This document shows, piece after piece, positions 1 through 64,000 of a DNA stretch of 64,000 nt. The notes under the pieces are model-generated. The model was not told the DNA's origin and ran no database searches. It saw only the letters and a list, made by a program, of their open reading frames with translations. Position 1 is the stretch's first letter. Each line of letters begins with the position of its first letter. The position numbers and the translations under genes are program-made. The stretch comes from Methanocaldococcus fervens AG86 (lineage in GTDB: Archaea > AGJL01 > Methanococci > Methanococcales > Methanocaldococcaceae), in contig NC_013156.1 of NCBI RefSeq assembly GCF_000023985.1, positions 732,363 through 796,362 of the forward strand. The letters are read 5' to 3'.

Positions 1-276
1 TTTAACTCCATATAATCCAACTTTTATATAATCAGCTCCACTTATTGCCGCTCCAACTGCAGCTAAAGAGATGGTTCCTGGTTTGAATGGGACATCTCCA
101 ACTGTTGCACTTACTAATAGCTCTTTTGGTGTTACTTCTCTAATTGCCTTAATCATCCATGGGAAGTTAGCCCCTAAGGAACCCTCTTTTGGATTTTTTA
201 CATCTATGATATCAGCTCCTCCAGCTATTGCTTCTTTCGCCTCTTCAACGTCTATAGGACTTACCAATAGTATCAT
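1..276 (-). CDS. mfnB: MfnB, 4-(hydroxymethyl)-2-furancarboxaldehyde-phosphate synthase (N-terminal part)
   Basis: This is the first 92 codons of a gene that runs off the left edge. MfnB condenses two molecules of glyceraldehyde-3-phosphate to make the furan precursor of methanofuran (recalled ortholog MJ1099, formerly UPF0264). The visible part opens as a TIM-barrel strand ([10 protein letters not shown]), followed by [14 protein letters not shown], where Lys27 is the Schiff-base lysine of the family, and Lys85 lies in DYIKVG. The start is the ATG at 276-274, preceded by AGGTGT. It is divergent from glmM. The product call is firm although only about 40 percent of the expected protein is present. 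Confidence 0.9.
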
Positions 277-451
277 AACGTTACACCTGTGATATTGATT
301 TTAAAATTAAATAGGAGTTTCACAATTTTATACCTTTACTTCGGAACATGCAATTCATATAAATATTTACTCTTGTGCTTATTAACAACAATGCATATAA
401 AAACTTAATGTTAATTATGGTTTTGTTATTACTTTTTTATATGGTGGAAAC

Positions 452-1801
452 ATGGGAAGATTATTTGGGACTTCTGGAATAAGAATGAAAAATTTATCTC
501 CAAAAATTGCCTATAAAGTGGGATTGGCTATAGCTAAAAAATATAAAAACGTTGTGATTGGAAGGGATACGAGAACTACTGGAAAGTTGATTGAAACTGC
601 TTTAACAGCAGGAATTTTAAATGGAGGAGGGGAGGTCACTACTATAGATATTGTCCCAACACCTGTTTTAGGTTTTAACGCAAGAAATTACGATGTTGGA
701 GTTATGATTACAGCATCTCACAACCCTCCAGAATACAATGGAATAAAACTATTTAACAAAAATGGTTTAGCTTTTAACAAAAAAGAAGAAGATGAGATAG
801 AGAAGATTATATTTAAAGGAGATTTTGTTGAAGTAGGATGGGATAAAGTTGGAAATATTTGGGAAGATTGCAGGGCAATAAGAAATTATATGGAATACAT
901 TCTAAAAAATGTTGATATAAATGAAAAATTTAACGTGGTTGTTGATTGTGCAAACGCCTCTGCCTGCTTAGTATCCCCATATCTATTTACAGATGTTGGA
1001 TGTCATGTTATATCGGTTAATAGCCACATGGATGGAAGATTCATCGGTAGAATGCCAGAACCTAATGAAAAAAACTTAAAAAAGACAATGAATATGATTA
1101 AAGGTTTAAATGCTTATGGAGAGGGGTATATAGGCATAGCCCATGATGGAGACGCAGACAGGATGGTGGCAATAGATGAAAAGGGAAGGTTGGCTGATTT
1201 TGATAAGCTATTAGCTGCTTTTTCAAGATACATCGTTGAAAAAACTGGAAATAAAAAGATTGTTACAACAGTAGATGCCTCAATGATTATTGATGAATAT
1301 CTAAAAGATTTAGATGTTGAGATAATAAGGACAAAAGTTGGAGATGTGGCTGTTGCCGAGGAGATGATTAAAAACTCAGCTATTTTTGGTGGAGAACCTA
1401 GTGGAACATGGATTCATGCTGACATACATCTAACTCCAGACGGTATTTTAAGTGGATTGAGGATTTTGGAGATGTTAGAATTTTACAACAAAAGATTGTA
1501 TAAGATATTGGATGGAATCCCATCTTATATAAATTTGAGGGAAAAAATTCCATGTGAAGATGGTAAAAAGGAAAAAGTAATGGAATATGTTATTGAGAAT
1601 GGGGAGAGTTTGTTTAAAACAACTCCTGAAACAGTTGATGGGGCAAGATTTAATTTAGGAGATGGTTGGATTTTAATAAGACCTTCAGGAACTGAGCCAT
1701 ATATAAGAGTTAGAGTTGAAGCTAAAGATGGAATTTTAGCTAAGGAGCTGTTGGATAAAGGGATAAAATTGGTTAAAAATGCCTTAAGAGCGGTGAGTTA
1801 A
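452..1801 (+). CDS. glmM: GlmM, phosphoglucosamine mutase
   Basis: The 449-residue product is an alpha-D-phosphohexomutase. It should interconvert glucosamine-6-phosphate and glucosamine-1-phosphate in the cytoplasm on the way to UDP-GlcNAc. Visible motifs are the phosphoserine loop TASHNPPEYNG (catalytic Ser about residue 89), the metal-binding loop DGDADR near residue 233, and the C-terminal phosphate-binding RPSGTEP near residue 410. Length is normal for the family. The next gene, a GlmU-type enzyme, starts on the base after the stop codon, so the pair forms one two-step unit. Similarity alone cannot exclude phosphomannomutase activity, but the partner gene and the recalled ortholog MJ1100 favour GlmM. 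TATA-like sequences lie about 60-95 bp upstream. Confidence 0.9.
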   Translation: MGRLFGTSGIRMKNLSPKIAYKVGLAIAKKYKNVVIGRDTRTTGKLIETALTAGILNGGGEVTTIDIVPTPVLGFNARNYDVGVMITASHNPPEYNGIKLFNKNGLAFNKKEEDEIEKIIFKGDFVEVGWDKVGNIWEDCRAIRNYMEYILKNVDINEKFNVVVDCANASACLVSPYLFTDVGCHVISVNSHMDGRFIGRMPEPNEKNLKKTMNMIKGLNAYGEGYIGIAHDGDADRMVAIDEKGRLADFDKLLAAFSRYIVEKTGNKKIVTTVDASMIIDEYLKDLDVEIIRTKVGDVAVAEEMIKNSAIFGGEPSGTWIHADIHLTPDGILSGLRILEMLEFYNKRLYKILDGIPSYINLREKIPCEDGKKEKVMEYVIENGESLFKTTPETVDGARFNLGDGWILIRPSGTEPYIRVRVEAKDGILAKELLDKGIKLVKNALRAVS

Positions 1802-3037
1802 ATGGATGCAATAATACTATGTGCAGGTAAAGGGGAGAGATTAAGGCCTTTAACTGAAAATAGACCAAAACCGCTAATCCCAATAGCTGGGAAGCCAATT
1901 TTACAACATATTATTGAAAAGGTTGATGATTTTGTAGATAACATTTACTTAATTGTTAAGTATAGAAAAGAAAAGATTATTGAATATTTTAAAGACAATC
2001 CAAAAATCAAATTTTTGGAGCAGGGAGAGATAGATGGGACTGGAGAGGCAGTTTTAACAGCTAAAGATTACGTAGATGATGAATTTTTAGTTATAAATGG
2101 GGATATCATTTTTGAAGACAGCTTAGAGGAGTTTTTAAAATATAAGTATGCCATTGCCGTTAAAGAAGTTAAAAATCCAGAAAATTTTGGAGTTTTAGTT
2201 TTAGATGAAAACAACAATATAATAGAAATCCAAGAAAAACCGAAAAATCCAAAATCAAACCTAATAAATGCCGGAATATACAAATTCGATAAAAAGATTT
2301 TTGAATTAATTGAAAAAACAGAAATCTCTGAAAGAGGAGAGAGGGAAATTACAGATGCCATAAAACAGCTAATTAAAGAGGAGGAGGTTAAAGGAATCAA
2401 ATTAAAGGGTTATTGGAATGATGTTGGAAGACCGTGGGATGTTTTAGAGGCAAATAAATACCTTTTGGATAAAATAAAGACAGACATTAGGGGAGAGGTT
2501 GAGGAGAACGTTGTTATTAAGGGAGAAGTTATAATTGAAGAGGGGGCTGTTGTTAAAGCAAATTCAGTTATTGAAGGTCCTGCAATTATTAAAAAAGGAG
2601 CTGTTGTCGGGCCTTTGGCATATATAAGACCATATACAGTTCTAATGGAAAATACTTTTGTAGGAAACTCCTCTGAAGTTAAAGCAAGTATCATTATGAA
2701 AAATACAAAAATTCCTCATCTGTCTTATGTTGGGGACAGTATAATTGGAGAAAACTGCAACTTTGGATGCAATACAATAACTGCCAATTTAAGATTTGAT
2801 AATAAACCAGTTAAAGTTAATATAAAGGGAGAGAGAGTTGAAAGCGTTAGAAAATTGGGAGTTATAATGGGGGACAATGTTAAAACAGGTATTCAAGTTT
2901 CTTTCATGCCTGGAGTTAAAGTTGGTAGCAACTGCTGGATTGGAGCTAATTGTTTGATTGATAGGGACATAGAAAGTAATATGTTTGTTTATAAAAAGGA
3001 TGAATTGATATTTAAAAAATTAATAAACCAGAAATAA
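1802..3037 (+). CDS. glmU: GlmU-like bifunctional glucosamine-1-phosphate acetyltransferase / GlcNAc-1-P uridylyltransferase
   Basis: The 411-residue protein has two parts. Residues 1-220 are a sugar-nucleotidyltransferase with the signature AGKGERLRPLTENRPKP. Residues about 240-400 are a left-handed beta-helix of hexapeptide repeats (for example VIKGEVIIEEGAVV, GDNVKTGIQVSFMPGVKVG), as in acetyltransferases. Together they would acetylate glucosamine-1-phosphate and couple it to UTP, giving UDP-GlcNAc. The archaeal form (recalled MJ1101) is known to do both steps. The ATG follows the glmM TAA with no gap, which implies translational coupling. Specificity for other sugars cannot be excluded from sequence alone. 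Confidence 0.88.
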   Translation: MDAIILCAGKGERLRPLTENRPKPLIPIAGKPILQHIIEKVDDFVDNIYLIVKYRKEKIIEYFKDNPKIKFLEQGEIDGTGEAVLTAKDYVDDEFLVINGDIIFEDSLEEFLKYKYAIAVKEVKNPENFGVLVLDENNNIIEIQEKPKNPKSNLINAGIYKFDKKIFELIEKTEISERGEREITDAIKQLIKEEEVKGIKLKGYWNDVGRPWDVLEANKYLLDKIKTDIRGEVEENVVIKGEVIIEEGAVVKANSVIEGPAIIKKGAVVGPLAYIRPYTVLMENTFVGNSSEVKASIIMKNTKIPHLSYVGDSIIGENCNFGCNTITANLRFDNKPVKVNIKGERVESVRKLGVIMGDNVKTGIQVSFMPGVKVGSNCWIGANCLIDRDIESNMFVYKKDELIFKKLINQK

Positions 3038-3061
3038 ATCATTTAAAAACGGTGAAAATAA

Positions 3062-3532
3062 ATGATTATTGGAGCTAATACTTCAAAAAACTTTTTTGAT
3101 GATTTAGATGAGAAACAAATACAGCAGTGTGGAATAGATTTGAGAGTTTGGAAAATATTTAAAATAGAAGGTGAAGGGACCTTAGATTTTTCAAATGAAA
3201 AAAGAAAACTGCCAAATTACGTTGAGATATTCAACTCTGAAAAAGATGAAAGTATAACATTAGATAGAGGAATTTATGTTGTAAAAGTAGCTGATTATAT
3301 GAAAATTCCTGAAAATGTGGCTGGATTTGCATATCCAAGAAGCTCTTTATTGAGAATGGGAGCTACCATATACTCTGCAGTTCACGACCCTGGATATGAG
3401 GGAAGACCAGAATATCTAATGCATGTTTTTAACCCAATAAAAATATATAGATATGCGAGAATAGCACAAATTGTTTTTATTGAATGTAGGGACGTTAAAG
3501 GAGTTTATGAAGGCATCTATAAAGGAAAATAA
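3062..3532 (+). CDS. dut: dUTPase of the DCD/DUT family
   Basis: The 156-residue product belongs to the dCTP deaminase/dUTPase fold and most likely hydrolyses dUTP to dUMP and pyrophosphate, keeping uracil out of DNA. Family motifs are visible: QCGIDLRV near residue 23, the nucleotide-binding PRSSLLRMG near residue 91, and DPGYEGRPEY near residue 110, where the catalytic acid is expected. It follows glmU by 24 bp on the same strand with a GGTGAAA site. It is shorter than the bifunctional deaminase-dUTPase of about 200 residues (MJ0430) and matches the second paralog (recalled MJ1102). Whether it also deaminates dCTP is undecided. Confidence 0.8.
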   Translation: MIIGANTSKNFFDDLDEKQIQQCGIDLRVWKIFKIEGEGTLDFSNEKRKLPNYVEIFNSEKDESITLDRGIYVVKVADYMKIPENVAGFAYPRSSLLRMGATIYSAVHDPGYEGRPEYLMHVFNPIKIYRYARIAQIVFIECRDVKGVYEGIYKGK

Positions 3533-3594
3533 ACTTTTATAATGAGCTTTAAGAAATAATGAAAAATTATTTTTAATGTTCCTATTTATAATTT

Positions 3595-3733
3595 CTAAGA
3601 GGCATTATGAGGGCTTTAGCCCATCCTTAATGCATCCTGGGCATCCCGAACAGCCTTTTAAGAAAAGCCTGGGGAAAATTAATTTTGATGAGACTTTCTT
3701 AAAGTTTCATGCCAATAGGGGCTTTGCCCCTAT
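3595..3733. repeat. Cluster of dispersed palindromic repeats downstream of dut
   Basis: Three repeat modules lie between dut and korC. The segment 3595-3636 is an inverted copy, with few differences, of 5214-5256 on the other side of korBC. The hairpin 3688-3710 (ATGAGACTTT, CTT loop, AAAGTTTCAT) resembles the perfect hairpin at 5451-5475. The hairpin 3715-3733 (ATAGGGGC, TTT, GCCCCTAT) is identical to 50353-50371. No coding potential is seen. Confidence 0.85.
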
Positions 3734-3749
3734 GGTTATTAAAAGTTTC

Positions 3750-4292
3750 TTATAGGTTTTCAGCGTATTCATATCCTTTTTTAAATGCCAATAAGTTCTT
3801 CTCCTCAGTTCCTTTTGGAACGCTATCTAAAATTGATTTTTCCATACTTTCTCTTGAAACAATGTTTGTTAGTTTAGTTAAGGCCCCTAACATGACAATG
3901 TTTGCCACAATAGGAAGTTTTATTTCTTCTGAAGCAATTCTTGTAAATGGAATTTTATACAATGTTACATCAACCTTTGGCTTTTCATCAGTTGAAACCA
4001 AATCCTCATCAACCAATAAAATTCCTCCTTCTTTAATATCATCCTTGTATTTATCATAAGCTTGCTGTGATAAACAAACCAATATATCTGGTTTTATAAC
4101 TTTTGGAAAGTCTATTGGCTCATCGCTAATAACAACCTCTGATTTACTTGCCCCACCTCTTGCCTCTGGACCATAAGATTGTGTTTGAACGGCCTCTTTT
4201 TTGTCATATAAAGCAGCTGCTCTACCTAAAATAATTCCAGCTAAAATAATCCCCTGCCCTCCAAAACCAGACAATCTTATCTCTTTCCTCAT
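3750..4292 (-). CDS. korC: 2-oxoglutarate:ferredoxin oxidoreductase gamma subunit (KorC)
   Basis: The 180-residue product is the gamma-domain subunit of a 2-oxoacid:ferredoxin oxidoreductase, which makes acyl-CoA from a 2-oxoacid with reduction of ferredoxin. It begins with the family signature GFGGQGIILAG and continues with YGPEARGG and SEVVIS, which form the CoA-contacting domain. It starts one base after the stop of korB, so the two are cotranscribed. The alpha (KorA) and delta (KorD) subunits are not in this window, which agrees with the recalled split kor genes of M. jannaschii (MJ0536/MJ0537). Substrate preference is inferred from that ortholog; a pyruvate or 2-oxoisovalerate enzyme would look similar. 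Confidence 0.85.
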   Translation of the reverse strand: MRKEIRLSGFGGQGIILAGIILGRAAALYDKKEAVQTQSYGPEARGGASKSEVVISDEPIDFPKVIKPDILVCLSQQAYDKYKDDIKEGGILLVDEDLVSTDEKPKVDVTLYKIPFTRIASEEIKLPIVANIVMLGALTKLTNIVSRESMEKSILDSVPKGTEEKNLLAFKKGYEYAENL

Positions 4293-4293
4293 C

Positions 4294-5109
4294 TTAGCCC
4301 TCCTTTTTTAATTTTTCAATTAATTTGTGCAACTCTTCAACAAACTCGGGCTTTTCTATATTTAAAAACTCCCCAACAACAATTTTTCCATTCAACTCCT
4401 CTTCACTCATATTTTTTGCCTTGTTTATGTGTATTGAATTCTCTTTTAGATATTTTATCATATCAGCCGGCTTTCTTGAGACATTAAACCTTCCATAGTA
4501 AGTTGGGCATTGAGAAACAACTTCAATAAATGCAAATCCTTTCTTTTGGATACCTTTTATTATTGATTTAACGAGCTGAATTGGATGAGCTGTTGTCCAC
4601 CTTGCTACATAAGTAGCTCCAGCAGCTATAGCTAATTTGCATAAATCTGCATTGTTCTCTATACACCCATACGGAGCTGTTGTAGCCTTTTTACCTTGAG
4701 GTGTTGTTGGTGAAAACTGTCCTCCTGTCATTCCATAGATGTTGTTGTTTATACAGATAACTGTCAAATCAATATTCCTCCTACAACCGTGGATAAAGTG
4801 ATTTCCACCTATAGCTGCTGTATCTCCATCTCCTGTAAACACAACAACATGCTTATCTGGTCTTGCTATTTTAATTCCAGTCGCAAACGCTATAGGTCTT
4901 CCATGTGTTGTATGTAGGGAATCGCAGTATAAATAACCAGGAATTCTTGAAGAGCATCCAATTCCTGAAACAGCTATATAATCCTCTGGCTTTATATTTA
5001 GCTCTTCAATTGCCTTTAAAAAGCAGTTTATAACAATTCCATTTCCACATCCTGAACAAAAGATGTGTGGTAATCTATCTTGCCTCATATATTTTAAAGC
5101 CGGATGCAA
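4294..5109 (-). CDS. korB: 2-oxoglutarate:ferredoxin oxidoreductase beta subunit (KorB)
   Basis: The beta subunit carries thiamine pyrophosphate and one iron-sulfur cluster. CSGCGNG near residue 20 supplies cluster cysteines, and GDGDTAAIGGNH with the downstream NNNIYGMTGGQ is the thiamine-diphosphate/Mg motif. The start chosen is the TTG at 5109-5107, directly after the ribosome-binding site AAGGTGAT, giving 271 residues. An upstream in-frame TTG at 5160 would add 17 residues encoded by a repetitive hairpin (5135-5155) and lacks a good binding site. korC follows with a one-base gap. The gene pair is bracketed by inverted copies of a dispersed repeat (3595-3636 and 5214-5256). Confidence 0.87.
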   Translation of the reverse strand: MHPALKYMRQDRLPHIFCSGCGNGIVINCFLKAIEELNIKPEDYIAVSGIGCSSRIPGYLYCDSLHTTHGRPIAFATGIKIARPDKHVVVFTGDGDTAAIGGNHFIHGCRRNIDLTVICINNNIYGMTGGQFSPTTPQGKKATTAPYGCIENNADLCKLAIAAGATYVARWTTAHPIQLVKSIIKGIQKKGFAFIEVVSQCPTYYGRFNVSRKPADMIKYLKENSIHINKAKNMSEEELNGKIVVGEFLNIEKPEFVEELHKLIEKLKKEG

Positions 5110-5134
5110 TCTATCACCTTCCAACCTTTTATAA

Positions 5135-5155
5135 CAACCTTTTAAGAAAAGGTTG
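5135..5155. repeat. Hairpin in the korB 5' leader
   Basis: A perfect 9-bp hairpin (CAACCTTTT, AAG loop, AAAAGGTTG) lies 26 bp upstream of the korB start codon. Nearly the same hairpin occurs at 6331-6351, and both copies are flanked by TTGATCAA. It may be a dispersed repeat or a structured leader. Confidence 0.7.
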
Positions 5156-5177
5156 ATCAAAACTTATGGGTATACCA

Positions 5178-5475
5178 ATAGGGCGTGAGTCCTATGGTGC
5201 GTTGATCAAAACGGATGCATTAAGGAGGAGCTAAAGCCCTTCATAATACCTCTTAGACTAAAGTGGAGTTGCCAAAGGCAACTCCGCTCTGGGTATAGCA
5301 ATAGGGCGAAGCCCTATGCATGTATTGCCTCGCTACGCTCGGCAATGCCTCTTAATTACAGTGGGGCTGAACGTAGTGAAACCCCACTCTGAGGTATTCC
5401 GAACCATAGAGGGACTTGCCCCTCTATTGGTATACTCCCCCTAAGTTTTAATGAAACTTTTTCTAAAAGTTTCAT
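5178..5475. repeat. Tandem field of palindromic elements in the 380-bp gap between korB and the next gene
   Basis: This gene-free gap contains at least seven hairpins in about 300 bp: 5178-5195 (ATAGG/CCTAT), 5262-5288 (12-bp stem around GGAGTTGCC/GGCAACTCC), 5301-5317 (ATAGGGC/GCCCTAT), 5324-5346 (ATTGCC/GGCAAT), 5360-5388 (GTGGGG/CCCCAC with loop GAACGTAGTGAA), 5406-5427 (ATAGAGGG/CCCTCTAT) and 5451-5475 (perfect 11-bp stem, ATGAAACTTTT/AAAAGTTTCAT). The modules recur at 3595-3733, 50311-50371 and 63874-63953, often joined by the words CTCTGRGGTAT or GGTATACCAATAG. No gene or RNA family is recognised. Confidence 0.85.
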
Positions 5476-5491
5476 AGCAATAGAGCGAAGC

Positions 5492-6268
5492 CTATGCTCT
5501 CATAACAACGGCATGGCTAAGCTCGAACATCGCTCCAGACAGCTCATTTCCAATATCTTGGATGTCAGATAAAGTTAGCTCAATTTCATCCTTCTGAATG
5601 GATAAAGCAACTGGCAAATATTTGTAGGCGATCTCAAACATTTCAAATGGTTTACACAGCAAATCAACAGCTATTAAGCCATTGAATCCTTTATCTTCAA
5701 AATTTTTGGTTATAATCTTATTAATTATAATATCTTCCCTATCTAAAGAAACTAACAAGTTTTTAACAACTTCATCCTCATCTTTTCCAACACCTTCAAA
5801 CACTGCCTTAACCCTTATAAATCCATCTTCCTCAAAATCTACTATTTCTTCCTCATCATATTTACCTTTTTTATACTCCTCAACATCAATATCTTTTTTC
5901 TCCTTTACATATACATTAAATCCAATCTTGTAAGTATCAACAAAAGATTTGAATGCGGTTATAACCAAAGCTAAAACCTCATTTATTTCATTAGCCTTAA
6001 GTTTTAACTTCTCCGGTTTTATAACTTCAATATCAGCCCCATATTTTAAACAGAAGTTTATGTAATCCCTAAAATTGTCAAAATCTATTTCAAATTCACC
6101 AATTTTTGTATAAAACTTTAAGTTTTCATCCTCCTCAATATCTTCATCAACATACCTAACTTTGGCGTTATATTTTTCTTTTAACTCATTAGAAAGGTTT
6201 TCAAATTCTCTCTCAACAACTTCTTTAGAATTTCCTTTAACTTCCTCTAAGGCATGTATTTTTATCAT
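5492..6268 (-). CDS. Conserved protein of unknown function (MJ0538-like)
   Basis: A 258-residue soluble, strongly acidic protein with many Glu, Asp and Lys residues. No signal peptide, membrane segment or catalytic motif is recognised. The start is the ATG at 6268-6266, four bases after GGTGAT; an in-frame GTG at 6277 overlaps that ribosome-binding site and is rejected. The TAG stop at 5494-5492 lies inside a palindromic repeat field. The hairpin at 6331-6351 (CAACCTTTT/AAAAGGTTG) sits about 60 bp upstream of the start. Codon use matches the neighbours, so it looks like a native gene, but no function can be given. Confidence 0.75.
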   Translation of the reverse strand: MIKIHALEEVKGNSKEVVEREFENLSNELKEKYNAKVRYVDEDIEEDENLKFYTKIGEFEIDFDNFRDYINFCLKYGADIEVIKPEKLKLKANEINEVLALVITAFKSFVDTYKIGFNVYVKEKKDIDVEEYKKGKYDEEEIVDFEEDGFIRVKAVFEGVGKDEDEVVKNLLVSLDREDIIINKIITKNFEDKGFNGLIAVDLLCKPFEMFEIAYKYLPVALSIQKDEIELTLSDIQDIGNELSGAMFELSHAVVMRA

Positions 6269-6330
6269 TATTATCACCGAGTTTTATTAAAAGTTAGTGA
6301 ATCGAAGATTTTATATTTTGTTGTTTTGAT

Positions 6331-6351
6331 CAACCTTTTTCCAAAAGGTTG
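6331..6351. repeat. Hairpin upstream of the MJ0538-like gene
   Basis: A 9-bp stem, CAACCTTTT paired with AAAAGGTTG, almost identical to the hairpin upstream of korB at 5135-5155. It lies between lysS and the MJ0538-like gene and could be a transcription punctuation signal or a dispersed repeat. Confidence 0.65.
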
Positions 6352-6408
6352 TTTTTATCAGTTTTATCACCAAAAAGCAATTAAATAAAAAAGAGAAATA
6401 AAATAAGT

Positions 6409-8001
6409 TTATTCAAATAATGAATATCTCCTTATAACAAAATCTCTTCCCAATGTTGCTAAGAAAGCCCCTAACTTTGGCCCATACTTTTTGCCCAGTA
6501 GTATCATATACGATGCCTGGAATGCCTCTCTTGGATTTAAACCGAGTTCTTTTGCAGTTTGATAGATAAGCTCGTGCAAAGTTAATGCATCAAACTCTAC
6601 AGTTTTCAATTTTTCAGCAAAGTATTTAATCCACTCTTTTTGCTTATCTTTCAATTTCTCATAGATTTCCTTTGCCTCATCTTCATCAATTATAACTAAC
6701 TTCTCCCCATACTTTAAAGCCCAGTTTCTTGCCATTAAAAGCCTATCTTTCAACCTTTTCATGCTGAACTCATCAATATCCTCAATCCTATAATTATTTC
6801 TTCTCAATATTTCAAATACTCTTTCCATATTTACATCTTTCTTCTCTTCATCATAGGTTAGTTGAGCGATAATTGAACAGAATCTGTATGGGATGACAAA
6901 CGGCTTACTTTCTGGAATTTTTGGAGTAGATAGCTCATAAATTCTTATCTTTTCCTCTTCTTCATCACTTAGTTCATCTTTATCTTTATTGTTGAAATAA
7001 AATTCTTCCAATCTGTCATACTCATCAACTAAGTCGGGAATTTTCTTTAAATCAAAGTCTATGTGTTTTGTTGGCTTACTTCTTAACAACAAGAACCTTA
7101 AAATCTCTGGATGAGCTATATGAGTCCAATCTTTTACAGCAAATACAACCCCTTTAGAAGAACTCATTGGAATTGCTTTATCCCCAACTTTTAATTGAAT
7201 CCATTCATAAACAACCTTTTTTGGAGGCTCATAGTTGTAAATCTCCTTAGCAATTAAAACTCCAGTATCGTAGCTTCCCCCAGCTGCTGCGTGGTCTTTA
7301 CCCATTGGTTCAATGGTTACATTAAATATGCTCCACCTTGCTGGCCAATCAACCCTCCATGGAAGCTTAGCTCTTCCTTTATAAGGCTTTACTTCTCCTT
7401 CATAGCCACAAACCTCACACCTATATCTTACTATCTCTTTTTCACTATCATAACTTAAGACTTTTGTTTTTAGCCTTCCACAATTTTCACAAACAACGTT
7501 TATTGGCCACCAATCGTCTGGTAATGGGGAAGCTCTAAATTTATTTAAAATCTCCATGATTTTTTCTCTATTATCTAATGCGATTTTTATTTTTTCATCA
7601 TAAAGTCCTTTTTTATAGTTTTCATCTGCCCTATATGTGGTTAGCTCAACACCCAAATCATCTAAGCTTTCCAAATAAGGAGATAAGAAGTGCTCGGCAT
7701 AACTTTTACAGCAACCCTCTGGACATGGAATTTCACTTAAAGGCATGCCAATATATTGCTCAAACTCCTTTGGTAGGAAAGGATAGAGCTTCCTTAATGG
7801 GTCGTAAGTATCTGCTATAAAAATTAACTCTGCATCAACTCCTTTATTTATCAATCCCTTATATATGGCATCGGCAGTTAGTGTTTCCCTTGCGTTTCCT
7901 ACGTGGATATGTCCTGAAGGTGTTATTCCGCTCGCAACTATATATTTATCTGCTTTTCTCTCTTCAATCAATTTCTCAGCTATTACATCAGCCCAATGCA
8001 T
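6409..8001 (-). CDS. lysS: Class I lysyl-tRNA synthetase
   Basis: The 530-residue enzyme charges tRNA-Lys. It is the archaeal class I type, unrelated to the class II LysRS of most bacteria. The Rossmann-fold signature is PSGHIHVGN near residue 30 (HIGH equivalent), and MSSSKG near residue 280 is the KMSKS equivalent. A zinc-like cluster is seen around residues 170-205 ([19 protein letters not shown]). The ATG at 8001-7999 is chosen because GAGGG precedes it; an in-frame TTG at 8013 lies upstream of that site. It appears monocistronic. Recalled ortholog MJ0539. Confidence 0.95.
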
Positions 8002-8119
8002 AATTTCCCTCAATTTTAATTTTTATTAATAAAAATCAAAAAATTTAAATTTCTTTAAGTTGTTATTGCTAAAATAATAACTACCAAAATAGTATAAATA
8101 ACTTAGTTTTGGAAAAAGA

Positions 8120-8232
8120 TTATAGTTCTTTTCAAAATATTTTGGGATACATAAGGGTATTGAGAACTCTTTCCTAATGGAAGGAGTTCAAACTTCCTTA
8201 ATAAATTTTATTCACTTTGAAAAGAACTATAA
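8120..8232. repeat. Short inverted-repeat (MITE-like) element, copy 1
   Basis: A 113-bp unit has 18-nt perfect terminal inverted repeats (outer sequence TTATAGTTCTTTTCAAA with its complement at the right end) and an internal hairpin (GAACTC..., GGAGTTC) at about 8164-8188. A second copy lies at 16078-16186. There is no open reading frame. It ends just next to the stop codon of the small gene at 8234-8494. It may act as a transcription terminator for the converging strand or be a non-autonomous mobile element. Confidence 0.85.
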
Positions 8233-8233
8233 A

Positions 8234-8494
8234 TTAATAGAATCTCAACACAGTTCTTTTCTCCCCATCACTATGAGCCAACTCCAACAAATCATCTAAT
8301 ATCTCTTCAATCTCAACCTCTATAATGCCGTATCTTTCATGGACTAATCTTACGAGACCATCGTTATAATGCACTAATCTACCTTCAACGTGAACCCTTC
8401 CAAAGTATATTTCAACGTACTCATCCACATCTATATTGTTGTCGAGATACTCAAAAACATCTTTTGGGTTTTTTACATCAATAATTTCTTCCAT
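8234..8494 (-). CDS. Small conserved acidic protein, possibly DUF2097
   Basis: An 86-residue acidic protein beginning [17 protein letters not shown]. It contains a short beta-rich core (EIYFGRVHVEGRLVHYN, LVRLVHERYGIIEVEI) and ends KRTVLRFY. It resembles a small methanogen-specific family (I believe DUF2097) of unknown function, but this is from memory. The start is the ATG at 8494, after GAGTGAT; the in-frame TTG at 8506 is too close to that site. It lies 13 bp downstream of nadM and is probably cotranscribed with it. Its stop codon abuts an inverted-repeat element. Confidence 0.7.
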   Translation of the reverse strand: MEEIIDVKNPKDVFEYLDNNIDVDEYVEIYFGRVHVEGRLVHYNDGLVRLVHERYGIIEVEIEEILDDLLELAHSDGEKRTVLRFY

Positions 8495-8507
8495 AATATC
8501 ACTCAAA

Positions 8508-9083
<576 letters not shown>

Positions 9084-9090
9084 TTAGGAT

Positions 9091-11388
9091 TTACTCCTTC
9101 TCTAAGTATGATTTTCTTATGAAGTTCAATATAACCTTTTGCTCAGTTCTTGCAACAACTCTTCTTATTGTTTCGACTGCATCAATGTTTGCTGATACGC
9201 TATCAATACCCCACTCTACCAACTTCTCAACTATGTGTGGTCTGCTTCCTGCTTGCCCACATATTGAAGTCTTTACACCATACTTTTTACATGTTTTAAT
9301 CACATGCTCAACCAATTTCAATACAGCAGGGTGATCTTCTTTATAATACTTTGAAACCAATTCATTGTTTCTATCTATTGCTATTGTGTATTGAGTTAAA
9401 TCATTGGTTCCTAAGCTAACAAAGTTTATTCCCTCTTTTATAAAGTCTTCAATAATTAAAGCTGCTGCTGGTGTCTCAACCATAATTCCAAATGGTATGT
9501 CTTTACCCAACTCTAAGCCAACTTCCCTTGCAATTTCTTTAACTCTCTTAACTTCATCTGGATGAGTAACAAGAGGAATCATAATTTCTATGTTCTTATA
9601 GCCCTCTTCTCTCAATCTTTTAATTGCTTTCAACTCACATTTTAAGATATCAACTTCATCTAATCCTCTTCTAATTCCCCTCCAACCTAACATTGGGTTG
9701 TGTTCTATTGGCTCATTCTCTCCTCCTTCTAAGCCCCTAAACTCATCTGTTGGAGCATCTAACGTCCTGTAAGTTACAGGTCTTGGATAGAATGCATCTG
9801 CCACCTTTCTAATTCCATCCATTAACGCCTCTATTAATGCCTCTTCTCCTTCTTCCTCTAAAATCTTTCTTGGATGCTTTCCTAACCCTAAAACCATGTG
9901 CTCTGCTCTTAACAGCCCTACTCCATCTGCTCCTGTTGCTGCTGCTCTCTCAGCAACCTCTGGCATACTAACGTTAACCTTGACCTCTGTAGCAGTGATA
10001 ATTGGAGCCTGCTGAACAACTGCTGTTGTTTCTGGTTTTTTCTCTTCAACTTTTTCAATTTTACCTTCATATACAATTCCTTTCTCTCCATCAACAGTAA
10101 CAACCATGCCATCCTTCAAAATCTCTGTAGCTTTTTTTGTTCCAACGACACAAGGTGTTCCCAACTCTCTTGAAACGATTGCCGCGTGGCAAGTCAGCCC
10201 TCCTTCATCTGTTACAATAGCAGCTGCTTTTTTCATTGCTGGAACCATATCGGGGGTTGTCATCTTTGTAACTAAGATATCCCCTTCCTCAACCTTATCT
10301 ATTTCACTAATGTCCATAATAACTTTGACAGTTCCACTTGCAATTCCTGGAGAAGCTCCAATACCCTTTAACAATATTTTTGCTTCAATCTCTTCTTCTT
10401 TTGCTTTTTTCTCTTTTTTGCCTTTCTTCAATGTAGTTATAGGTCTTGCTTGTAGCATGTAGAATTTACCCTTCTCATAAGCCCATTCAACATCCATTGG
10501 TCTTCCATAGTGTTTTTCAATGTTTAACCCTATTTTAGCTAATTCTTTAATTTCTTCATCTGATAAAACTTGTTTTTCTTTCATGTCATCAGGAACTTCA
10601 ACAACCTTTGTTTCTCCTTTCTCATCCTTAACAAACATTGTTTCTTTTCTTGCTATATGTTTGTCAATGATTTTTAAGGTCTTTTTATTTACTATGTATG
10701 TATCTGGAGAAACAGAACCGCTAACAACTCCTTCTCCTAATCCCCACGCTGCCTCAATAACCAACTCATCGTAATTTTCGTTAATAGGGTTAACTGTAAA
10801 CATGACTCCTGCCTTTTCAGCATTAACCAACTTTTGAACAACTGCAGCTAAGGCAACTTTAAAGTGGTCAAATCCTTTCTGCTCCCTATAGAAAATAGCT
10901 CTTGGTGTAAACAAAGATGAGAAACACTTTTGAACATATTTAACAACATTTTCAGCTCTTTTTATGTTTAAGTAGGTATCTTGCTGCCCAGCAAAACTTG
11001 CATCAGGTAAATCCTCAGCGGTTGCAGAACTTCTAACGGCGACTGTTACCTCATCTTCATTACACATCTCTGACAACTTATTGTATGCCTCGATAATAGC
11101 CAACCTTAAATCTTCTGGCATCTCTGCCTCTTCAATTAATTTTCTAATTTTCTTTGAAGCTTCCATTAATGCATCTGTATCGTTAATATCTAATCCACTT
11201 AAAATTTCCCTTATTTTATCCATTAAGCCTGTTTCTTTTATGAAGTGTCTGTAAGCATCGGCAGTTACAACAAACGCTGGTGGAACTGGTAATCCAGCAT
11301 TCCACATCTCTCCCAATGAAGCTCCTTTACCTCCAGCAATATCAACATCTTCATTTGAAAGCTCATCCAACCATGCAATGAATTTCAT
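9091..11388 (-). CDS. ppsA: Phosphoenolpyruvate synthase, intein-free
   Basis: The 765-residue enzyme makes phosphoenolpyruvate from pyruvate and ATP for gluconeogenesis. Domain order is normal: N-terminal ATP-grasp (GGKGASLGEMWNAGLPVPPAF near the start, to about residue 325), swivelling phosphohistidine domain (GGLTCHAAIVSRE near residue 395-408, catalytic His) and C-terminal pyruvate-binding TIM barrel ending with CGQAGSRPHIVEKL. The start is the ATG at 11388, preceded by GGGGATATTA; an in-frame TTG at 11415 is upstream of that site. The M. jannaschii ortholog (MJ0542) is known to contain an intein; this allele reads through without one. A charged linker (KKGKKEKKAKEEE) joins domains one and two. 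Confidence 0.95.
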   Translation of the reverse strand: MKFIAWLDELSNEDVDIAGGKGASLGEMWNAGLPVPPAFVVTADAYRHFIKETGLMDKIREILSGLDINDTDALMEASKKIRKLIEEAEMPEDLRLAIIEAYNKLSEMCNEDEVTVAVRSSATAEDLPDASFAGQQDTYLNIKRAENVVKYVQKCFSSLFTPRAIFYREQKGFDHFKVALAAVVQKLVNAEKAGVMFTVNPINENYDELVIEAAWGLGEGVVSGSVSPDTYIVNKKTLKIIDKHIARKETMFVKDEKGETKVVEVPDDMKEKQVLSDEEIKELAKIGLNIEKHYGRPMDVEWAYEKGKFYMLQARPITTLKKGKKEKKAKEEEIEAKILLKGIGASPGIASGTVKVIMDISEIDKVEEGDILVTKMTTPDMVPAMKKAAAIVTDEGGLTCHAAIVSRELGTPCVVGTKKATEILKDGMVVTVDGEKGIVYEGKIEKVEEKKPETTAVVQQAPIITATEVKVNVSMPEVAERAAATGADGVGLLRAEHMVLGLGKHPRKILEEEGEEALIEALMDGIRKVADAFYPRPVTYRTLDAPTDEFRGLEGGENEPIEHNPMLGWRGIRRGLDEVDILKCELKAIKRLREEGYKNIEIMIPLVTHPDEVKRVKEIAREVGLELGKDIPFGIMVETPAAALIIEDFIKEGINFVSLGTNDLTQYTIAIDRNNELVSKYYKEDHPAVLKLVEHVIKTCKKYGVKTSICGQAGSRPHIVEKLVEWGIDSVSANIDAVETIRRVVARTEQKVILNFIRKSYLEKE

Positions 11389-11510
11389 TAATATCCCCTT
11401 TTTTGTTTTAGACAATTAACAATATATAGTGGATTATATAAACTTTTTATTTCTTAGATAGATTTAAATATATGAATTAATTCTCATAAAAATAAAATAG
11501 AAATAAAAAA

Positions 11511-12035
11511 TTATTGCTTAATCAATTCTTTTCCTTTCTCAATAACTATTCTACATGGAACTGGCAATTTCATTGCTGCTCTTCTTAAAGCTTCCTTAGC
11601 TACTGGGAATTTATCAGGGTTTACCCATGCTGTCATAATTGCCTGCCCTTCTCTAACTCTTGCAGCTGTTCCAATTGGTTTTCCAAATGCTAATCTCATA
11701 CCATCTGAAATTCTATCTGCCCCGGCTCCTGTAGCCATTTTGTGTTCTCTTAATATTTGGTGTGGGTAAACTCTAATTTGGAACTTATAACCTAATCTAC
11801 CACACATTTTTGTTAAATACTTGTTTGCAGCAACTCTTGCTGCCTCTAAAGCGTTATGCCTTATCTGAATTGGTCTTGTAGCTACTAAATTAACTTTAAC
11901 TGGAAATTCAGCTGATAAGTTACCCATTATAAAATGAACGACTTTTGGTTGTGGAACCCCTTTAACATACTCTTTTCTTGTGTATGGTGGTTTATCTACA
12001 TCCCTGTAACATCTGTTTGGTCTCAAAGAAGCCAT
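11511..12035 (-). CDS. rpl10e: Large-subunit ribosomal protein L10e (uL16)
   Basis: The 174-residue basic protein begins [23 protein letters not shown], which is diagnostic for archaeal/eukaryotic L10e, the counterpart of bacterial L16. It sits near the peptidyl-transferase centre and the elongation-factor site of the 50S subunit. The ATG at 12035-12033 is chosen because GGTGATGATA precedes it; two codons upstream would place the start inside that site. It stands alone, not in a ribosomal-protein operon, which matches the recalled position of MJ0543 beside ppsA. The 180 bp upstream is A+T rich and holds its promoter. Confidence 0.95.
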
Positions 12036-12215
12036 TATCATCACCTGTTTTTCAGCTGTTTCGTATAAATAGAATAGGGTTAGTTCTTTCCAACGTTCAA
12101 CTATATAAGATTTATCTTGTTGCTTATATTCATAACTTAATATTTAAAGCTTACTGTAAGGTAGTTGTATGGATAAATGAGAAATCTATGAGTTTTAAAA
12201 AGCTTCAGAAATTTG

Positions 12216-12905
12216 TTATTCTAAAAAAATGAACTTTATAACCTGCTTAGCCACCTCTAAGATTTTCTTTGTAGTTATATATGAAACTGCCTCATCGTGA
12301 TATTCAACACTTACATACTCCTCAACAATCTTAGCTCCTTTCTTTGTCAACTGTAAAGCTATAAAGTGCTCAACCGCATAGCCATCTCCGAACTTCACAT
12401 CCTTTAAAAGCTCTGCCTTTATTATTCTAAATCCACACTGAACATCCCTAAAGAAATAGAATCTTTTTGAATATATGAACACTGCCAACGATGTTAAAAC
12501 TGATGCAAAGAAATTAGATATCTGCCTATGCAACGGAATATGTTTGTATTTCCTAACACCAAAAACAGCATCAGCATTGGTATCTTTTAATTTTTTAAAT
12601 AGCTTTGGTATATCCGCAGGTTTGTGTTGATAATCTCCATCAATATATACAATATACCTATATTTATTCAAAGATAATACAAACTTCGTTCCCTTCTCAA
12701 TAGCTTTTGCCTTACCCTGATTTGTTTCATTTTTTATTAGATAAACGTTAATCTTAGAATTTTTTGAAAATTCTTCAACAACTTTTGAAGTGTTGTCTTT
12801 AGAGCCGTCATCTACCACTACAGCATCAATTCCCAATTTCTCTAAATCTCTCAAAACTTTTAAGATATTCTTCTCTTCATTGAATGCTGGAATTACCGCA
12901 ATCAT
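12216..12905 (-). CDS. Family-2 glycosyltransferase, dolichyl-phosphate-sugar synthase type
   Basis: A 229-residue GT-A fold enzyme with PAFNEEKNI near residue 6, VVVDDGSKDNTSK near residue 30 and the metal-binding DGDYQHKP near residue 90. Such enzymes transfer a sugar from a nucleotide donor to dolichyl phosphate at the membrane; mannose or glucose cannot be told apart here. A weak hydrophobic stretch (FFASVLTSLAVFIYS) near residue 133 could associate with the membrane. It is 52 bp downstream of a secreted, sequon-rich surface protein on the same strand, so a role in glycosylating surface proteins is plausible but inferred. Recalled ortholog MJ0544. Confidence 0.85.
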   Translation of the reverse strand: MIAVIPAFNEEKNILKVLRDLEKLGIDAVVVDDGSKDNTSKVVEEFSKNSKINVYLIKNETNQGKAKAIEKGTKFVLSLNKYRYIVYIDGDYQHKPADIPKLFKKLKDTNADAVFGVRKYKHIPLHRQISNFFASVLTSLAVFIYSKRFYFFRDVQCGFRIIKAELLKDVKFGDGYAVEHFIALQLTKKGAKIVEEYVSVEYHDEAVSYITTKKILEVAKQVIKFIFLE

Positions 12906-12957
12906 AATCTATCACAATTAGATAGTAAATTTAAATTTTAAAGGTTAAAATAGGAGA

Positions 12958-13617
12958 TTAAAGCTTAATCAGATACATTACAACATATCCAAACGCCAAT
13001 CCAAGGGCTAACCCAAAAATTCCGTAAATAATTGAGCCAATGTTACCTTGATTATTTTGGATAGTTACACTTTCATTTTTTTGCATATTTATTATATCTT
13101 CTATGTTATTTGTTGTTTTATTTGATATAGTAGTATTTGTTGTTATATTCACCTGTTGTGTAATATTTTCTGTTTTATTTAATATTTTATTTTCTTTATC
13201 TTCCTCTTTATTTAATGTAACATTCTTTTCTTCAACTTCAGTAATAGGAAGTGTTATTATTGTAATATTTCCCAAAAACTTCCTCTTTACAGATATTCCC
13301 TCAATAATATAGCTCATCTGAATCTTAATTGTATGATTTCCAGGTTTTACAGCCCTACCCTTAAATATATGGAACACTTTAGCATCCTCTGCCACTCCTG
13401 CATAATATAATGTAGATTCGTTAAACTCTATAGCATCTGAATAAACTGTAATATTAAAATTCTCTACAGCATAGGGGGCTCTCCATTGGAATATCACATA
13501 TACTGAATCATTAACTAAGCATTTTTCTGGAGCAACTATGATATCTGGGTTTGAGGCGTAATTTGGCAGTAAAAGAAACAATAACGCAAATAAAATCGAA
13601 ATAATAATTTTTTTCAT
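12958..13617 (-). CDS. Secreted, C-terminally anchored surface protein with many N-glycosylation sequons
   Basis: A 219-residue protein with a clear signal peptide ([16 protein letters not shown], about 20 residues), an extracellular beta-rich domain to about residue 125, a Thr/Asn/Lys-rich linker carrying many N-x-S/T sequons (NVT, NKT, NIT, NTT, NES), and one C-terminal membrane helix ([19 protein letters not shown]). No named family is recognised. The start at 13617 is preceded by GGGGGG and begins one base after the stop of a 58-codon gene; minD precedes that. The cluster minD, small membrane protein, surface protein, glycosyltransferase suggests a shared envelope task, which is inference. 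Recalled ortholog MJ0545. Confidence 0.75.
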
Positions 13618-13618
13618 T

Positions 13619-13795
13619 TTACCCCCCAAGTTTTAATTTTCTTAATCTTTCATTTAATTTATCAACTTCTTCTTTTGTTAATATTGTAGCTTCCCTAACT
13701 TCTTCTAATTCATCATGTAGCATCTTTACTTTAATTGCAAGTATTACGTTTAAAATCAAGCTAATAACTACAACATATAGTATAACTATATTCAT
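13619..13795 (-). CDS. Small membrane protein, 58 residues, between minD and a surface protein
   Basis: This short gene has an N-terminal hydrophobic helix ([20 protein letters not shown]) followed by a charged, heptad-like segment ([27 protein letters not shown]) that could form a coiled coil in the cytoplasm. The ATG at 13795 lies two bases after the minD stop, with GGGGGAGA inside the minD end acting as ribosome-binding site. Its TAA is separated by a single base from the ATG of the secreted protein downstream. The tight packing on both sides supports it as real. No family is recognised. Confidence 0.8.
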
Positions 13796-13797
13796 AT

Positions 13798-14580
13798 TTA
13801 TCTCCCCCTAAACAGACCTTTAATAAACCTCGAGATGAAAGATTCCTTCTTTTTCTTAACCTTTGCCTCATACTTAACTCCAATTAATTTAGCCGCAATC
13901 TCCATAATCGCTTGAGCGGCTGGAGAATCTGGATACATGATAACAAGAGGGGTTCCAAAAGCAGCAGCCTTTCTAACATGAGGATCTTCTGGAACAACAC
14001 CGATAACAGGAACTTCTAAAATAGTCTCAATTGCCTTAACTCCTAATTCTGTGCTCTCATTTGAAACCCTGTTAACAATAGCTCCAAGAATCTCAGTTCC
14101 AAGCCTTTTTGTTATGGCAATAATCTTTAACGCATCAGATATTGAAGATATTTCAGGATTCACAACAACAATCAAACCATCTGCTGAAGAAATTGCTATT
14201 AATGTCTCTTTTCCAATACCTGCTGGACAGTCAATAATTAAGATCTCAACTAAATCATGTATTGCTTTCAAAACCTCTTCGAGTTTTTCTGGTTTAGCCC
14301 TCCTAAACTTCTCCAATGAAATCCCTGCTGGAATAACTAAAACCCCTTCAGGTCCTTCGTAAATAGCATCCCTTATGTCCGCTTTACCTGCCAATACATC
14401 ATTTAAAGTTATTGGCTTTCCTTCCAATCCCATAATTAACTCCAAGTTTGCCATTGCTATGTCAGCGTCTAAAACAGCTACTTTTTTACCAAATTTTGCC
14501 AATGCTACAGCAAGATTTGCAGCAATCGTTGTCTTACCAGTCCCCCCTTTTCCAGAAGCTATTGCAATAGTTATTGCCAT
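13798..14580 (-). CDS. minD: MinD/ParA-family ATPase
   Basis: A 260-residue deviant-Walker ATPase with SGKGGTGKTT at residues 9-18, DADIAMANLELIMG near residue 43 and IIDCPAGIGKET near residue 113. Members switch between membrane- or partner-bound ATP states and position cell components. The C-terminal KKKKESFISRFIKGLFRGR looks like an amphipathic basic membrane-targeting helix, as in bacterial MinD. The ATG at 14580 is chosen because AAGGTGACATTA precedes it; the longer reading frame from 14613 lacks such a site. Archaea of this group divide with FtsZ, but MinE is not expected, so the target is unknown. It heads a compact cluster with two membrane/surface genes. Recalled ortholog MJ0547. Confidence 0.88.
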   Translation of the reverse strand: MAITIAIASGKGGTGKTTIAANLAVALAKFGKKVAVLDADIAMANLELIMGLEGKPITLNDVLAGKADIRDAIYEGPEGVLVIPAGISLEKFRRAKPEKLEEVLKAIHDLVEILIIDCPAGIGKETLIAISSADGLIVVVNPEISSISDALKIIAITKRLGTEILGAIVNRVSNESTELGVKAIETILEVPVIGVVPEDPHVRKAAAFGTPLVIMYPDSPAAQAIMEIAAKLIGVKYEAKVKKKKESFISRFIKGLFRGR

Positions 14581-14659
14581 TAATGTCACCTTTAACGTAT
14601 TTCCTATAATCATATAACTTAAATTAAAAGTAATATATAAAGATTTTTTTTATTTCGCG

Positions 14660-15538
14660 TTATTTATGACAGATTATGTATTTAGTCATTATTTTTTCGT
14701 TTGTTCCTTTTATCTTCATCTCTCCATTCTCAATAACTACCACATCTCCATCCTTAAAGTTACCCTCTACCTCTACAACTTTAAATACATTTGGAGGATC
14801 TATTTTATCAATGGCTATGTAGTTATCATAAAGATGGAGTTTTCCATCTTTAATAACCCCAATTTCCCCATTTTTCACAATCTTATTAATGATGGTCATA
14901 ACTTTTCCAAATTCAATAAGCTGTTTCCTTAACTCATCTCTATATTTGAACAAACTTTCAATATCTTTTCTAACAACTTCTTCAAAGTTCTTTTCGTATT
15001 TATCCACACTATAAATATCATATTCTTTACTTATCGTAGGATTCCAGTTTAATTTTTCAAATATGTCCCTTATTACGTTTTCTATTTGTTCTAAAGGCAT
15101 CATTGGAAATAATTTTGCAGAGCTTTTTAATTCTTCTTCAGCTTTCTTTTTTAAAAATCTATTCCCTAAAACTACAATTCCAAAACCTTCTTTTATTACC
15201 TCGTTTGTTACAGTGTCATTTAATATATCAACAATGGCACATTTTCCCTTTGTTGCATAAACCCTCCTCCTCTTTGCTTCAATTCCTAAACTCCTAACCT
15301 CCCCAACAACTACAGAATCAGATATTTTCCTAACTTTTTCTCTATTATCTTCAATTATGATCTTTATGTTAAGCTCATCAGCTAATTTATACAGCTCCTC
15401 CTCTGATTTTATTTCTCCATTATACAATTTTTCCTCTAAAATTTTTCTCTTTTCTTCATTTCCTCTAAAAAATATCTGCCTTTTGTCTCCTCCAATCACC
15501 GCGCCATTTTTACCATAATAACAGATGATTAAGCTCAT
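14660..15538 (-). CDS. Connectase (DUF2121), proteasome-related protein ligase
   Basis: A 292-residue protein of the family formerly called DUF2121, restricted to methanogens and related to proteasome beta subunits (recalled ortholog MJ0548). Characterised members, named Connectases, join polypeptides at a KDPGA-like motif found in methyltransferase subunit MtrA. After removal of Met1 the N-terminus would be Ser ([18 protein letters not shown]), which is the expected nucleophile position of an N-terminal nucleophile hydrolase fold. [10 protein letters not shown] supplies the conserved Asp/Arg region. The start at 15538 follows GAGGTGGTAGT. It is divergent from nikR. mtrA is not in this window. 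Family assignment is from memory but the N-terminal pattern fits well. Confidence 0.78.
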
Positions 15539-15650
15539 ACTACCACCTCACTATTAAATGATTTATATCAGTATTATAATGATTAGTTAATCTTATATAT
15601 TAGTTATTAAATAGTAATATTTATATTTCAAAAAATAAACGGGGGACATC

Positions 15651-16076
15651 ATGACAGAGATGGACAGAATCAGCATATCTCTACCATCAAAACTTCTAAA
15701 AGAGTTTGATGAGATAATTGCTGAAAGAGGATATGCAAGCAGAAGTGAGGCAATAAGGGACGCTATTAGAGACTATATAATAAAACACAAGTGGATTCAC
15801 AGCTTAGAAGGAGAAAGAGCTGGAAGTATAAGCGTCATATATAACCATCATGCATCAGACGTTATGGAGAAAATTACTGATATACAACACCAATATACAG
15901 ATATCATAGTTGCCACATTACATTTACATTTAGACCATGAACACTGCTTAGAGACAATATTAGTTAGGGGAGATGCTAAAAAGATTAGAGAGCTAACAGA
16001 CAGATTAACTGCTCTAAAAGGAGTTAAGCAGGTAAAATTAAGTGTAATGGTTCCTGGAGGTCATATTCCAGAGTAA
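15651..16076 (+). CDS. nikR: NikR nickel-responsive regulator
   Basis: The 141-residue protein has an N-terminal ribbon-helix-helix DNA-binding domain (RISISLPSKLLKEFDEI, YASRSEAIRDAIRDY) and a C-terminal ACT-like domain carrying the nickel ligands in HLHLDHEHCLETILVRG (His, His and Cys). NikR tetramers repress nickel uptake genes when nickel is plentiful; methanogens need nickel for hydrogenases, CODH and F430. The start is ATG at 15651 after GGGGGA. No nickel transporter lies next to it. A TATA-like box lies at about 15592-15600; the A+T-rich upstream region has weak dyads only. An inverted-repeat element begins two bases after its stop codon. Confidence 0.93.
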   Translation: MTEMDRISISLPSKLLKEFDEIIAERGYASRSEAIRDAIRDYIIKHKWIHSLEGERAGSISVIYNHHASDVMEKITDIQHQYTDIIVATLHLHLDHEHCLETILVRGDAKKIRELTDRLTALKGVKQVKLSVMVPGGHIPE

Positions 16077-16077
16077 A

Positions 16078-16186
16078 TTATAGTTCTTTTCAAAATATTT
16101 TGGACTACATAAGGCATTGATGAACTCCTTCCATTAGAAAGGAGCTCAAACTTCCTTAATAAATTTATAACTTTTGAAAAGAACTA
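16078..16186. repeat. Short inverted-repeat (MITE-like) element, copy 2
   Basis: A second copy of the element at 8120-8232, about 109 bp, with the same left end (TTATAGTTCTTTTCAAA) and complementary right end, the same internal words (AACTTCCTTAATAAATTTA) and a compensatory-looking inner hairpin around GAACTCCTTCC/GAAAGGAGCTC. It fills the gap between nikR and the converging radical-SAM gene. The TAG stop of that gene (16186-16184) lies within the right terminal repeat. Confidence 0.85.
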
Positions 16187-17257
16187 AAGTTTTCTTTCAT
16201 CACCCAAAGGAACTATATTTTTACTTTCAGCTTCAATATAAGCTTCCCAAATTTTTTTGCATTCACAATCAATATTCAAAACGCTTAAATCTTGAGTTAA
16301 AGTGAATTTTTCAATTTTTTCTTTAATTATTTTGTTGCATCTACAGCCATATATGTTATGAGCTCCCCTCTCACTACCAACACCAGAGGTATCACACATG
16401 ATTAAAGCGTTAGGGTTGTTTTCTTTAACCTCTTTTAGTATTTCAATTATGCTCCATAAAAATGGAGGCCTATATTGGTTTTTATTAAAAAAGTACTCCA
16501 TTAAACTACCTTTATGAACTGTAGCAGGGCAGAAGGATATTCTTGAGCATCCCAGCTCTATACATTTATTTGCCGAGTATATAGCGTCTTCAATTGCCTC
16601 TTTTTCAGTTATAAATAATGGTTTTATAAACAAATAAGCTTTTATTCCAATATTGTATTTTTCAGCCAATTCTATTGCCTTTATTATTTGCTCGTTGGTT
16701 ATTCCTTTATTTATAGCTTTTTCTCTAATCTCTTCATTGAAACTTTCTATTCCTACACCAATTTCAACATTAACATTTAAATACTTTCTAATTTCTTTTA
16801 ATTTTTCTTCATCAATAAATTCAGCTCTTGATTCAATAGCTACCTCTTTTAAATTATCAAACTCACTGAGTTTTTTAATAATATAAACTCTTACCTCTTT
16901 TGATACTTCTCTATCATCTAAAAAACTTCCAGAAGTAAATATTTTAACGCTAAAATCTTTTAACTCTTTTAATTTTTCTTTGTATTTTTCAATTGCATAA
17001 TTAAATTGATTTATTAAATTTTCAGCGGTTATCTTTTCAGGAGATGAATCCATTAAATAAGAACACATTAAACATCCTCCTTCTCTTGCATAATAACAGC
17101 CCTCAGTCCTCAAAATTATCGTTAAGGATTTCCCTATCTTAAAATCTCTATATATATCATCTTGCATCCATACTGCGATTGGCTTATCTTTATCTCTTGG
17201 CTTTCTCTTTTTTAACTGCTTTTCCCTAAATTTTTTTAAGAATTCTTTATAATTCAT
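16184..17257 (-). CDS. Radical SAM protein, probable archaeosine synthase subunit RaSEA
   Basis: A 357-residue enzyme with the cluster motif GCYYAREGGCLMCSY near residue 54, in which the C-x7-C-x2-C spacing is typical of the COG1244/TIGR01210 radical SAM family rather than the usual CxxxCxxC. A member of this family, RaSEA, converts the lysine adduct of preQ0 in tRNA to archaeosine with ArcS. That function is inferred by family. A C-terminal Cys pair pattern (YGCRCNK, DCECKK) may bind another metal. Its ATG overlaps the TGA of the upstream sulfite-reductase-like gene (ATGA), so they are translationally coupled. Its stop codon lies inside an inverted-repeat element. Confidence 0.72.
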   Translation of the reverse strand: MNYKEFLKKFREKQLKKRKPRDKDKPIAVWMQDDIYRDFKIGKSLTIILRTEGCYYAREGGCLMCSYLMDSSPEKITAENLINQFNYAIEKYKEKLKELKDFSVKIFTSGSFLDDREVSKEVRVYIIKKLSEFDNLKEVAIESRAEFIDEEKLKEIRKYLNVNVEIGVGIESFNEEIREKAINKGITNEQIIKAIELAEKYNIGIKAYLFIKPLFITEKEAIEDAIYSANKCIELGCSRISFCPATVHKGSLMEYFFNKNQYRPPFLWSIIEILKEVKENNPNALIMCDTSGVGSERGAHNIYGCRCNKIIKEKIEKFTLTQDLSVLNIDCECKKIWEAYIEAESKNIVPLGDERKL

Positions 17258-18069
17258 TCTATCAACTCTTTTATATTATTTTTTAGATTTTCAATTCCAT
17301 AATCTTCAACAAAATCCGCCATTCTACCTTTTCCAAACTTTGCATATAAACTTATCAACTCATCAATAACAAATAAAACATCATCTTCATTTTTTAAATC
17401 TATTAGATGCTTTCCCTCTTTATGTATTCTTCCTCCTCTTCCACCAACAAACATGCTGATAACTCTTTCAGCTTTAAAAACATCACATAAACCAACACAT
17501 CTTCCCTCTCCAGTGCATATATCTCTTATTATTTTATGTTTCCAATCTATAGCATTTAAATCACAAAAATCTTTACATTTTCCACAATTTGTACAGGTAT
17601 TTTTGTCTATGCTTATTTTATACCTATAGCATAACCCAATATCACAAAATCTATGAAACGTGCATGAATTTGGACAGCCGCTAACATTTATCTTAACCTT
17701 TTTTGGAACCCAGACGCCTTCAAACTCTTCATGGATTTTTCTCGCTAAAGAAACAGCATCGCCTATTGCGTTATAGCAATCTAACCCAACACATGATACA
17801 ACCTGCCTAACCCTGTTTCCTGTAGAGCCTAAGCTTAAATTAACACTATTTAAAATCTTTTCAACATCTTCTAAATACTCTGGAGGTATTTTAAATTCAA
17901 TGCCTTGTCTTGTTGTTATATGTGCTTTATTATTACCAAATTTTTCAATTACATAGGCTATAACCTTCAACTGCTCAGCATTTATAAATCCAGGTTTTAA
18001 GGAAATTCTTAAAGTATAATAATCTTTTTTCATTATAACTCCATATTTTAGGTTTATGTTGCAGTGCAT
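17254..18069 (-). CDS. Small dissimilatory sulfite reductase-like protein (Dsr-LP), siroheme/ferredoxin type
   Basis: A 271-residue member of the small sulfite/nitrite reductase-like proteins of methanogens (recalled MJ0551). It has the half-molecule ferredoxin-like domain (RISLKPGFINAEQLKVIA), HITTRQGIEFK, siroheme-cluster cysteines (SCVGLDCYN and SGCPNSC) and an inserted ferredoxin with CTNCGKCKDFC and CTGEGRCVGLC. Its substrate is not established. The ATG at 18069 follows GGTGATTGA; a second candidate start 12 codons later follows GGAG. It lies 13 bp after cobK, a tetrapyrrole enzyme, and overlaps the radical SAM gene by four bases. Note the first cysteine pair is spaced C-x4-C, not the usual C-x5-C. 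Confidence 0.82.
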   Translation of the reverse strand: MHCNINLKYGVIMKKDYYTLRISLKPGFINAEQLKVIAYVIEKFGNNKAHITTRQGIEFKIPPEYLEDVEKILNSVNLSLGSTGNRVRQVVSCVGLDCYNAIGDAVSLARKIHEEFEGVWVPKKVKINVSGCPNSCTFHRFCDIGLCYRYKISIDKNTCTNCGKCKDFCDLNAIDWKHKIIRDICTGEGRCVGLCDVFKAERVISMFVGGRGGRIHKEGKHLIDLKNEDDVLFVIDELISLYAKFGKGRMADFVEDYGIENLKNNIKELIE

Positions 18070-18082
18070 TCAATCACCAAAC

Positions 18083-29957: not shown

Positions 29958-30989
29958 ATGCCAGCAAAAGTATTGATAAATGGATATGGTTCAATTGGGA
30001 AGAGGGTAGCTGATGCTGTTTCAATGCAGGATGATATGGAAGTTATAGGGGTTACAAAGACGAAGCCAGATTTTGAAGCAAGATTGGCTGTTGAAAAAGG
30101 ATACAAGTTATTTGTAGCAATTCCAGACAAGGAGAGAGTTAAGTTATTTGAAGACGCTGGAATTCCAGTTGAGGGAACTATTTTAGATGTTATAGAGGAT
30201 GTAGACATAGTTGTTGATGGAGCTCCAAAAAAGATTGGAAAAGAAAACTTAGAAAATATCTACAAACCTCACAAAGTTAAAGCTATTCTTCAGGGAGGGG
30301 AAAAGGCTAAAGATGTTGAAGACAACTTTAATGCGTTATGGAGCTACGACAGATGTTATGGAAAAGACTACATAAGAGTTGTCTCATGCAACACAACAGG
30401 TTTGTGTAGAAGCTTATATGCAATAAACTCAGTTGCTGACATTAAAAAGGCAAGAGTTGTTTTGGTTAGAAGAGCTGCAGATCCAAACGATGATAAAAGA
30501 GGGCCAGTAAATGCTATAACACCAAATCCAGTTACAGTTCCTTCCCATCACGGTCCTGATGTTGTTTCAGTAGTTCCAGAGTTTGAAGGGAAGATTTTAA
30601 CCTCCGCTGTTATAGTTCCAACAACATTAATGCACCAACACACTTTAATGGTTGAAGTTGATGGAAATTTTAGCAGGGATGATGTTTTAGAAGCTATAAA
30701 CAAAACTCCAAGAATTATAACTGTTAAAGCTGATGAGGGATTTACATCAACAGCTAAAATTATCGAGTATGGAAGAGATTTAGGAAGGTTGAGGTATGAT
30801 ATAAACGAGTTGGTTGTTTGGGAGGAGAGCGTTAACGTCTTAGAAAATGAGATATTCTTAATGCAGGCTGTCCATCAAGAGAGTATAGTAATTCCTGAAA
30901 ACATTGATTGTATTAGAGCCATGCTCCAAATGGAAGAAGATAACTTCAAATCAATTGAAAAAACAAATAAAGCTATGGGCATTCAATAA
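29958..30989 (+). CDS. gap: Archaeal type II glyceraldehyde-3-phosphate dehydrogenase
   Basis: A 343-residue phosphorylating GAPDH of the archaeal class. Residues 5-16 ([17 protein letters not shown]) are the NAD(P)-binding loop, and SCNTTGLCR near residue 139-147 contains the catalytic Cys. HHGPD near residue 195 and RRAADPNDD near 172 are family landmarks. In methanogens it serves mainly in gluconeogenesis, consistent with PEP synthase in the same region. The ATG at 29958 follows GGTGAATCC. A TATA-like sequence (TTTATAAATAAT) precedes it by about 65 bp. Recalled ortholog MJ1146. Confidence 0.95.
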
Positions 30990-31086
30990 ATTTCTTCTTT
31001 TTTATTTTTTTAGAGCTTTAATTTATTATTTTAAATATAGAAAATTATTTTCTTTTCATACCATATACCGAAAATCTTATATATCA

Positions 31087-31112
31087 TAATACTAACTTAG
31101 TTTATAGTATTA
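31087..31112. promoter_or_regulatory. Candidate operator upstream of the 65-residue gene
   Basis: A perfect 8-bp inverted repeat (TAATACTA, 10-bp spacer, TAGTATTA) lies directly after a TATA-like box (CTTATATATC, about 31076-31085) and ends 13 bp before the start codon of the next gene. It would cover the transcription start, a position where archaeal repressors act. No binding protein is known. Confidence 0.45.
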
Positions 31113-31124
31113 AAAGGTGGTATT

Positions 31125-31322
31125 ATGGACGATATAGATAGGAAAGCCATAAGCCTATTGATAGACGCCACCTTAATGAGCGAGGATGAAATTGAACGAA
31201 CACTAAAAATATTAAGAAATATGGCAAGAATCAAAAAAAGAAGGGAAAAGAAGTTAAAATCAATTAAAGATGTTTTGGATTATTGGGCTTGCCAAGCTTA
31301 TGAATACTCAATGAAAGCCTAG
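31125..31322 (+). CDS. Small basic protein of unknown function
   Basis: A 65-residue predicted all-helical protein: an acidic first half ([26 protein letters not shown]) and a basic middle ([21 protein letters not shown]). The ATG at 31125 follows AAGGTGGTATT, and the codon use looks native. The basic patch could bind nucleic acid. A perfect inverted repeat lies just upstream (31087-31112), so the gene may be controlled by a repressor or by itself, but this is inference. No family is recognised; recalled neighbours correspond to MJ1145. Confidence 0.65.
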
Positions 31323-31336
31323 CTATTTTATTTTGA

Positions 31337-31576
31337 TTATAAAATTGAAAGTAATATCAGGATAAAAACTCCCACCACTCCTCCAACCGCTATTATTAAC
31401 AAGTTTATCAAATTTAAATGGATGTGGATTATTCCAAGAAAGTTTAGAATTCCTACCAAAATTAAACCTATTATTGTATTTACTGCAAGATATCTCAATA
31501 TTCTATAGGTTAATTTAAAAACCAAAACTCCAATTACTATTACCAATAGCAATAAAATTAGATGTTCCAAACCCAT
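31337..31576 (-). CDS. BofA-like integral membrane protein
   Basis: A 79-residue hydrophobic protein with about three membrane segments and the polar pattern VNTIIGLILVGILNFLGIIHIHLNLINLLI, GGVVGVFIL, which resembles the pro-sigma-K processing inhibitor BofA family. In Bacillus BofA tethers a site-2 protease; sigma K does not exist in archaea, so the archaeal role is unknown and might involve another membrane protease. The start at 31576 follows GGTGATATTT; upstream hydrophobic codons from 31606 are rejected for lack of a binding site. It converges on the small basic-protein gene. Confidence 0.7.
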   Translation of the reverse strand: MGLEHLILLLLVIVIGVLVFKLTYRILRYLAVNTIIGLILVGILNFLGIIHIHLNLINLLIIAVGGVVGVFILILLSIL

Positions 31577-31636
31577 AAATATCACCACAATAATTATCTT
31601 ATTCAACTAAAATAAAAACCTTCTGTGTGGTTGATA

Positions 31637-33626
<1,990 letters not shown>

Positions 33627-33671
33627 TTAATATCACCTTAATTTTGTAAATTTTTATAATTTTATAGATAA

Positions 33672-34301
33672 TTATAATGATTTTAATCTTGTTATGAGTT
33701 CATCAACATCAACCAAAGTATTTATGCAGCCATCCCTTAATAAAGGTTGTCCTTGTGAGGGAATTCCTTTCCTTGATAACATGTTCATTCCATAAAATAA
33801 ATCCCTATTGCACGCAACACCAAAAACAGCCTCTGGCTTCTCCTCCTTCAAAATTCTTTTTAAAAATGTAGAGCCCGGGACTATATAAACTTTATAACCA
33901 TTTTCTTTAGCAACTTTTATAATATCTCCTATTTTACATCTATTGCAAAATATACACTCAACACCATTTGGTGTTAGCTTAGCAGGACATTTTGTATCCC
34001 TAAGGCAGTGAGGTAATATTAAAACTCTCTTCTTAGTTTTTTTAAAAGCATTTTCATAGTATTTGTTGTAAAATTCAATTCCTACTCTATAAAATGTGTC
34101 TTCAGAGCCAATAAGTAGAAAAATCCTCAATAATATGGAGTGGAAACTGTCCATTAAAAACAAAGCTAAATTTGGAAATATTAACTTATTCTTTTTTAAT
34201 AATACATAGCCAATAATTAAAATTAGGATAAAGGAGAAAAATGCTAATGCAAATATTGTTATTGTTATCATTCCTATAATTTGTAAAAAGCCATCTATCA
34301 A
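33672..34301 (-). CDS. DUF116 family membrane-anchored protein with cysteine cluster
   Basis: A 209-residue protein. Residues about 8-34 form a membrane helix (IIGMITITIFALAFFSFILILIIGY, seen from the start). The cytoplasmic part has LPHCLRDTKCPAKLTPNGVECIFCNRCKIGD, whose cysteines probably bind a metal or an iron-sulfur cluster, and VACNRDLFYGM and GQPLLRDGCINT. DUF116 is widespread in methanogens and anaerobes with no established activity. The start is TTG at 34301, eight bases after GGAGG; the longer frame to 34328 overlaps that ribosome-binding site. It is divergent from comB. Confidence 0.78.
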   Translation of the reverse strand: MIDGFLQIIGMITITIFALAFFSFILILIIGYVLLKKNKLIFPNLALFLMDSFHSILLRIFLLIGSEDTFYRVGIEFYNKYYENAFKKTKKRVLILPHCLRDTKCPAKLTPNGVECIFCNRCKIGDIIKVAKENGYKVYIVPGSTFLKRILKEEKPEAVFGVACNRDLFYGMNMLSRKGIPSQGQPLLRDGCINTLVDVDELITRLKSL

Positions 34302-34354
34302 AATACATCCCTCCTGAAGTTTTATCAAAAACTAAAATTATAAAGGTTGATATC

Positions 34355-35029
34355 ATGATAACATTGTGTAATAAATTTGCTGATTATAAATGTAATGATG
34401 TGGCAATAGTTGTTGATGTTTTGAGAGCTTCAACGACAATAACAACACTCCTATCATTTATCGATGAAGTATATATAACCACCTCAACATCTAAAAAAGA
34501 GGAAGCAATATACATTGGAGAAAGAAAAGGAAAAAAGATAGAGAATTTTGATTTTGGGAACTCTCCAACAGAAATTTTGGCAAATAAAGATGTTATAAAG
34601 GAGAGATATGAAAATGGGGAGAAAGTTATTTTAACAACTACAAATGGAACGAGAGTTTTAAAAAATTTGGAGGCAGAGCAGATATTTATAGGGGCTATTG
34701 TTAATGCAAAATTTGTTGCTGAAGCTGTTAAAGATTTTGAGGATATAAGCTTAGTTCCATGCCATAGAGAAAACAATTTTGCAATAGATGATTTTATTGG
34801 ATGTGGTGTTATTGCCAAATACATTGACAGAGAGTTTGATGAGTTTATTAAAGCTGCATTGGAATTAACTAAGCATGATTGGATGTCTTTAATTTTAAAC
34901 TCATCCTCTGCAAAGAATCTGAAAAATCTTGGATATGAAAAAGATGTTGTATTTGCATTATTGGAAAATAGCATCGATGCTGTTGGAATTTATGATAAAG
35001 AGGAAAGCAAAGTCGTTAGATTTAAATAA
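34355..35029 (+). CDS. comB: 2-phosphosulfolactate phosphatase ComB
   Basis: A 224-residue phosphatase that converts 2-phosphosulfolactate to sulfolactate, the second step of coenzyme M synthesis from phosphoenolpyruvate and sulfite. VVDVLRASTTITTLL near residue 24, TTTNGTRVLK near residue 95 and SLVPCHRENNFAIDDFIGCG near residue 135 are conserved in ComB. The ATG at 34355 follows GGTTGATATC. The RNase P gene rnp3 follows eight bases downstream. Recalled ortholog MJ1140. Confidence 0.92.
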   Translation: MITLCNKFADYKCNDVAIVVDVLRASTTITTLLSFIDEVYITTSTSKKEEAIYIGERKGKKIENFDFGNSPTEILANKDVIKERYENGEKVILTTTNGTRVLKNLEAEQIFIGAIVNAKFVAEAVKDFEDISLVPCHRENNFAIDDFIGCGVIAKYIDREFDEFIKAALELTKHDWMSLILNSSSAKNLKNLGYEKDVVFALLENSIDAVGIYDKEESKVVRFK

Positions 35030-35037
35030 GTGATAAT

Positions 35038-35724
35038 ATGAGAATTGATATAAACAGGATAGAAAGGGAAGAAGAAATTAAAATGCTAAAAGAATTGAAA
35101 TGGAACGGATTTGTTTTTTATCAATATGATGATGAATTCAGCAAAGAAAAGTACGAAGAGGTTAAGGAAATCGGGGAAAAATATAAGTTGAAAGTATATT
35201 CTGGAGTTAAAATAAAAACTGAAAATTCAAAAGAATTAAGAAATAAAGTAAAAAAGTTTAGAAACAAATGCCATATAGTGTTAGTTGAAGGAGGGGTATT
35301 GAAGATAAATAGAACCGCTGTTGAAATGCACGATGTTGATATTTTATCAACTCCAGAACTTGGAAGGAAAGATAGCGGAATAGACCACGTTTTAGCAAGA
35401 TTGGCATCAACTCATAGGGTAGCTATTGAGCTAAATTTAAAAAATCTAATAAATAAAGATGGATATGAGAGGGCAAGAACATTATTATTCTTTAGGAATA
35501 ACCTAAAATTGGCAAAAAAGTTTGATGTGCCAGTAATTATATGCTCAGATGCTGAGAATAAATATCAAATAAAAAATCCCTATGATTTAAGAGCATTTTT
35601 AAACACGTTAGTTGAGCCAATATATGCAAAAAAGATTATGGAAACAACATATAAGATATGCGAGTTTAGAGATTATTTAATGAGAGATAACGTTGTAAGA
35701 TATGGAGTTGAGATTATAAAATAA
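35038..35724 (+). CDS. rnp3: Ribonuclease P protein component 3 (Rpp30)
   Basis: A 228-residue TIM-barrel-like subunit of the RNA-based archaeal RNase P, which removes 5' leaders from tRNA precursors. Landmarks are VLVEGGVLKINRTAVEMHDVDILSTPELGRKDSGIDHVLARLA, split over residues 82-124, and the C-terminal FLNTLVEP. It follows comB by eight bases and is probably cotranscribed. The window also encodes an RNA-free RNase P (57261-57941), so two tRNA 5' processing systems coexist. Recalled ortholog MJ1139. Confidence 0.92.
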   Translation: MRIDINRIEREEEIKMLKELKWNGFVFYQYDDEFSKEKYEEVKEIGEKYKLKVYSGVKIKTENSKELRNKVKKFRNKCHIVLVEGGVLKINRTAVEMHDVDILSTPELGRKDSGIDHVLARLASTHRVAIELNLKNLINKDGYERARTLLFFRNNLKLAKKFDVPVIICSDAENKYQIKNPYDLRAFLNTLVEPIYAKKIMETTYKICEFRDYLMRDNVVRYGVEIIK

Positions 35725-35735
35725 AATAATAAAAT

Positions 35736-36218
35736 TTATTTAATCATCTTTACAGAGTCTTTTAACCTTGCTGACGCATCCACCATACCAATTAGCCTTG
35801 GGTCTATATTGCTAACATCACCGTACTTCATATAATCAGTTACAGTTGGCTTTATTTTTGTAAATGCCCCTACGTAAATATCGTATCCATAAGGAAAATT
35901 TCTTTCACATATCTCTTCTATTTTATCCATTATTTCCTCAAATTTCTCCCCATCAGCTGTTATAACTATCTCCCCAACTTTAACTCTCAACTCCATATCC
36001 TCTCCTTTAACTTTAATGATCTTCCTATCTTGATGGTTTACTGGCAATCCTCTTGCAGGACCAAATGGAACTGTCTTTGGCAAAGGTTGCCCATGAACTA
36101 TAACTCTAACAATTCCATCTACATCATAAATTTCATTTAACACCTTCTCTGTTGTCTCCGCCTTCAAATATCTGTGTGGAAATATCTTTATATCAACAAC
36201 CTTTATTTCTTCACTCAT
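35736..36218 (-). CDS. McrD-like protein outside the mcr operon
   Basis: A 160-residue member of the methyl-coenzyme M reductase operon protein D family: VDIKIFPHRYLKAETTEKVL near residue 7, IVHGQPLPKTVPFGPARG near residue 38 and FPYGYDIYVGAF near residue 115. McrD is thought to help assemble or activate methyl-coenzyme M reductase. No mcrA, mcrB, mcrC or mcrG is nearby, so this is a detached paralog. The start is ATG at 36218 after GAGGTGAAAGTT; a longer frame to 36239 covers that site. It converges on rnp3. Confidence 0.85.
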   Translation of the reverse strand: MSEEIKVVDIKIFPHRYLKAETTEKVLNEIYDVDGIVRVIVHGQPLPKTVPFGPARGLPVNHQDRKIIKVKGEDMELRVKVGEIVITADGEKFEEIMDKIEEICERNFPYGYDIYVGAFTKIKPTVTDYMKYGDVSNIDPRLIGMVDASARLKDSVKMIK

Positions 36219-36465
36219 AACTTTCACCTCAGTTTTCATAACAGTAGTGTATATCTCAACCTTTATAATACTTTCGATAAATTTAATATTACTTTAGAGG
36301 AATTAAAAATAAAAATTTTATTATCTAAATCTATAAATATAACCTAAGTAATATATACTCTTAAACTCAAATAATGAAAAGGCAAATTCACAATTCAATC
36401 TTTTTATATTAATTGAGTATAATTAATTTTAATGAAACAAAATTGTATTTTACGAGGTGTTTATT

Positions 36466-37257
36466 ATGAGGAGAGAGTTTCCAGAAGAAGGGGATATAGT
36501 TATAGGGACTGTAAAGGATGTTAAACCTTATGGTGCGTTTGTAGAACTTTTAGAATATCCAGGAAAAGAAGGGATGATTCACATCTCTGAGGTTACGTCA
36601 GGATGGGTTAAAAACATTAGAGACCACGTTAAAGTTGGGCAGAGAGTTGTTGCAAAGGTTTTGAGAGTTGATGAAAAGAAAGGACATATCGATTTGTCTT
36701 TAAAGAGAGTTACTGAGCAACAGAAGAGAGCAAAAGTTCAGGAATGGAAGAGATTCCAAAGAGCTTCAAAGATGCTTGAAAGAGCCGCTGAAAAATTAGG
36801 TAAGAGCTTGGAAGAAGCTTGGGAGGAAGTTGGTTATTTATTGGAAGATGAGTTTGGAGAGTTATACAACGCATTTGAAACGTTGGTTATTGAAGGAAAA
36901 GAGGTTTTAGATGACTTAGAGATTAGTGAAGAATGGAAAGATGTTTTATATGAAGTTGCTAAAGAAAGTATAGAGCTAACAAATGTCGAAGTTGAGGGAA
37001 TAATTGAAATGAAATCCTATGCACCAGATGGAATTAAGCAAATAAAGAAAGCTTTAACAGCTGCATTAAAAGCAAATCCTTATGAAGATGTTGAAGTTGA
37101 GATAACCTACATAGGAGCTCCAAAGTATAGAGTTGTTGTTAAAGCACCAGATTACAAAAGTGGGGAAGAAGTTTTAAAGAAAGTTTGTGAAAAGGCAGTA
37201 GCTACAATTAAAAAACTTGGTGGAGAGGGAACCTATTACAGGGAAAGTAAGAAGTAA
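36466..37257 (+). CDS. eif2a: Translation initiation factor aIF2 alpha subunit
   Basis: A 263-residue protein with an N-terminal S1 RNA-binding domain (GDIVIGTVKDVKPYGAFVEL to GHIDLSLKRV, residues 9-84), a helical middle domain and a C-terminal alpha-beta domain (VEVEGIIEMKSYAPDGIKQIKKAL) that contacts the gamma subunit. aIF2 delivers initiator tRNA to the small ribosomal subunit. The ATG at 36466 follows GAGGTGTTTATT; the GTG at 36457 lies inside that site. nop10 follows 14 bp downstream, a linkage conserved across archaea. Recalled ortholog MJ0117. Confidence 0.95.
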   Translation: MRREFPEEGDIVIGTVKDVKPYGAFVELLEYPGKEGMIHISEVTSGWVKNIRDHVKVGQRVVAKVLRVDEKKGHIDLSLKRVTEQQKRAKVQEWKRFQRASKMLERAAEKLGKSLEEAWEEVGYLLEDEFGELYNAFETLVIEGKEVLDDLEISEEWKDVLYEVAKESIELTNVEVEGIIEMKSYAPDGIKQIKKALTAALKANPYEDVEVEITYIGAPKYRVVVKAPDYKSGEEVLKKVCEKAVATIKKLGGEGTYYRESKK

Positions 37258-37271
37258 ATAAAGTGGTAGAG

Positions 37272-37439
37272 ATGAAAATGAGAAAGTGCCTAAAATGCGG
37301 AACCTATACATTAAAAGAAATCTGCCCAAAATGTGGAGAAAAAACTGTAATTCCAAAACCTCCAAAATTTTCTTTAGAAGATAGATGGGGGAAGTATAGG
37401 AGAATGTTAAAGAGGGCTTTAAAAAATAAAAAAGCATAA
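37272..37439 (+). CDS. nop10: Nop10, H/ACA ribonucleoprotein subunit
   Basis: A 55-residue protein. It begins MKMRKCLKCGTYTLKE and continues ICPKCGEKT, a single zinc ribbon, then PKPPKFSLEDRWGKYRRMLKRAL, the typical Nop10 linker and helix. Nop10 supports Cbf5 in RNA-guided pseudouridylation. The ATG at 37272 is chosen, with GTGGTAG just upstream; the ATG two codons later is also possible. Position directly after aIF2 alpha is the usual archaeal arrangement, which supports the call. Confidence 0.92.
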   Translation: MKMRKCLKCGTYTLKEICPKCGEKTVIPKPPKFSLEDRWGKYRRMLKRALKNKKA

Positions 37440-37481
37440 TATTCTCTTTTATTTTTTGTTTAAAATAATTTTTGTGATAAC

Positions 37482-38159
37482 ATGGAGCTTAGGTTATCAT
37501 CAGGAAACATATTAGATGAAAAAGTCCATAAAGTAGGGATTATAGCCCTTGGTTCTTTTTTAGAGAATCACGGAGCTGTTTTGCCAATAGACACGGATAT
37601 AAAAATAGCTTCATACATAGCTTTAAAAGCTGCTATTTTAACTGGAGCCAAGTTTTTAGGAGTAGTTATTCCATCAACTGAATATGAATATGTTAAACAC
37701 GGCATACACAATAAGCCTGAAGACATCTATTATTATCTAAGATTTTTGATAAATGAAGGTAAAAAAATTGGTGTAGAGAAGTTTTTAATAGTTAATTGCC
37801 ATGGGGGAAACATATTAATTGAGAAATTTTTAAAAGATTTGGAGTATGAGTTTGGAGTAAAGGTTGAGATGATAAATATAGCTTTCACTCACGCAGCTAC
37901 TGAGGAGGTCTCAGTTGGCTATGTTATAGGGATAGCTAAAGCTGATGAAAAAAGTTTAAAAGAACATAACAACTTTGAAAAGTATCCTGAAGTTGGAATG
38001 GTTGGATTAAAAGAGGCGAGAGAAAATAATAAAGCGATAGATGAAGAGGCAAAGGCTGTTGAAAAATTTGGAGTTAGATTGGATAAAAATCTTGGAGAAA
38101 AGATTTTAAATGATGCGATAGAAAAGGTAGTTGATAAAGTAAAAGAGATGATAAGGTGA
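37482..38159 (+). CDS. arfB: ArfB, formamide hydrolase of riboflavin/F420 synthesis (creatininase family)
   Basis: A 225-residue creatininase-family protein. Metal ligands are seen in [18 protein letters not shown] (Glu, His, Asp) and NCHGGN near residue 107. The M. jannaschii ortholog (recalled MJ0116) is ArfB, which removes the formyl group from the product of GTP cyclohydrolase III (ArfA), a step towards riboflavin and coenzyme F420. The ATG at 37482 follows GTGATAAC. The mm9 gene starts four bases after its stop, so they are cotranscribed. Confidence 0.9.
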
Positions 38160-38163
38160 AATT

Positions 38164-38631
38164 ATGGGTTGGGATAACGCCCCCTCTCACATCTGCAGGG
38201 GAGGAGATTTAAGAGGCTTAGCTTTTTGCTGTCCTCCAATAAAATACTGCCCCATCCATAAAGCATTGGCTGTATTAAAAATGTCTCTAGATGAATTTAT
38301 AAAAATAAAGGAAGATTTTGGAAAAAGAACAAAGTTGGGTTTAGGAAAAAACACATGCTTTGGTAGCTTAGTTTGGTGTTGTAAGATAACAAAACCATGC
38401 CCTTATAGGGATTACGAGCTTGCCAGAAACAACATAAGCCCTGATGAATACATGGAATTAAAAAAACAGCTTGCTGAAGAAATTTTAAGGAACAGCCAAT
38501 TTTTTAAAGAAGCTGTAGAAGTTTTTGTCAAAAAAGGTATTCCAAAAGATATTGCTGAAAAATGCATTTTAGAGACTGGAGATTTAAAAAAAGCTTATGA
38601 AATGGCAATAAAAATAATTAATAAAGATTAA
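38164..38631 (+). CDS. Methanogenesis marker protein 9 (cysteine-rich)
   Basis: A 155-residue protein with a Cys-rich N-terminal half: [25 protein letters not shown] at residues 8-32 and [21 protein letters not shown] at residues 64-84. Nine or more cysteines could hold one or more iron-sulfur clusters. The C-terminal helical part looks like a UBA-type fold ([30 protein letters not shown]). This is methanogenesis marker 9, present in nearly all methanogens; its biochemical role is not known to me. Its end overlaps the end of the converging gene by four bases. Confidence 0.85.
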
Positions 38632-39533
38632 AAAATCTTATTTTCTTGAAATACTTTAAACATATCATATTCCTCTTTTGAAAGCTTATAAATATAATAT
38701 TTAACATCCTCAACTATGCACATACTCTTTAACAATCTATAGCTTTTCTCCCCACTATAATCCCTCAAAAACGCATATATCGGCTTTTTTTCTTTGGCAA
38801 CTATATATCCAACTTCACTGCCTTCAATTTTAATTAAACACGTTCCATTAGATAAGGCATCAATTAATGAGGCATTCTCTAAGATTAGAGGTTCTTTTGA
38901 AGAAATTATTTTTTTAACTACTTCGTCAATTGAATCTCCAAAGAATAAAACACCTTCAGGAAATTCCCTTTTTAAAGAATTCAATTCGTTATTTGATATT
39001 TTTTCAATCTTTGCAACTATCTCACTAACGGCAAACGTTGTTTTTAACTTACTAATTGCTCTTTTTCCAAATAAGTTTTTCTTTCCAAAATATACTGCAA
39101 AAATTTCCTTCTTATTTTTATAGATAACAACTGCCTTTTCATTTTTGAATCTTTTTGGCATGAAAATAACTTTATCGAACGAAGTTAGGTATTTGTATAT
39201 ATCATTATACGAATTAAGAATAAAGCCATTATTAAAAACCAAACTTAGCTTTGAAACCTCAACAATAGATTCATCTGGCTTAAAATTTTTTAAGGCAGAT
39301 TTTATTTCCTCTCCACTACCTTCATAAATCTCTATTAAAAATTCGTCAGGTATTTGGGAAAATATCTCCTCTAAACTTTTTTCTTTTCCATTTAATTTTG
39401 ATGATATGAGTTTTGAATTTATATAATATAATAAAGCGTTATCTAACCTAATAATCCCGGTAAAATTAGCCAACCCCGAAATAACTTCCTTTAAATCCTC
39501 AACTCTCCCAAACTTTGAATAAACCTTCTCCAT
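38628..39533 (-). CDS. Protein of unknown function, directly downstream of tRNA-Sec
   Basis: A 301-residue soluble protein without recognised motifs, perhaps DUF2226. It starts [32 protein letters not shown]. The start at 39533 is fixed by the tRNA gene just upstream: the longer reading frame to 39653 would run through tRNA-Sec. GTGAGATT precedes the ATG. Only 26 bp separate the tRNA 3' end from the start codon on the same strand, and the only clear promoter found lies upstream of the tRNA (39688-39695), so the two are likely cotranscribed. Any link with selenium is inference. Confidence 0.7.
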
Positions 39534-39559
39534 AATCTCACAAAAAAGAAAAAAAATAA

Positions 39560-39651
39560 TGGCGGCGCAGGGGGGGAATCGAACCCCGAGGGCATCCGCC
39601 CTCGACGGATCTGAAGTCCGCCCCGGGCTACCAAGCCCGGTACCCCGCGCC
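39560..39651 (-). tRNA. selC: tRNA-Sec (anticodon TCA)
   Basis: The transcript on the minus strand starts GGCGCGGGGTACCGGG. It has a 9-bp acceptor stem (GGCGCGGGG with CCCTGCGCC), a long D stem (CCGGGC/GCCCGG), an anticodon stem with loop ACTTCAGA (anticodon TCA), a long variable arm (GAGGGC/GCCCTC) and a 4-bp T stem (GGGG TTCGATT CCCC). CCA is encoded, with G as discriminator. The extended acceptor, short T stem and extra arm are the archaeal selenocysteine tRNA form. A selenoprotein gene, selD, is in the same window. Confidence 0.97.
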
Positions 39652-39687
39652 ACATTATAGGTGTATTTATGATAATTATAGAGGACA

Positions 39688-39695
39688 TATTTAAA
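39688..39695 (-). promoter_or_regulatory. TATA box of tRNA-Sec
   Basis: TTTAAATA on the minus strand, about 40 bp upstream of the mature tRNA 5' end. It may also drive the protein gene that follows the tRNA. Confidence 0.6.
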
Positions 39696-39872
39696 GGTTG
39701 TTCACACATAAAAACATATGCCCATTAAAGAAACTGATAACAAATGGAATAAAATATTCCTTATTTTTAAGAAAATTTTCTTTAAAAAATTGAAATAATA
39801 ATGTTTATATATTAATTCTAATAACTATCTAATTAATTTATAATGATTTATAATGACAAATTAGGTGATGTT

Positions 39873-41063
39873 ATGGATTTAAATGCTTTGATAAAAATTA
39901 TTGAAAAAGTTGGAAGAATAGAGATTGAAAATATAACAATTACTGCCGATGAGCTAATAATAAACATCCCTTCAGCCCCTCCTGTTGTCATTCCTCAAAC
40001 GCCATCAATAAAAGAAAAATTAGCTGATGAAGGAATAATTGAAATTAAAGATGTTCCAGAATTAGATTGGGAACCACCAATTGAAAAGTATCCAGGATAC
40101 ATAAGGGAAGTTCAGTTTGGAAGATCCAAAGAAGAAGGGGGAAGAGGAAAGGTTGTAAAAATTGGTGGGCAGAGAGCTTTATACAGGTTTGAAGAACCAC
40201 AGCCAAACCCACCAGTTGTTACATTTGATATATTCGATATGCCAATGCCAGGATTGCCAAAACCAGTTAGAGAGTTTTTCCAAGATGTTATGGAAGATCC
40301 ATGCGAATGGGCAAAGAAGTGTGTTAAAGAATTTGGGGCTGATATGATAACAATACACCATGTTTCAACAGACCCAAAAATTAAGGATACAAGCCCAAAA
40401 GAAGCTGCAAAATTAATGGAAGATTTACTACAAGCAGTTGATGTTCCATTTGTTATTGGAGGTAGTGGAAACCCTCAAAAAGATCCATTGGTTTTAGAGG
40501 CGTGTGCAGAGGCTGCAGAAGGAGACAGGTGTTTATTGGCATCAGCAAACTTAGAGTTGGATTACAAAAAGATAGTTGATGCCGCTATGAAGTACGACCA
40601 CAACGTATTGGCATGGAGCATTATGGATCCAAACATGGCAAGGGATTTAAACAGAAAATTAATTGAGGCTGGTTTAGATCCAAATAAAATAGTTATGGAC
40701 CCAACAACATGTGCTTTAGGTTATGGTATTGAGTTCTCAATTAACGCAATGGTTAGATTGAGATTGAATGGACTTAAAGGGGATGAGTTAGTCAATATGC
40801 CAATGTCTTCTGGAACAACAAACGCTATTGGGGCAAGAGAGGCATGGATGAACAATCCTGAATGGGGACCAAGAGAGTATAGGCTTCCATTGTGGGAGAT
40901 AACCACTGGAATTACAATGATGATGTGTGGAGTTGATTTATTCATGATGCTCAACCCAATATCAGTAAAAACATTGAAAGAAATTGGAAGAACATTAACA
41001 ACAAAGCCTGGAGAAGTTAAATTAAATACAAACAACTATGAATGGATCGTAGCAAAAGCATAA
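39873..41063 (+). CDS. cdhD: Acetyl-CoA decarbonylase/synthase delta subunit (corrinoid protein)
   Basis: A 396-residue subunit that, with CdhE, forms the corrinoid iron-sulfur protein moving methyl groups between tetrahydrosarcinapterin-type carriers and the acetyl-CoA synthase cluster. The TIM-barrel region includes TIHHVSTDPKIKDTSP, VIGGSGNPQKDPLV and DPTTCALGYGIEFS. The ATG at 39873 follows AGGTGATGTT; two earlier in-frame starts at 39843 lack such a site. cdhE follows 27 bp downstream. The alpha, beta and epsilon subunit genes are not in the window. Recalled ortholog MJ0113. Confidence 0.94.
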   Translation: MDLNALIKIIEKVGRIEIENITITADELIINIPSAPPVVIPQTPSIKEKLADEGIIEIKDVPELDWEPPIEKYPGYIREVQFGRSKEEGGRGKVVKIGGQRALYRFEEPQPNPPVVTFDIFDMPMPGLPKPVREFFQDVMEDPCEWAKKCVKEFGADMITIHHVSTDPKIKDTSPKEAAKLMEDLLQAVDVPFVIGGSGNPQKDPLVLEACAEAAEGDRCLLASANLELDYKKIVDAAMKYDHNVLAWSIMDPNMARDLNRKLIEAGLDPNKIVMDPTTCALGYGIEFSINAMVRLRLNGLKGDELVNMPMSSGTTNAIGAREAWMNNPEWGPREYRLPLWEITTGITMMMCGVDLFMMLNPISVKTLKEIGRTLTTKPGEVKLNTNNYEWIVAKA

Positions 41064-41090
41064 AACATTTTTAATTTAAAGGTGATTGAA

Positions 41091-42563
41091 ATGGCAAAAA
41101 AAGTTAGTGCAATGGACATTTATAAGTTATTGCCAAAAACAAACTGTAAAAAATGTGGTCAACCTTCATGTATGGCATTTGCTACAAAATTGTTAGAGAA
41201 AGAGGCAACAGTTGACCAATGTCCAATTTTAAATACACCAAAATTTGAAGAAAATAAAAAGAAGATTATAGAACTTGTATCTCCACCTGTAAAAGAGGTT
41301 TGGTTTGGAAATGATGAAAGGAAGGCAGTTATGGGTGGAGATGAAGTAATGCATAGATATGAGTTGGCATTCTTCAACCCAACGCCTATCGGTATTGATA
41401 TAAGTGATGAATTAAGTGAAGAGGAGATCAAAAATAGAGCTAAAGAAATAGAGAACTTTGTATTTGAAAGAACTGGAGAGCAGTTAAAATTGGACTTTAT
41501 TGTTATAAGAAATGCTTCTGGAGATGTTGAGAAATTTAAAAAAGCTATAGAGATTGTTGAAAAAGAAACAAAAATGCCTATTTGTATTGCCTCATTAAAT
41601 CCTGAGATTATAAAAGAGGCTTTAAAAGTAGTTAAATCAAAACCAATGGTTTATGCCGCAACAAAAGATACATTAAATGATTTCATAAAAGCCATTAAGG
41701 AGCTTAAAAAAGAGAATGATGTTGTTTTAGTATTATCATCAAATAACGTCAAAGATTTAAAAAATATGGCTGCAAAGTGCTTAGCTAATGGTATTGAAGA
41801 TTTGGTTTTAGAACCACATACATACCCAGAAAATATCGCCGAAACATTAGATTTAAATACCATGATTAGAAGAAGCGCTATTGAAAGGGAGGATAAATAC
41901 TTAGGATTTCCAATATTGAACTTACCAATTAATGCCTATTACTATGCTTTAAACAATGAATGTCCAATTTCTGTATTTTTTGAGGATAAAGAAGTTGTTG
42001 CCAAGATGTTTGAAGCTACAATTGCAAATACTTTAATGAATAGGTATGCAGATGCTTTAATCATGCATGGAACAGATATTTGGGAGCTAATGCCAATCTT
42101 AACATTGAGGCAGTGCATTTATACTGACCCAAGAAAACCACAGGCAGTTGAGCCTGGATTATATCCAATTGGAAACCCAGATGAAAACAGCCCAGTTATA
42201 TTAACAACGAACTTCTCATTAACATTCTACACAGTTACTGGAGACTTTGAGAAAGACAACGTTACTTGCTGGCTGTTGGTAATGGATACTGGAGGTAGAG
42301 CAGTTGATGTCTCAGTTGCAGGAGGGCAGTATAATGGAGAAAATGCTAAAAAATTAATTGAAGAAACAGGAATTGCTGAAAAAGTAAATCATAGAATAAT
42401 AATTCTACCTGCATTAGCAGCACCAGCAAGAGGAGATATTGAGGATAAAACAGGATGGACGTGTGTTGTTGGAACGAGAGATTCTTCCCAAGTTGGTGAC
42501 TTCCTGAGAAAGAACTGGGATAGGATATTAAAAGAATGGAGAGAAAAGAATAAAGCTAATTAA
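41091..42563 (+). CDS. cdhE: Acetyl-CoA decarbonylase/synthase gamma subunit (corrinoid Fe-S protein)
   Basis: A 490-residue subunit. Its N-terminus carries the [4Fe-4S] motif CKKCGQPSCMAF with a further Cys in TVDQCP (about residues 19-44), which keeps the cobalt reduced. A TIM barrel follows and the C-terminal corrinoid-binding domain ends with TGWTCVVGTRDSSQVGDFL. The ATG at 41091 follows GGTGATTGAA; the GTG at 41082 is part of that site. It is cotranscribed with cdhD. A CRISPR-leader-like fragment starts seven bases after its stop codon. Confidence 0.94.
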   Translation: MAKKVSAMDIYKLLPKTNCKKCGQPSCMAFATKLLEKEATVDQCPILNTPKFEENKKKIIELVSPPVKEVWFGNDERKAVMGGDEVMHRYELAFFNPTPIGIDISDELSEEEIKNRAKEIENFVFERTGEQLKLDFIVIRNASGDVEKFKKAIEIVEKETKMPICIASLNPEIIKEALKVVKSKPMVYAATKDTLNDFIKAIKELKKENDVVLVLSSNNVKDLKNMAAKCLANGIEDLVLEPHTYPENIAETLDLNTMIRRSAIEREDKYLGFPILNLPINAYYYALNNECPISVFFEDKEVVAKMFEATIANTLMNRYADALIMHGTDIWELMPILTLRQCIYTDPRKPQAVEPGLYPIGNPDENSPVILTTNFSLTFYTVTGDFEKDNVTCWLLVMDTGGRAVDVSVAGGQYNGENAKKLIEETGIAEKVNHRIIILPALAAPARGDIEDKTGWTCVVGTRDSSQVGDFLRKNWDRILKEWREKNKAN

Positions 42564-42570
42564 ATTTTTT

Positions 42571-42700
42571 ATATCGATGAAAGAGTTTTATTATTTAAAT
42601 AATTAGTTTTTATAATTTATTTTTTGATTTTAAGGATTTTTATTGAATTTTGAAGGGTAGCTTATTTTAAAATTTCTAAGTATTTAGATTAACTAAATTT
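42571..42700 (+). repeat. Orphan fragment resembling the CRISPR leader
   Basis: About 130 bp that align, with only small gaps and roughly 80-85 percent identity by eye, to the leader segment 27299-27426. Shared words include TGAAAGAGTTTTATT, TTATTTTTTGATTTTA, GGGTAGCTTATTTTAAA and TATTTAGATTAA. No CRISPR repeat follows. It starts next to the cdhE stop codon, in the same orientation as the full leader. Confidence 0.85.
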
Positions 42701-42723
42701 TAATTGCTTTATTTTAATGAAAT

Positions 42724-42784
42724 GGAAAGCTTTGCTTTCCAGTTATGAAAATCTACAATTTTCATTCAACTTTTACTAAAAGTT
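42724..42784. repeat. Three consecutive hairpins downstream of the aminotransferase gene
   Basis: Perfect hairpins at 42724-42740 (GGAAAGC, TTT, GCTTTCC), 42745-42765 (ATGAAAAT, CTACA, ATTTTCAT) and 42768-42784 (AACTTTT, ACT, AAAAGTT). The first is built like the GGGGC-TTT-GCCCC palindromes, and the third like the hairpins at 3688 and 5451. They fill the gap between the leader fragment and the stop codon of the converging aminotransferase gene and may serve as terminators. Confidence 0.75.
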
Positions 42785-42787
42785 TCG

Positions 42788-43912
42788 TTAGAAGAGATTT
42801 CTTATAATTTCTAACGCTTTTTCTATATCCTCATACTTCGTGGCGTAGCTGAATCTTATATAATTAGCCCCATTTTCTCCAAATGCAATTCCAGGAACGC
42901 ATAAAACTTTATTTTCAATTAATTTTTTAGCAACCTCTACACCATCTCCATACTCAGACACATCTGGGAATATGTAAAATGCCCCATCAGGTTTATTAAC
43001 TTTAAAAACATCTTTTAATCCATTGTATATCAAATCCCTCCTCCTTCTAAACTCATTAACCATATCCTCAACACATTTTTGACTTCCTCTCAAAGCTGCT
43101 AAAGCACCATGTTGGGCAAAGGTTGTAGCACAGGCAAAGCTGTATTGGTGGATTTTTATCATGTTGTTGATTAAATCCAACTCATTACTTAATTCATCTG
43201 AAACAGCCAAATAACCAATTCTCCAACCAGTCATTGCATAGGTTTTAGAAAATCCATTTATTAGTATGCATCTATCAGTAAATTGCATTGGTGAGTAGTG
43301 TTTTTTATCATAGATAATTTTATCATAAACTTCATCCGAAATTATAATTAAATTGTAGTCCTCAGCTATTTCTGCCAATCCTTTTATTGTTTCTTTGTCA
43401 TAAACCTTTCCAGTAGGATTTGCTGGGGAGTTAAAGATTATCAACTTTGTTTTTTTAGTTATCGATTCTTTAACCTCTTCTAAATCAACATCAAAATTCT
43501 CATCCAAATTTATATTTTTAATCTTCCCTTCTGCAAACTCTGTTAATGAAAAATAAGATACAAAAGATGGGTTTGGAATTAAAACTTCATTCCCTCTATC
43601 AACTAAAGCCATTATTGATAACATTAACGCCTCTGAAGCTCCGCAGGTAATTATTATATTATCTTTATCAACATCTAAGTTATAATCTTTCTTCAATTTG
43701 TTGCTTATCTCTTCTCTAAGCTCTGGAATACCATTGTTTGGAGAGTAGTGAGTTTTTCCCTCATCTAATGCCTTTTTTGCCTTTTCAACTATATGCTTTG
43801 GTGTATCAAAATCTGGCTCCCCTATTCCCAAATTTATGCAATCAGATGTCGCCAAATTAAAAACTTCCCTAATTGCTGACGGCTTTATATTTTTACATCT
43901 ACTGCTTATCAT
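42788..43912 (-). CDS. Class I/II aminotransferase, probable aspartate aminotransferase
   Basis: A 374-residue fold-type I PLP enzyme. Landmarks are GIGEPDFDTPKHIV near residue 30, HYSPNNGIPELRE near residue 55, NSPANPTGKVY near residue 162, and NGFSKTYAMTGWRIGY near residue 222 with the PLP-binding Lys. The family covers aspartate and related aminotransferases; the recalled ortholog MJ0684 is annotated as aspartate aminotransferase, but specificity is not visible in sequence. The start at 43912 follows GAGGGTGTAAGG; the longer frame to 43942 spans that site. Confidence 0.88.
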   Translation of the reverse strand: MISSRCKNIKPSAIREVFNLATSDCINLGIGEPDFDTPKHIVEKAKKALDEGKTHYSPNNGIPELREEISNKLKKDYNLDVDKDNIIITCGASEALMLSIMALVDRGNEVLIPNPSFVSYFSLTEFAEGKIKNINLDENFDVDLEEVKESITKKTKLIIFNSPANPTGKVYDKETIKGLAEIAEDYNLIIISDEVYDKIIYDKKHYSPMQFTDRCILINGFSKTYAMTGWRIGYLAVSDELSNELDLINNMIKIHQYSFACATTFAQHGALAALRGSQKCVEDMVNEFRRRRDLIYNGLKDVFKVNKPDGAFYIFPDVSEYGDGVEVAKKLIENKVLCVPGIAFGENGANYIRFSYATKYEDIEKALEIIRNLF

Positions 43913-44108
43913 CCTTACACCCTCAATTTTTGCAGATAGCAATTTTTATATTGTCTTTATATAGTTATCTTTTTACATGCATAATTTTTAATACCTCCCA
44001 AGCCATTAGAAATTTTAATTGGTAGTATTATATAATAGGAGTTATCAGCTTTATAATAGGATTAGTATCTATTTAACGCAGTATTTAACAATTATTTAAG
44101 GTGAAACT

Positions 44109-45155
44109 ATGGAAAAAGAAGGAAAAATGAGATTAACTGAAATGGTTAAACTCCATGGATGAGCTTGCAAACTGCCCAGCACCGAGTTAGAGTATTTAGT
44201 TAAAGGAATAGTTACTGACAAAGATTTATCAAATAAAGATATTTTAGTTGGGTTGGGTGATGATGCAGCAGTAATTAAAAGAGATGGGTTGGTTATAGCA
44301 AAGACCGTTGATGTTTTCACTCCAATTGTTGATGATCCCTATATACAAGGGAAGATAGCTGCCTGTAACTCAATGAGCGACATCTATGCCATGGGATTGT
44401 TGGATATAGTTGGAGTCTTAGCAATTGTAGGTATTCCAGAAAAATTGCCAATACCCATAGTTAGAGAGATGCTGAAAGGATTTCAGGACTTTTGTAGAGA
44501 AAATGAAACAACAATCGTTGGAGGGCATACAATACTAAATCCATGGCCTTTGATTGGAGGAGCTGTTACAGGAGTTGGAAAAGAGGAAGAGGTCTTAACA
44601 AAGGCTGGAGCTAAGGAAGGAGACATCTTAATATTAACAAAACCACTAGGAACTCAGACAGCGATGGCGTTATCAAGGATTCCAGAGGAATTTAAAGATT
44701 TAATAGATGTTAGTGAGGAAGAGAAAGAGTATATAATAAATAAGGCAATAGAGCTAATGACTACATCAAATAGATATGCGTTAATGGCTTTGAGAAGAGC
44801 GGAAAAAAGAGTTGGGGATAAAATAGCCAATGCATTAACTGATATAACAGGATTTGGTATATTAGGGCATTCAAATGAAATGGCTGATAACAGTAACGTT
44901 TTGATAGAGATAAATTTACTTCCATGCATAAAAAAGACCCCAGAATTGAGTAGGTTGTTTGGACATGCTTTATTGGATGGATATGGAGCTGAAACTGCTG
45001 GAGGTTTATTAATATCGGCAAAAAAAGAATACAAAGATGATTTAATTAATGAGTTGGAGAAATCTAACTGCTATGCCTTTGAAGTTGGAAGGGTAGTTAA
45101 AAAAGGAGAAGGAAAGGCAGTTTTAAGTAAAGATGTTAAAGTTATTGAAATTTAA
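44109..45155 (+). CDS. selD: Selenophosphate synthetase, a selenoprotein with an in-frame TGA codon
   Basis: The 348-residue enzyme makes selenophosphate from selenide and ATP, the selenium donor for Sec-tRNA. The frame begins at ATG 44109 (GGTGAAACT just upstream) and meets TGA at 44160-44162 (codon 18) in the context KLHG-U-ACKLPSTELEY. This is the catalytic Sec/Cys position of SelD, so the TGA is read as selenocysteine. The glycine-rich ATP site follows (GLGDDAAVIKRDG; SMSDIYAMG; GGHTILNPWP). An archaeal SECIS lies in the 3' UTR (45203-45232), and tRNA-Sec is encoded at 39560. Bases 44172-44188, inside this gene, are perfectly complementary to 45155-45171. Automatic callers would start this gene falsely at 44253. 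Recalled ortholog MJ1591. Confidence 0.96.
44172..44188 (+). other. Left arm of a 17-nt long-range complementarity in selD mRNA
   Basis: The coding segment CTGCCCAGCACCGAGTT begins nine bases after the Sec TGA codon. Its exact reverse complement occupies 45155-45171. In a genome this A+T rich, a G/C-rich perfect 17-mer complement within one mRNA is very unlikely by chance. Confidence 0.85.
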
Positions 45156-45171
45156 ACTCGGTGCTGGGCAG
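45155..45171 (+). other. Right arm of the selD long-range complementarity
   Basis: AACTCGGTGCTGGGCAG starts on the last base of the selD stop codon and pairs without mismatch with 44172-44188. The SECIS hairpin begins 31 bases downstream. Confidence 0.85.
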
Positions 45172-45202
45172 ATATAGCAATAAAATGATAATGTTGTTGC
45201 AA

Positions 45203-45232
45203 ATGTGCCGAACCCTTTTAAGGGAGGCACAT
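45203..45232 (+). promoter_or_regulatory. SECIS element in the selD 3' UTR
   Basis: A hairpin with outer stem ATGTGCC/GGCACAT, an asymmetric internal loop of GAA on the 5' side and a single A on the 3' side, an upper stem CCC(TT)/(AA)GGG and a small T-rich apex. The GAA...A internal loop over a G/C-rich 3-bp stem is the archaeal SECIS consensus, which recruits the selenocysteine elongation machinery to decode UGA. It lies 48 bp after the selD stop codon. Confidence 0.93.
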
Positions 45233-45311
45233 CGAATAAACCATTATTTTACCTTAAAGTATAAAAATCAAATGAGGGATTCTTTATAAATACAACTCCT
45301 CTGGTGAAAGT

Positions 45312-46040
45312 ATGAATATAAACTTAGAAGAAATTTTAAAAAAACAGCCATTGTATAGTGGAAAGGCAAAATCTATTTATGAAATTGATGAAGATAAGGT
45401 GTTAATTGAGTTTAGGGATGATATAACAGCTGGAAATGGGGCTAAGCATGATGTTAAGCAGGGAAAGGGTTATTTAAACGCTTTAATATCTTCAAAGTTG
45501 TTTGAAATTTTGGAAAAAAATGGTATAAAAACCCACTACATAAAATATATAGAGCCAAGATACATGGTGGCTAAAAAAGTTGAAATAATTCCAATAGAGG
45601 TTATAGTTAGAAACATAGCCGCTGGAAGTTTGTGTAGAAGGTATCCCTTTGAAGAGGGGAAAGAGCTACCTTTCCCAGTTGTTCAGTTTGATTATAAAAA
45701 TGATGAATATAAAGATCCGATGTTAAATGATGATATTGCAGTGGCATTAGGTTTAGCTACAAGAGAAGAGTTAAATAAGATTAAAGAGATTGCATTAAAG
45801 GTTAACGAAGTATTGAAAAAATTGTTTGACGAAAAAGGTATTATATTAGTTGACTTCAAAATTGAAATTGGAAAAGATAAAGATGGCAATTTATTAGTTG
45901 CTGATGAGATTAGCCCAGACACCATGAGATTGTGGGATAAAGAGACAAGAGATGTTTTAGATAAGGATGTGTTTAGAAAGAATTTAGGAGATGTTATTGC
46001 AAAATATAGAGTTGTTGCTGAAAGGTTAGGATTGTTATAA
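45312..46040 (+). CDS. purC: Phosphoribosylaminoimidazole-succinocarboxamide synthase
   Basis: A 242-residue purine-synthesis enzyme that couples CAIR and aspartate using ATP. It has YSGKAKSIYEID near residue 16 (ATP loop), EFRDDITAGNGAKHD near residue 30, EVIVRNIAAGSLCRR near residue 96 and ADEISPDTMRLWD near residue 198, all diagnostic. The ATG at 45312 follows GGTGAAAGT. purS begins 12 bp downstream, so the two are cotranscribed. purA lies elsewhere in the window at 22371. Recalled ortholog MJ1592. Confidence 0.95.
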   Translation: MNINLEEILKKQPLYSGKAKSIYEIDEDKVLIEFRDDITAGNGAKHDVKQGKGYLNALISSKLFEILEKNGIKTHYIKYIEPRYMVAKKVEIIPIEVIVRNIAAGSLCRRYPFEEGKELPFPVVQFDYKNDEYKDPMLNDDIAVALGLATREELNKIKEIALKVNEVLKKLFDEKGIILVDFKIEIGKDKDGNLLVADEISPDTMRLWDKETRDVLDKDVFRKNLGDVIAKYRVVAERLGLL

Positions 46041-46052
46041 ATTGGTGAAACT

Positions 46053-46304
46053 ATGTACAAAGCAACGGTTATAATAAAGCTAAAAAAAGGTGTTTTAAAC
46101 CCAGAAGGAAGAACAATAAAGAGGGCTTTAAACTTTTTAGGATTTGATAATGTTAAAGAAGTCCAAACGTATAAGATGATTGATATAATTATGGAAGGGG
46201 AGAGTGAAGAAAAGGTTAAGGAAAAAGTTGAGGAGATGTGTAAAAAGTTGTTGGCAAACCCTGTTATTCACGATTACGAGATAAAAATAGAGAAGGTCGA
46301 TTAA
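46053..46304 (+). CDS. purS: Phosphoribosylformylglycinamidine synthase subunit PurS
   Basis: An 83-residue small subunit that bridges PurL and PurQ in the fourth step of purine synthesis. MYKATVIIKLKKGVLNPEGRTIKRALNFLGF shows the typical PurS opening, followed by VKEVQTYKMIDI and a C-terminal NPVIHDYEI. It is 12 bp after purC with GGTGAAACT as its ribosome-binding site. purL and purQ are not in the window. Confidence 0.93.
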   Translation: MYKATVIIKLKKGVLNPEGRTIKRALNFLGFDNVKEVQTYKMIDIIMEGESEEKVKEKVEEMCKKLLANPVIHDYEIKIEKVD

Positions 46305-46369
46305 TTAAACTTTTTTATCCATTTTAGTTAAAATTTACTCAATTTAAAATTTTTTGAGTTGGTGATTAA

Positions 46370-47005
46370 ATGGAGAAGAAGAGAAAGCTTATTTTATTTG
46401 ATTTTGATAGCACGTTGGTTAATAACGAAACAATCGATGAGATAGCTAAAGAGGCAGGTGTTGAGGAAGAAGTTAAGAAGATAACAAAAGAGGCTATGGA
46501 AGGAAAATTAAACTTTGAGCAGTCTTTAAGAAAAAGAGTTAGCTTATTAAAAGACCTTCCAATTGAAAAGGTTGAAAAAGCCATTGAGAGGATAACACCA
46601 ACTGAAGGAGCTGAAGAAACGATCAAAGAATTAAAAAATATGGGTTATGTTGTTGCCGTTGTTAGTGGAGGCTTTGACATCGCCGTAAATAAAATTAAAG
46701 AAAAATTGGGATTGGATTACGCTTTTGCAAATAGGTTAATTGTTAAGGATGGAAAATTAACAGGAGAAGTTGAAGGAGATGTTTTAAAAGAAGATGCTAA
46801 GGGAGAGATTTTAGAAAAAATAGCTAAAATTGAAGGAATAGATTTAAAAGATACTGTTGCCGTAGGCGATGGAGCAAACGATGTAAGTATGTTCAAAAAA
46901 GCAGGTTTGAAGATAGCATTTTGTGCCAAACCAATTTTAAAAGAAAAGGCGGATATTTGCATAGAGAAGAGAGATTTAAGAGAAATTTTAAAGCATGTTA
47001 AATAA
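46370..47005 (+). CDS. serB: Phosphoserine phosphatase SerB
   Basis: A 211-residue HAD-family phosphatase that makes serine from O-phosphoserine. Motif I is FDFDSTLVNNETIDEIA (nucleophile Asp near residue 11), motif II VVSGGFDIAV near residue 99, motif III Lys in KEDAKGEIL near residue 144, and motif IV AVGDGANDVSM near residue 167. The M. jannaschii protein (recalled MJ1594) is structurally characterised. The ATG at 46370 follows GGTGATTAA. Phosphoserine is also the precursor used for Cys-tRNA and Sec-tRNA in these archaea, and the upstream enzyme SerC is at 62596. Confidence 0.95.
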   Translation: MEKKRKLILFDFDSTLVNNETIDEIAKEAGVEEEVKKITKEAMEGKLNFEQSLRKRVSLLKDLPIEKVEKAIERITPTEGAEETIKELKNMGYVVAVVSGGFDIAVNKIKEKLGLDYAFANRLIVKDGKLTGEVEGDVLKEDAKGEILEKIAKIEGIDLKDTVAVGDGANDVSMFKKAGLKIAFCAKPILKEKADICIEKRDLREILKHVK

Positions 47006-47207
47006 CTAATATGTAATTTTCCACTTAAAAACGATAGTTGAATTTAAAGAATTTGCAACTTGTTATATTATAATAAAATTAAACCAAAATTAAACATAGT
47101 AAAATAGTAAAATATATAGAGTATGAAACGTCATAAATAAATTTTAGTGTATAATAATATTTATTGTATAATATCATTTTTAATTCCTACTTATTTGGTG
47201 ATGTTTT

Positions 47208-48178
47208 ATGGGAAAAAATAAAAATGCAAGAATAAATACATTAGAAGCTGTAATTAACGTCTTAAAGGCTTATGAAGAATTATTTAACGGAAATTTAATA
47301 AAAGCACTTTATTACATTGATAAATCTTTAGAATTAGAGCCGGATTTCCATTTAGCTTTGTTTTTAAAAGGACTATATTAACGGCTAAGGGAGAAATAAA
47401 AGAGGCAGTCAAAATATTTGAAGAATTAATAAAATGTCAGTCAAAAAATCCAATAACTTGGGTATTTGCTGGACAATTATATGGAATGTTTGGAAATTGT
47501 GAAGAGGCATTAAAATGCTATGATAAAGCATTAGGCATTGAAAATAAATTTTTATCTGCATTTTTGCTAAAAACAACTTGTTTAGAATCTCTGGGTAAAT
47601 ATGATGAATTACTGAAAACTTATGATGAAATGTTAAGCCATGTCCCAGAATTGGCTCCAATATGGGTTGAAAAGGCAGAAATATTAAGAAAATTGGGAAA
47701 ATACGAAGAAGCCTTATTTTGCGTAAATAAAGCTTTGGAATTAAAACCAGATAGTAAAAATGCTTTATATATAAAGGGTGTTTTACTAAAAAGATTGGGG
47801 AAATACAAAGAGGCTTTAGAATGTTTCAAAAAATTAATAGATGAGTTAAATACGAAATGGTTAGATGCAATAAAACATGCCATCTATTTATCTTTAACTC
47901 TTGACAATTTAAAAGATGCTGAAAGATACATAAATATGGGATTAAAAATTAGAGAAGATGACGTAATTTTATGGTATTTTAAAGGAAGGCTATATGAATA
48001 TTTAGGAAAATTAGATGAGGCATTAAAATGCTATAATAAGGTTATTGAACTGCAACCAACTTACACCAAAGCACTTTTAAATAAAGCCAGAATATATGAA
48101 AAGCAAGGTGATATTGAAAAAGCTATTAAGTACTACAATAAAGCCATAGATGGGAGAAATAAAGATTTTAGTGAGTAA
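47208..48178 (+). pseudogene. TPR-repeat protein gene interrupted by a frameshift
   Basis: A tetratricopeptide-repeat protein of about 323 codons (MJ0941-like). The start ATG at 47208 follows GGTGATGTTTT. The first frame runs 57 codons and stops at TAA 47379-47381; the rest continues in the -1 frame to 48178. Joining the frames restores TPR spacing: FLKGLY then LTAKGEIKEAVKIFEELIK, with Gly8, Gly15 and Ala20 in register if one T is added at about 47378. About eight repeats follow (for example GKYEEALFCVNKALELKPDS). A heptamer T TTA AAA in the zero frame at 47363-47369 lies just before the stop. It is either a one-base loss, a sequence error or a slippage site; a slip would lose the conserved Gly. 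Confidence 0.82.
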
Positions 48179-48249
48179 ATGTCTTTTTTTATTTTACATA
48201 GATTTAATTTAGAAAATTTAAAATTTTATAATTTTTAAACGGGATTTTT

Positions 48250-50211
48250 ATGGAGTTTGAAAGCTATATTAGGGAGAAATTTCCATATCCCAAAATTAGG
48301 GAACCACAAAAAAGAATGATGCTAAAAATTTACAACTGTATAAAAAATAGAAAAAACTTGATAGTTGAAGCACCAACTGGTGTTGGGAAAACTTTAGGGT
48401 ATTTAATTCCAGCCATATATTTTGCTGAAAGAGGGAAGAGGGTTTTAATACTAACAGAGACAATAGACCAGCAAGTTAGGATTTATGAAGATTTAAGCTC
48501 TTTAAAGCATAATTTAAAGGTTTCATTTTTAATGGGAAAGAGTAATTTTATTTGCAAATCAAAAGGAGGAAAGGCAAATAGATTGTATTGTCAATTAAAT
48601 AAAAAATGCTTATATAGACCAAATAAAAGACCAATTTGTTACTGTGGAACAAAAAAACAACAGATAAATTTAGGGGATAAAGTTCTTTACTACTGCCCAT
48701 ACTGTTGCTGTGAATATCAAAAGGCAAAAATAGAGAGTATCTTAGCTGATATTGTAGTGATGAATTATAGTATGTTTTATTTTGCAAAGGAGGAGATTGA
48801 GAAAAAAAGAGATGTTGATGTAATTATTTGTGATGAAGCACATAAATTGGAAGATAGTGTAAGGAATTCCTCAACAATTGTCATAAATCCAGAATTATCA
48901 ATTAATAGATTGAAATATATGGCTTTATATTACGCTCCAAACATTTTAAAAAAGAGATTAAATATTGAGGATGAGAACTTTTGGGAAATAATTGAAAGAT
49001 ATTTAACAAGTAAAGGCATCAATATAGACATCTGCAAGGAAACAATTATTTTTGATGGAGAAAATTTGAGTTCTTGGAGGTATAAAACAGAACTCGCTGT
49101 GTTGGGAGCTATCTTAGATGGTTATTATCAAATAAACAATATAAAGGACAAAATATTAAGATTTAAAGAAAATGAAGAAATTGATAAGGAAGAGCTAAAA
49201 TTTGAAATTGACAGCAAGGCGTTAATTGCCATAGAACTCGATTTTATCCACAAAAGGAAATTATCTGACATGTATCTTCTTGAATTTATAGAGAATATTA
49301 AAGATTTGAAATATATTAATGACAACTATGTAATTTACAGAAGTGGAAATTCTTTATTATGTGAGCCGGTTTTTGTTAGCTCACATTTAAAAGAGCTTTA
49401 TAATAATGCAGTAGTTATACACTGCTCAGCAACAATTGGAAATCTAAAGATGCATGCTTTAAAAACAGGAGTAGATAAAGCTGAATTTTTGGTATTAGAA
49501 AGTCCATTCCCTAAGAATAGGAAAAAAATCATCGCCCTAAAAGATGGAGTAGATATGAAACATGAAAAGAAGGATAGGGAAAAAGCAAACAAAAATCTAT
49601 TAAAAATATTGGAAGCGATAAATGGGAACTCTTTAGTTTTATTTAAGAGTTTTGAAGATTTGGATAGTTTTTACAAATATATAAAAAGAGAAATTGCAAA
49701 AACAAACATTAAAAATAAGAATATTCACGTTTATGAGCAGGGAATGGATGGAAAAGAGGCCAAGGAATTGAAAGAGAGATTTGAAAAAATTGGAGGGATT
49801 TTATTAGCAACTGGAAGGTTTGCTGAGGGGGTTGATATTCCAGGAGAGGCATTGGTAGGGGTTGTTATCGATGCCCTCCCCTTCCCAGTCCCAACTCCCT
49901 TAATATTGAGAGAGCAGAGAATATTGGAGGAAAAATTCAAAAATAGAGGTGTTAGAGATGCCCATTGGAGAGCTTTTTTAATGACATCGTTTGACAGGAT
50001 GGCGAGAACTTTGGTTCAGATGATTGGAAGGTTAATAAGGACGGAAAATGATTATGGGGTTGTAGTTATACAGGATAAAAGGTTTTCAGATTGGGTTGGA
50101 AGAGTTATGAAAGAAAAAGGTTATTTAAAAGATAATTATGAAGTTATGAGCTTGGATATGGCTGTGAGATATATTCCAAAGTTTATGTGCCAATTTAGAA
50201 ACAATTTTTAA
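48250..50211 (+). CDS. XPD/Rad3-like superfamily 2 DNA helicase with a cysteine-rich insert
   Basis: A 653-residue helicase. Motif I is APTGVGKT near residue 39, motif II CDEAHKLED near residue 196, motif III HCSATIGN near residue 393, and motif VI QMIGRLIRTENDYG near residue 597. Between motifs Ia and II lies a Cys-rich stretch (residues about 100-160: FICKS, LYCQLNKKC, PICYCGTKK, YYCPYCCCEYQ) that corresponds to the XPD iron-sulfur domain but has many more cysteines than the usual four. Likely roles are DNA repair or replication-fork processing. It stands alone behind the TPR gene. Recalled ortholog MJ0942. Confidence 0.88.
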   Translation: MEFESYIREKFPYPKIREPQKRMMLKIYNCIKNRKNLIVEAPTGVGKTLGYLIPAIYFAERGKRVLILTETIDQQVRIYEDLSSLKHNLKVSFLMGKSNFICKSKGGKANRLYCQLNKKCLYRPNKRPICYCGTKKQQINLGDKVLYYCPYCCCEYQKAKIESILADIVVMNYSMFYFAKEEIEKKRDVDVIICDEAHKLEDSVRNSSTIVINPELSINRLKYMALYYAPNILKKRLNIEDENFWEIIERYLTSKGINIDICKETIIFDGENLSSWRYKTELAVLGAILDGYYQINNIKDKILRFKENEEIDKEELKFEIDSKALIAIELDFIHKRKLSDMYLLEFIENIKDLKYINDNYVIYRSGNSLLCEPVFVSSHLKELYNNAVVIHCSATIGNLKMHALKTGVDKAEFLVLESPFPKNRKKIIALKDGVDMKHEKKDREKANKNLLKILEAINGNSLVLFKSFEDLDSFYKYIKREIAKTNIKNKNIHVYEQGMDGKEAKELKERFEKIGGILLATGRFAEGVDIPGEALVGVVIDALPFPVPTPLILREQRILEEKFKNRGVRDAHWRAFLMTSFDRMARTLVQMIGRLIRTENDYGVVVIQDKRFSDWVGRVMKEKGYLKDNYEVMSLDMAVRYIPKFMCQFRNNF

Positions 50212-50310
50212 ATTTTTATTTTTTCTATTTTAATTTGTATATTTGAATTAATAAATAAATATGTCTAAAATAAAAACGAACCTTTTAGTATAGTCCATCA
50301 AATTATATTG

Positions 50311-50371
50311 CAGTAGGGATGAACGTAGTGAAGCCCACTCTGGGATATACCAATAGGGGCTTTGCCCCTAT
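50311..50371. repeat. Dispersed palindromic repeat between the helicase gene and tRNA-Ile
   Basis: A compound repeat: a stem AGTAGGG/CCCACT around GAACGTAGTGAA (50312-50339), the linker CTGGGATATACC, and a perfect hairpin ATAGGGGC-TTT-GCCCCTAT (50353-50371). The first module resembles 5360-5388, and the second is identical to 3715-3733. Confidence 0.82.
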
Positions 50372-50384
50372 AGAAATAAAAATA

Positions 50385-50462
50385 TGGTAGGGCGGCGGGG
50401 ATTCGAACCCCGGACCACTCGGTTATCAGCCGAGCACTCTAACCAGGCTGAGCCACCGCCCT
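50385..50462 (-). tRNA. tRNA-Ile (anticodon GAT)
   Basis: The minus-strand transcript starts AGGGCGGTGGCTCAGCC. It has a 7-bp acceptor stem (AGGGCGG/CCGCCCT), anticodon stem CTCGG/CCGAG with loop CTGATAA (anticodon GAT), and T arm CGGGG TTCGAAT CCCCG. The discriminator is A and CCA is encoded (78 nt in total). A TATA box (TATATATA, 50495-50502) lies about 35 bp upstream. Confidence 0.96.
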
Positions 50463-50494
50463 ACTGAAAGCAAAAATTAGATAATAATAACTAA

Positions 50495-50502
50495 TATATA
50501 TA
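50495..50502 (-). promoter_or_regulatory. TATA box of tRNA-Ile
   Basis: TATATATA on the minus strand, preceded by the purine-rich BRE-like CCGAAAAG, about 35 bp upstream of the mature tRNA 5' end. Confidence 0.65.
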
Positions 50503-50531
50503 CTTTTCGGTTATTTGTTCATTCATATAAT

Positions 50532-51164
50532 TTATTCTAATGGAGTAACTCTAACGTTATCGTAATAAGCCCTTCCTCCACCAATTCCTATCCCTCCCTT
50601 AAGTATTGGATTGTTGTTATCAGTGTATTCAATATATTTCTGCCCTCCTACGAGGAATACTATTTTGTTATCTTTTGCTATAACTTTATATCTATAGAAA
50701 TCCGTACCTGCTGGAGCCGCACTATAAGATTCAGCCAATTTCTCTACCTTACTTCCATTAAATTTATAGAGTGCATAACCTCTATCATATCTCTCTATCT
50801 CTATAAAATACCCAGCTTGTGCATTATTTACCAATCTAAAATATATTTTTGGATTGTCCTTATCTTCAAACCGTTTTATATCTACAATAAGTTCAAAATT
50901 AGTATAATTTTTGTCAATATAAATTATTCCATTGTTAATTGGAACCGCAACGTTATTTATTGACTTTTTATCCTCACTCATTATTCCTTCAATTTTAAAA
51001 CCTCCTTCCTTAACTTTCCACTCCCCAAATGGAGCCTTTTCTCCCATAGTATAGGAAGAGAAGTCATCGTAAAATTGCTTTGGACCTACTTCAAAACAAC
51101 CACACAGCCCCAAATATAGGATTGAAATCGTTAAAATGGCAATTACCTTTTTAAAACTCATCAT
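50532..51164 (-). CDS. Secreted lipoprotein with a jelly-roll (LamG/DUF1080-like) domain
   Basis: A 210-residue exported protein. Residues 1-22 form a signal sequence (VIAILTISILYLGLCGC) ending in a lipobox-like LCGC, so Cys22 may be lipid-modified. The rest is a beta-rich domain with FYDDFSSYTMG, KIYFRLVNNAQAGYFIEIER, YRYKVIAKDNKIVFLVGG and GGIGIGGGRAYYDNVRV, the pattern of concanavalin-like or DUF1080 carbohydrate-binding jelly rolls. The ligand is unknown. The start ATG overlaps the trm1 stop (TAATG), with GGTGAA upstream; a second ATG follows immediately. It is therefore coupled to trm1. Confidence 0.72.
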   Translation of the reverse strand: MMSFKKVIAILTISILYLGLCGCFEVGPKQFYDDFSSYTMGEKAPFGEWKVKEGGFKIEGIMSEDKKSINNVAVPINNGIIYIDKNYTNFELIVDIKRFEDKDNPKIYFRLVNNAQAGYFIEIERYDRGYALYKFNGSKVEKLAESYSAAPAGTDFYRYKVIAKDNKIVFLVGGQKYIEYTDNNNPILKGGIGIGGGRAYYDNVRVTPLE

Positions 51165-52288
51165 TATTCACCTTTGATACATCCATATATTGCCTCAATA
51201 ATATTCTTTAATGTGGTATTGGTTTTTATTCCTTTTGGATTGTAGTGTGTTACTGAAGCTTTAAAACCCATTTCTCTTAATTTATTTATGATATTTTGCA
51301 TTGGCGGAACCGAAATCTTTAACATCTTTCCTATTTGGTGGGTGTCATAGCATCCAATTTGGTCTATTTCAGCTTCTCCTCTAATAGCTTTTAAAATCTT
51401 TAAAACTCTCTCACCAAATCCTCTCTCTTCAGCTATTTTTAAAGCTTCCTCTACTAAAGCTTTATCGTACAAATTACCTATATACAACGGCCCAGAAAAG
51501 CCTTTTTCATAGCCTTCCTCAAACTTCCTAACCATTTTTATTCCATTAACATCTTTAACATAGCCGAGCATGTCAAAAACTTTGTCAGCCCTCTTAGCCC
51601 CTCTATCTGTAACTAAATAAACCCTAACATAATGGTCTGTAGCATGACAAAATATTGGTTTTAAAGCAATCTCATATCTTGTAGCCATTCTCATAGCATA
51701 ACCAGCTAAAATTCTCAATGCAAATTCATGACAGTCTCTACCAAATAAAGGGTAAGCCAAATATTTCCTTAGGCAGGATTTTTTAGCTCTTCCACATAAA
51801 GCGGCTGTATCTGTTGCTGTTAAGCAGAGTAAGCCATTCCTTGTTACTAAAGCTCTTATAGCTTGGTCTATGTATGGAGATGGAGAGCCAAAAGGGTCTA
51901 AATCTACAAGATTAAAAAATCTAAAGTGCCTCGATAAGAATGTGTTTGCATCTTCATTATAAACCTCAATATTTTCAATTTTATTTAATTTTGCATTATT
52001 TATTATCTTTTCATAAGCTATTGGGTTTATATCGTTTAAAAAAACTTTTAAATCTCCATCAAAATTGAGTTCTTTAACATACCTAAGCCCTCTAATTCCA
52101 CTTCCAGCTAATGCATCGGCAATATAAAATTTATCCTTTTTATGATACAAGTTTAAAAATGCCTGAACTACAGCTATACTTATATCTCTACATGTTTTCA
52201 TTCTTGGATTGTAAAATACTTCATCCTTTTTTGTAACTGTTAATTTATCTGGAACTTCAAAAACTACTTCTCCCTCTTTTAGAATCAT
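51164..52288 (-). CDS. trm1: tRNA (guanine(26)-N2)-dimethyltransferase Trm1
   Basis: A 374-residue class I methyltransferase that dimethylates G26 of tRNA. VVFEVPDKLTVTKKDEVFYNPRMKTCRDIS opens the protein. The S-adenosylmethionine site includes DALAGSGIRGLR near residue 59, and DLDPFGSPSPYIDQAIRA near residue 129 is the catalytic region, with TDTAALCG near residue 159. The ATG at 52288 follows GAGGGATATAAT; the longer frame from 52315 is rejected. The lipoprotein gene downstream shares its stop codon. Recalled ortholog MJ0946. Confidence 0.93.
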   Translation of the reverse strand: MILKEGEVVFEVPDKLTVTKKDEVFYNPRMKTCRDISIAVVQAFLNLYHKKDKFYIADALAGSGIRGLRYVKELNFDGDLKVFLNDINPIAYEKIINNAKLNKIENIEVYNEDANTFLSRHFRFFNLVDLDPFGSPSPYIDQAIRALVTRNGLLCLTATDTAALCGRAKKSCLRKYLAYPLFGRDCHEFALRILAGYAMRMATRYEIALKPIFCHATDHYVRVYLVTDRGAKRADKVFDMLGYVKDVNGIKMVRKFEEGYEKGFSGPLYIGNLYDKALVEEALKIAEERGFGERVLKILKAIRGEAEIDQIGCYDTHQIGKMLKISVPPMQNIINKLREMGFKASVTHYNPKGIKTNTTLKNIIEAIYGCIKGE

Positions 52289-52420
52289 ATTATATCCCTC
52301 AAAACCGTTTTTCAATAGCTATATTCTAAAATCAATATTAAAATTTGCTTCTAATAACATCCAAATACTTATATACATATTTGAAATTAATAAATAACCA
52401 TATTACAATTTGGTGATATT

Positions 52421-53089
52421 ATGGCAGAATATGATTTTAAAATAGAATATAAGCCTGCATACTCGTTATTAAAAATAAATCTAAAAAATCAGAGTATTAT
52501 CGCTGAAAGAGGAGCTATGGTATATATGAGCCCAAATATAACAATTGATACAAAAATGAGTGGGGGCTTAGTAGGAGCTTTAAAGAGAGCGATAGTTGGA
52601 GAGGGAGTATTTTTAAATAAATTCAGTGGCACTGGAATATTGGCTTTATCCCCAAATTATGTTGGAGATATAATTCATCATGAATTGAATGGAACTCTAT
52701 ACCTCCAAAGTGGAGCATATTTAGCATCATCACCAAATATAAACATCGATACAAAATTTGGAGGAATAAAAACATATTTTGGAGGTAAAGGAATATTTTT
52801 AATAAAACTTGAAGGGAAAGGAGATGTGTTTTTATCATCCTTTGGAGCTCTTGAAACTGTAGAATTAAACGATGAAACTTTAATAGTTGACAATGGAAAT
52901 CTTGTTGGATTCACAGGTGGACTTTCATATTCTTTAAAAAGGATTGGAGGGTTGAAATCAACATTACTTGGTGGAGAAGGATTAGTTTATGAGTTTAGAG
53001 GAACTGGGAAAGTGTATATTCAAACAAGAAATATGGAAAGCTTTGTAGATTTCTTAATGAAGTATCTACCCATCAAAGAAGATAAATAA
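52421..53089 (+). CDS. AIM24/TIGR00266 family protein
   Basis: A 222-residue beta-rich protein of the AIM24 family. Repeated glycine-rich strands are visible: AERGAMVYMSPNITIDTKMSGGL, KFSGTGILALSPNYVGDI, LYLQSGAYLASSPNINIDTKFG and FRGTGKVYIQTRN. The fold is a double-psi/trimeric beta barrel without obvious catalytic residues. Its role in prokaryotes is unknown, although the mitochondrial homolog affects membrane organisation. The ATG at 52421 follows GGTGATATT. It is divergent from trm1, with a shared promoter region. Confidence 0.85.
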   Translation: MAEYDFKIEYKPAYSLLKINLKNQSIIAERGAMVYMSPNITIDTKMSGGLVGALKRAIVGEGVFLNKFSGTGILALSPNYVGDIIHHELNGTLYLQSGAYLASSPNINIDTKFGGIKTYFGGKGIFLIKLEGKGDVFLSSFGALETVELNDETLIVDNGNLVGFTGGLSYSLKRIGGLKSTLLGGEGLVYEFRGTGKVYIQTRNMESFVDFLMKYLPIKEDK

Positions 53090-53104
53090 AAAATAAAAAT
53101 AAGT

Positions 53105-56100
53105 TTATTTATTAATTCTTTCAATGGCAATTTTAACGTTATATTTCTCTCCATTTGGGGTTTTTATTTCCCAATCTCTTTCATAATCTGCTTTTATATC
53201 ATCAACAAACGTTCCTCTAACCTCTCTCTCAATAATATCCTTAAATTCACCTAAGTCAATGCCTTCAACCTTAACCTTAATTCTCTCCTCAATATCTAAG
53301 TCCATATCCTTTCTCATTGCCTGTATTCTTCTTATAACTTCCCTCATTAGCCCCTCTTTTATCAAATCATCAGTAATCTCAGTGTTTATAAAGACAGTTC
53401 CTTTTGAAAACTCTACTCCAGCTATATGCTCAGGAATTTCCAATCTAATCTCAACATACTCTGGCTTAATCTCATATCCATCCAATACAACAGCCCCTTC
53501 TTTCAATTTTTCCATCAACTCTTTAGCATCAGCTTTATTTAATGCCTCAACAACTTTTGGAACCTCGCTTTTATACCTCTTACCTAACTCTCTGTAGTTT
53601 GGTTTTATTATATATTTTCCTCCTTCAACTTCTCCAAATTTAATGTTTTTAACATTACCCTGCTCTTTTATGATATAGGAAAATCTTTCTACAGCTTTTT
53701 TAACTTCTTCCCCACCAGCGATAGTTATCTCTTTTAATGGATATCTCAACGTGTATTTTATCCTATCTCTTCCTCTGTAGATTGCATCAACAATATCTCT
53801 AACTATTGCCATATCTCCCTCTAACTCTTCATCAATAAACTCTTCATCAACCTCTATTTTATTCATAAATATACTTTCTTCCATATCCTCTGTTTTTAAG
53901 TTTTGATATATCGCCTCTGCAGTATGTGGAGCTACTGGGGCTAATATTGTAGCCAATTTTAATAAAACGTAGTATAGTGTTTGATATGCCGCTAATTTAT
54001 CAACATCCTCTTTTTCCTTCCATGTTCTGTCTCTAATCAACCTAATGTACCATCTACTTAAGTCATTCAATATGAAATCTTTCAATGTCCATGTGTAGGT
54101 GTGGAAGTAAGGAACTTCGAGATTTTCAATAGCTATTTTAGCAACTGTATTTATTCTACTCAAAATCCATTTATCTTCATCTTTTAGATATTCAAAGTAT
54201 TTTTCATCTGGTTTGAAGTTATCTAAGACCATGTAATTTACAGCGAACATATAGGCGTTCCACAAAGTGTTAAACAGGCTTAAAACATCATCCATTTCAC
54301 TCCATACAAACCTTAAATCTTCCCAAACCTTGTTCGCACTTAACAAGTAAAATCTTAGCAAATCAGCCCCATATTTTTCAACAACATCATCTGGATTTAC
54401 AATATTTCCTAAACTTTTACTCATCTTGTCTCCATGCTCATCTAAGGTGAAGCCGTGCATTAAACATTTCTTGTATGGGATGTCGTTGAATACAATTGCA
54501 GATAACGCATGCTGTGAGTAGAACCATTTAGTAACTTGGTCATTTCCTTCTGTTATAAAGTCAGCTTTTTTCAATGTTTTTGAACCAATTGAAGCGTAAG
54601 GTGCCAAACCAGAGTCAAACCAGACATCTAAAACATCTGGAACTCTCTTCATTTCTCCTCCACATTCACATCTCAACTTTATTTTATCAACTGTTGGCTT
54701 ATGTAAATCGTTAATCTCTCCAACCTCATCTTTATTTATCATCTTTTCCTCTAACTCTTCAACACTTCCAACAACTACGTATTTTCCACACTTTTCACAA
54801 ACCCAAACTGGAAGTGGAATTCCCCAGTATCTCTGCCTACTTATGTTCCAATCCCCAACAAACTTAACTCCATTTATATATCTTGTTTCAACCCAGTGCG
54901 GAATCCACTGAACTGTTTTAGCATGCTCTATAATGTTATCTTTAATCTTTGATATCTCTAAGAACCACTGCTCTGTTGCCCTAAACAAGAGAGGAGTTTT
55001 ACATCTCCAACAGTGTGGATAGCTGTGTTTTATCTTTCCAGCATAAACTAACAGTCCTTTTTCCTTTAAAGTTTCAATTACTTCAGCATCTGCATCTTTA
55101 ACAAAAATTCCTTTCCATTTTCCTTCTATATATTTTCCTTCATCATCTATTGGAGAGTATATTGGCAGATTGTATTTTTTAGCCACTTCAAAATCCTCTT
55201 CCCCATGTCCTGGGGCTGTATGAACTAACCCAGTTCCTCCCTCTAAGGTTACATGCTCTCCTAAGATAATTGTGTGAGCATTTTCTAATTTTGCAAATTC
55301 TTTCTGCCTCTCATTCTCCTCTAACAATGGATGGATATATTTTATTCCTTCTAAATCTTTTCCTTTAACTTTTTTGATTATCTTGTAGCTTTTAATGTTA
55401 TTTGCCTTCTTAGCTTTGTTTATAACATCTTCAACTAACTTTTCAGCGATAATCCAAACCTCTTTTTTGTTGTCAAATTCAACCTCTACATAGGCATAGT
55501 CATAGTCAGGATGAACAGCTACAGCTAAGTTTGCTACCAAAGTCCATGGTGTTGTTGTCCAAATAACGAGATAGGTGTTTTCTTCATCAGCTAATTTGAA
55601 TTTTGCATAAAGTGACGGGTCGTAAACATCTTTATACTCTCCTCTAACCTCATGCTCAGCTAAGGCAGTTTCACACCTTGGACACCAATAAACAACCCTC
55701 AAATCTCTTGTTAATAACCCTTTTTCATGGGCTACCTTTAATGTCCACCATCCAATCTCCATGTATTCTTTTGTTATTGGCATATATGCGTTTTCCCAAT
55801 CTAACCAAACCCCTAAGTTCTTAAACTGATTCTCCATAATTTCCTTATGCTTTAAAGCAAATTCTTTACACTTTTCTATAAATTCCTCTACTCCAATCTT
55901 TGTTTCTATCTCTTTTTTGTTTTTTATTCCAAATTCGTTTTCAACTTTAACCTCTATTGGCAACCCATGCATATCCCATCCAGCTTTATCTAAAACATTA
56001 TATCCCTGCATTCTTTTAAATCTTAAATATGTATCTTTAATTATTTTATTCCATGCAGTTCCTAAGTGTATTGCTCCAGAACAGTATGGAGGCCCATCAA

Positions 56101-56224
56101 CAAAGTAAAATTCCTTATTTCCTTCATTCTTTTTCTTTACTTTTTGATATATATCGTTCTCTTCCCAGAATTTTTTTATTTTCTTATCCAACTCTCTAAA
56201 ATTAACTGGCTCAACTCTTTCCAT
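53105..56224 (-). CDS. ileS: Isoleucyl-tRNA synthetase
   Basis: A 1039-residue class I synthetase. The HIGH equivalent is GAIHLGTAWNKI near residue 51, the editing domain includes TPWTLVANLAVAVHPD near residue 226, and KMSKSLGNIVNPDD near residue 600 is the KMSKS loop. A C-terminal zinc-type/anticodon region follows. Its ATG at 56224 is four bases after the stop of an upstream coiled-coil gene, and GAGGTGA overlaps that stop, so it is the last gene of a minus-strand run of five. Recalled ortholog MJ0947. It charges the tRNA-Ile encoded at 50385. Confidence 0.96.
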   Translation of the reverse strand: MERVEPVNFRELDKKIKKFWEENDIYQKVKKKNEGNKEFYFVDGPPYCSGAIHLGTAWNKIIKDTYLRFKRMQGYNVLDKAGWDMHGLPIEVKVENEFGIKNKKEIETKIGVEEFIEKCKEFALKHKEIMENQFKNLGVWLDWENAYMPITKEYMEIGWWTLKVAHEKGLLTRDLRVVYWCPRCETALAEHEVRGEYKDVYDPSLYAKFKLADEENTYLVIWTTTPWTLVANLAVAVHPDYDYAYVEVEFDNKKEVWIIAEKLVEDVINKAKKANNIKSYKIIKKVKGKDLEGIKYIHPLLEENERQKEFAKLENAHTIILGEHVTLEGGTGLVHTAPGHGEEDFEVAKKYNLPIYSPIDDEGKYIEGKWKGIFVKDADAEVIETLKEKGLLVYAGKIKHSYPHCWRCKTPLLFRATEQWFLEISKIKDNIIEHAKTVQWIPHWVETRYINGVKFVGDWNISRQRYWGIPLPVWVCEKCGKYVVVGSVEELEEKMINKDEVGEINDLHKPTVDKIKLRCECGGEMKRVPDVLDVWFDSGLAPYASIGSKTLKKADFITEGNDQVTKWFYSQHALSAIVFNDIPYKKCLMHGFTLDEHGDKMSKSLGNIVNPDDVVEKYGADLLRFYLLSANKVWEDLRFVWSEMDDVLSLFNTLWNAYMFAVNYMVLDNFKPDEKYFEYLKDEDKWILSRINTVAKIAIENLEVPYFHTYTWTLKDFILNDLSRWYIRLIRDRTWKEKEDVDKLAAYQTLYYVLLKLATILAPVAPHTAEAIYQNLKTEDMEESIFMNKIEVDEEFIDEELEGDMAIVRDIVDAIYRGRDRIKYTLRYPLKEITIAGGEEVKKAVERFSYIIKEQGNVKNIKFGEVEGGKYIIKPNYRELGKRYKSEVPKVVEALNKADAKELMEKLKEGAVVLDGYEIKPEYVEIRLEIPEHIAGVEFSKGTVFINTEITDDLIKEGLMREVIRRIQAMRKDMDLDIEERIKVKVEGIDLGEFKDIIEREVRGTFVDDIKADYERDWEIKTPNGEKYNVKIAIERINK

Positions 56225-56228
56225 TTAA

Positions 56229-56792
56229 TCACCTCATCTTGGATATTATATCTGAGATTATCTCATCCATGTTGTTTTTAAATTCTTTTAATCGAACGAT
56301 TCTTGAAATTATCTTATTTAAATATTTATTTTGTAGCTTTGAATCTTCTTTTATTTCATTAGAATAATCATCTGGTAAATTTTTAATTTTATTTAAGATG
56401 TTTTTATCATCAATATTGGCAATTTTATATAGCTCTAAACATGTCCTTTTTACACTCAACCCGTTTTCAACAACAATGTTTAACAACTCCTCATATGGAA
56501 TTTTTTCCTCTATTATCTTCCAATAATCCTCAAATATATTGCTTTCTATTATACATTCAAGCACTTCTAAAATTTTTATAGTTAAATCCAATTTTAAAAT
56601 TTTTGATGTTAAGCAATTCTCCTTCTCCTCCAATTGAATAATCCTATCAAAATCATTTGGATTTTCATTTTTTACTTTTTCTAATAATATTCTAATGTTA
56701 TTTAACTCTCTAAGGTTATTTTCCCCCTCTTCGATTAGTTCTCTTTTTTTATCTTTTATTTCAATTAAAGTAGGGTAGCTATTAGTTTCCAT
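56229..56792 (-). CDS. Predicted coiled-coil protein of unknown function
   Basis: A 187-residue, mostly helical and highly charged protein with heptad-like stretches (IKDKKRELIEEGENNLRELN, LEEKENCLTSKILKLD, NIVENGLSVKRTCLELYKIA). No domain is recognised. The start ATG at 56792 follows GGTGATTTA; the first ATG at 56804 lies inside that region. It is four bases upstream of ileS and so is cotranscribed with it. Confidence 0.7.
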   Translation of the reverse strand: METNSYPTLIEIKDKKRELIEEGENNLRELNNIRILLEKVKNENPNDFDRIIQLEEKENCLTSKILKLDLTIKILEVLECIIESNIFEDYWKIIEEKIPYEELLNIVVENGLSVKRTCLELYKIANIDDKNILNKIKNLPDDYSNEIKEDSKLQNKYLNKIISRIVRLKEFKNNMDEIISDIISKMR

Positions 56793-56835
56793 TAAATCAC
56801 CCAATGGCAGGAAAATAAAATAAACTTAAATAAAC

Positions 56836-57204
56836 TTATTTCTTTTTCTTATCTCTCTTCTTCGACTTATAATAACCTTTTAACACTGGAAGTTTTGGAA
56901 AATCATCCAAAAGCCTGTAATAAATATCCCCATATCTCTCACTAATTACAACAATATGGGCTGGAGGATGAATTTTTCTAATCCTATCTATTGCCTTTGG
57001 AGCTTTTTCAGCAATCTTCGCCACACATGCTGTTTTACACGGCTTCTTTACCTCTCCAAGTATGTGGCTTAATATCTCATCAGCAGCTTCTGGAACTATA
57101 ATTTTTGGCTTACCAATAATTGTTAACTCTGCATGTCTATCAACATCTGCCAAAGCATTTTTTAATTTTTCATAACTATCTCCTCTAATCAACAAGATTG
57201 TCAT
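56836..57204 (-). CDS. DUF356 family protein
   Basis: A 122-residue protein of a small archaeal family, DUF356 (recalled MJ0949), without known activity. It begins MTILLIRGDSYEKLKNALADVDRHAELTIIGKP and contains KKPCKTACVAKIAEKAPKAIDRIRKIHPPAHIVVISERYG, then a Lys-rich tail (KSKKRDKKKK) that may bind nucleic acid. The ATG at 57204 is preceded by TTAGGGATAGTT. It lies between the HARP RNase P gene and a coiled-coil gene, on the same strand as ileS. Confidence 0.8.
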   Translation of the reverse strand: MTILLIRGDSYEKLKNALADVDRHAELTIIGKPKIIVPEAADEILSHILGEVKKPCKTACVAKIAEKAPKAIDRIRKIHPPAHIVVISERYGDIYYRLLDDFPKLPVLKGYYKSKKRDKKKK

Positions 57205-57260
57205 AACTATCCCTAACACGTGTTTATTTATTTTAAATTTAAAAAATAAAAATTTAAATT

Positions 57261-57941
57261 CTATCTTCTGTGCCTCTCGTTATGTTTTAAGTATTCTTCA
57301 AGCATAAATGGAAAGTCAGAGGCATCAACAAACCTCAATCCTAATCTTTGAGCCCATTTTTCAATGCCTCCATCACTCGCCACTACTGCAGCATCCAACT
57401 CCTTAGCTAAAAGTAAAACATCTAAGTCCGGGGCACTGTCTAAAGTTCCCACTCTTAAAGCACTCCTATATTTATTTCTAAAGGTATTTATTGTTTTTGA
57501 TAATACTTTATTTATAATTTCATTTTTACTCATCTCTGGATGTCTTTTTGATAATTCATAAACCATGTCTGATGTTCTTATTATATGCTCCTCTCCAATC
57601 CTCATCCCTTTATTTATCCTCTCCCTCAAATCTTTTACATATTCATAAAAAATCTCTGACGGAATTTTTATCTCATATCTGTTTGGAGTTTTTTTAACAA
57701 GCCATGTATCAACTTTAACTATAACATCTCTCGGACATTTTTCATTTTCTAAAAATCCCATCAGTTCATTATACACGGTTGGATATGGGATGTGGCAAGA
57801 GATATTTAGCTTTATCCTCGCTTCTGCTATTAAATCCATAACCTTATCTGTCAATTCCGTAATTGTTTTAACCCCTACTGCTTTCCTAACTGACGGTTCA
57901 GTAAAAGCACTAGTATCTAAGCAGAACCTTTGTTTTTGCAT
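57261..57941 (-). CDS. RNA-free ribonuclease P (HARP)
   Basis: A 226-residue PIN-domain protein, formerly called RNA ligase partner. It begins MQKQRFCLDTSAFTEPSVRKA, where the first catalytic Asp lies near residue 9, and continues with VYNELMGFLE and the C-terminal acidic cluster TLDSAPDLDVLLLAKELDAAVVASDGGIEKWA. HARP enzymes cleave 5' leaders from pre-tRNAs without an RNA component. The ATG at 57941 follows GGGGAGAAA; the longer frame from 57989 is rejected. The RNA-based enzyme is also encoded (Rpp30 at 35038), so its need here is unclear. Recalled ortholog MJ0950. Confidence 0.9.
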   Translation of the reverse strand: MQKQRFCLDTSAFTEPSVRKAVGVKTITELTDKVMDLIAEARIKLNISCHIPYPTVYNELMGFLENEKCPRDVIVKVDTWLVKKTPNRYEIKIPSEIFYEYVKDLRERINKGMRIGEEHIIRTSDMVYELSKRHPEMSKNEIINKVLSKTINTFRNKYRSALRVGTLDSAPDLDVLLLAKELDAAVVASDGGIEKWAQRLGLRFVDASDFPFMLEEYLKHNERHRR

Positions 57942-57985
57942 TTTCTCCCCAATTAATTTCTTGAGATTTAGTATTAGATTAATTT

Positions 57986-59035
57986 TCATTCTCTAAATGC
58001 CAGTATTTTTATCTTTGCAGGGTAGTTATTTATATATTTTGATAAAGTTTCACTTGGAATTCTTGCCTCTAATTTGGATAAAACTCTCTCCTTAAAATGT
58101 CGTGAAAATCCATAAGGTAGGGCGTTTTTTATTTCCTCTATATTGTTAAATGGCCTTCTCTTTTCTAAAATTTCGGCAACGTTGCTTGGAAGGTATCTAT
58201 GTAAATCAAACTCATTAGCGGTCTCTAAAATTCTATCCTCAAATCTCTTCAGTATAAAATCATTGAGCTTTCCACTGTCATATAACTCTTTTAAAATCTT
58301 CAAAGTGGTTTCTGGAAGCATATCCTTAACTTCCTCAAACTTTCCGTTAAACATAGCTTCCCTAATTTTTGTTCCACTTATCCCTTCCAATCTTCTTACA
58401 AAAATAAATTTTGGATTAAATTTTAATCCCTCTCTATTAAGTTTATAAATCGTCTGAGACATTGAAGCAATAACATAGTTATCTATATTCAACTTTTCTC
58501 CTAAAATTTCTCCTGTCTCTATACAGCAAATCTTGTATGGCTTAACTTGTATGTGGTAGCCTTTATTTATACAGCTTATAACTTTTTCCATAGTTTCTTC
58601 TGGAATGTAGCCCCTTGGTATTATCTCAGCCCCTAAATTATAAAACATTTTTATTAGGCACATCATATACTGCCCAGAACCCATAATTCCCATTGGTGGA
58701 CCTTCAACTACAATATCCGCCCCAGCTTTTATTGCCATCTCTGCCCTTATGTATCTATTTAAAAGATAAGGAATACCCCTCCCACTTCTTTCTAAAGGTC
58801 CAGGTAAAACACTAATAAAGACCCCATGCTCTCTACCCCTATCCAACGCATACTTATGCCCTTTATGTAATGGGTTGTATTCGGTAAAATCACAGACAAT
58901 TTTATCTTTGCCTTCTTTTTCTTTTATTTTTTCAACTATTTTTTTGAAATTTTCGAATGATTTTTCGTCTTTTGTTTCGGCATCTTTGATTATCTCCTCT
59001 CTATCTTTCAAAAAATTTTTTAAATTTAAATCCAT
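57986..59035 (-). CDS. UPF0348 family nucleotidyltransferase-like protein
   Basis: A 349-residue HIGH-type nucleotidyltransferase fold: [20 protein letters not shown] near residue 50 and [15 protein letters not shown] near residue 226, both hallmarks of the superfamily. It resembles UPF0348 (recalled MJ0951) and is distantly like bacterial TmcAL, which acetylates tRNA wobble cytidine, but the archaeal activity is not established. The ATG at 59035 follows GGTGAAATT; the longer frame from 59053 overlaps that site. The tRNA-Val promoter lies just upstream on the other strand. It leads a minus-strand run ending with ileS. Confidence 0.8.
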
Positions 59036-59057
59036 AATTTCACCAATAGGCATAAAA

Positions 59058-59066
59058 TTTATATAT
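59058..59066 (+). promoter_or_regulatory. TATA box of tRNA-Val
   Basis: TTTATATAT, about 28-36 bp upstream of the mature tRNA-Val 5' end. It overlaps the 5' leader of the divergent UPF0348 gene. Confidence 0.65.
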
Positions 59067-59093
59067 GAGAAAGTAGATTGTTATTGATGCTGG

Positions 59094-59167
59094 GGGCCCA
59101 TGGTCTAGCTGGCTATGACGTCGCCCTTACAAGGCGAAGGTCGCCGGTTCGAATCCGGCTGGGCCCA
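59094..59167 (+). tRNA. tRNA-Val (anticodon TAC)
   Basis: The 74-nt transcript starts GGGCCCATGGTCTAGC. It has acceptor stem GGGCCCA/TGGGCCC, anticodon stem TCGCC/GGCGA with loop CTTACAA (anticodon TAC), T arm GCCGG TTCGAAT CCGGC, and discriminator A. The terminal CCA is not encoded (CTA follows), unlike the other two tRNA genes in the window. Confidence 0.96.
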
Positions 59168-59278
59168 CTATTTTTTATTTTGGAGATAAATATTTGTTAA
59201 TTTGAATATATAATGGCTGTTTTATTAATTGCAAAAATAGGATAAATAGGACAAAAAAGATAAAAATCTAAATTTCAT

Positions 59279-59698
59279 TTATTCCTTCTTTTCTTGAGCT
59301 TGTTGAGCTTTTTGTATCTCTGCCTGCAATTCTTTTCTTAAAGCAGCTATTGCCTTAGCCAACTCCTCAGCTTTTTTCATTCCTTCCTTTTCAGCTTTGT
59401 CCAAATCATCAACTGATTTTTTCAAATCCTCAACAACTTCGTTAAACGGTTTTTCAACATAAATATCTGATTTAACTCCAATCAACGCCTTATCATCAAC
59501 AATCTTTGCCTTTAAAAACACTCCCGGACCTACTGGAATCAATGTTTCTTCATCAACATCTATACTTTCAATAGTTTTAATTGAATTCATTATTTCAGAT
59601 TTTAATGTTCTTATTGAAGCTATTTCACTTTGAATCATCTGTAATTGTTGATTATATATTTCTAAAGCCATAGCTTTTTGTCTTAAATCCTCATTCAT
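59279..59698 (-). CDS. pfdA: Prefoldin alpha subunit
   Basis: A 139-residue alpha-class prefoldin. N- and C-terminal coiled coils (QKAMALEIYNQQLQMIQSEIASIRTLKSEI; LKKSVDDLDKAEKEGMKKAEELAKAIAALRKEL) flank a beta-hairpin core (ETLIPVGPGVFLKAKIVDDKALIGVKSDIYVEK), and a Gln-rich tail ends the protein. Prefoldin hands unfolded proteins to the group II chaperonin. Methanocaldococcus carries more than one alpha-type gene; this one matches the recalled MJ0952. The start ATG at 59698 follows GAGGTGGAAAT. It converges on no gene; tRNA-Val lies beyond its end. Confidence 0.9.
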   Translation of the reverse strand: MNEDLRQKAMALEIYNQQLQMIQSEIASIRTLKSEIMNSIKTIESIDVDEETLIPVGPGVFLKAKIVDDKALIGVKSDIYVEKPFNEVVEDLKKSVDDLDKAEKEGMKKAEELAKAIAALRKELQAEIQKAQQAQEKKE

Positions 59699-59803
59699 AT
59701 TTCCACCTCAACAATCAAGCATTTATCGGCAATACATATATACCTTAAGGTAGTTAATATAAGTTATTGAACTACTTCTGCAAAATTTTATAAAGGGATG
59801 TTT

Positions 59804-60106
59804 ATGAGATTACTTGGAGTTATTGGGTATTTGGCAGTATTAATTAAGGCAATAACTGAATCTTGGGTAGATGTAGTTAAAAGAAGTATAAATGGAAAAA
59901 TAAACCCTCAAGTTATAGAAATAGAATCTATCATCAATAATCCAACTGGTTTGGTTTTATTATCATGGTCTATAACAGCCACACCAGGAACTTTGGTTAT
60001 TGACTTAATCCCAGAAGAGAGAAAGTTAAAAGTAGCTACAATAAGTCCAAGAAGTAGAGAAGATATCGTTCCTTTTGAACCATACATCAAAAAAATTTTT
60101 GATTAA
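59804..60106 (+). CDS. Small membrane protein, MnhE/EhbA-like
   Basis: A 100-residue protein resembling the MnhE subunit of multisubunit Na+/H+ antiporters and the EhbA subunit of energy-converting hydrogenase B. Its N-terminal segment [25 protein letters not shown] includes one membrane helix, and [27 protein letters not shown] is the family core (the TPGT motif). The other antiporter or hydrogenase subunits are absent here, so it is a detached homolog with unknown partner. The start at 59804 follows AAGGGATGTTT; the ATG at 59798 is part of that site. Confidence 0.68.
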
Positions 60107-60108
60107 AT

Positions 60109-61398
60109 TTATTTTACCTCGACCATTCCCTCTTTCCATTCTACCTTTAATACATCCTCACCATTATATTTTGTTAAAAATGCCAATATTGCCGCTTTTG
60201 TTCCCAATCTATTGGAGCCTGCTAAAACATAAATGTTGTTGCCATTGTATGGATTTTTTATCTTCTGTATAACCCCCATGTTATTTCCAGGATAATTGTT
60301 AGTTACATTAACTTTTAACAAGCCTTTATCTTCAAGCTCTTTAACAAATTTATTGACTTTTGGGCCACCTATAAGAATTATATCTTTATCAATGTTCAAT
60401 GAGGCAATATCAAAAGCATCCATTGAATTTAGATAAATCTTTTCATTTTTTAGTTCTTTTCCTTTGTAATATACATGAATCTCATCGTTTATTTTTACAG
60501 CATAGATGCCATCTCCAAGATAAGCTGTATCTTTATTCTTCATGTTTAAGGTTTTACTTTCTTTTTTTACAACTTTAAATAGAACGTAATTATCGTAAAT
60601 CTCTTCTGGCATTATGGTGTAATTGAACAAGTTTATTTCCTCCTCAAGATTACCTACATTTTTATATTCAAGCTTTATTCTTTCACTACTAACATCTTTC
60701 ACTCTAAATCTTTTATCTAATGGATAATCTTCATCTTCCTCAATTTTTATTATGGAATATACTTCAAAAGTAAAATAATATTTATTTCCACTTTTTGTGC
60801 AATTTTTGTAAACAATTCCTAAAGTTCCATCTTCTAAATGATAAAATTCATCTCTATCCAATTTTGGAGAATCTACAAGGTTGTCATTTTCGTATATATC
60901 AACAACTATAGTTTTAGAATCTGAAGAAACGAGTTTTACAACTACCTTATATCCATCATATTCAAATGACCCATTTGTTTCAATCTCTTCTCCATCTTTT
61001 TCTTTTAATAATATATAATCAGAGCTGATATCCTCAACCAAGTATTTTTTATCAAAAAAGGTTACTTCATCCCCTTCTTCAAAGTTTAAATACTCAATGT
61101 AGTAAATATCTTTGTATTTTATATTGCCTCCGTTATTATCAAATTCTATATCAAGCTTTTTGTCATTATCTTCAATCTCAAGCTCATCTACTGCCGGCAT
61201 ATAAACAATATCTTTAACATTAACGGTTACACAATCTTCATCAACATTTATTTCTCTTGAAGAGTAAAGATTGTCCATTAAAACTTTGACGTTTTCATAA
61301 TCTGCTGTGCTTTTATTTACAATGATTATGGGCTCTGTGGGTAGAGCATAGCCAACACTTATAACCAATAAAAGTATAAGTAAAAGTGTCCCTCTCAT
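60109..61398 (-). CDS. Secreted S-layer-like protein
   Basis: A 429-residue exported protein with signal peptide MRGTLLLILLLVISVGYA (about 18 residues). The body is beta-rich and acidic, made of repeated lobes (DEVTFFDKKYLVEDISSDYILLKEKDGEEIETNGSFEYDGYKVVVKLV). The C-terminal part has DIILIGGPKVNKFV and NNIYVLAGSNRLGTKAAILAFL, a pattern that is seen in the C-terminal domain of Methanococcales S-layer proteins. It is shorter than the main S-layer protein and may be an accessory envelope component. The start at 61398 is preceded by GGAGGGTGAAT. It converges on the MnhE-like gene and is divergent from hisC. Confidence 0.75.
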   Translation of the reverse strand: MRGTLLLILLLVISVGYALPTEPIIIVNKSTADYENVKVLMDNLYSSREINVDEDCVTVNVKDIVYMPAVDELEIEDNDKKLDIEFDNNGGNIKYKDIYYIEYLNFEEGDEVTFFDKKYLVEDISSDYILLKEKDGEEIETNGSFEYDGYKVVVKLVSSDSKTIVVDIYENDNLVDSPKLDRDEFYHLEDGTLGIVYKNCTKSGNKYYFTFEVYSIIKIEEDEDYPLDKRFRVKDVSSERIKLEYKNVGNLEEEINLFNYTIMPEEIYDNYVLFKVVKKESKTLNMKNKDTAYLGDGIYAVKINDEIHVYYKGKELKNEKIYLNSMDAFDIASLNIDKDIILIGGPKVNKFVKELEDKGLLKVNVTNNYPGNNMGVIQKIKNPYNGNNIYVLAGSNRLGTKAAILAFLTKYNGEDVLKVEWKEGMVEVK

Positions 61399-61480
61399 AT
61401 TCACCCTCCTTTATGAGTTATATTATTAAAAATCTGAGAATCTATTTAAAATATTTTTTGTAAAATGTTTGGGTGATTAG

Positions 61481-62590
61481 ATGATAGAAAACAAAATTAG
61501 AGAAGTAGTTAAAAAATTAAAGCCTTATGTTCCAGGAAAATCTAAAGAAGAGATTGCAAGAGCTTATGGGATAAAACCAGAAGACATTATAAAACTCGGC
61601 TCCAACGAAAACCCTTGGGGACCTTCTCCAAAAATAAAAGAGAAAATTTTAGAAGAAATAGACAAAATCCATCAATATCCAGAACCAGTAAATCCTGTTT
61701 TAATGGAAGAGTTGAGTAGATTTTTGAATGTTGATAAGGAAAATATTATTGTTGGTGGTGATGGGGCTGATGAAGTTATTGACACAATATTCAGAACGTT
61801 CGTTGATGATGGCGATGAGGTTATAATTCCAATTCCAACCTTCACACAATATAGAGTTTCAGCAACAATTCATAACGCTAAAATAAAGTTTGCAAAATAT
61901 GATAAAGAAAAAGATTTTAAATTAGACGTTGAAAGCATTCTAAACAACATAACTGACAAAACTAAAGTTATATTTTTATGTTCTCCAAACAATCCAACAG
62001 GAAACATAATAGAAAATAAAGATATTGAAAAAATCATCAATGAAACTGATGCATTAGTTGTTATAGACCATGCATATATCGAATATGCTAAAAAAGAGTA
62101 TGATTGGACTCAAAAAGCTCCAGAATATGAGAATGTTATTGTTTTAAGGACATTCTCAAAGGTATTTGGTTTGGCTGGAATGAGAGTTGGTTATGGTGTG
62201 GCAAATAAAAAAATTATTGACTATATGATGAGAGTTAAACCAATATTCAGCCTAACAAGGTTAAGCCAAGTTTGTGCTATAACTGCGTTGAGGGATAGGG
62301 AGTTTTTTGAAAGGTGTGTTAGGGATGGGATTAAGAGTAGAGAAATGCTATACAACGGGTTGAAGAAGTTTAAAGACATTAAGGTTTATCCTTCAGAGGC
62401 AAATTATGTATTGGTTGAACTAAAAACAATGAAATCAAAAGAATTCTGTGAAGAGTTATTAAAAAGAGGGGTTATTGTTAGGGATTGCTCATCCTTTGAT
62501 GGCTTAGGAGATAACTACGTTAGAGTATCAATAGGAACATTTGAAGAAGTTGAGAAGTTTTTAAAAATTTTAGAAGAAATTATAAGCTAA
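61481..62590 (+). CDS. hisC: Histidinol-phosphate aminotransferase
   Basis: A 369-residue fold-type I PLP enzyme of histidine synthesis. It has [14 protein letters not shown] near residue 45, [10 protein letters not shown] near residue 90, CSPNNPTGN near residue 170, and [16 protein letters not shown] near residue 225 with the PLP-binding Lys. These details and the length fit HisC. The ATG at 61481 follows GGTGATTAG. No other his genes adjoin it, as usual for methanogens with scattered his genes. Its end converges with serC, five bases apart. Recalled ortholog MJ0955. Confidence 0.93.
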
Positions 62591-62595
62591 ATAAC

Positions 62596-63753
62596 CTACT
62601 CTTTTAATAAAACTTCTTTAGCTACCTCTACACCACTCTCTTTAACTTCAAATCCAAGCTCTTTTAAAGTTAGCTCTATACAAGCCAATGTAGCTAAAAC
62701 TTCTCTCTCTCCGCAGGTTCCCATGTGCCCAATTCTGAATATCTTTCCAGCCAAGTGTTTCTGTCCACCGGCAACAACTATGTTGTATTTGTTGCTTAAT
62801 GTTCCTCTAAATTTGCTGTCTTCAATTCCTTCTGGATATTTTGCTGACGTAACTGTTATTGACCTTGCTCTTTCTTTAGCAAATAGCTCTATTCCCATAG
62901 CCTCTAAACCAGCTCTTGTTGCTTTAGCTAATCTTTCATGTCTCTTAACTCTATTCTCAATTCCTTCTTTTAAAACTAAATCCAATGCAACATTCATTGC
63001 ATAGGTTAAATTAACTGATGGAGTGTAAGGGGTTTGTTTTTTCTCTTCATAGTATTTTTTATAAGCCAACAAGTCCAAGTAGAAACCAACTTTGTCATCA
63101 TTCTTTTTAATAACTTCCCATGCTTTCTCGCTGACTGTTATAGCCGCTAATCCTGGTGGAGCGGCCAAACATTTCTGTGAGCCGGTAACACAGATATCTA
63201 TATTAAATTTATCAACATTTACATAGTCCCCTCCCAATGATGAGATGGTATCAACAATATATAAGGCATTATAATCCTTAACAACCTCTCCAATCTCTTT
63301 TATTGGGTTTCTTGCCCCTGTTGATGTTTCATTATGCACAACTGTAACTGCTTTGATGTCATCATATTTATCTAACATCTCCTTAACCGCCTCTGGTTCT
63401 GCCATATCTCCCCATTCTACGTCCAACCTAATTGACTCTCCTTTATAGGCATTGACGATGTTTGCAAACCTATCTCCAAAGTTTCCTGTAACAATGTTTA
63501 AAACCTTATCTCCTCTTCTTATTATGTTTGATATTGCCATATCCATTGCCGCTGTTCCTGAACCAGTAACTAAGAATGTGTCATTTTCAGTTATAAACAC
63601 TTTTTTTAATTTCTCTATAGTATCTTCCAACAAATTGCTATAATCTTTTGTTCTATGTCCAATTACTGGCATTGCCATTGCATTTAAAACTTCTGGTGGA
63701 ACCATTGTAGGTCCAGGAATCATTAAGAGCTTTTTAGTTGCATCCAATTTCAT
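62596..63753 (-). CDS. Class V aminotransferase, phosphoserine/aspartate aminotransferase
   Basis: A 385-residue class V PLP enzyme of the serine-pyruvate/alanine-glyoxylate type. IPGPTMVPPEVLNAM near residue 12, TGSGTAAMDMAI near residue 62, DTISSLGGDYV near residue 168 and TGSQKCLAAPPGLA near residue 189 with the PLP Lys are seen. The M. jannaschii ortholog (recalled MJ0959) was shown to make phosphoserine, the role of SerC, although it is not a SerC by sequence. Phosphoserine feeds serine (SerB at 46370), and Sep-tRNA pathways for cysteine and selenocysteine. The ATG at 63753 follows GGAGGGAGATT. Confidence 0.88.
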   Translation of the reverse strand: MKLDATKKLLMIPGPTMVPPEVLNAMAMPVIGHRTKDYSNLLEDTIEKLKKVFITENDTFLVTGSGTAAMDMAISNIIRRGDKVLNIVTGNFGDRFANIVNAYKGESIRLDVEWGDMAEPEAVKEMLDKYDDIKAVTVVHNETSTGARNPIKEIGEVVKDYNALYIVDTISSLGGDYVNVDKFNIDICVTGSQKCLAAPPGLAAITVSEKAWEVIKKNDDKVGFYLDLLAYKKYYEEKKQTPYTPSVNLTYAMNVALDLVLKEGIENRVKRHERLAKATRAGLEAMGIELFAKERARSITVTSAKYPEGIEDSKFRGTLSNKYNIVVAGGQKHLAGKIFRIGHMGTCGEREVLATLACIELTLKELGFEVKESGVEVAKEVLLKE

Positions 63754-63831
63754 AATCTCCCTCCATTTTTATAAAATTTTAGATTAGGATTTATTTTAAA
63801 GGGACAAAATTAAATTCTTTGGTGAATATTT

Positions 63832-63873
63832 TTATTTTCTACTTTTTAAATACTCATCCCAATCTTTTAAGAA
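63832..63873 (-). repeat. Duplicated C-terminal coding end (outer copy)
   Basis: This 42-nt segment is a direct repeat, with four differences, of 63954-63995. On the minus strand it reads FLKDWDEYLKSRK then TAA, the same as the end of the gene at 63954-64000 (FLKDWDNYLKSRK). It lies beyond that gene's stop and is not expected to be translated. Confidence 0.85.
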
Positions 63874-63953
63874 CCATAGGAGGAACCTCCTATTGGCATA
63901 CCATACGTCCATTAAGTTAGGGCTTTCAGCCCTAATTAACGTCCAATGGTTTC
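63874..63953. repeat. Palindromic element between the two copies of the gene end
   Basis: Eighty bases containing the hairpins ATAGGAGG/CCTCCTAT (63876-63893) and TTAGGGC/GCCCTAA (63917-63935), with GGCATACCATA between them. It resembles the dispersed palindrome family of 3595-3733, 5178-5475 and 50311-50371 in layout (ATAGG stem next to a CCA/TGG and a GGTAT-like word). Confidence 0.8.
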
Positions 63954-64000
63954 TTATTTTCTACTCTTTAAGTAGTTATCCCAATCTTTTAAGAATCTCT
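63954..64000 (-). CDS. C-terminal end of a gene that runs off the right edge, probably transaldolase
   Basis: Only the last 14 codons and the TAA (63956-63954) are present: RFLKDWDNYLKSRK. FL-x-DW near the C-terminus is common in transaldolase-family proteins, and the recalled neighbour of MJ0959 is transaldolase (MJ0960), so that is the best guess. The coding end has been duplicated further downstream (63832-63873). Confidence 0.5.
   Translation of the reverse strand, partial: RFLKDWDNYLKSRK

Follow-up and report, generated by a model that had tools for sequence, protein, structure and literature searches.

The window, by which we mean the whole stretch of 64,000 nucleotides analysed here, belongs to a genome of Methanocaldococcus fervens AG86 that counts 1,507,251 bases in two contigs, with 1,485,061 in the main one. 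On its forward strand lies selD, encoding selenophosphate synthetase (44109-45155), whose frame reads through a TGA at 44160-44162, the Sec UGA codon in the motif HG-U-ACKLP. Such an in-frame TGA was present in all selD genes of the order whose 5' end was available. Nine bases separate this UGA from a coding segment at 44172-44188 (CTGCCCAGCACCGAGTT, codons KLPSTEL), and positions 45155-45171 (AACTCGGTGCTGGGCAG), on the same strand, are its exact 17-nt reverse complement, the first base of this 3' arm being the final base of the selD stop codon UAA (45153-45155). Further downstream in the 3' UTR, 31 nt after the 3' arm and 48 nt past the stop codon, stands a hairpin at 45203-45232 (ATGTGCC GAA CCCTTTTAAGGG A GGCACAT). 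The perfect complement, its start nine bases after the UGA and on the last stop base, and the 31-base interval before the SECIS had all been given in a preliminary description of this DNA, and each was confirmed.

By examining sequence and stem of the hairpin for the hallmarks of methanogen SECIS elements, we found an internal loop with GAA opposite A, flanked by G-C clamps (ATGTGCC-GAA-CCC..GGG-A-GGCACAT), a kink-turn-like motif as described in the available passages of PMC11881835. By its motif the hairpin therefore matches a methanogen SECIS, with a predicted role in Sec insertion. A search of 43800-45400 against Rfam returned zero matches and so speaks neither for nor against a SECIS. Across the host genome, a loose SECIS pattern was uninformative, with 1763 matches and even more in the control; a strict one recovered the SECIS of selD and vhuU, plus two matches in rRNA-like repeats that we took as chance.

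The complementarity of the two arms stands out from the background. Within the window, 17-mer matches with up to three mismatches were confined to the two arm sites, and 0 of 100 shuffles gave two such matches. At the same tolerance the whole genome holds one extra site, carrying three mismatches; a trans-acting use of the selD arm was rejected, the genome having no second good target. Among 174 ORFs from the window and neighbouring loci, the longest complement between a CDS and its downstream sequence outside selenoprotein genes was 15 nt, and all complements of at least 18 nt fell in hdrA or fwuB. The coding arm is also written in codons that are uncommon in these selD genes (CTG, 3.8% of Leu; ACC, 10% of Thr), and its synonymous differences amount to 0.142 vs 0.352 for the whole gene, a value equally low in 16 of 325 windows along it. 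In the same comparison, the fwuB coding arm was free of synonymous change within Methanocaldococcus, the minimum over all windows of that gene, and the hdrA coding arm had no unusual conservation. The selD complementarity is not due to chance.

The comparison covered a set of 36 genomes, which a phylum-wide search returned unchanged. A selD helix of 17-22 bp is kept in 15 of 15 Methanocaldococcus- or Methanotorris-like genomes that have selD (thirteen Methanocaldococcus-like and two of the Methanotorris-like genus g5), beginning 9-13 nt past the first base of the UGA and with its other arm 5' of the SECIS. Coding arms that differ between lineages each meet their own complement (CTGCCCAGCACCGAGTT, CTTCCCAGCACCGAATT, CTCCCCAGTGCTGAGCTT, CTCCCCAGTACTGAGCTT, CTGCCCAGCACTGAGCTT and CTTCCCAGCACCGATT). 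Of the 270 cells in an 18-pair core, 264 are Watson-Crick and none is G-U, a percentage biased towards structure because the arms were extracted by complementarity. This bias does not touch the double changes, which sit inside long perfect helices: compensatory changes between the arms, which the preliminary description had proposed to look for across genomes, were found at 6 of the 18 pairs. Moreover, the observed pairing was reached in 0 of 20,000 swaps of arms between genomes, the pairing or covariation score in 0 of 500 column shuffles, and shifting the register abolished pairing. The complementarity and its covariation are solid. In most genomes the 3' arm shares bases with the stop codon; in G003, G007 and G013 it lies 7-24 nt or more past it. 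The spacer between arm and SECIS is about 80-95 nt in G001 (locus L004) and G013 (L009), where the other genomes have about 15-40 nt, which would fit an insertion at this place.

In ten genomes of the genera g3 and g4 (Methanothermococcus-like), the UTR arm of selD is absent. Their coding segment at UGA+12, the same as elsewhere, instead finds a 10-13 nt partner near the end of the CDS, about 50 nt ahead of the stop codon, and in 9 of the 10 genomes this arm encodes G-V/I-G-K with the codons GGY-RTT-GGG-AAG. Its letters track those of the coding arm (GCC/GGC, ACC/GGT, AAT/ATT), that is, the two covary. The longest match exceeded nearly all shuffles in nine genomes (reached by 0-3 of 200), and in G022 it was just 10 nt and alone not significant (28 of 200). 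A coding arm kept while the UTR arm is missing, which the preliminary description had held to speak against pairing, seems to be what these ten genomes present; the partner, however, is found in the last selD codons. Since the arm was relocated and its partner did not move, the features that are kept are a partner near the UGA and another arm close to the SECIS, rather than a site in the UTR. The selD genes of Methanococcus proper have neither the UTR arm nor the one at the CDS end, and are the only group without it.

The same arrangement recurs in other selenoprotein genes of the M. fervens genome: hdrA has a 24-nt exact match at UGA+38 (29 bp counting G-U) and fwuB a 19-nt match at UGA+26, and the second arms of both lie directly 5' of their SECIS, that of hdrA falling entirely within the UTR. 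Across the order, exact matches of at least 14 nt were present in 14 of 26 hdrA and 17 of 26 fwuB genes, with arms reaching up to 29 bp and 26 bp, respectively. In fwuB, 6 of 14 pairs have double changes. Matches in Methanococcus are shorter (9-12 nt in hdrA and fwuB) and singly near chance length, and those of fwuB share one coding site. For fwuB, the 9-12 nt of Methanococcus-like genomes compare with 17-26 nt in Methanocaldococcus, Methanotorris and g3 MAGs, which we take to be the more thermophilic clades; hdrA is similar. The hdrA arms differ by lineage: several genomes have a weak arm or none, among them G006 and G033 despite a retained SECIS. As for fdhA, it carries a form in which both flanks of the SECIS pair. 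By contrast, vhuU, vhuD and frhA, whose UGA lies 63-216 nt from the stop codon, had zero complementarity above chance, and for the 3' flank in selD, hdrA and fwuB the longest complement equalled the shuffled mean.

Some hdrA and fwuB genes have no SECIS of their own, and in these the arm is missing as well. Despite a UGA, no own SECIS was recognisable in hdrA of G013, G002 and G012 (L150, L151 and L149) nor in fwuB of G002, G008 and G012 (L151, L152 and L149). The nearest SECIS downstream of the SECIS-less hdrA genes is that of vhuD, about 500-570 nt past the hdrA stop codon, so that one SECIS may serve two genes of the operon. We also observed GATGA before and CTGA after the hdrA SECIS stem (L118, L142-L146, L153-L155, L175; e.g. 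in L143 after base 8356). This bracket resembles a box C/D kink-turn and could be a site for L7Ae. In G013, and partly in G002 and G012, hdrA retains the bracket and its UGA but has neither the GAA/A motif nor the tether arm any longer.

Along the strand, UGA and SECIS are about 990-1570 nt apart in selD, hdrA and fwuB. With the arms paired, the separation falls mostly to 20-55 nt: 21-103 nt in selD (mostly 21-48), 38-71 nt in fwuB and 44-95 nt in hdrA, compared with 67-80 nt in the untethered vhuU, all distances being approximate with the base of the SECIS stem set at 7 nt before the GAA motif. At 85 °C, the minimum-energy folds of the selD, hdrA and fwuB mRNAs hold the arm helix fully or minus one pair, and blocking the coding arm from pairing costs 11-16 kcal/mol by comparison of minimum energies, in a fold model without proteins, ribosomes or salt correction. 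The proposal of the preliminary description that pairing would bring the SECIS near the UGA is therefore supported by the covariation in 15 genomes, the predicted fold and the recurrence in hdrA and fwuB.

Pairing between SECIS flanks and an ORF has a published precedent. In passages of Peiter et al. 2025 (PMC11881835), the flanks of the 5'-UTR SECIS of fdhA1 are reported to be complementary to the ORF throughout Methanococcales, to be longer at high growth temperature and to set the SECIS about 40 nt from the UGA, so the earlier statement that no such pairing had been described in archaeal selenoprotein mRNAs does not stand; we also see this form in our set. These passages name no gene besides fdhA1 for ORF-complementary flanks, and those of a 2026 review do not mention complementarity of the hdrA or fwuB type; searches of the open literature brought up nothing further on hdrA and fwuB. 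The form with a single arm, 5' of a 3' SECIS, in selD, hdrA and fwuB was not found in the searchable literature and is provisionally novel. As in fdhA1, sequence adjoining the SECIS of the three genes is complementary to a part of the ORF not far 3' of the UGA, and in fwuB and hdrA the complementarity is longer in more thermophilic clades. They differ in that their SECIS lies in the 3' UTR rather than the 5' UTR, that only the 5' flank pairs rather than both, and that in ten genomes the selD arm is inside the CDS.

The arrangement can also be compared with recoding systems outside archaea. In bacteria, the SECIS hairpin immediately follows the UGA, lies within the reading frame and is bound by SelB; the short working distance to the UGA would be alike, but here it would come from a long-range helix. 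The Sec redefinition element (SRE) of eukaryotes is likewise formed by RNA of the ORF a little 3' of the Sec codon, but as a local stem-loop, whereas the partner of the selD coding arm is about 1 kb off and attached to the SECIS; we found no local stem-loop a few nucleotides 3' of the selD UGA, the 85 °C fold pairing the coding arm with 45155-45171. Plant RNA viruses have long-distance readthrough and frameshift elements in which a distant 3' sequence also pairs beside the recoding site, but they have no SECIS or Sec machinery and their sequences are unrelated.

We propose, with a probability of roughly three in four, that pairing of the two arms gives the selD mRNA a long-range helix that works in cis as a tether and offers the SECIS to the ribosome stopped at the UGA. 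By pairing with the coding segment, about 9-30 nt past the Sec UGA, the arm just 5' of the SECIS would hold the SECIS some 20-50 nt (up to about 100 nt in two genomes) from a ribosome with its A site on the UGA. This closeness would raise the local concentration of SECIS-bound Sec machinery, and passing ribosomes would open the helix, which would then re-form. Along these lines, selD would be one case of an order-wide design common to hdrA, fwuB and fdhA1 with its 5'-UTR SECIS. Positioning of the SECIS is the most economical reading because it accounts for the arm lying close to the SECIS and its partner staying near the UGA, for the helix occurring in genes with a distant UGA and not in those with a near one, and for the longer arms in heat-lovers. 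We infer from these features that the helix forms in cells and promotes Sec insertion. Several observations count against it. First, UGA-SECIS distances of 520-679 nt are functional without a tether in M. maripaludis (PMC9622424). Second, in the M. maripaludis reporter described in passages of PMC11881835, complementary flanks gave no net gain in activity and threefold less mRNA; the doubled activity per mRNA in the same assay counts for the tether. Third, selD of Methanococcus proper has no arm, and in several genomes hdrA has a weak arm or none, its coding arm showing no unusual conservation.

An alternative is that the helix mainly serves as a roadblock downstream of the UGA, pausing the ribosome and favouring recoding over termination, as proposed for the eukaryotic SRE, with the closeness of the SECIS being incidental. 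In selD, the helix start at 9-13 nt from the first base of the UGA is indeed near the mRNA entry of the stopped ribosome. The earlier picture of a helix just ahead of it is not supported as a common feature, as the helix starts at 26-34 nt in fwuB, 28-62 nt in hdrA and 28 nt in fdhA, and with this range of 9-62 nt a pause site is hardly what the genes have in common. Furthermore, a pause needs no partner 1 kb away, the second arm always adjoins the SECIS, and the near-UGA genes vhuU, vhuD and frhA do without such a helix. We thus regard a roadblock as unlikely to be the main role.

A regulatory helix, one that masks the SECIS, the stop region or the surroundings of the UGA or that controls mRNA stability, for instance in response to selenium, also seems improbable to us. 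It would fit the overlap of the selD arm with the stop codon in most genomes and, in passages of PMC11881835, the threefold loss of reporter mRNA with complementary flanks. However, the arm lies past the stop codon in three genomes and before it in ten, and no alternative fold was seen, though without a systematic search. Feedback control of selD at low selenium, put forward in the preliminary description, fits less well since it leaves the same element in hdrA, fwuB and fdhA unexplained.

With 264 Watson-Crick cells and no G-U, the selD arms are more perfect than many RNA helices. This would fit inverted repeats in the DNA that template switching or gene conversion keeps similar to each other and that play no part at the RNA level, and an inverted duplication may well be the origin of the arms. 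Yet a Watson-Crick bias is expected at 80-90 °C, and the repeats adjoin the SECIS in four genes, are absent from control ORFs and are missing where the SECIS is missing. In addition, the arm is found in the UTR in some genomes and in the CDS in others, with its partner at one fixed site, and the hdrA helix has lasting mismatches in a genome that is presumably M. jannaschii. We therefore consider this very unlikely. Finally, an origin in chance or coding constraint, for which one could cite the conserved motifs encoded by both g3/g4 arms, is contradicted by the covariation controls in selD and fwuB, the ORF background and the shuffles, and can practically be discounted.

Beyond selD, we lean towards SECIS tethering being general in Methanococcales: nearly all genes with a distant UGA and a SECIS of their own would have a covarying helix that leaves a few tens of nucleotides between UGA and SECIS, hyperthermophiles would depend on it, and Sec insertion would be a short-range, bacteria-like process despite the SECIS lying in a UTR. 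As to how an archaeal SECIS signals to a ribosome at a distant UGA, PMC11881835 reports that SBP2 has no known homologue here and that SelB from archaea failed to bind its SECIS. That a tether is conserved in selD, hdrA, fwuB and fdhA suggests that RNA geometry is part of the answer. A tether could reconcile the reporters in a mesophile, where distance has little effect, with hyperthermophile genomes that keep helices of 17-29 bp. The arm pairs identify bases to mutate, and arms adjoining a SECIS provide a new cue by which the genomes of hyperthermophilic archaea can be searched for selenoprotein genes and the SECIS that belong to them.
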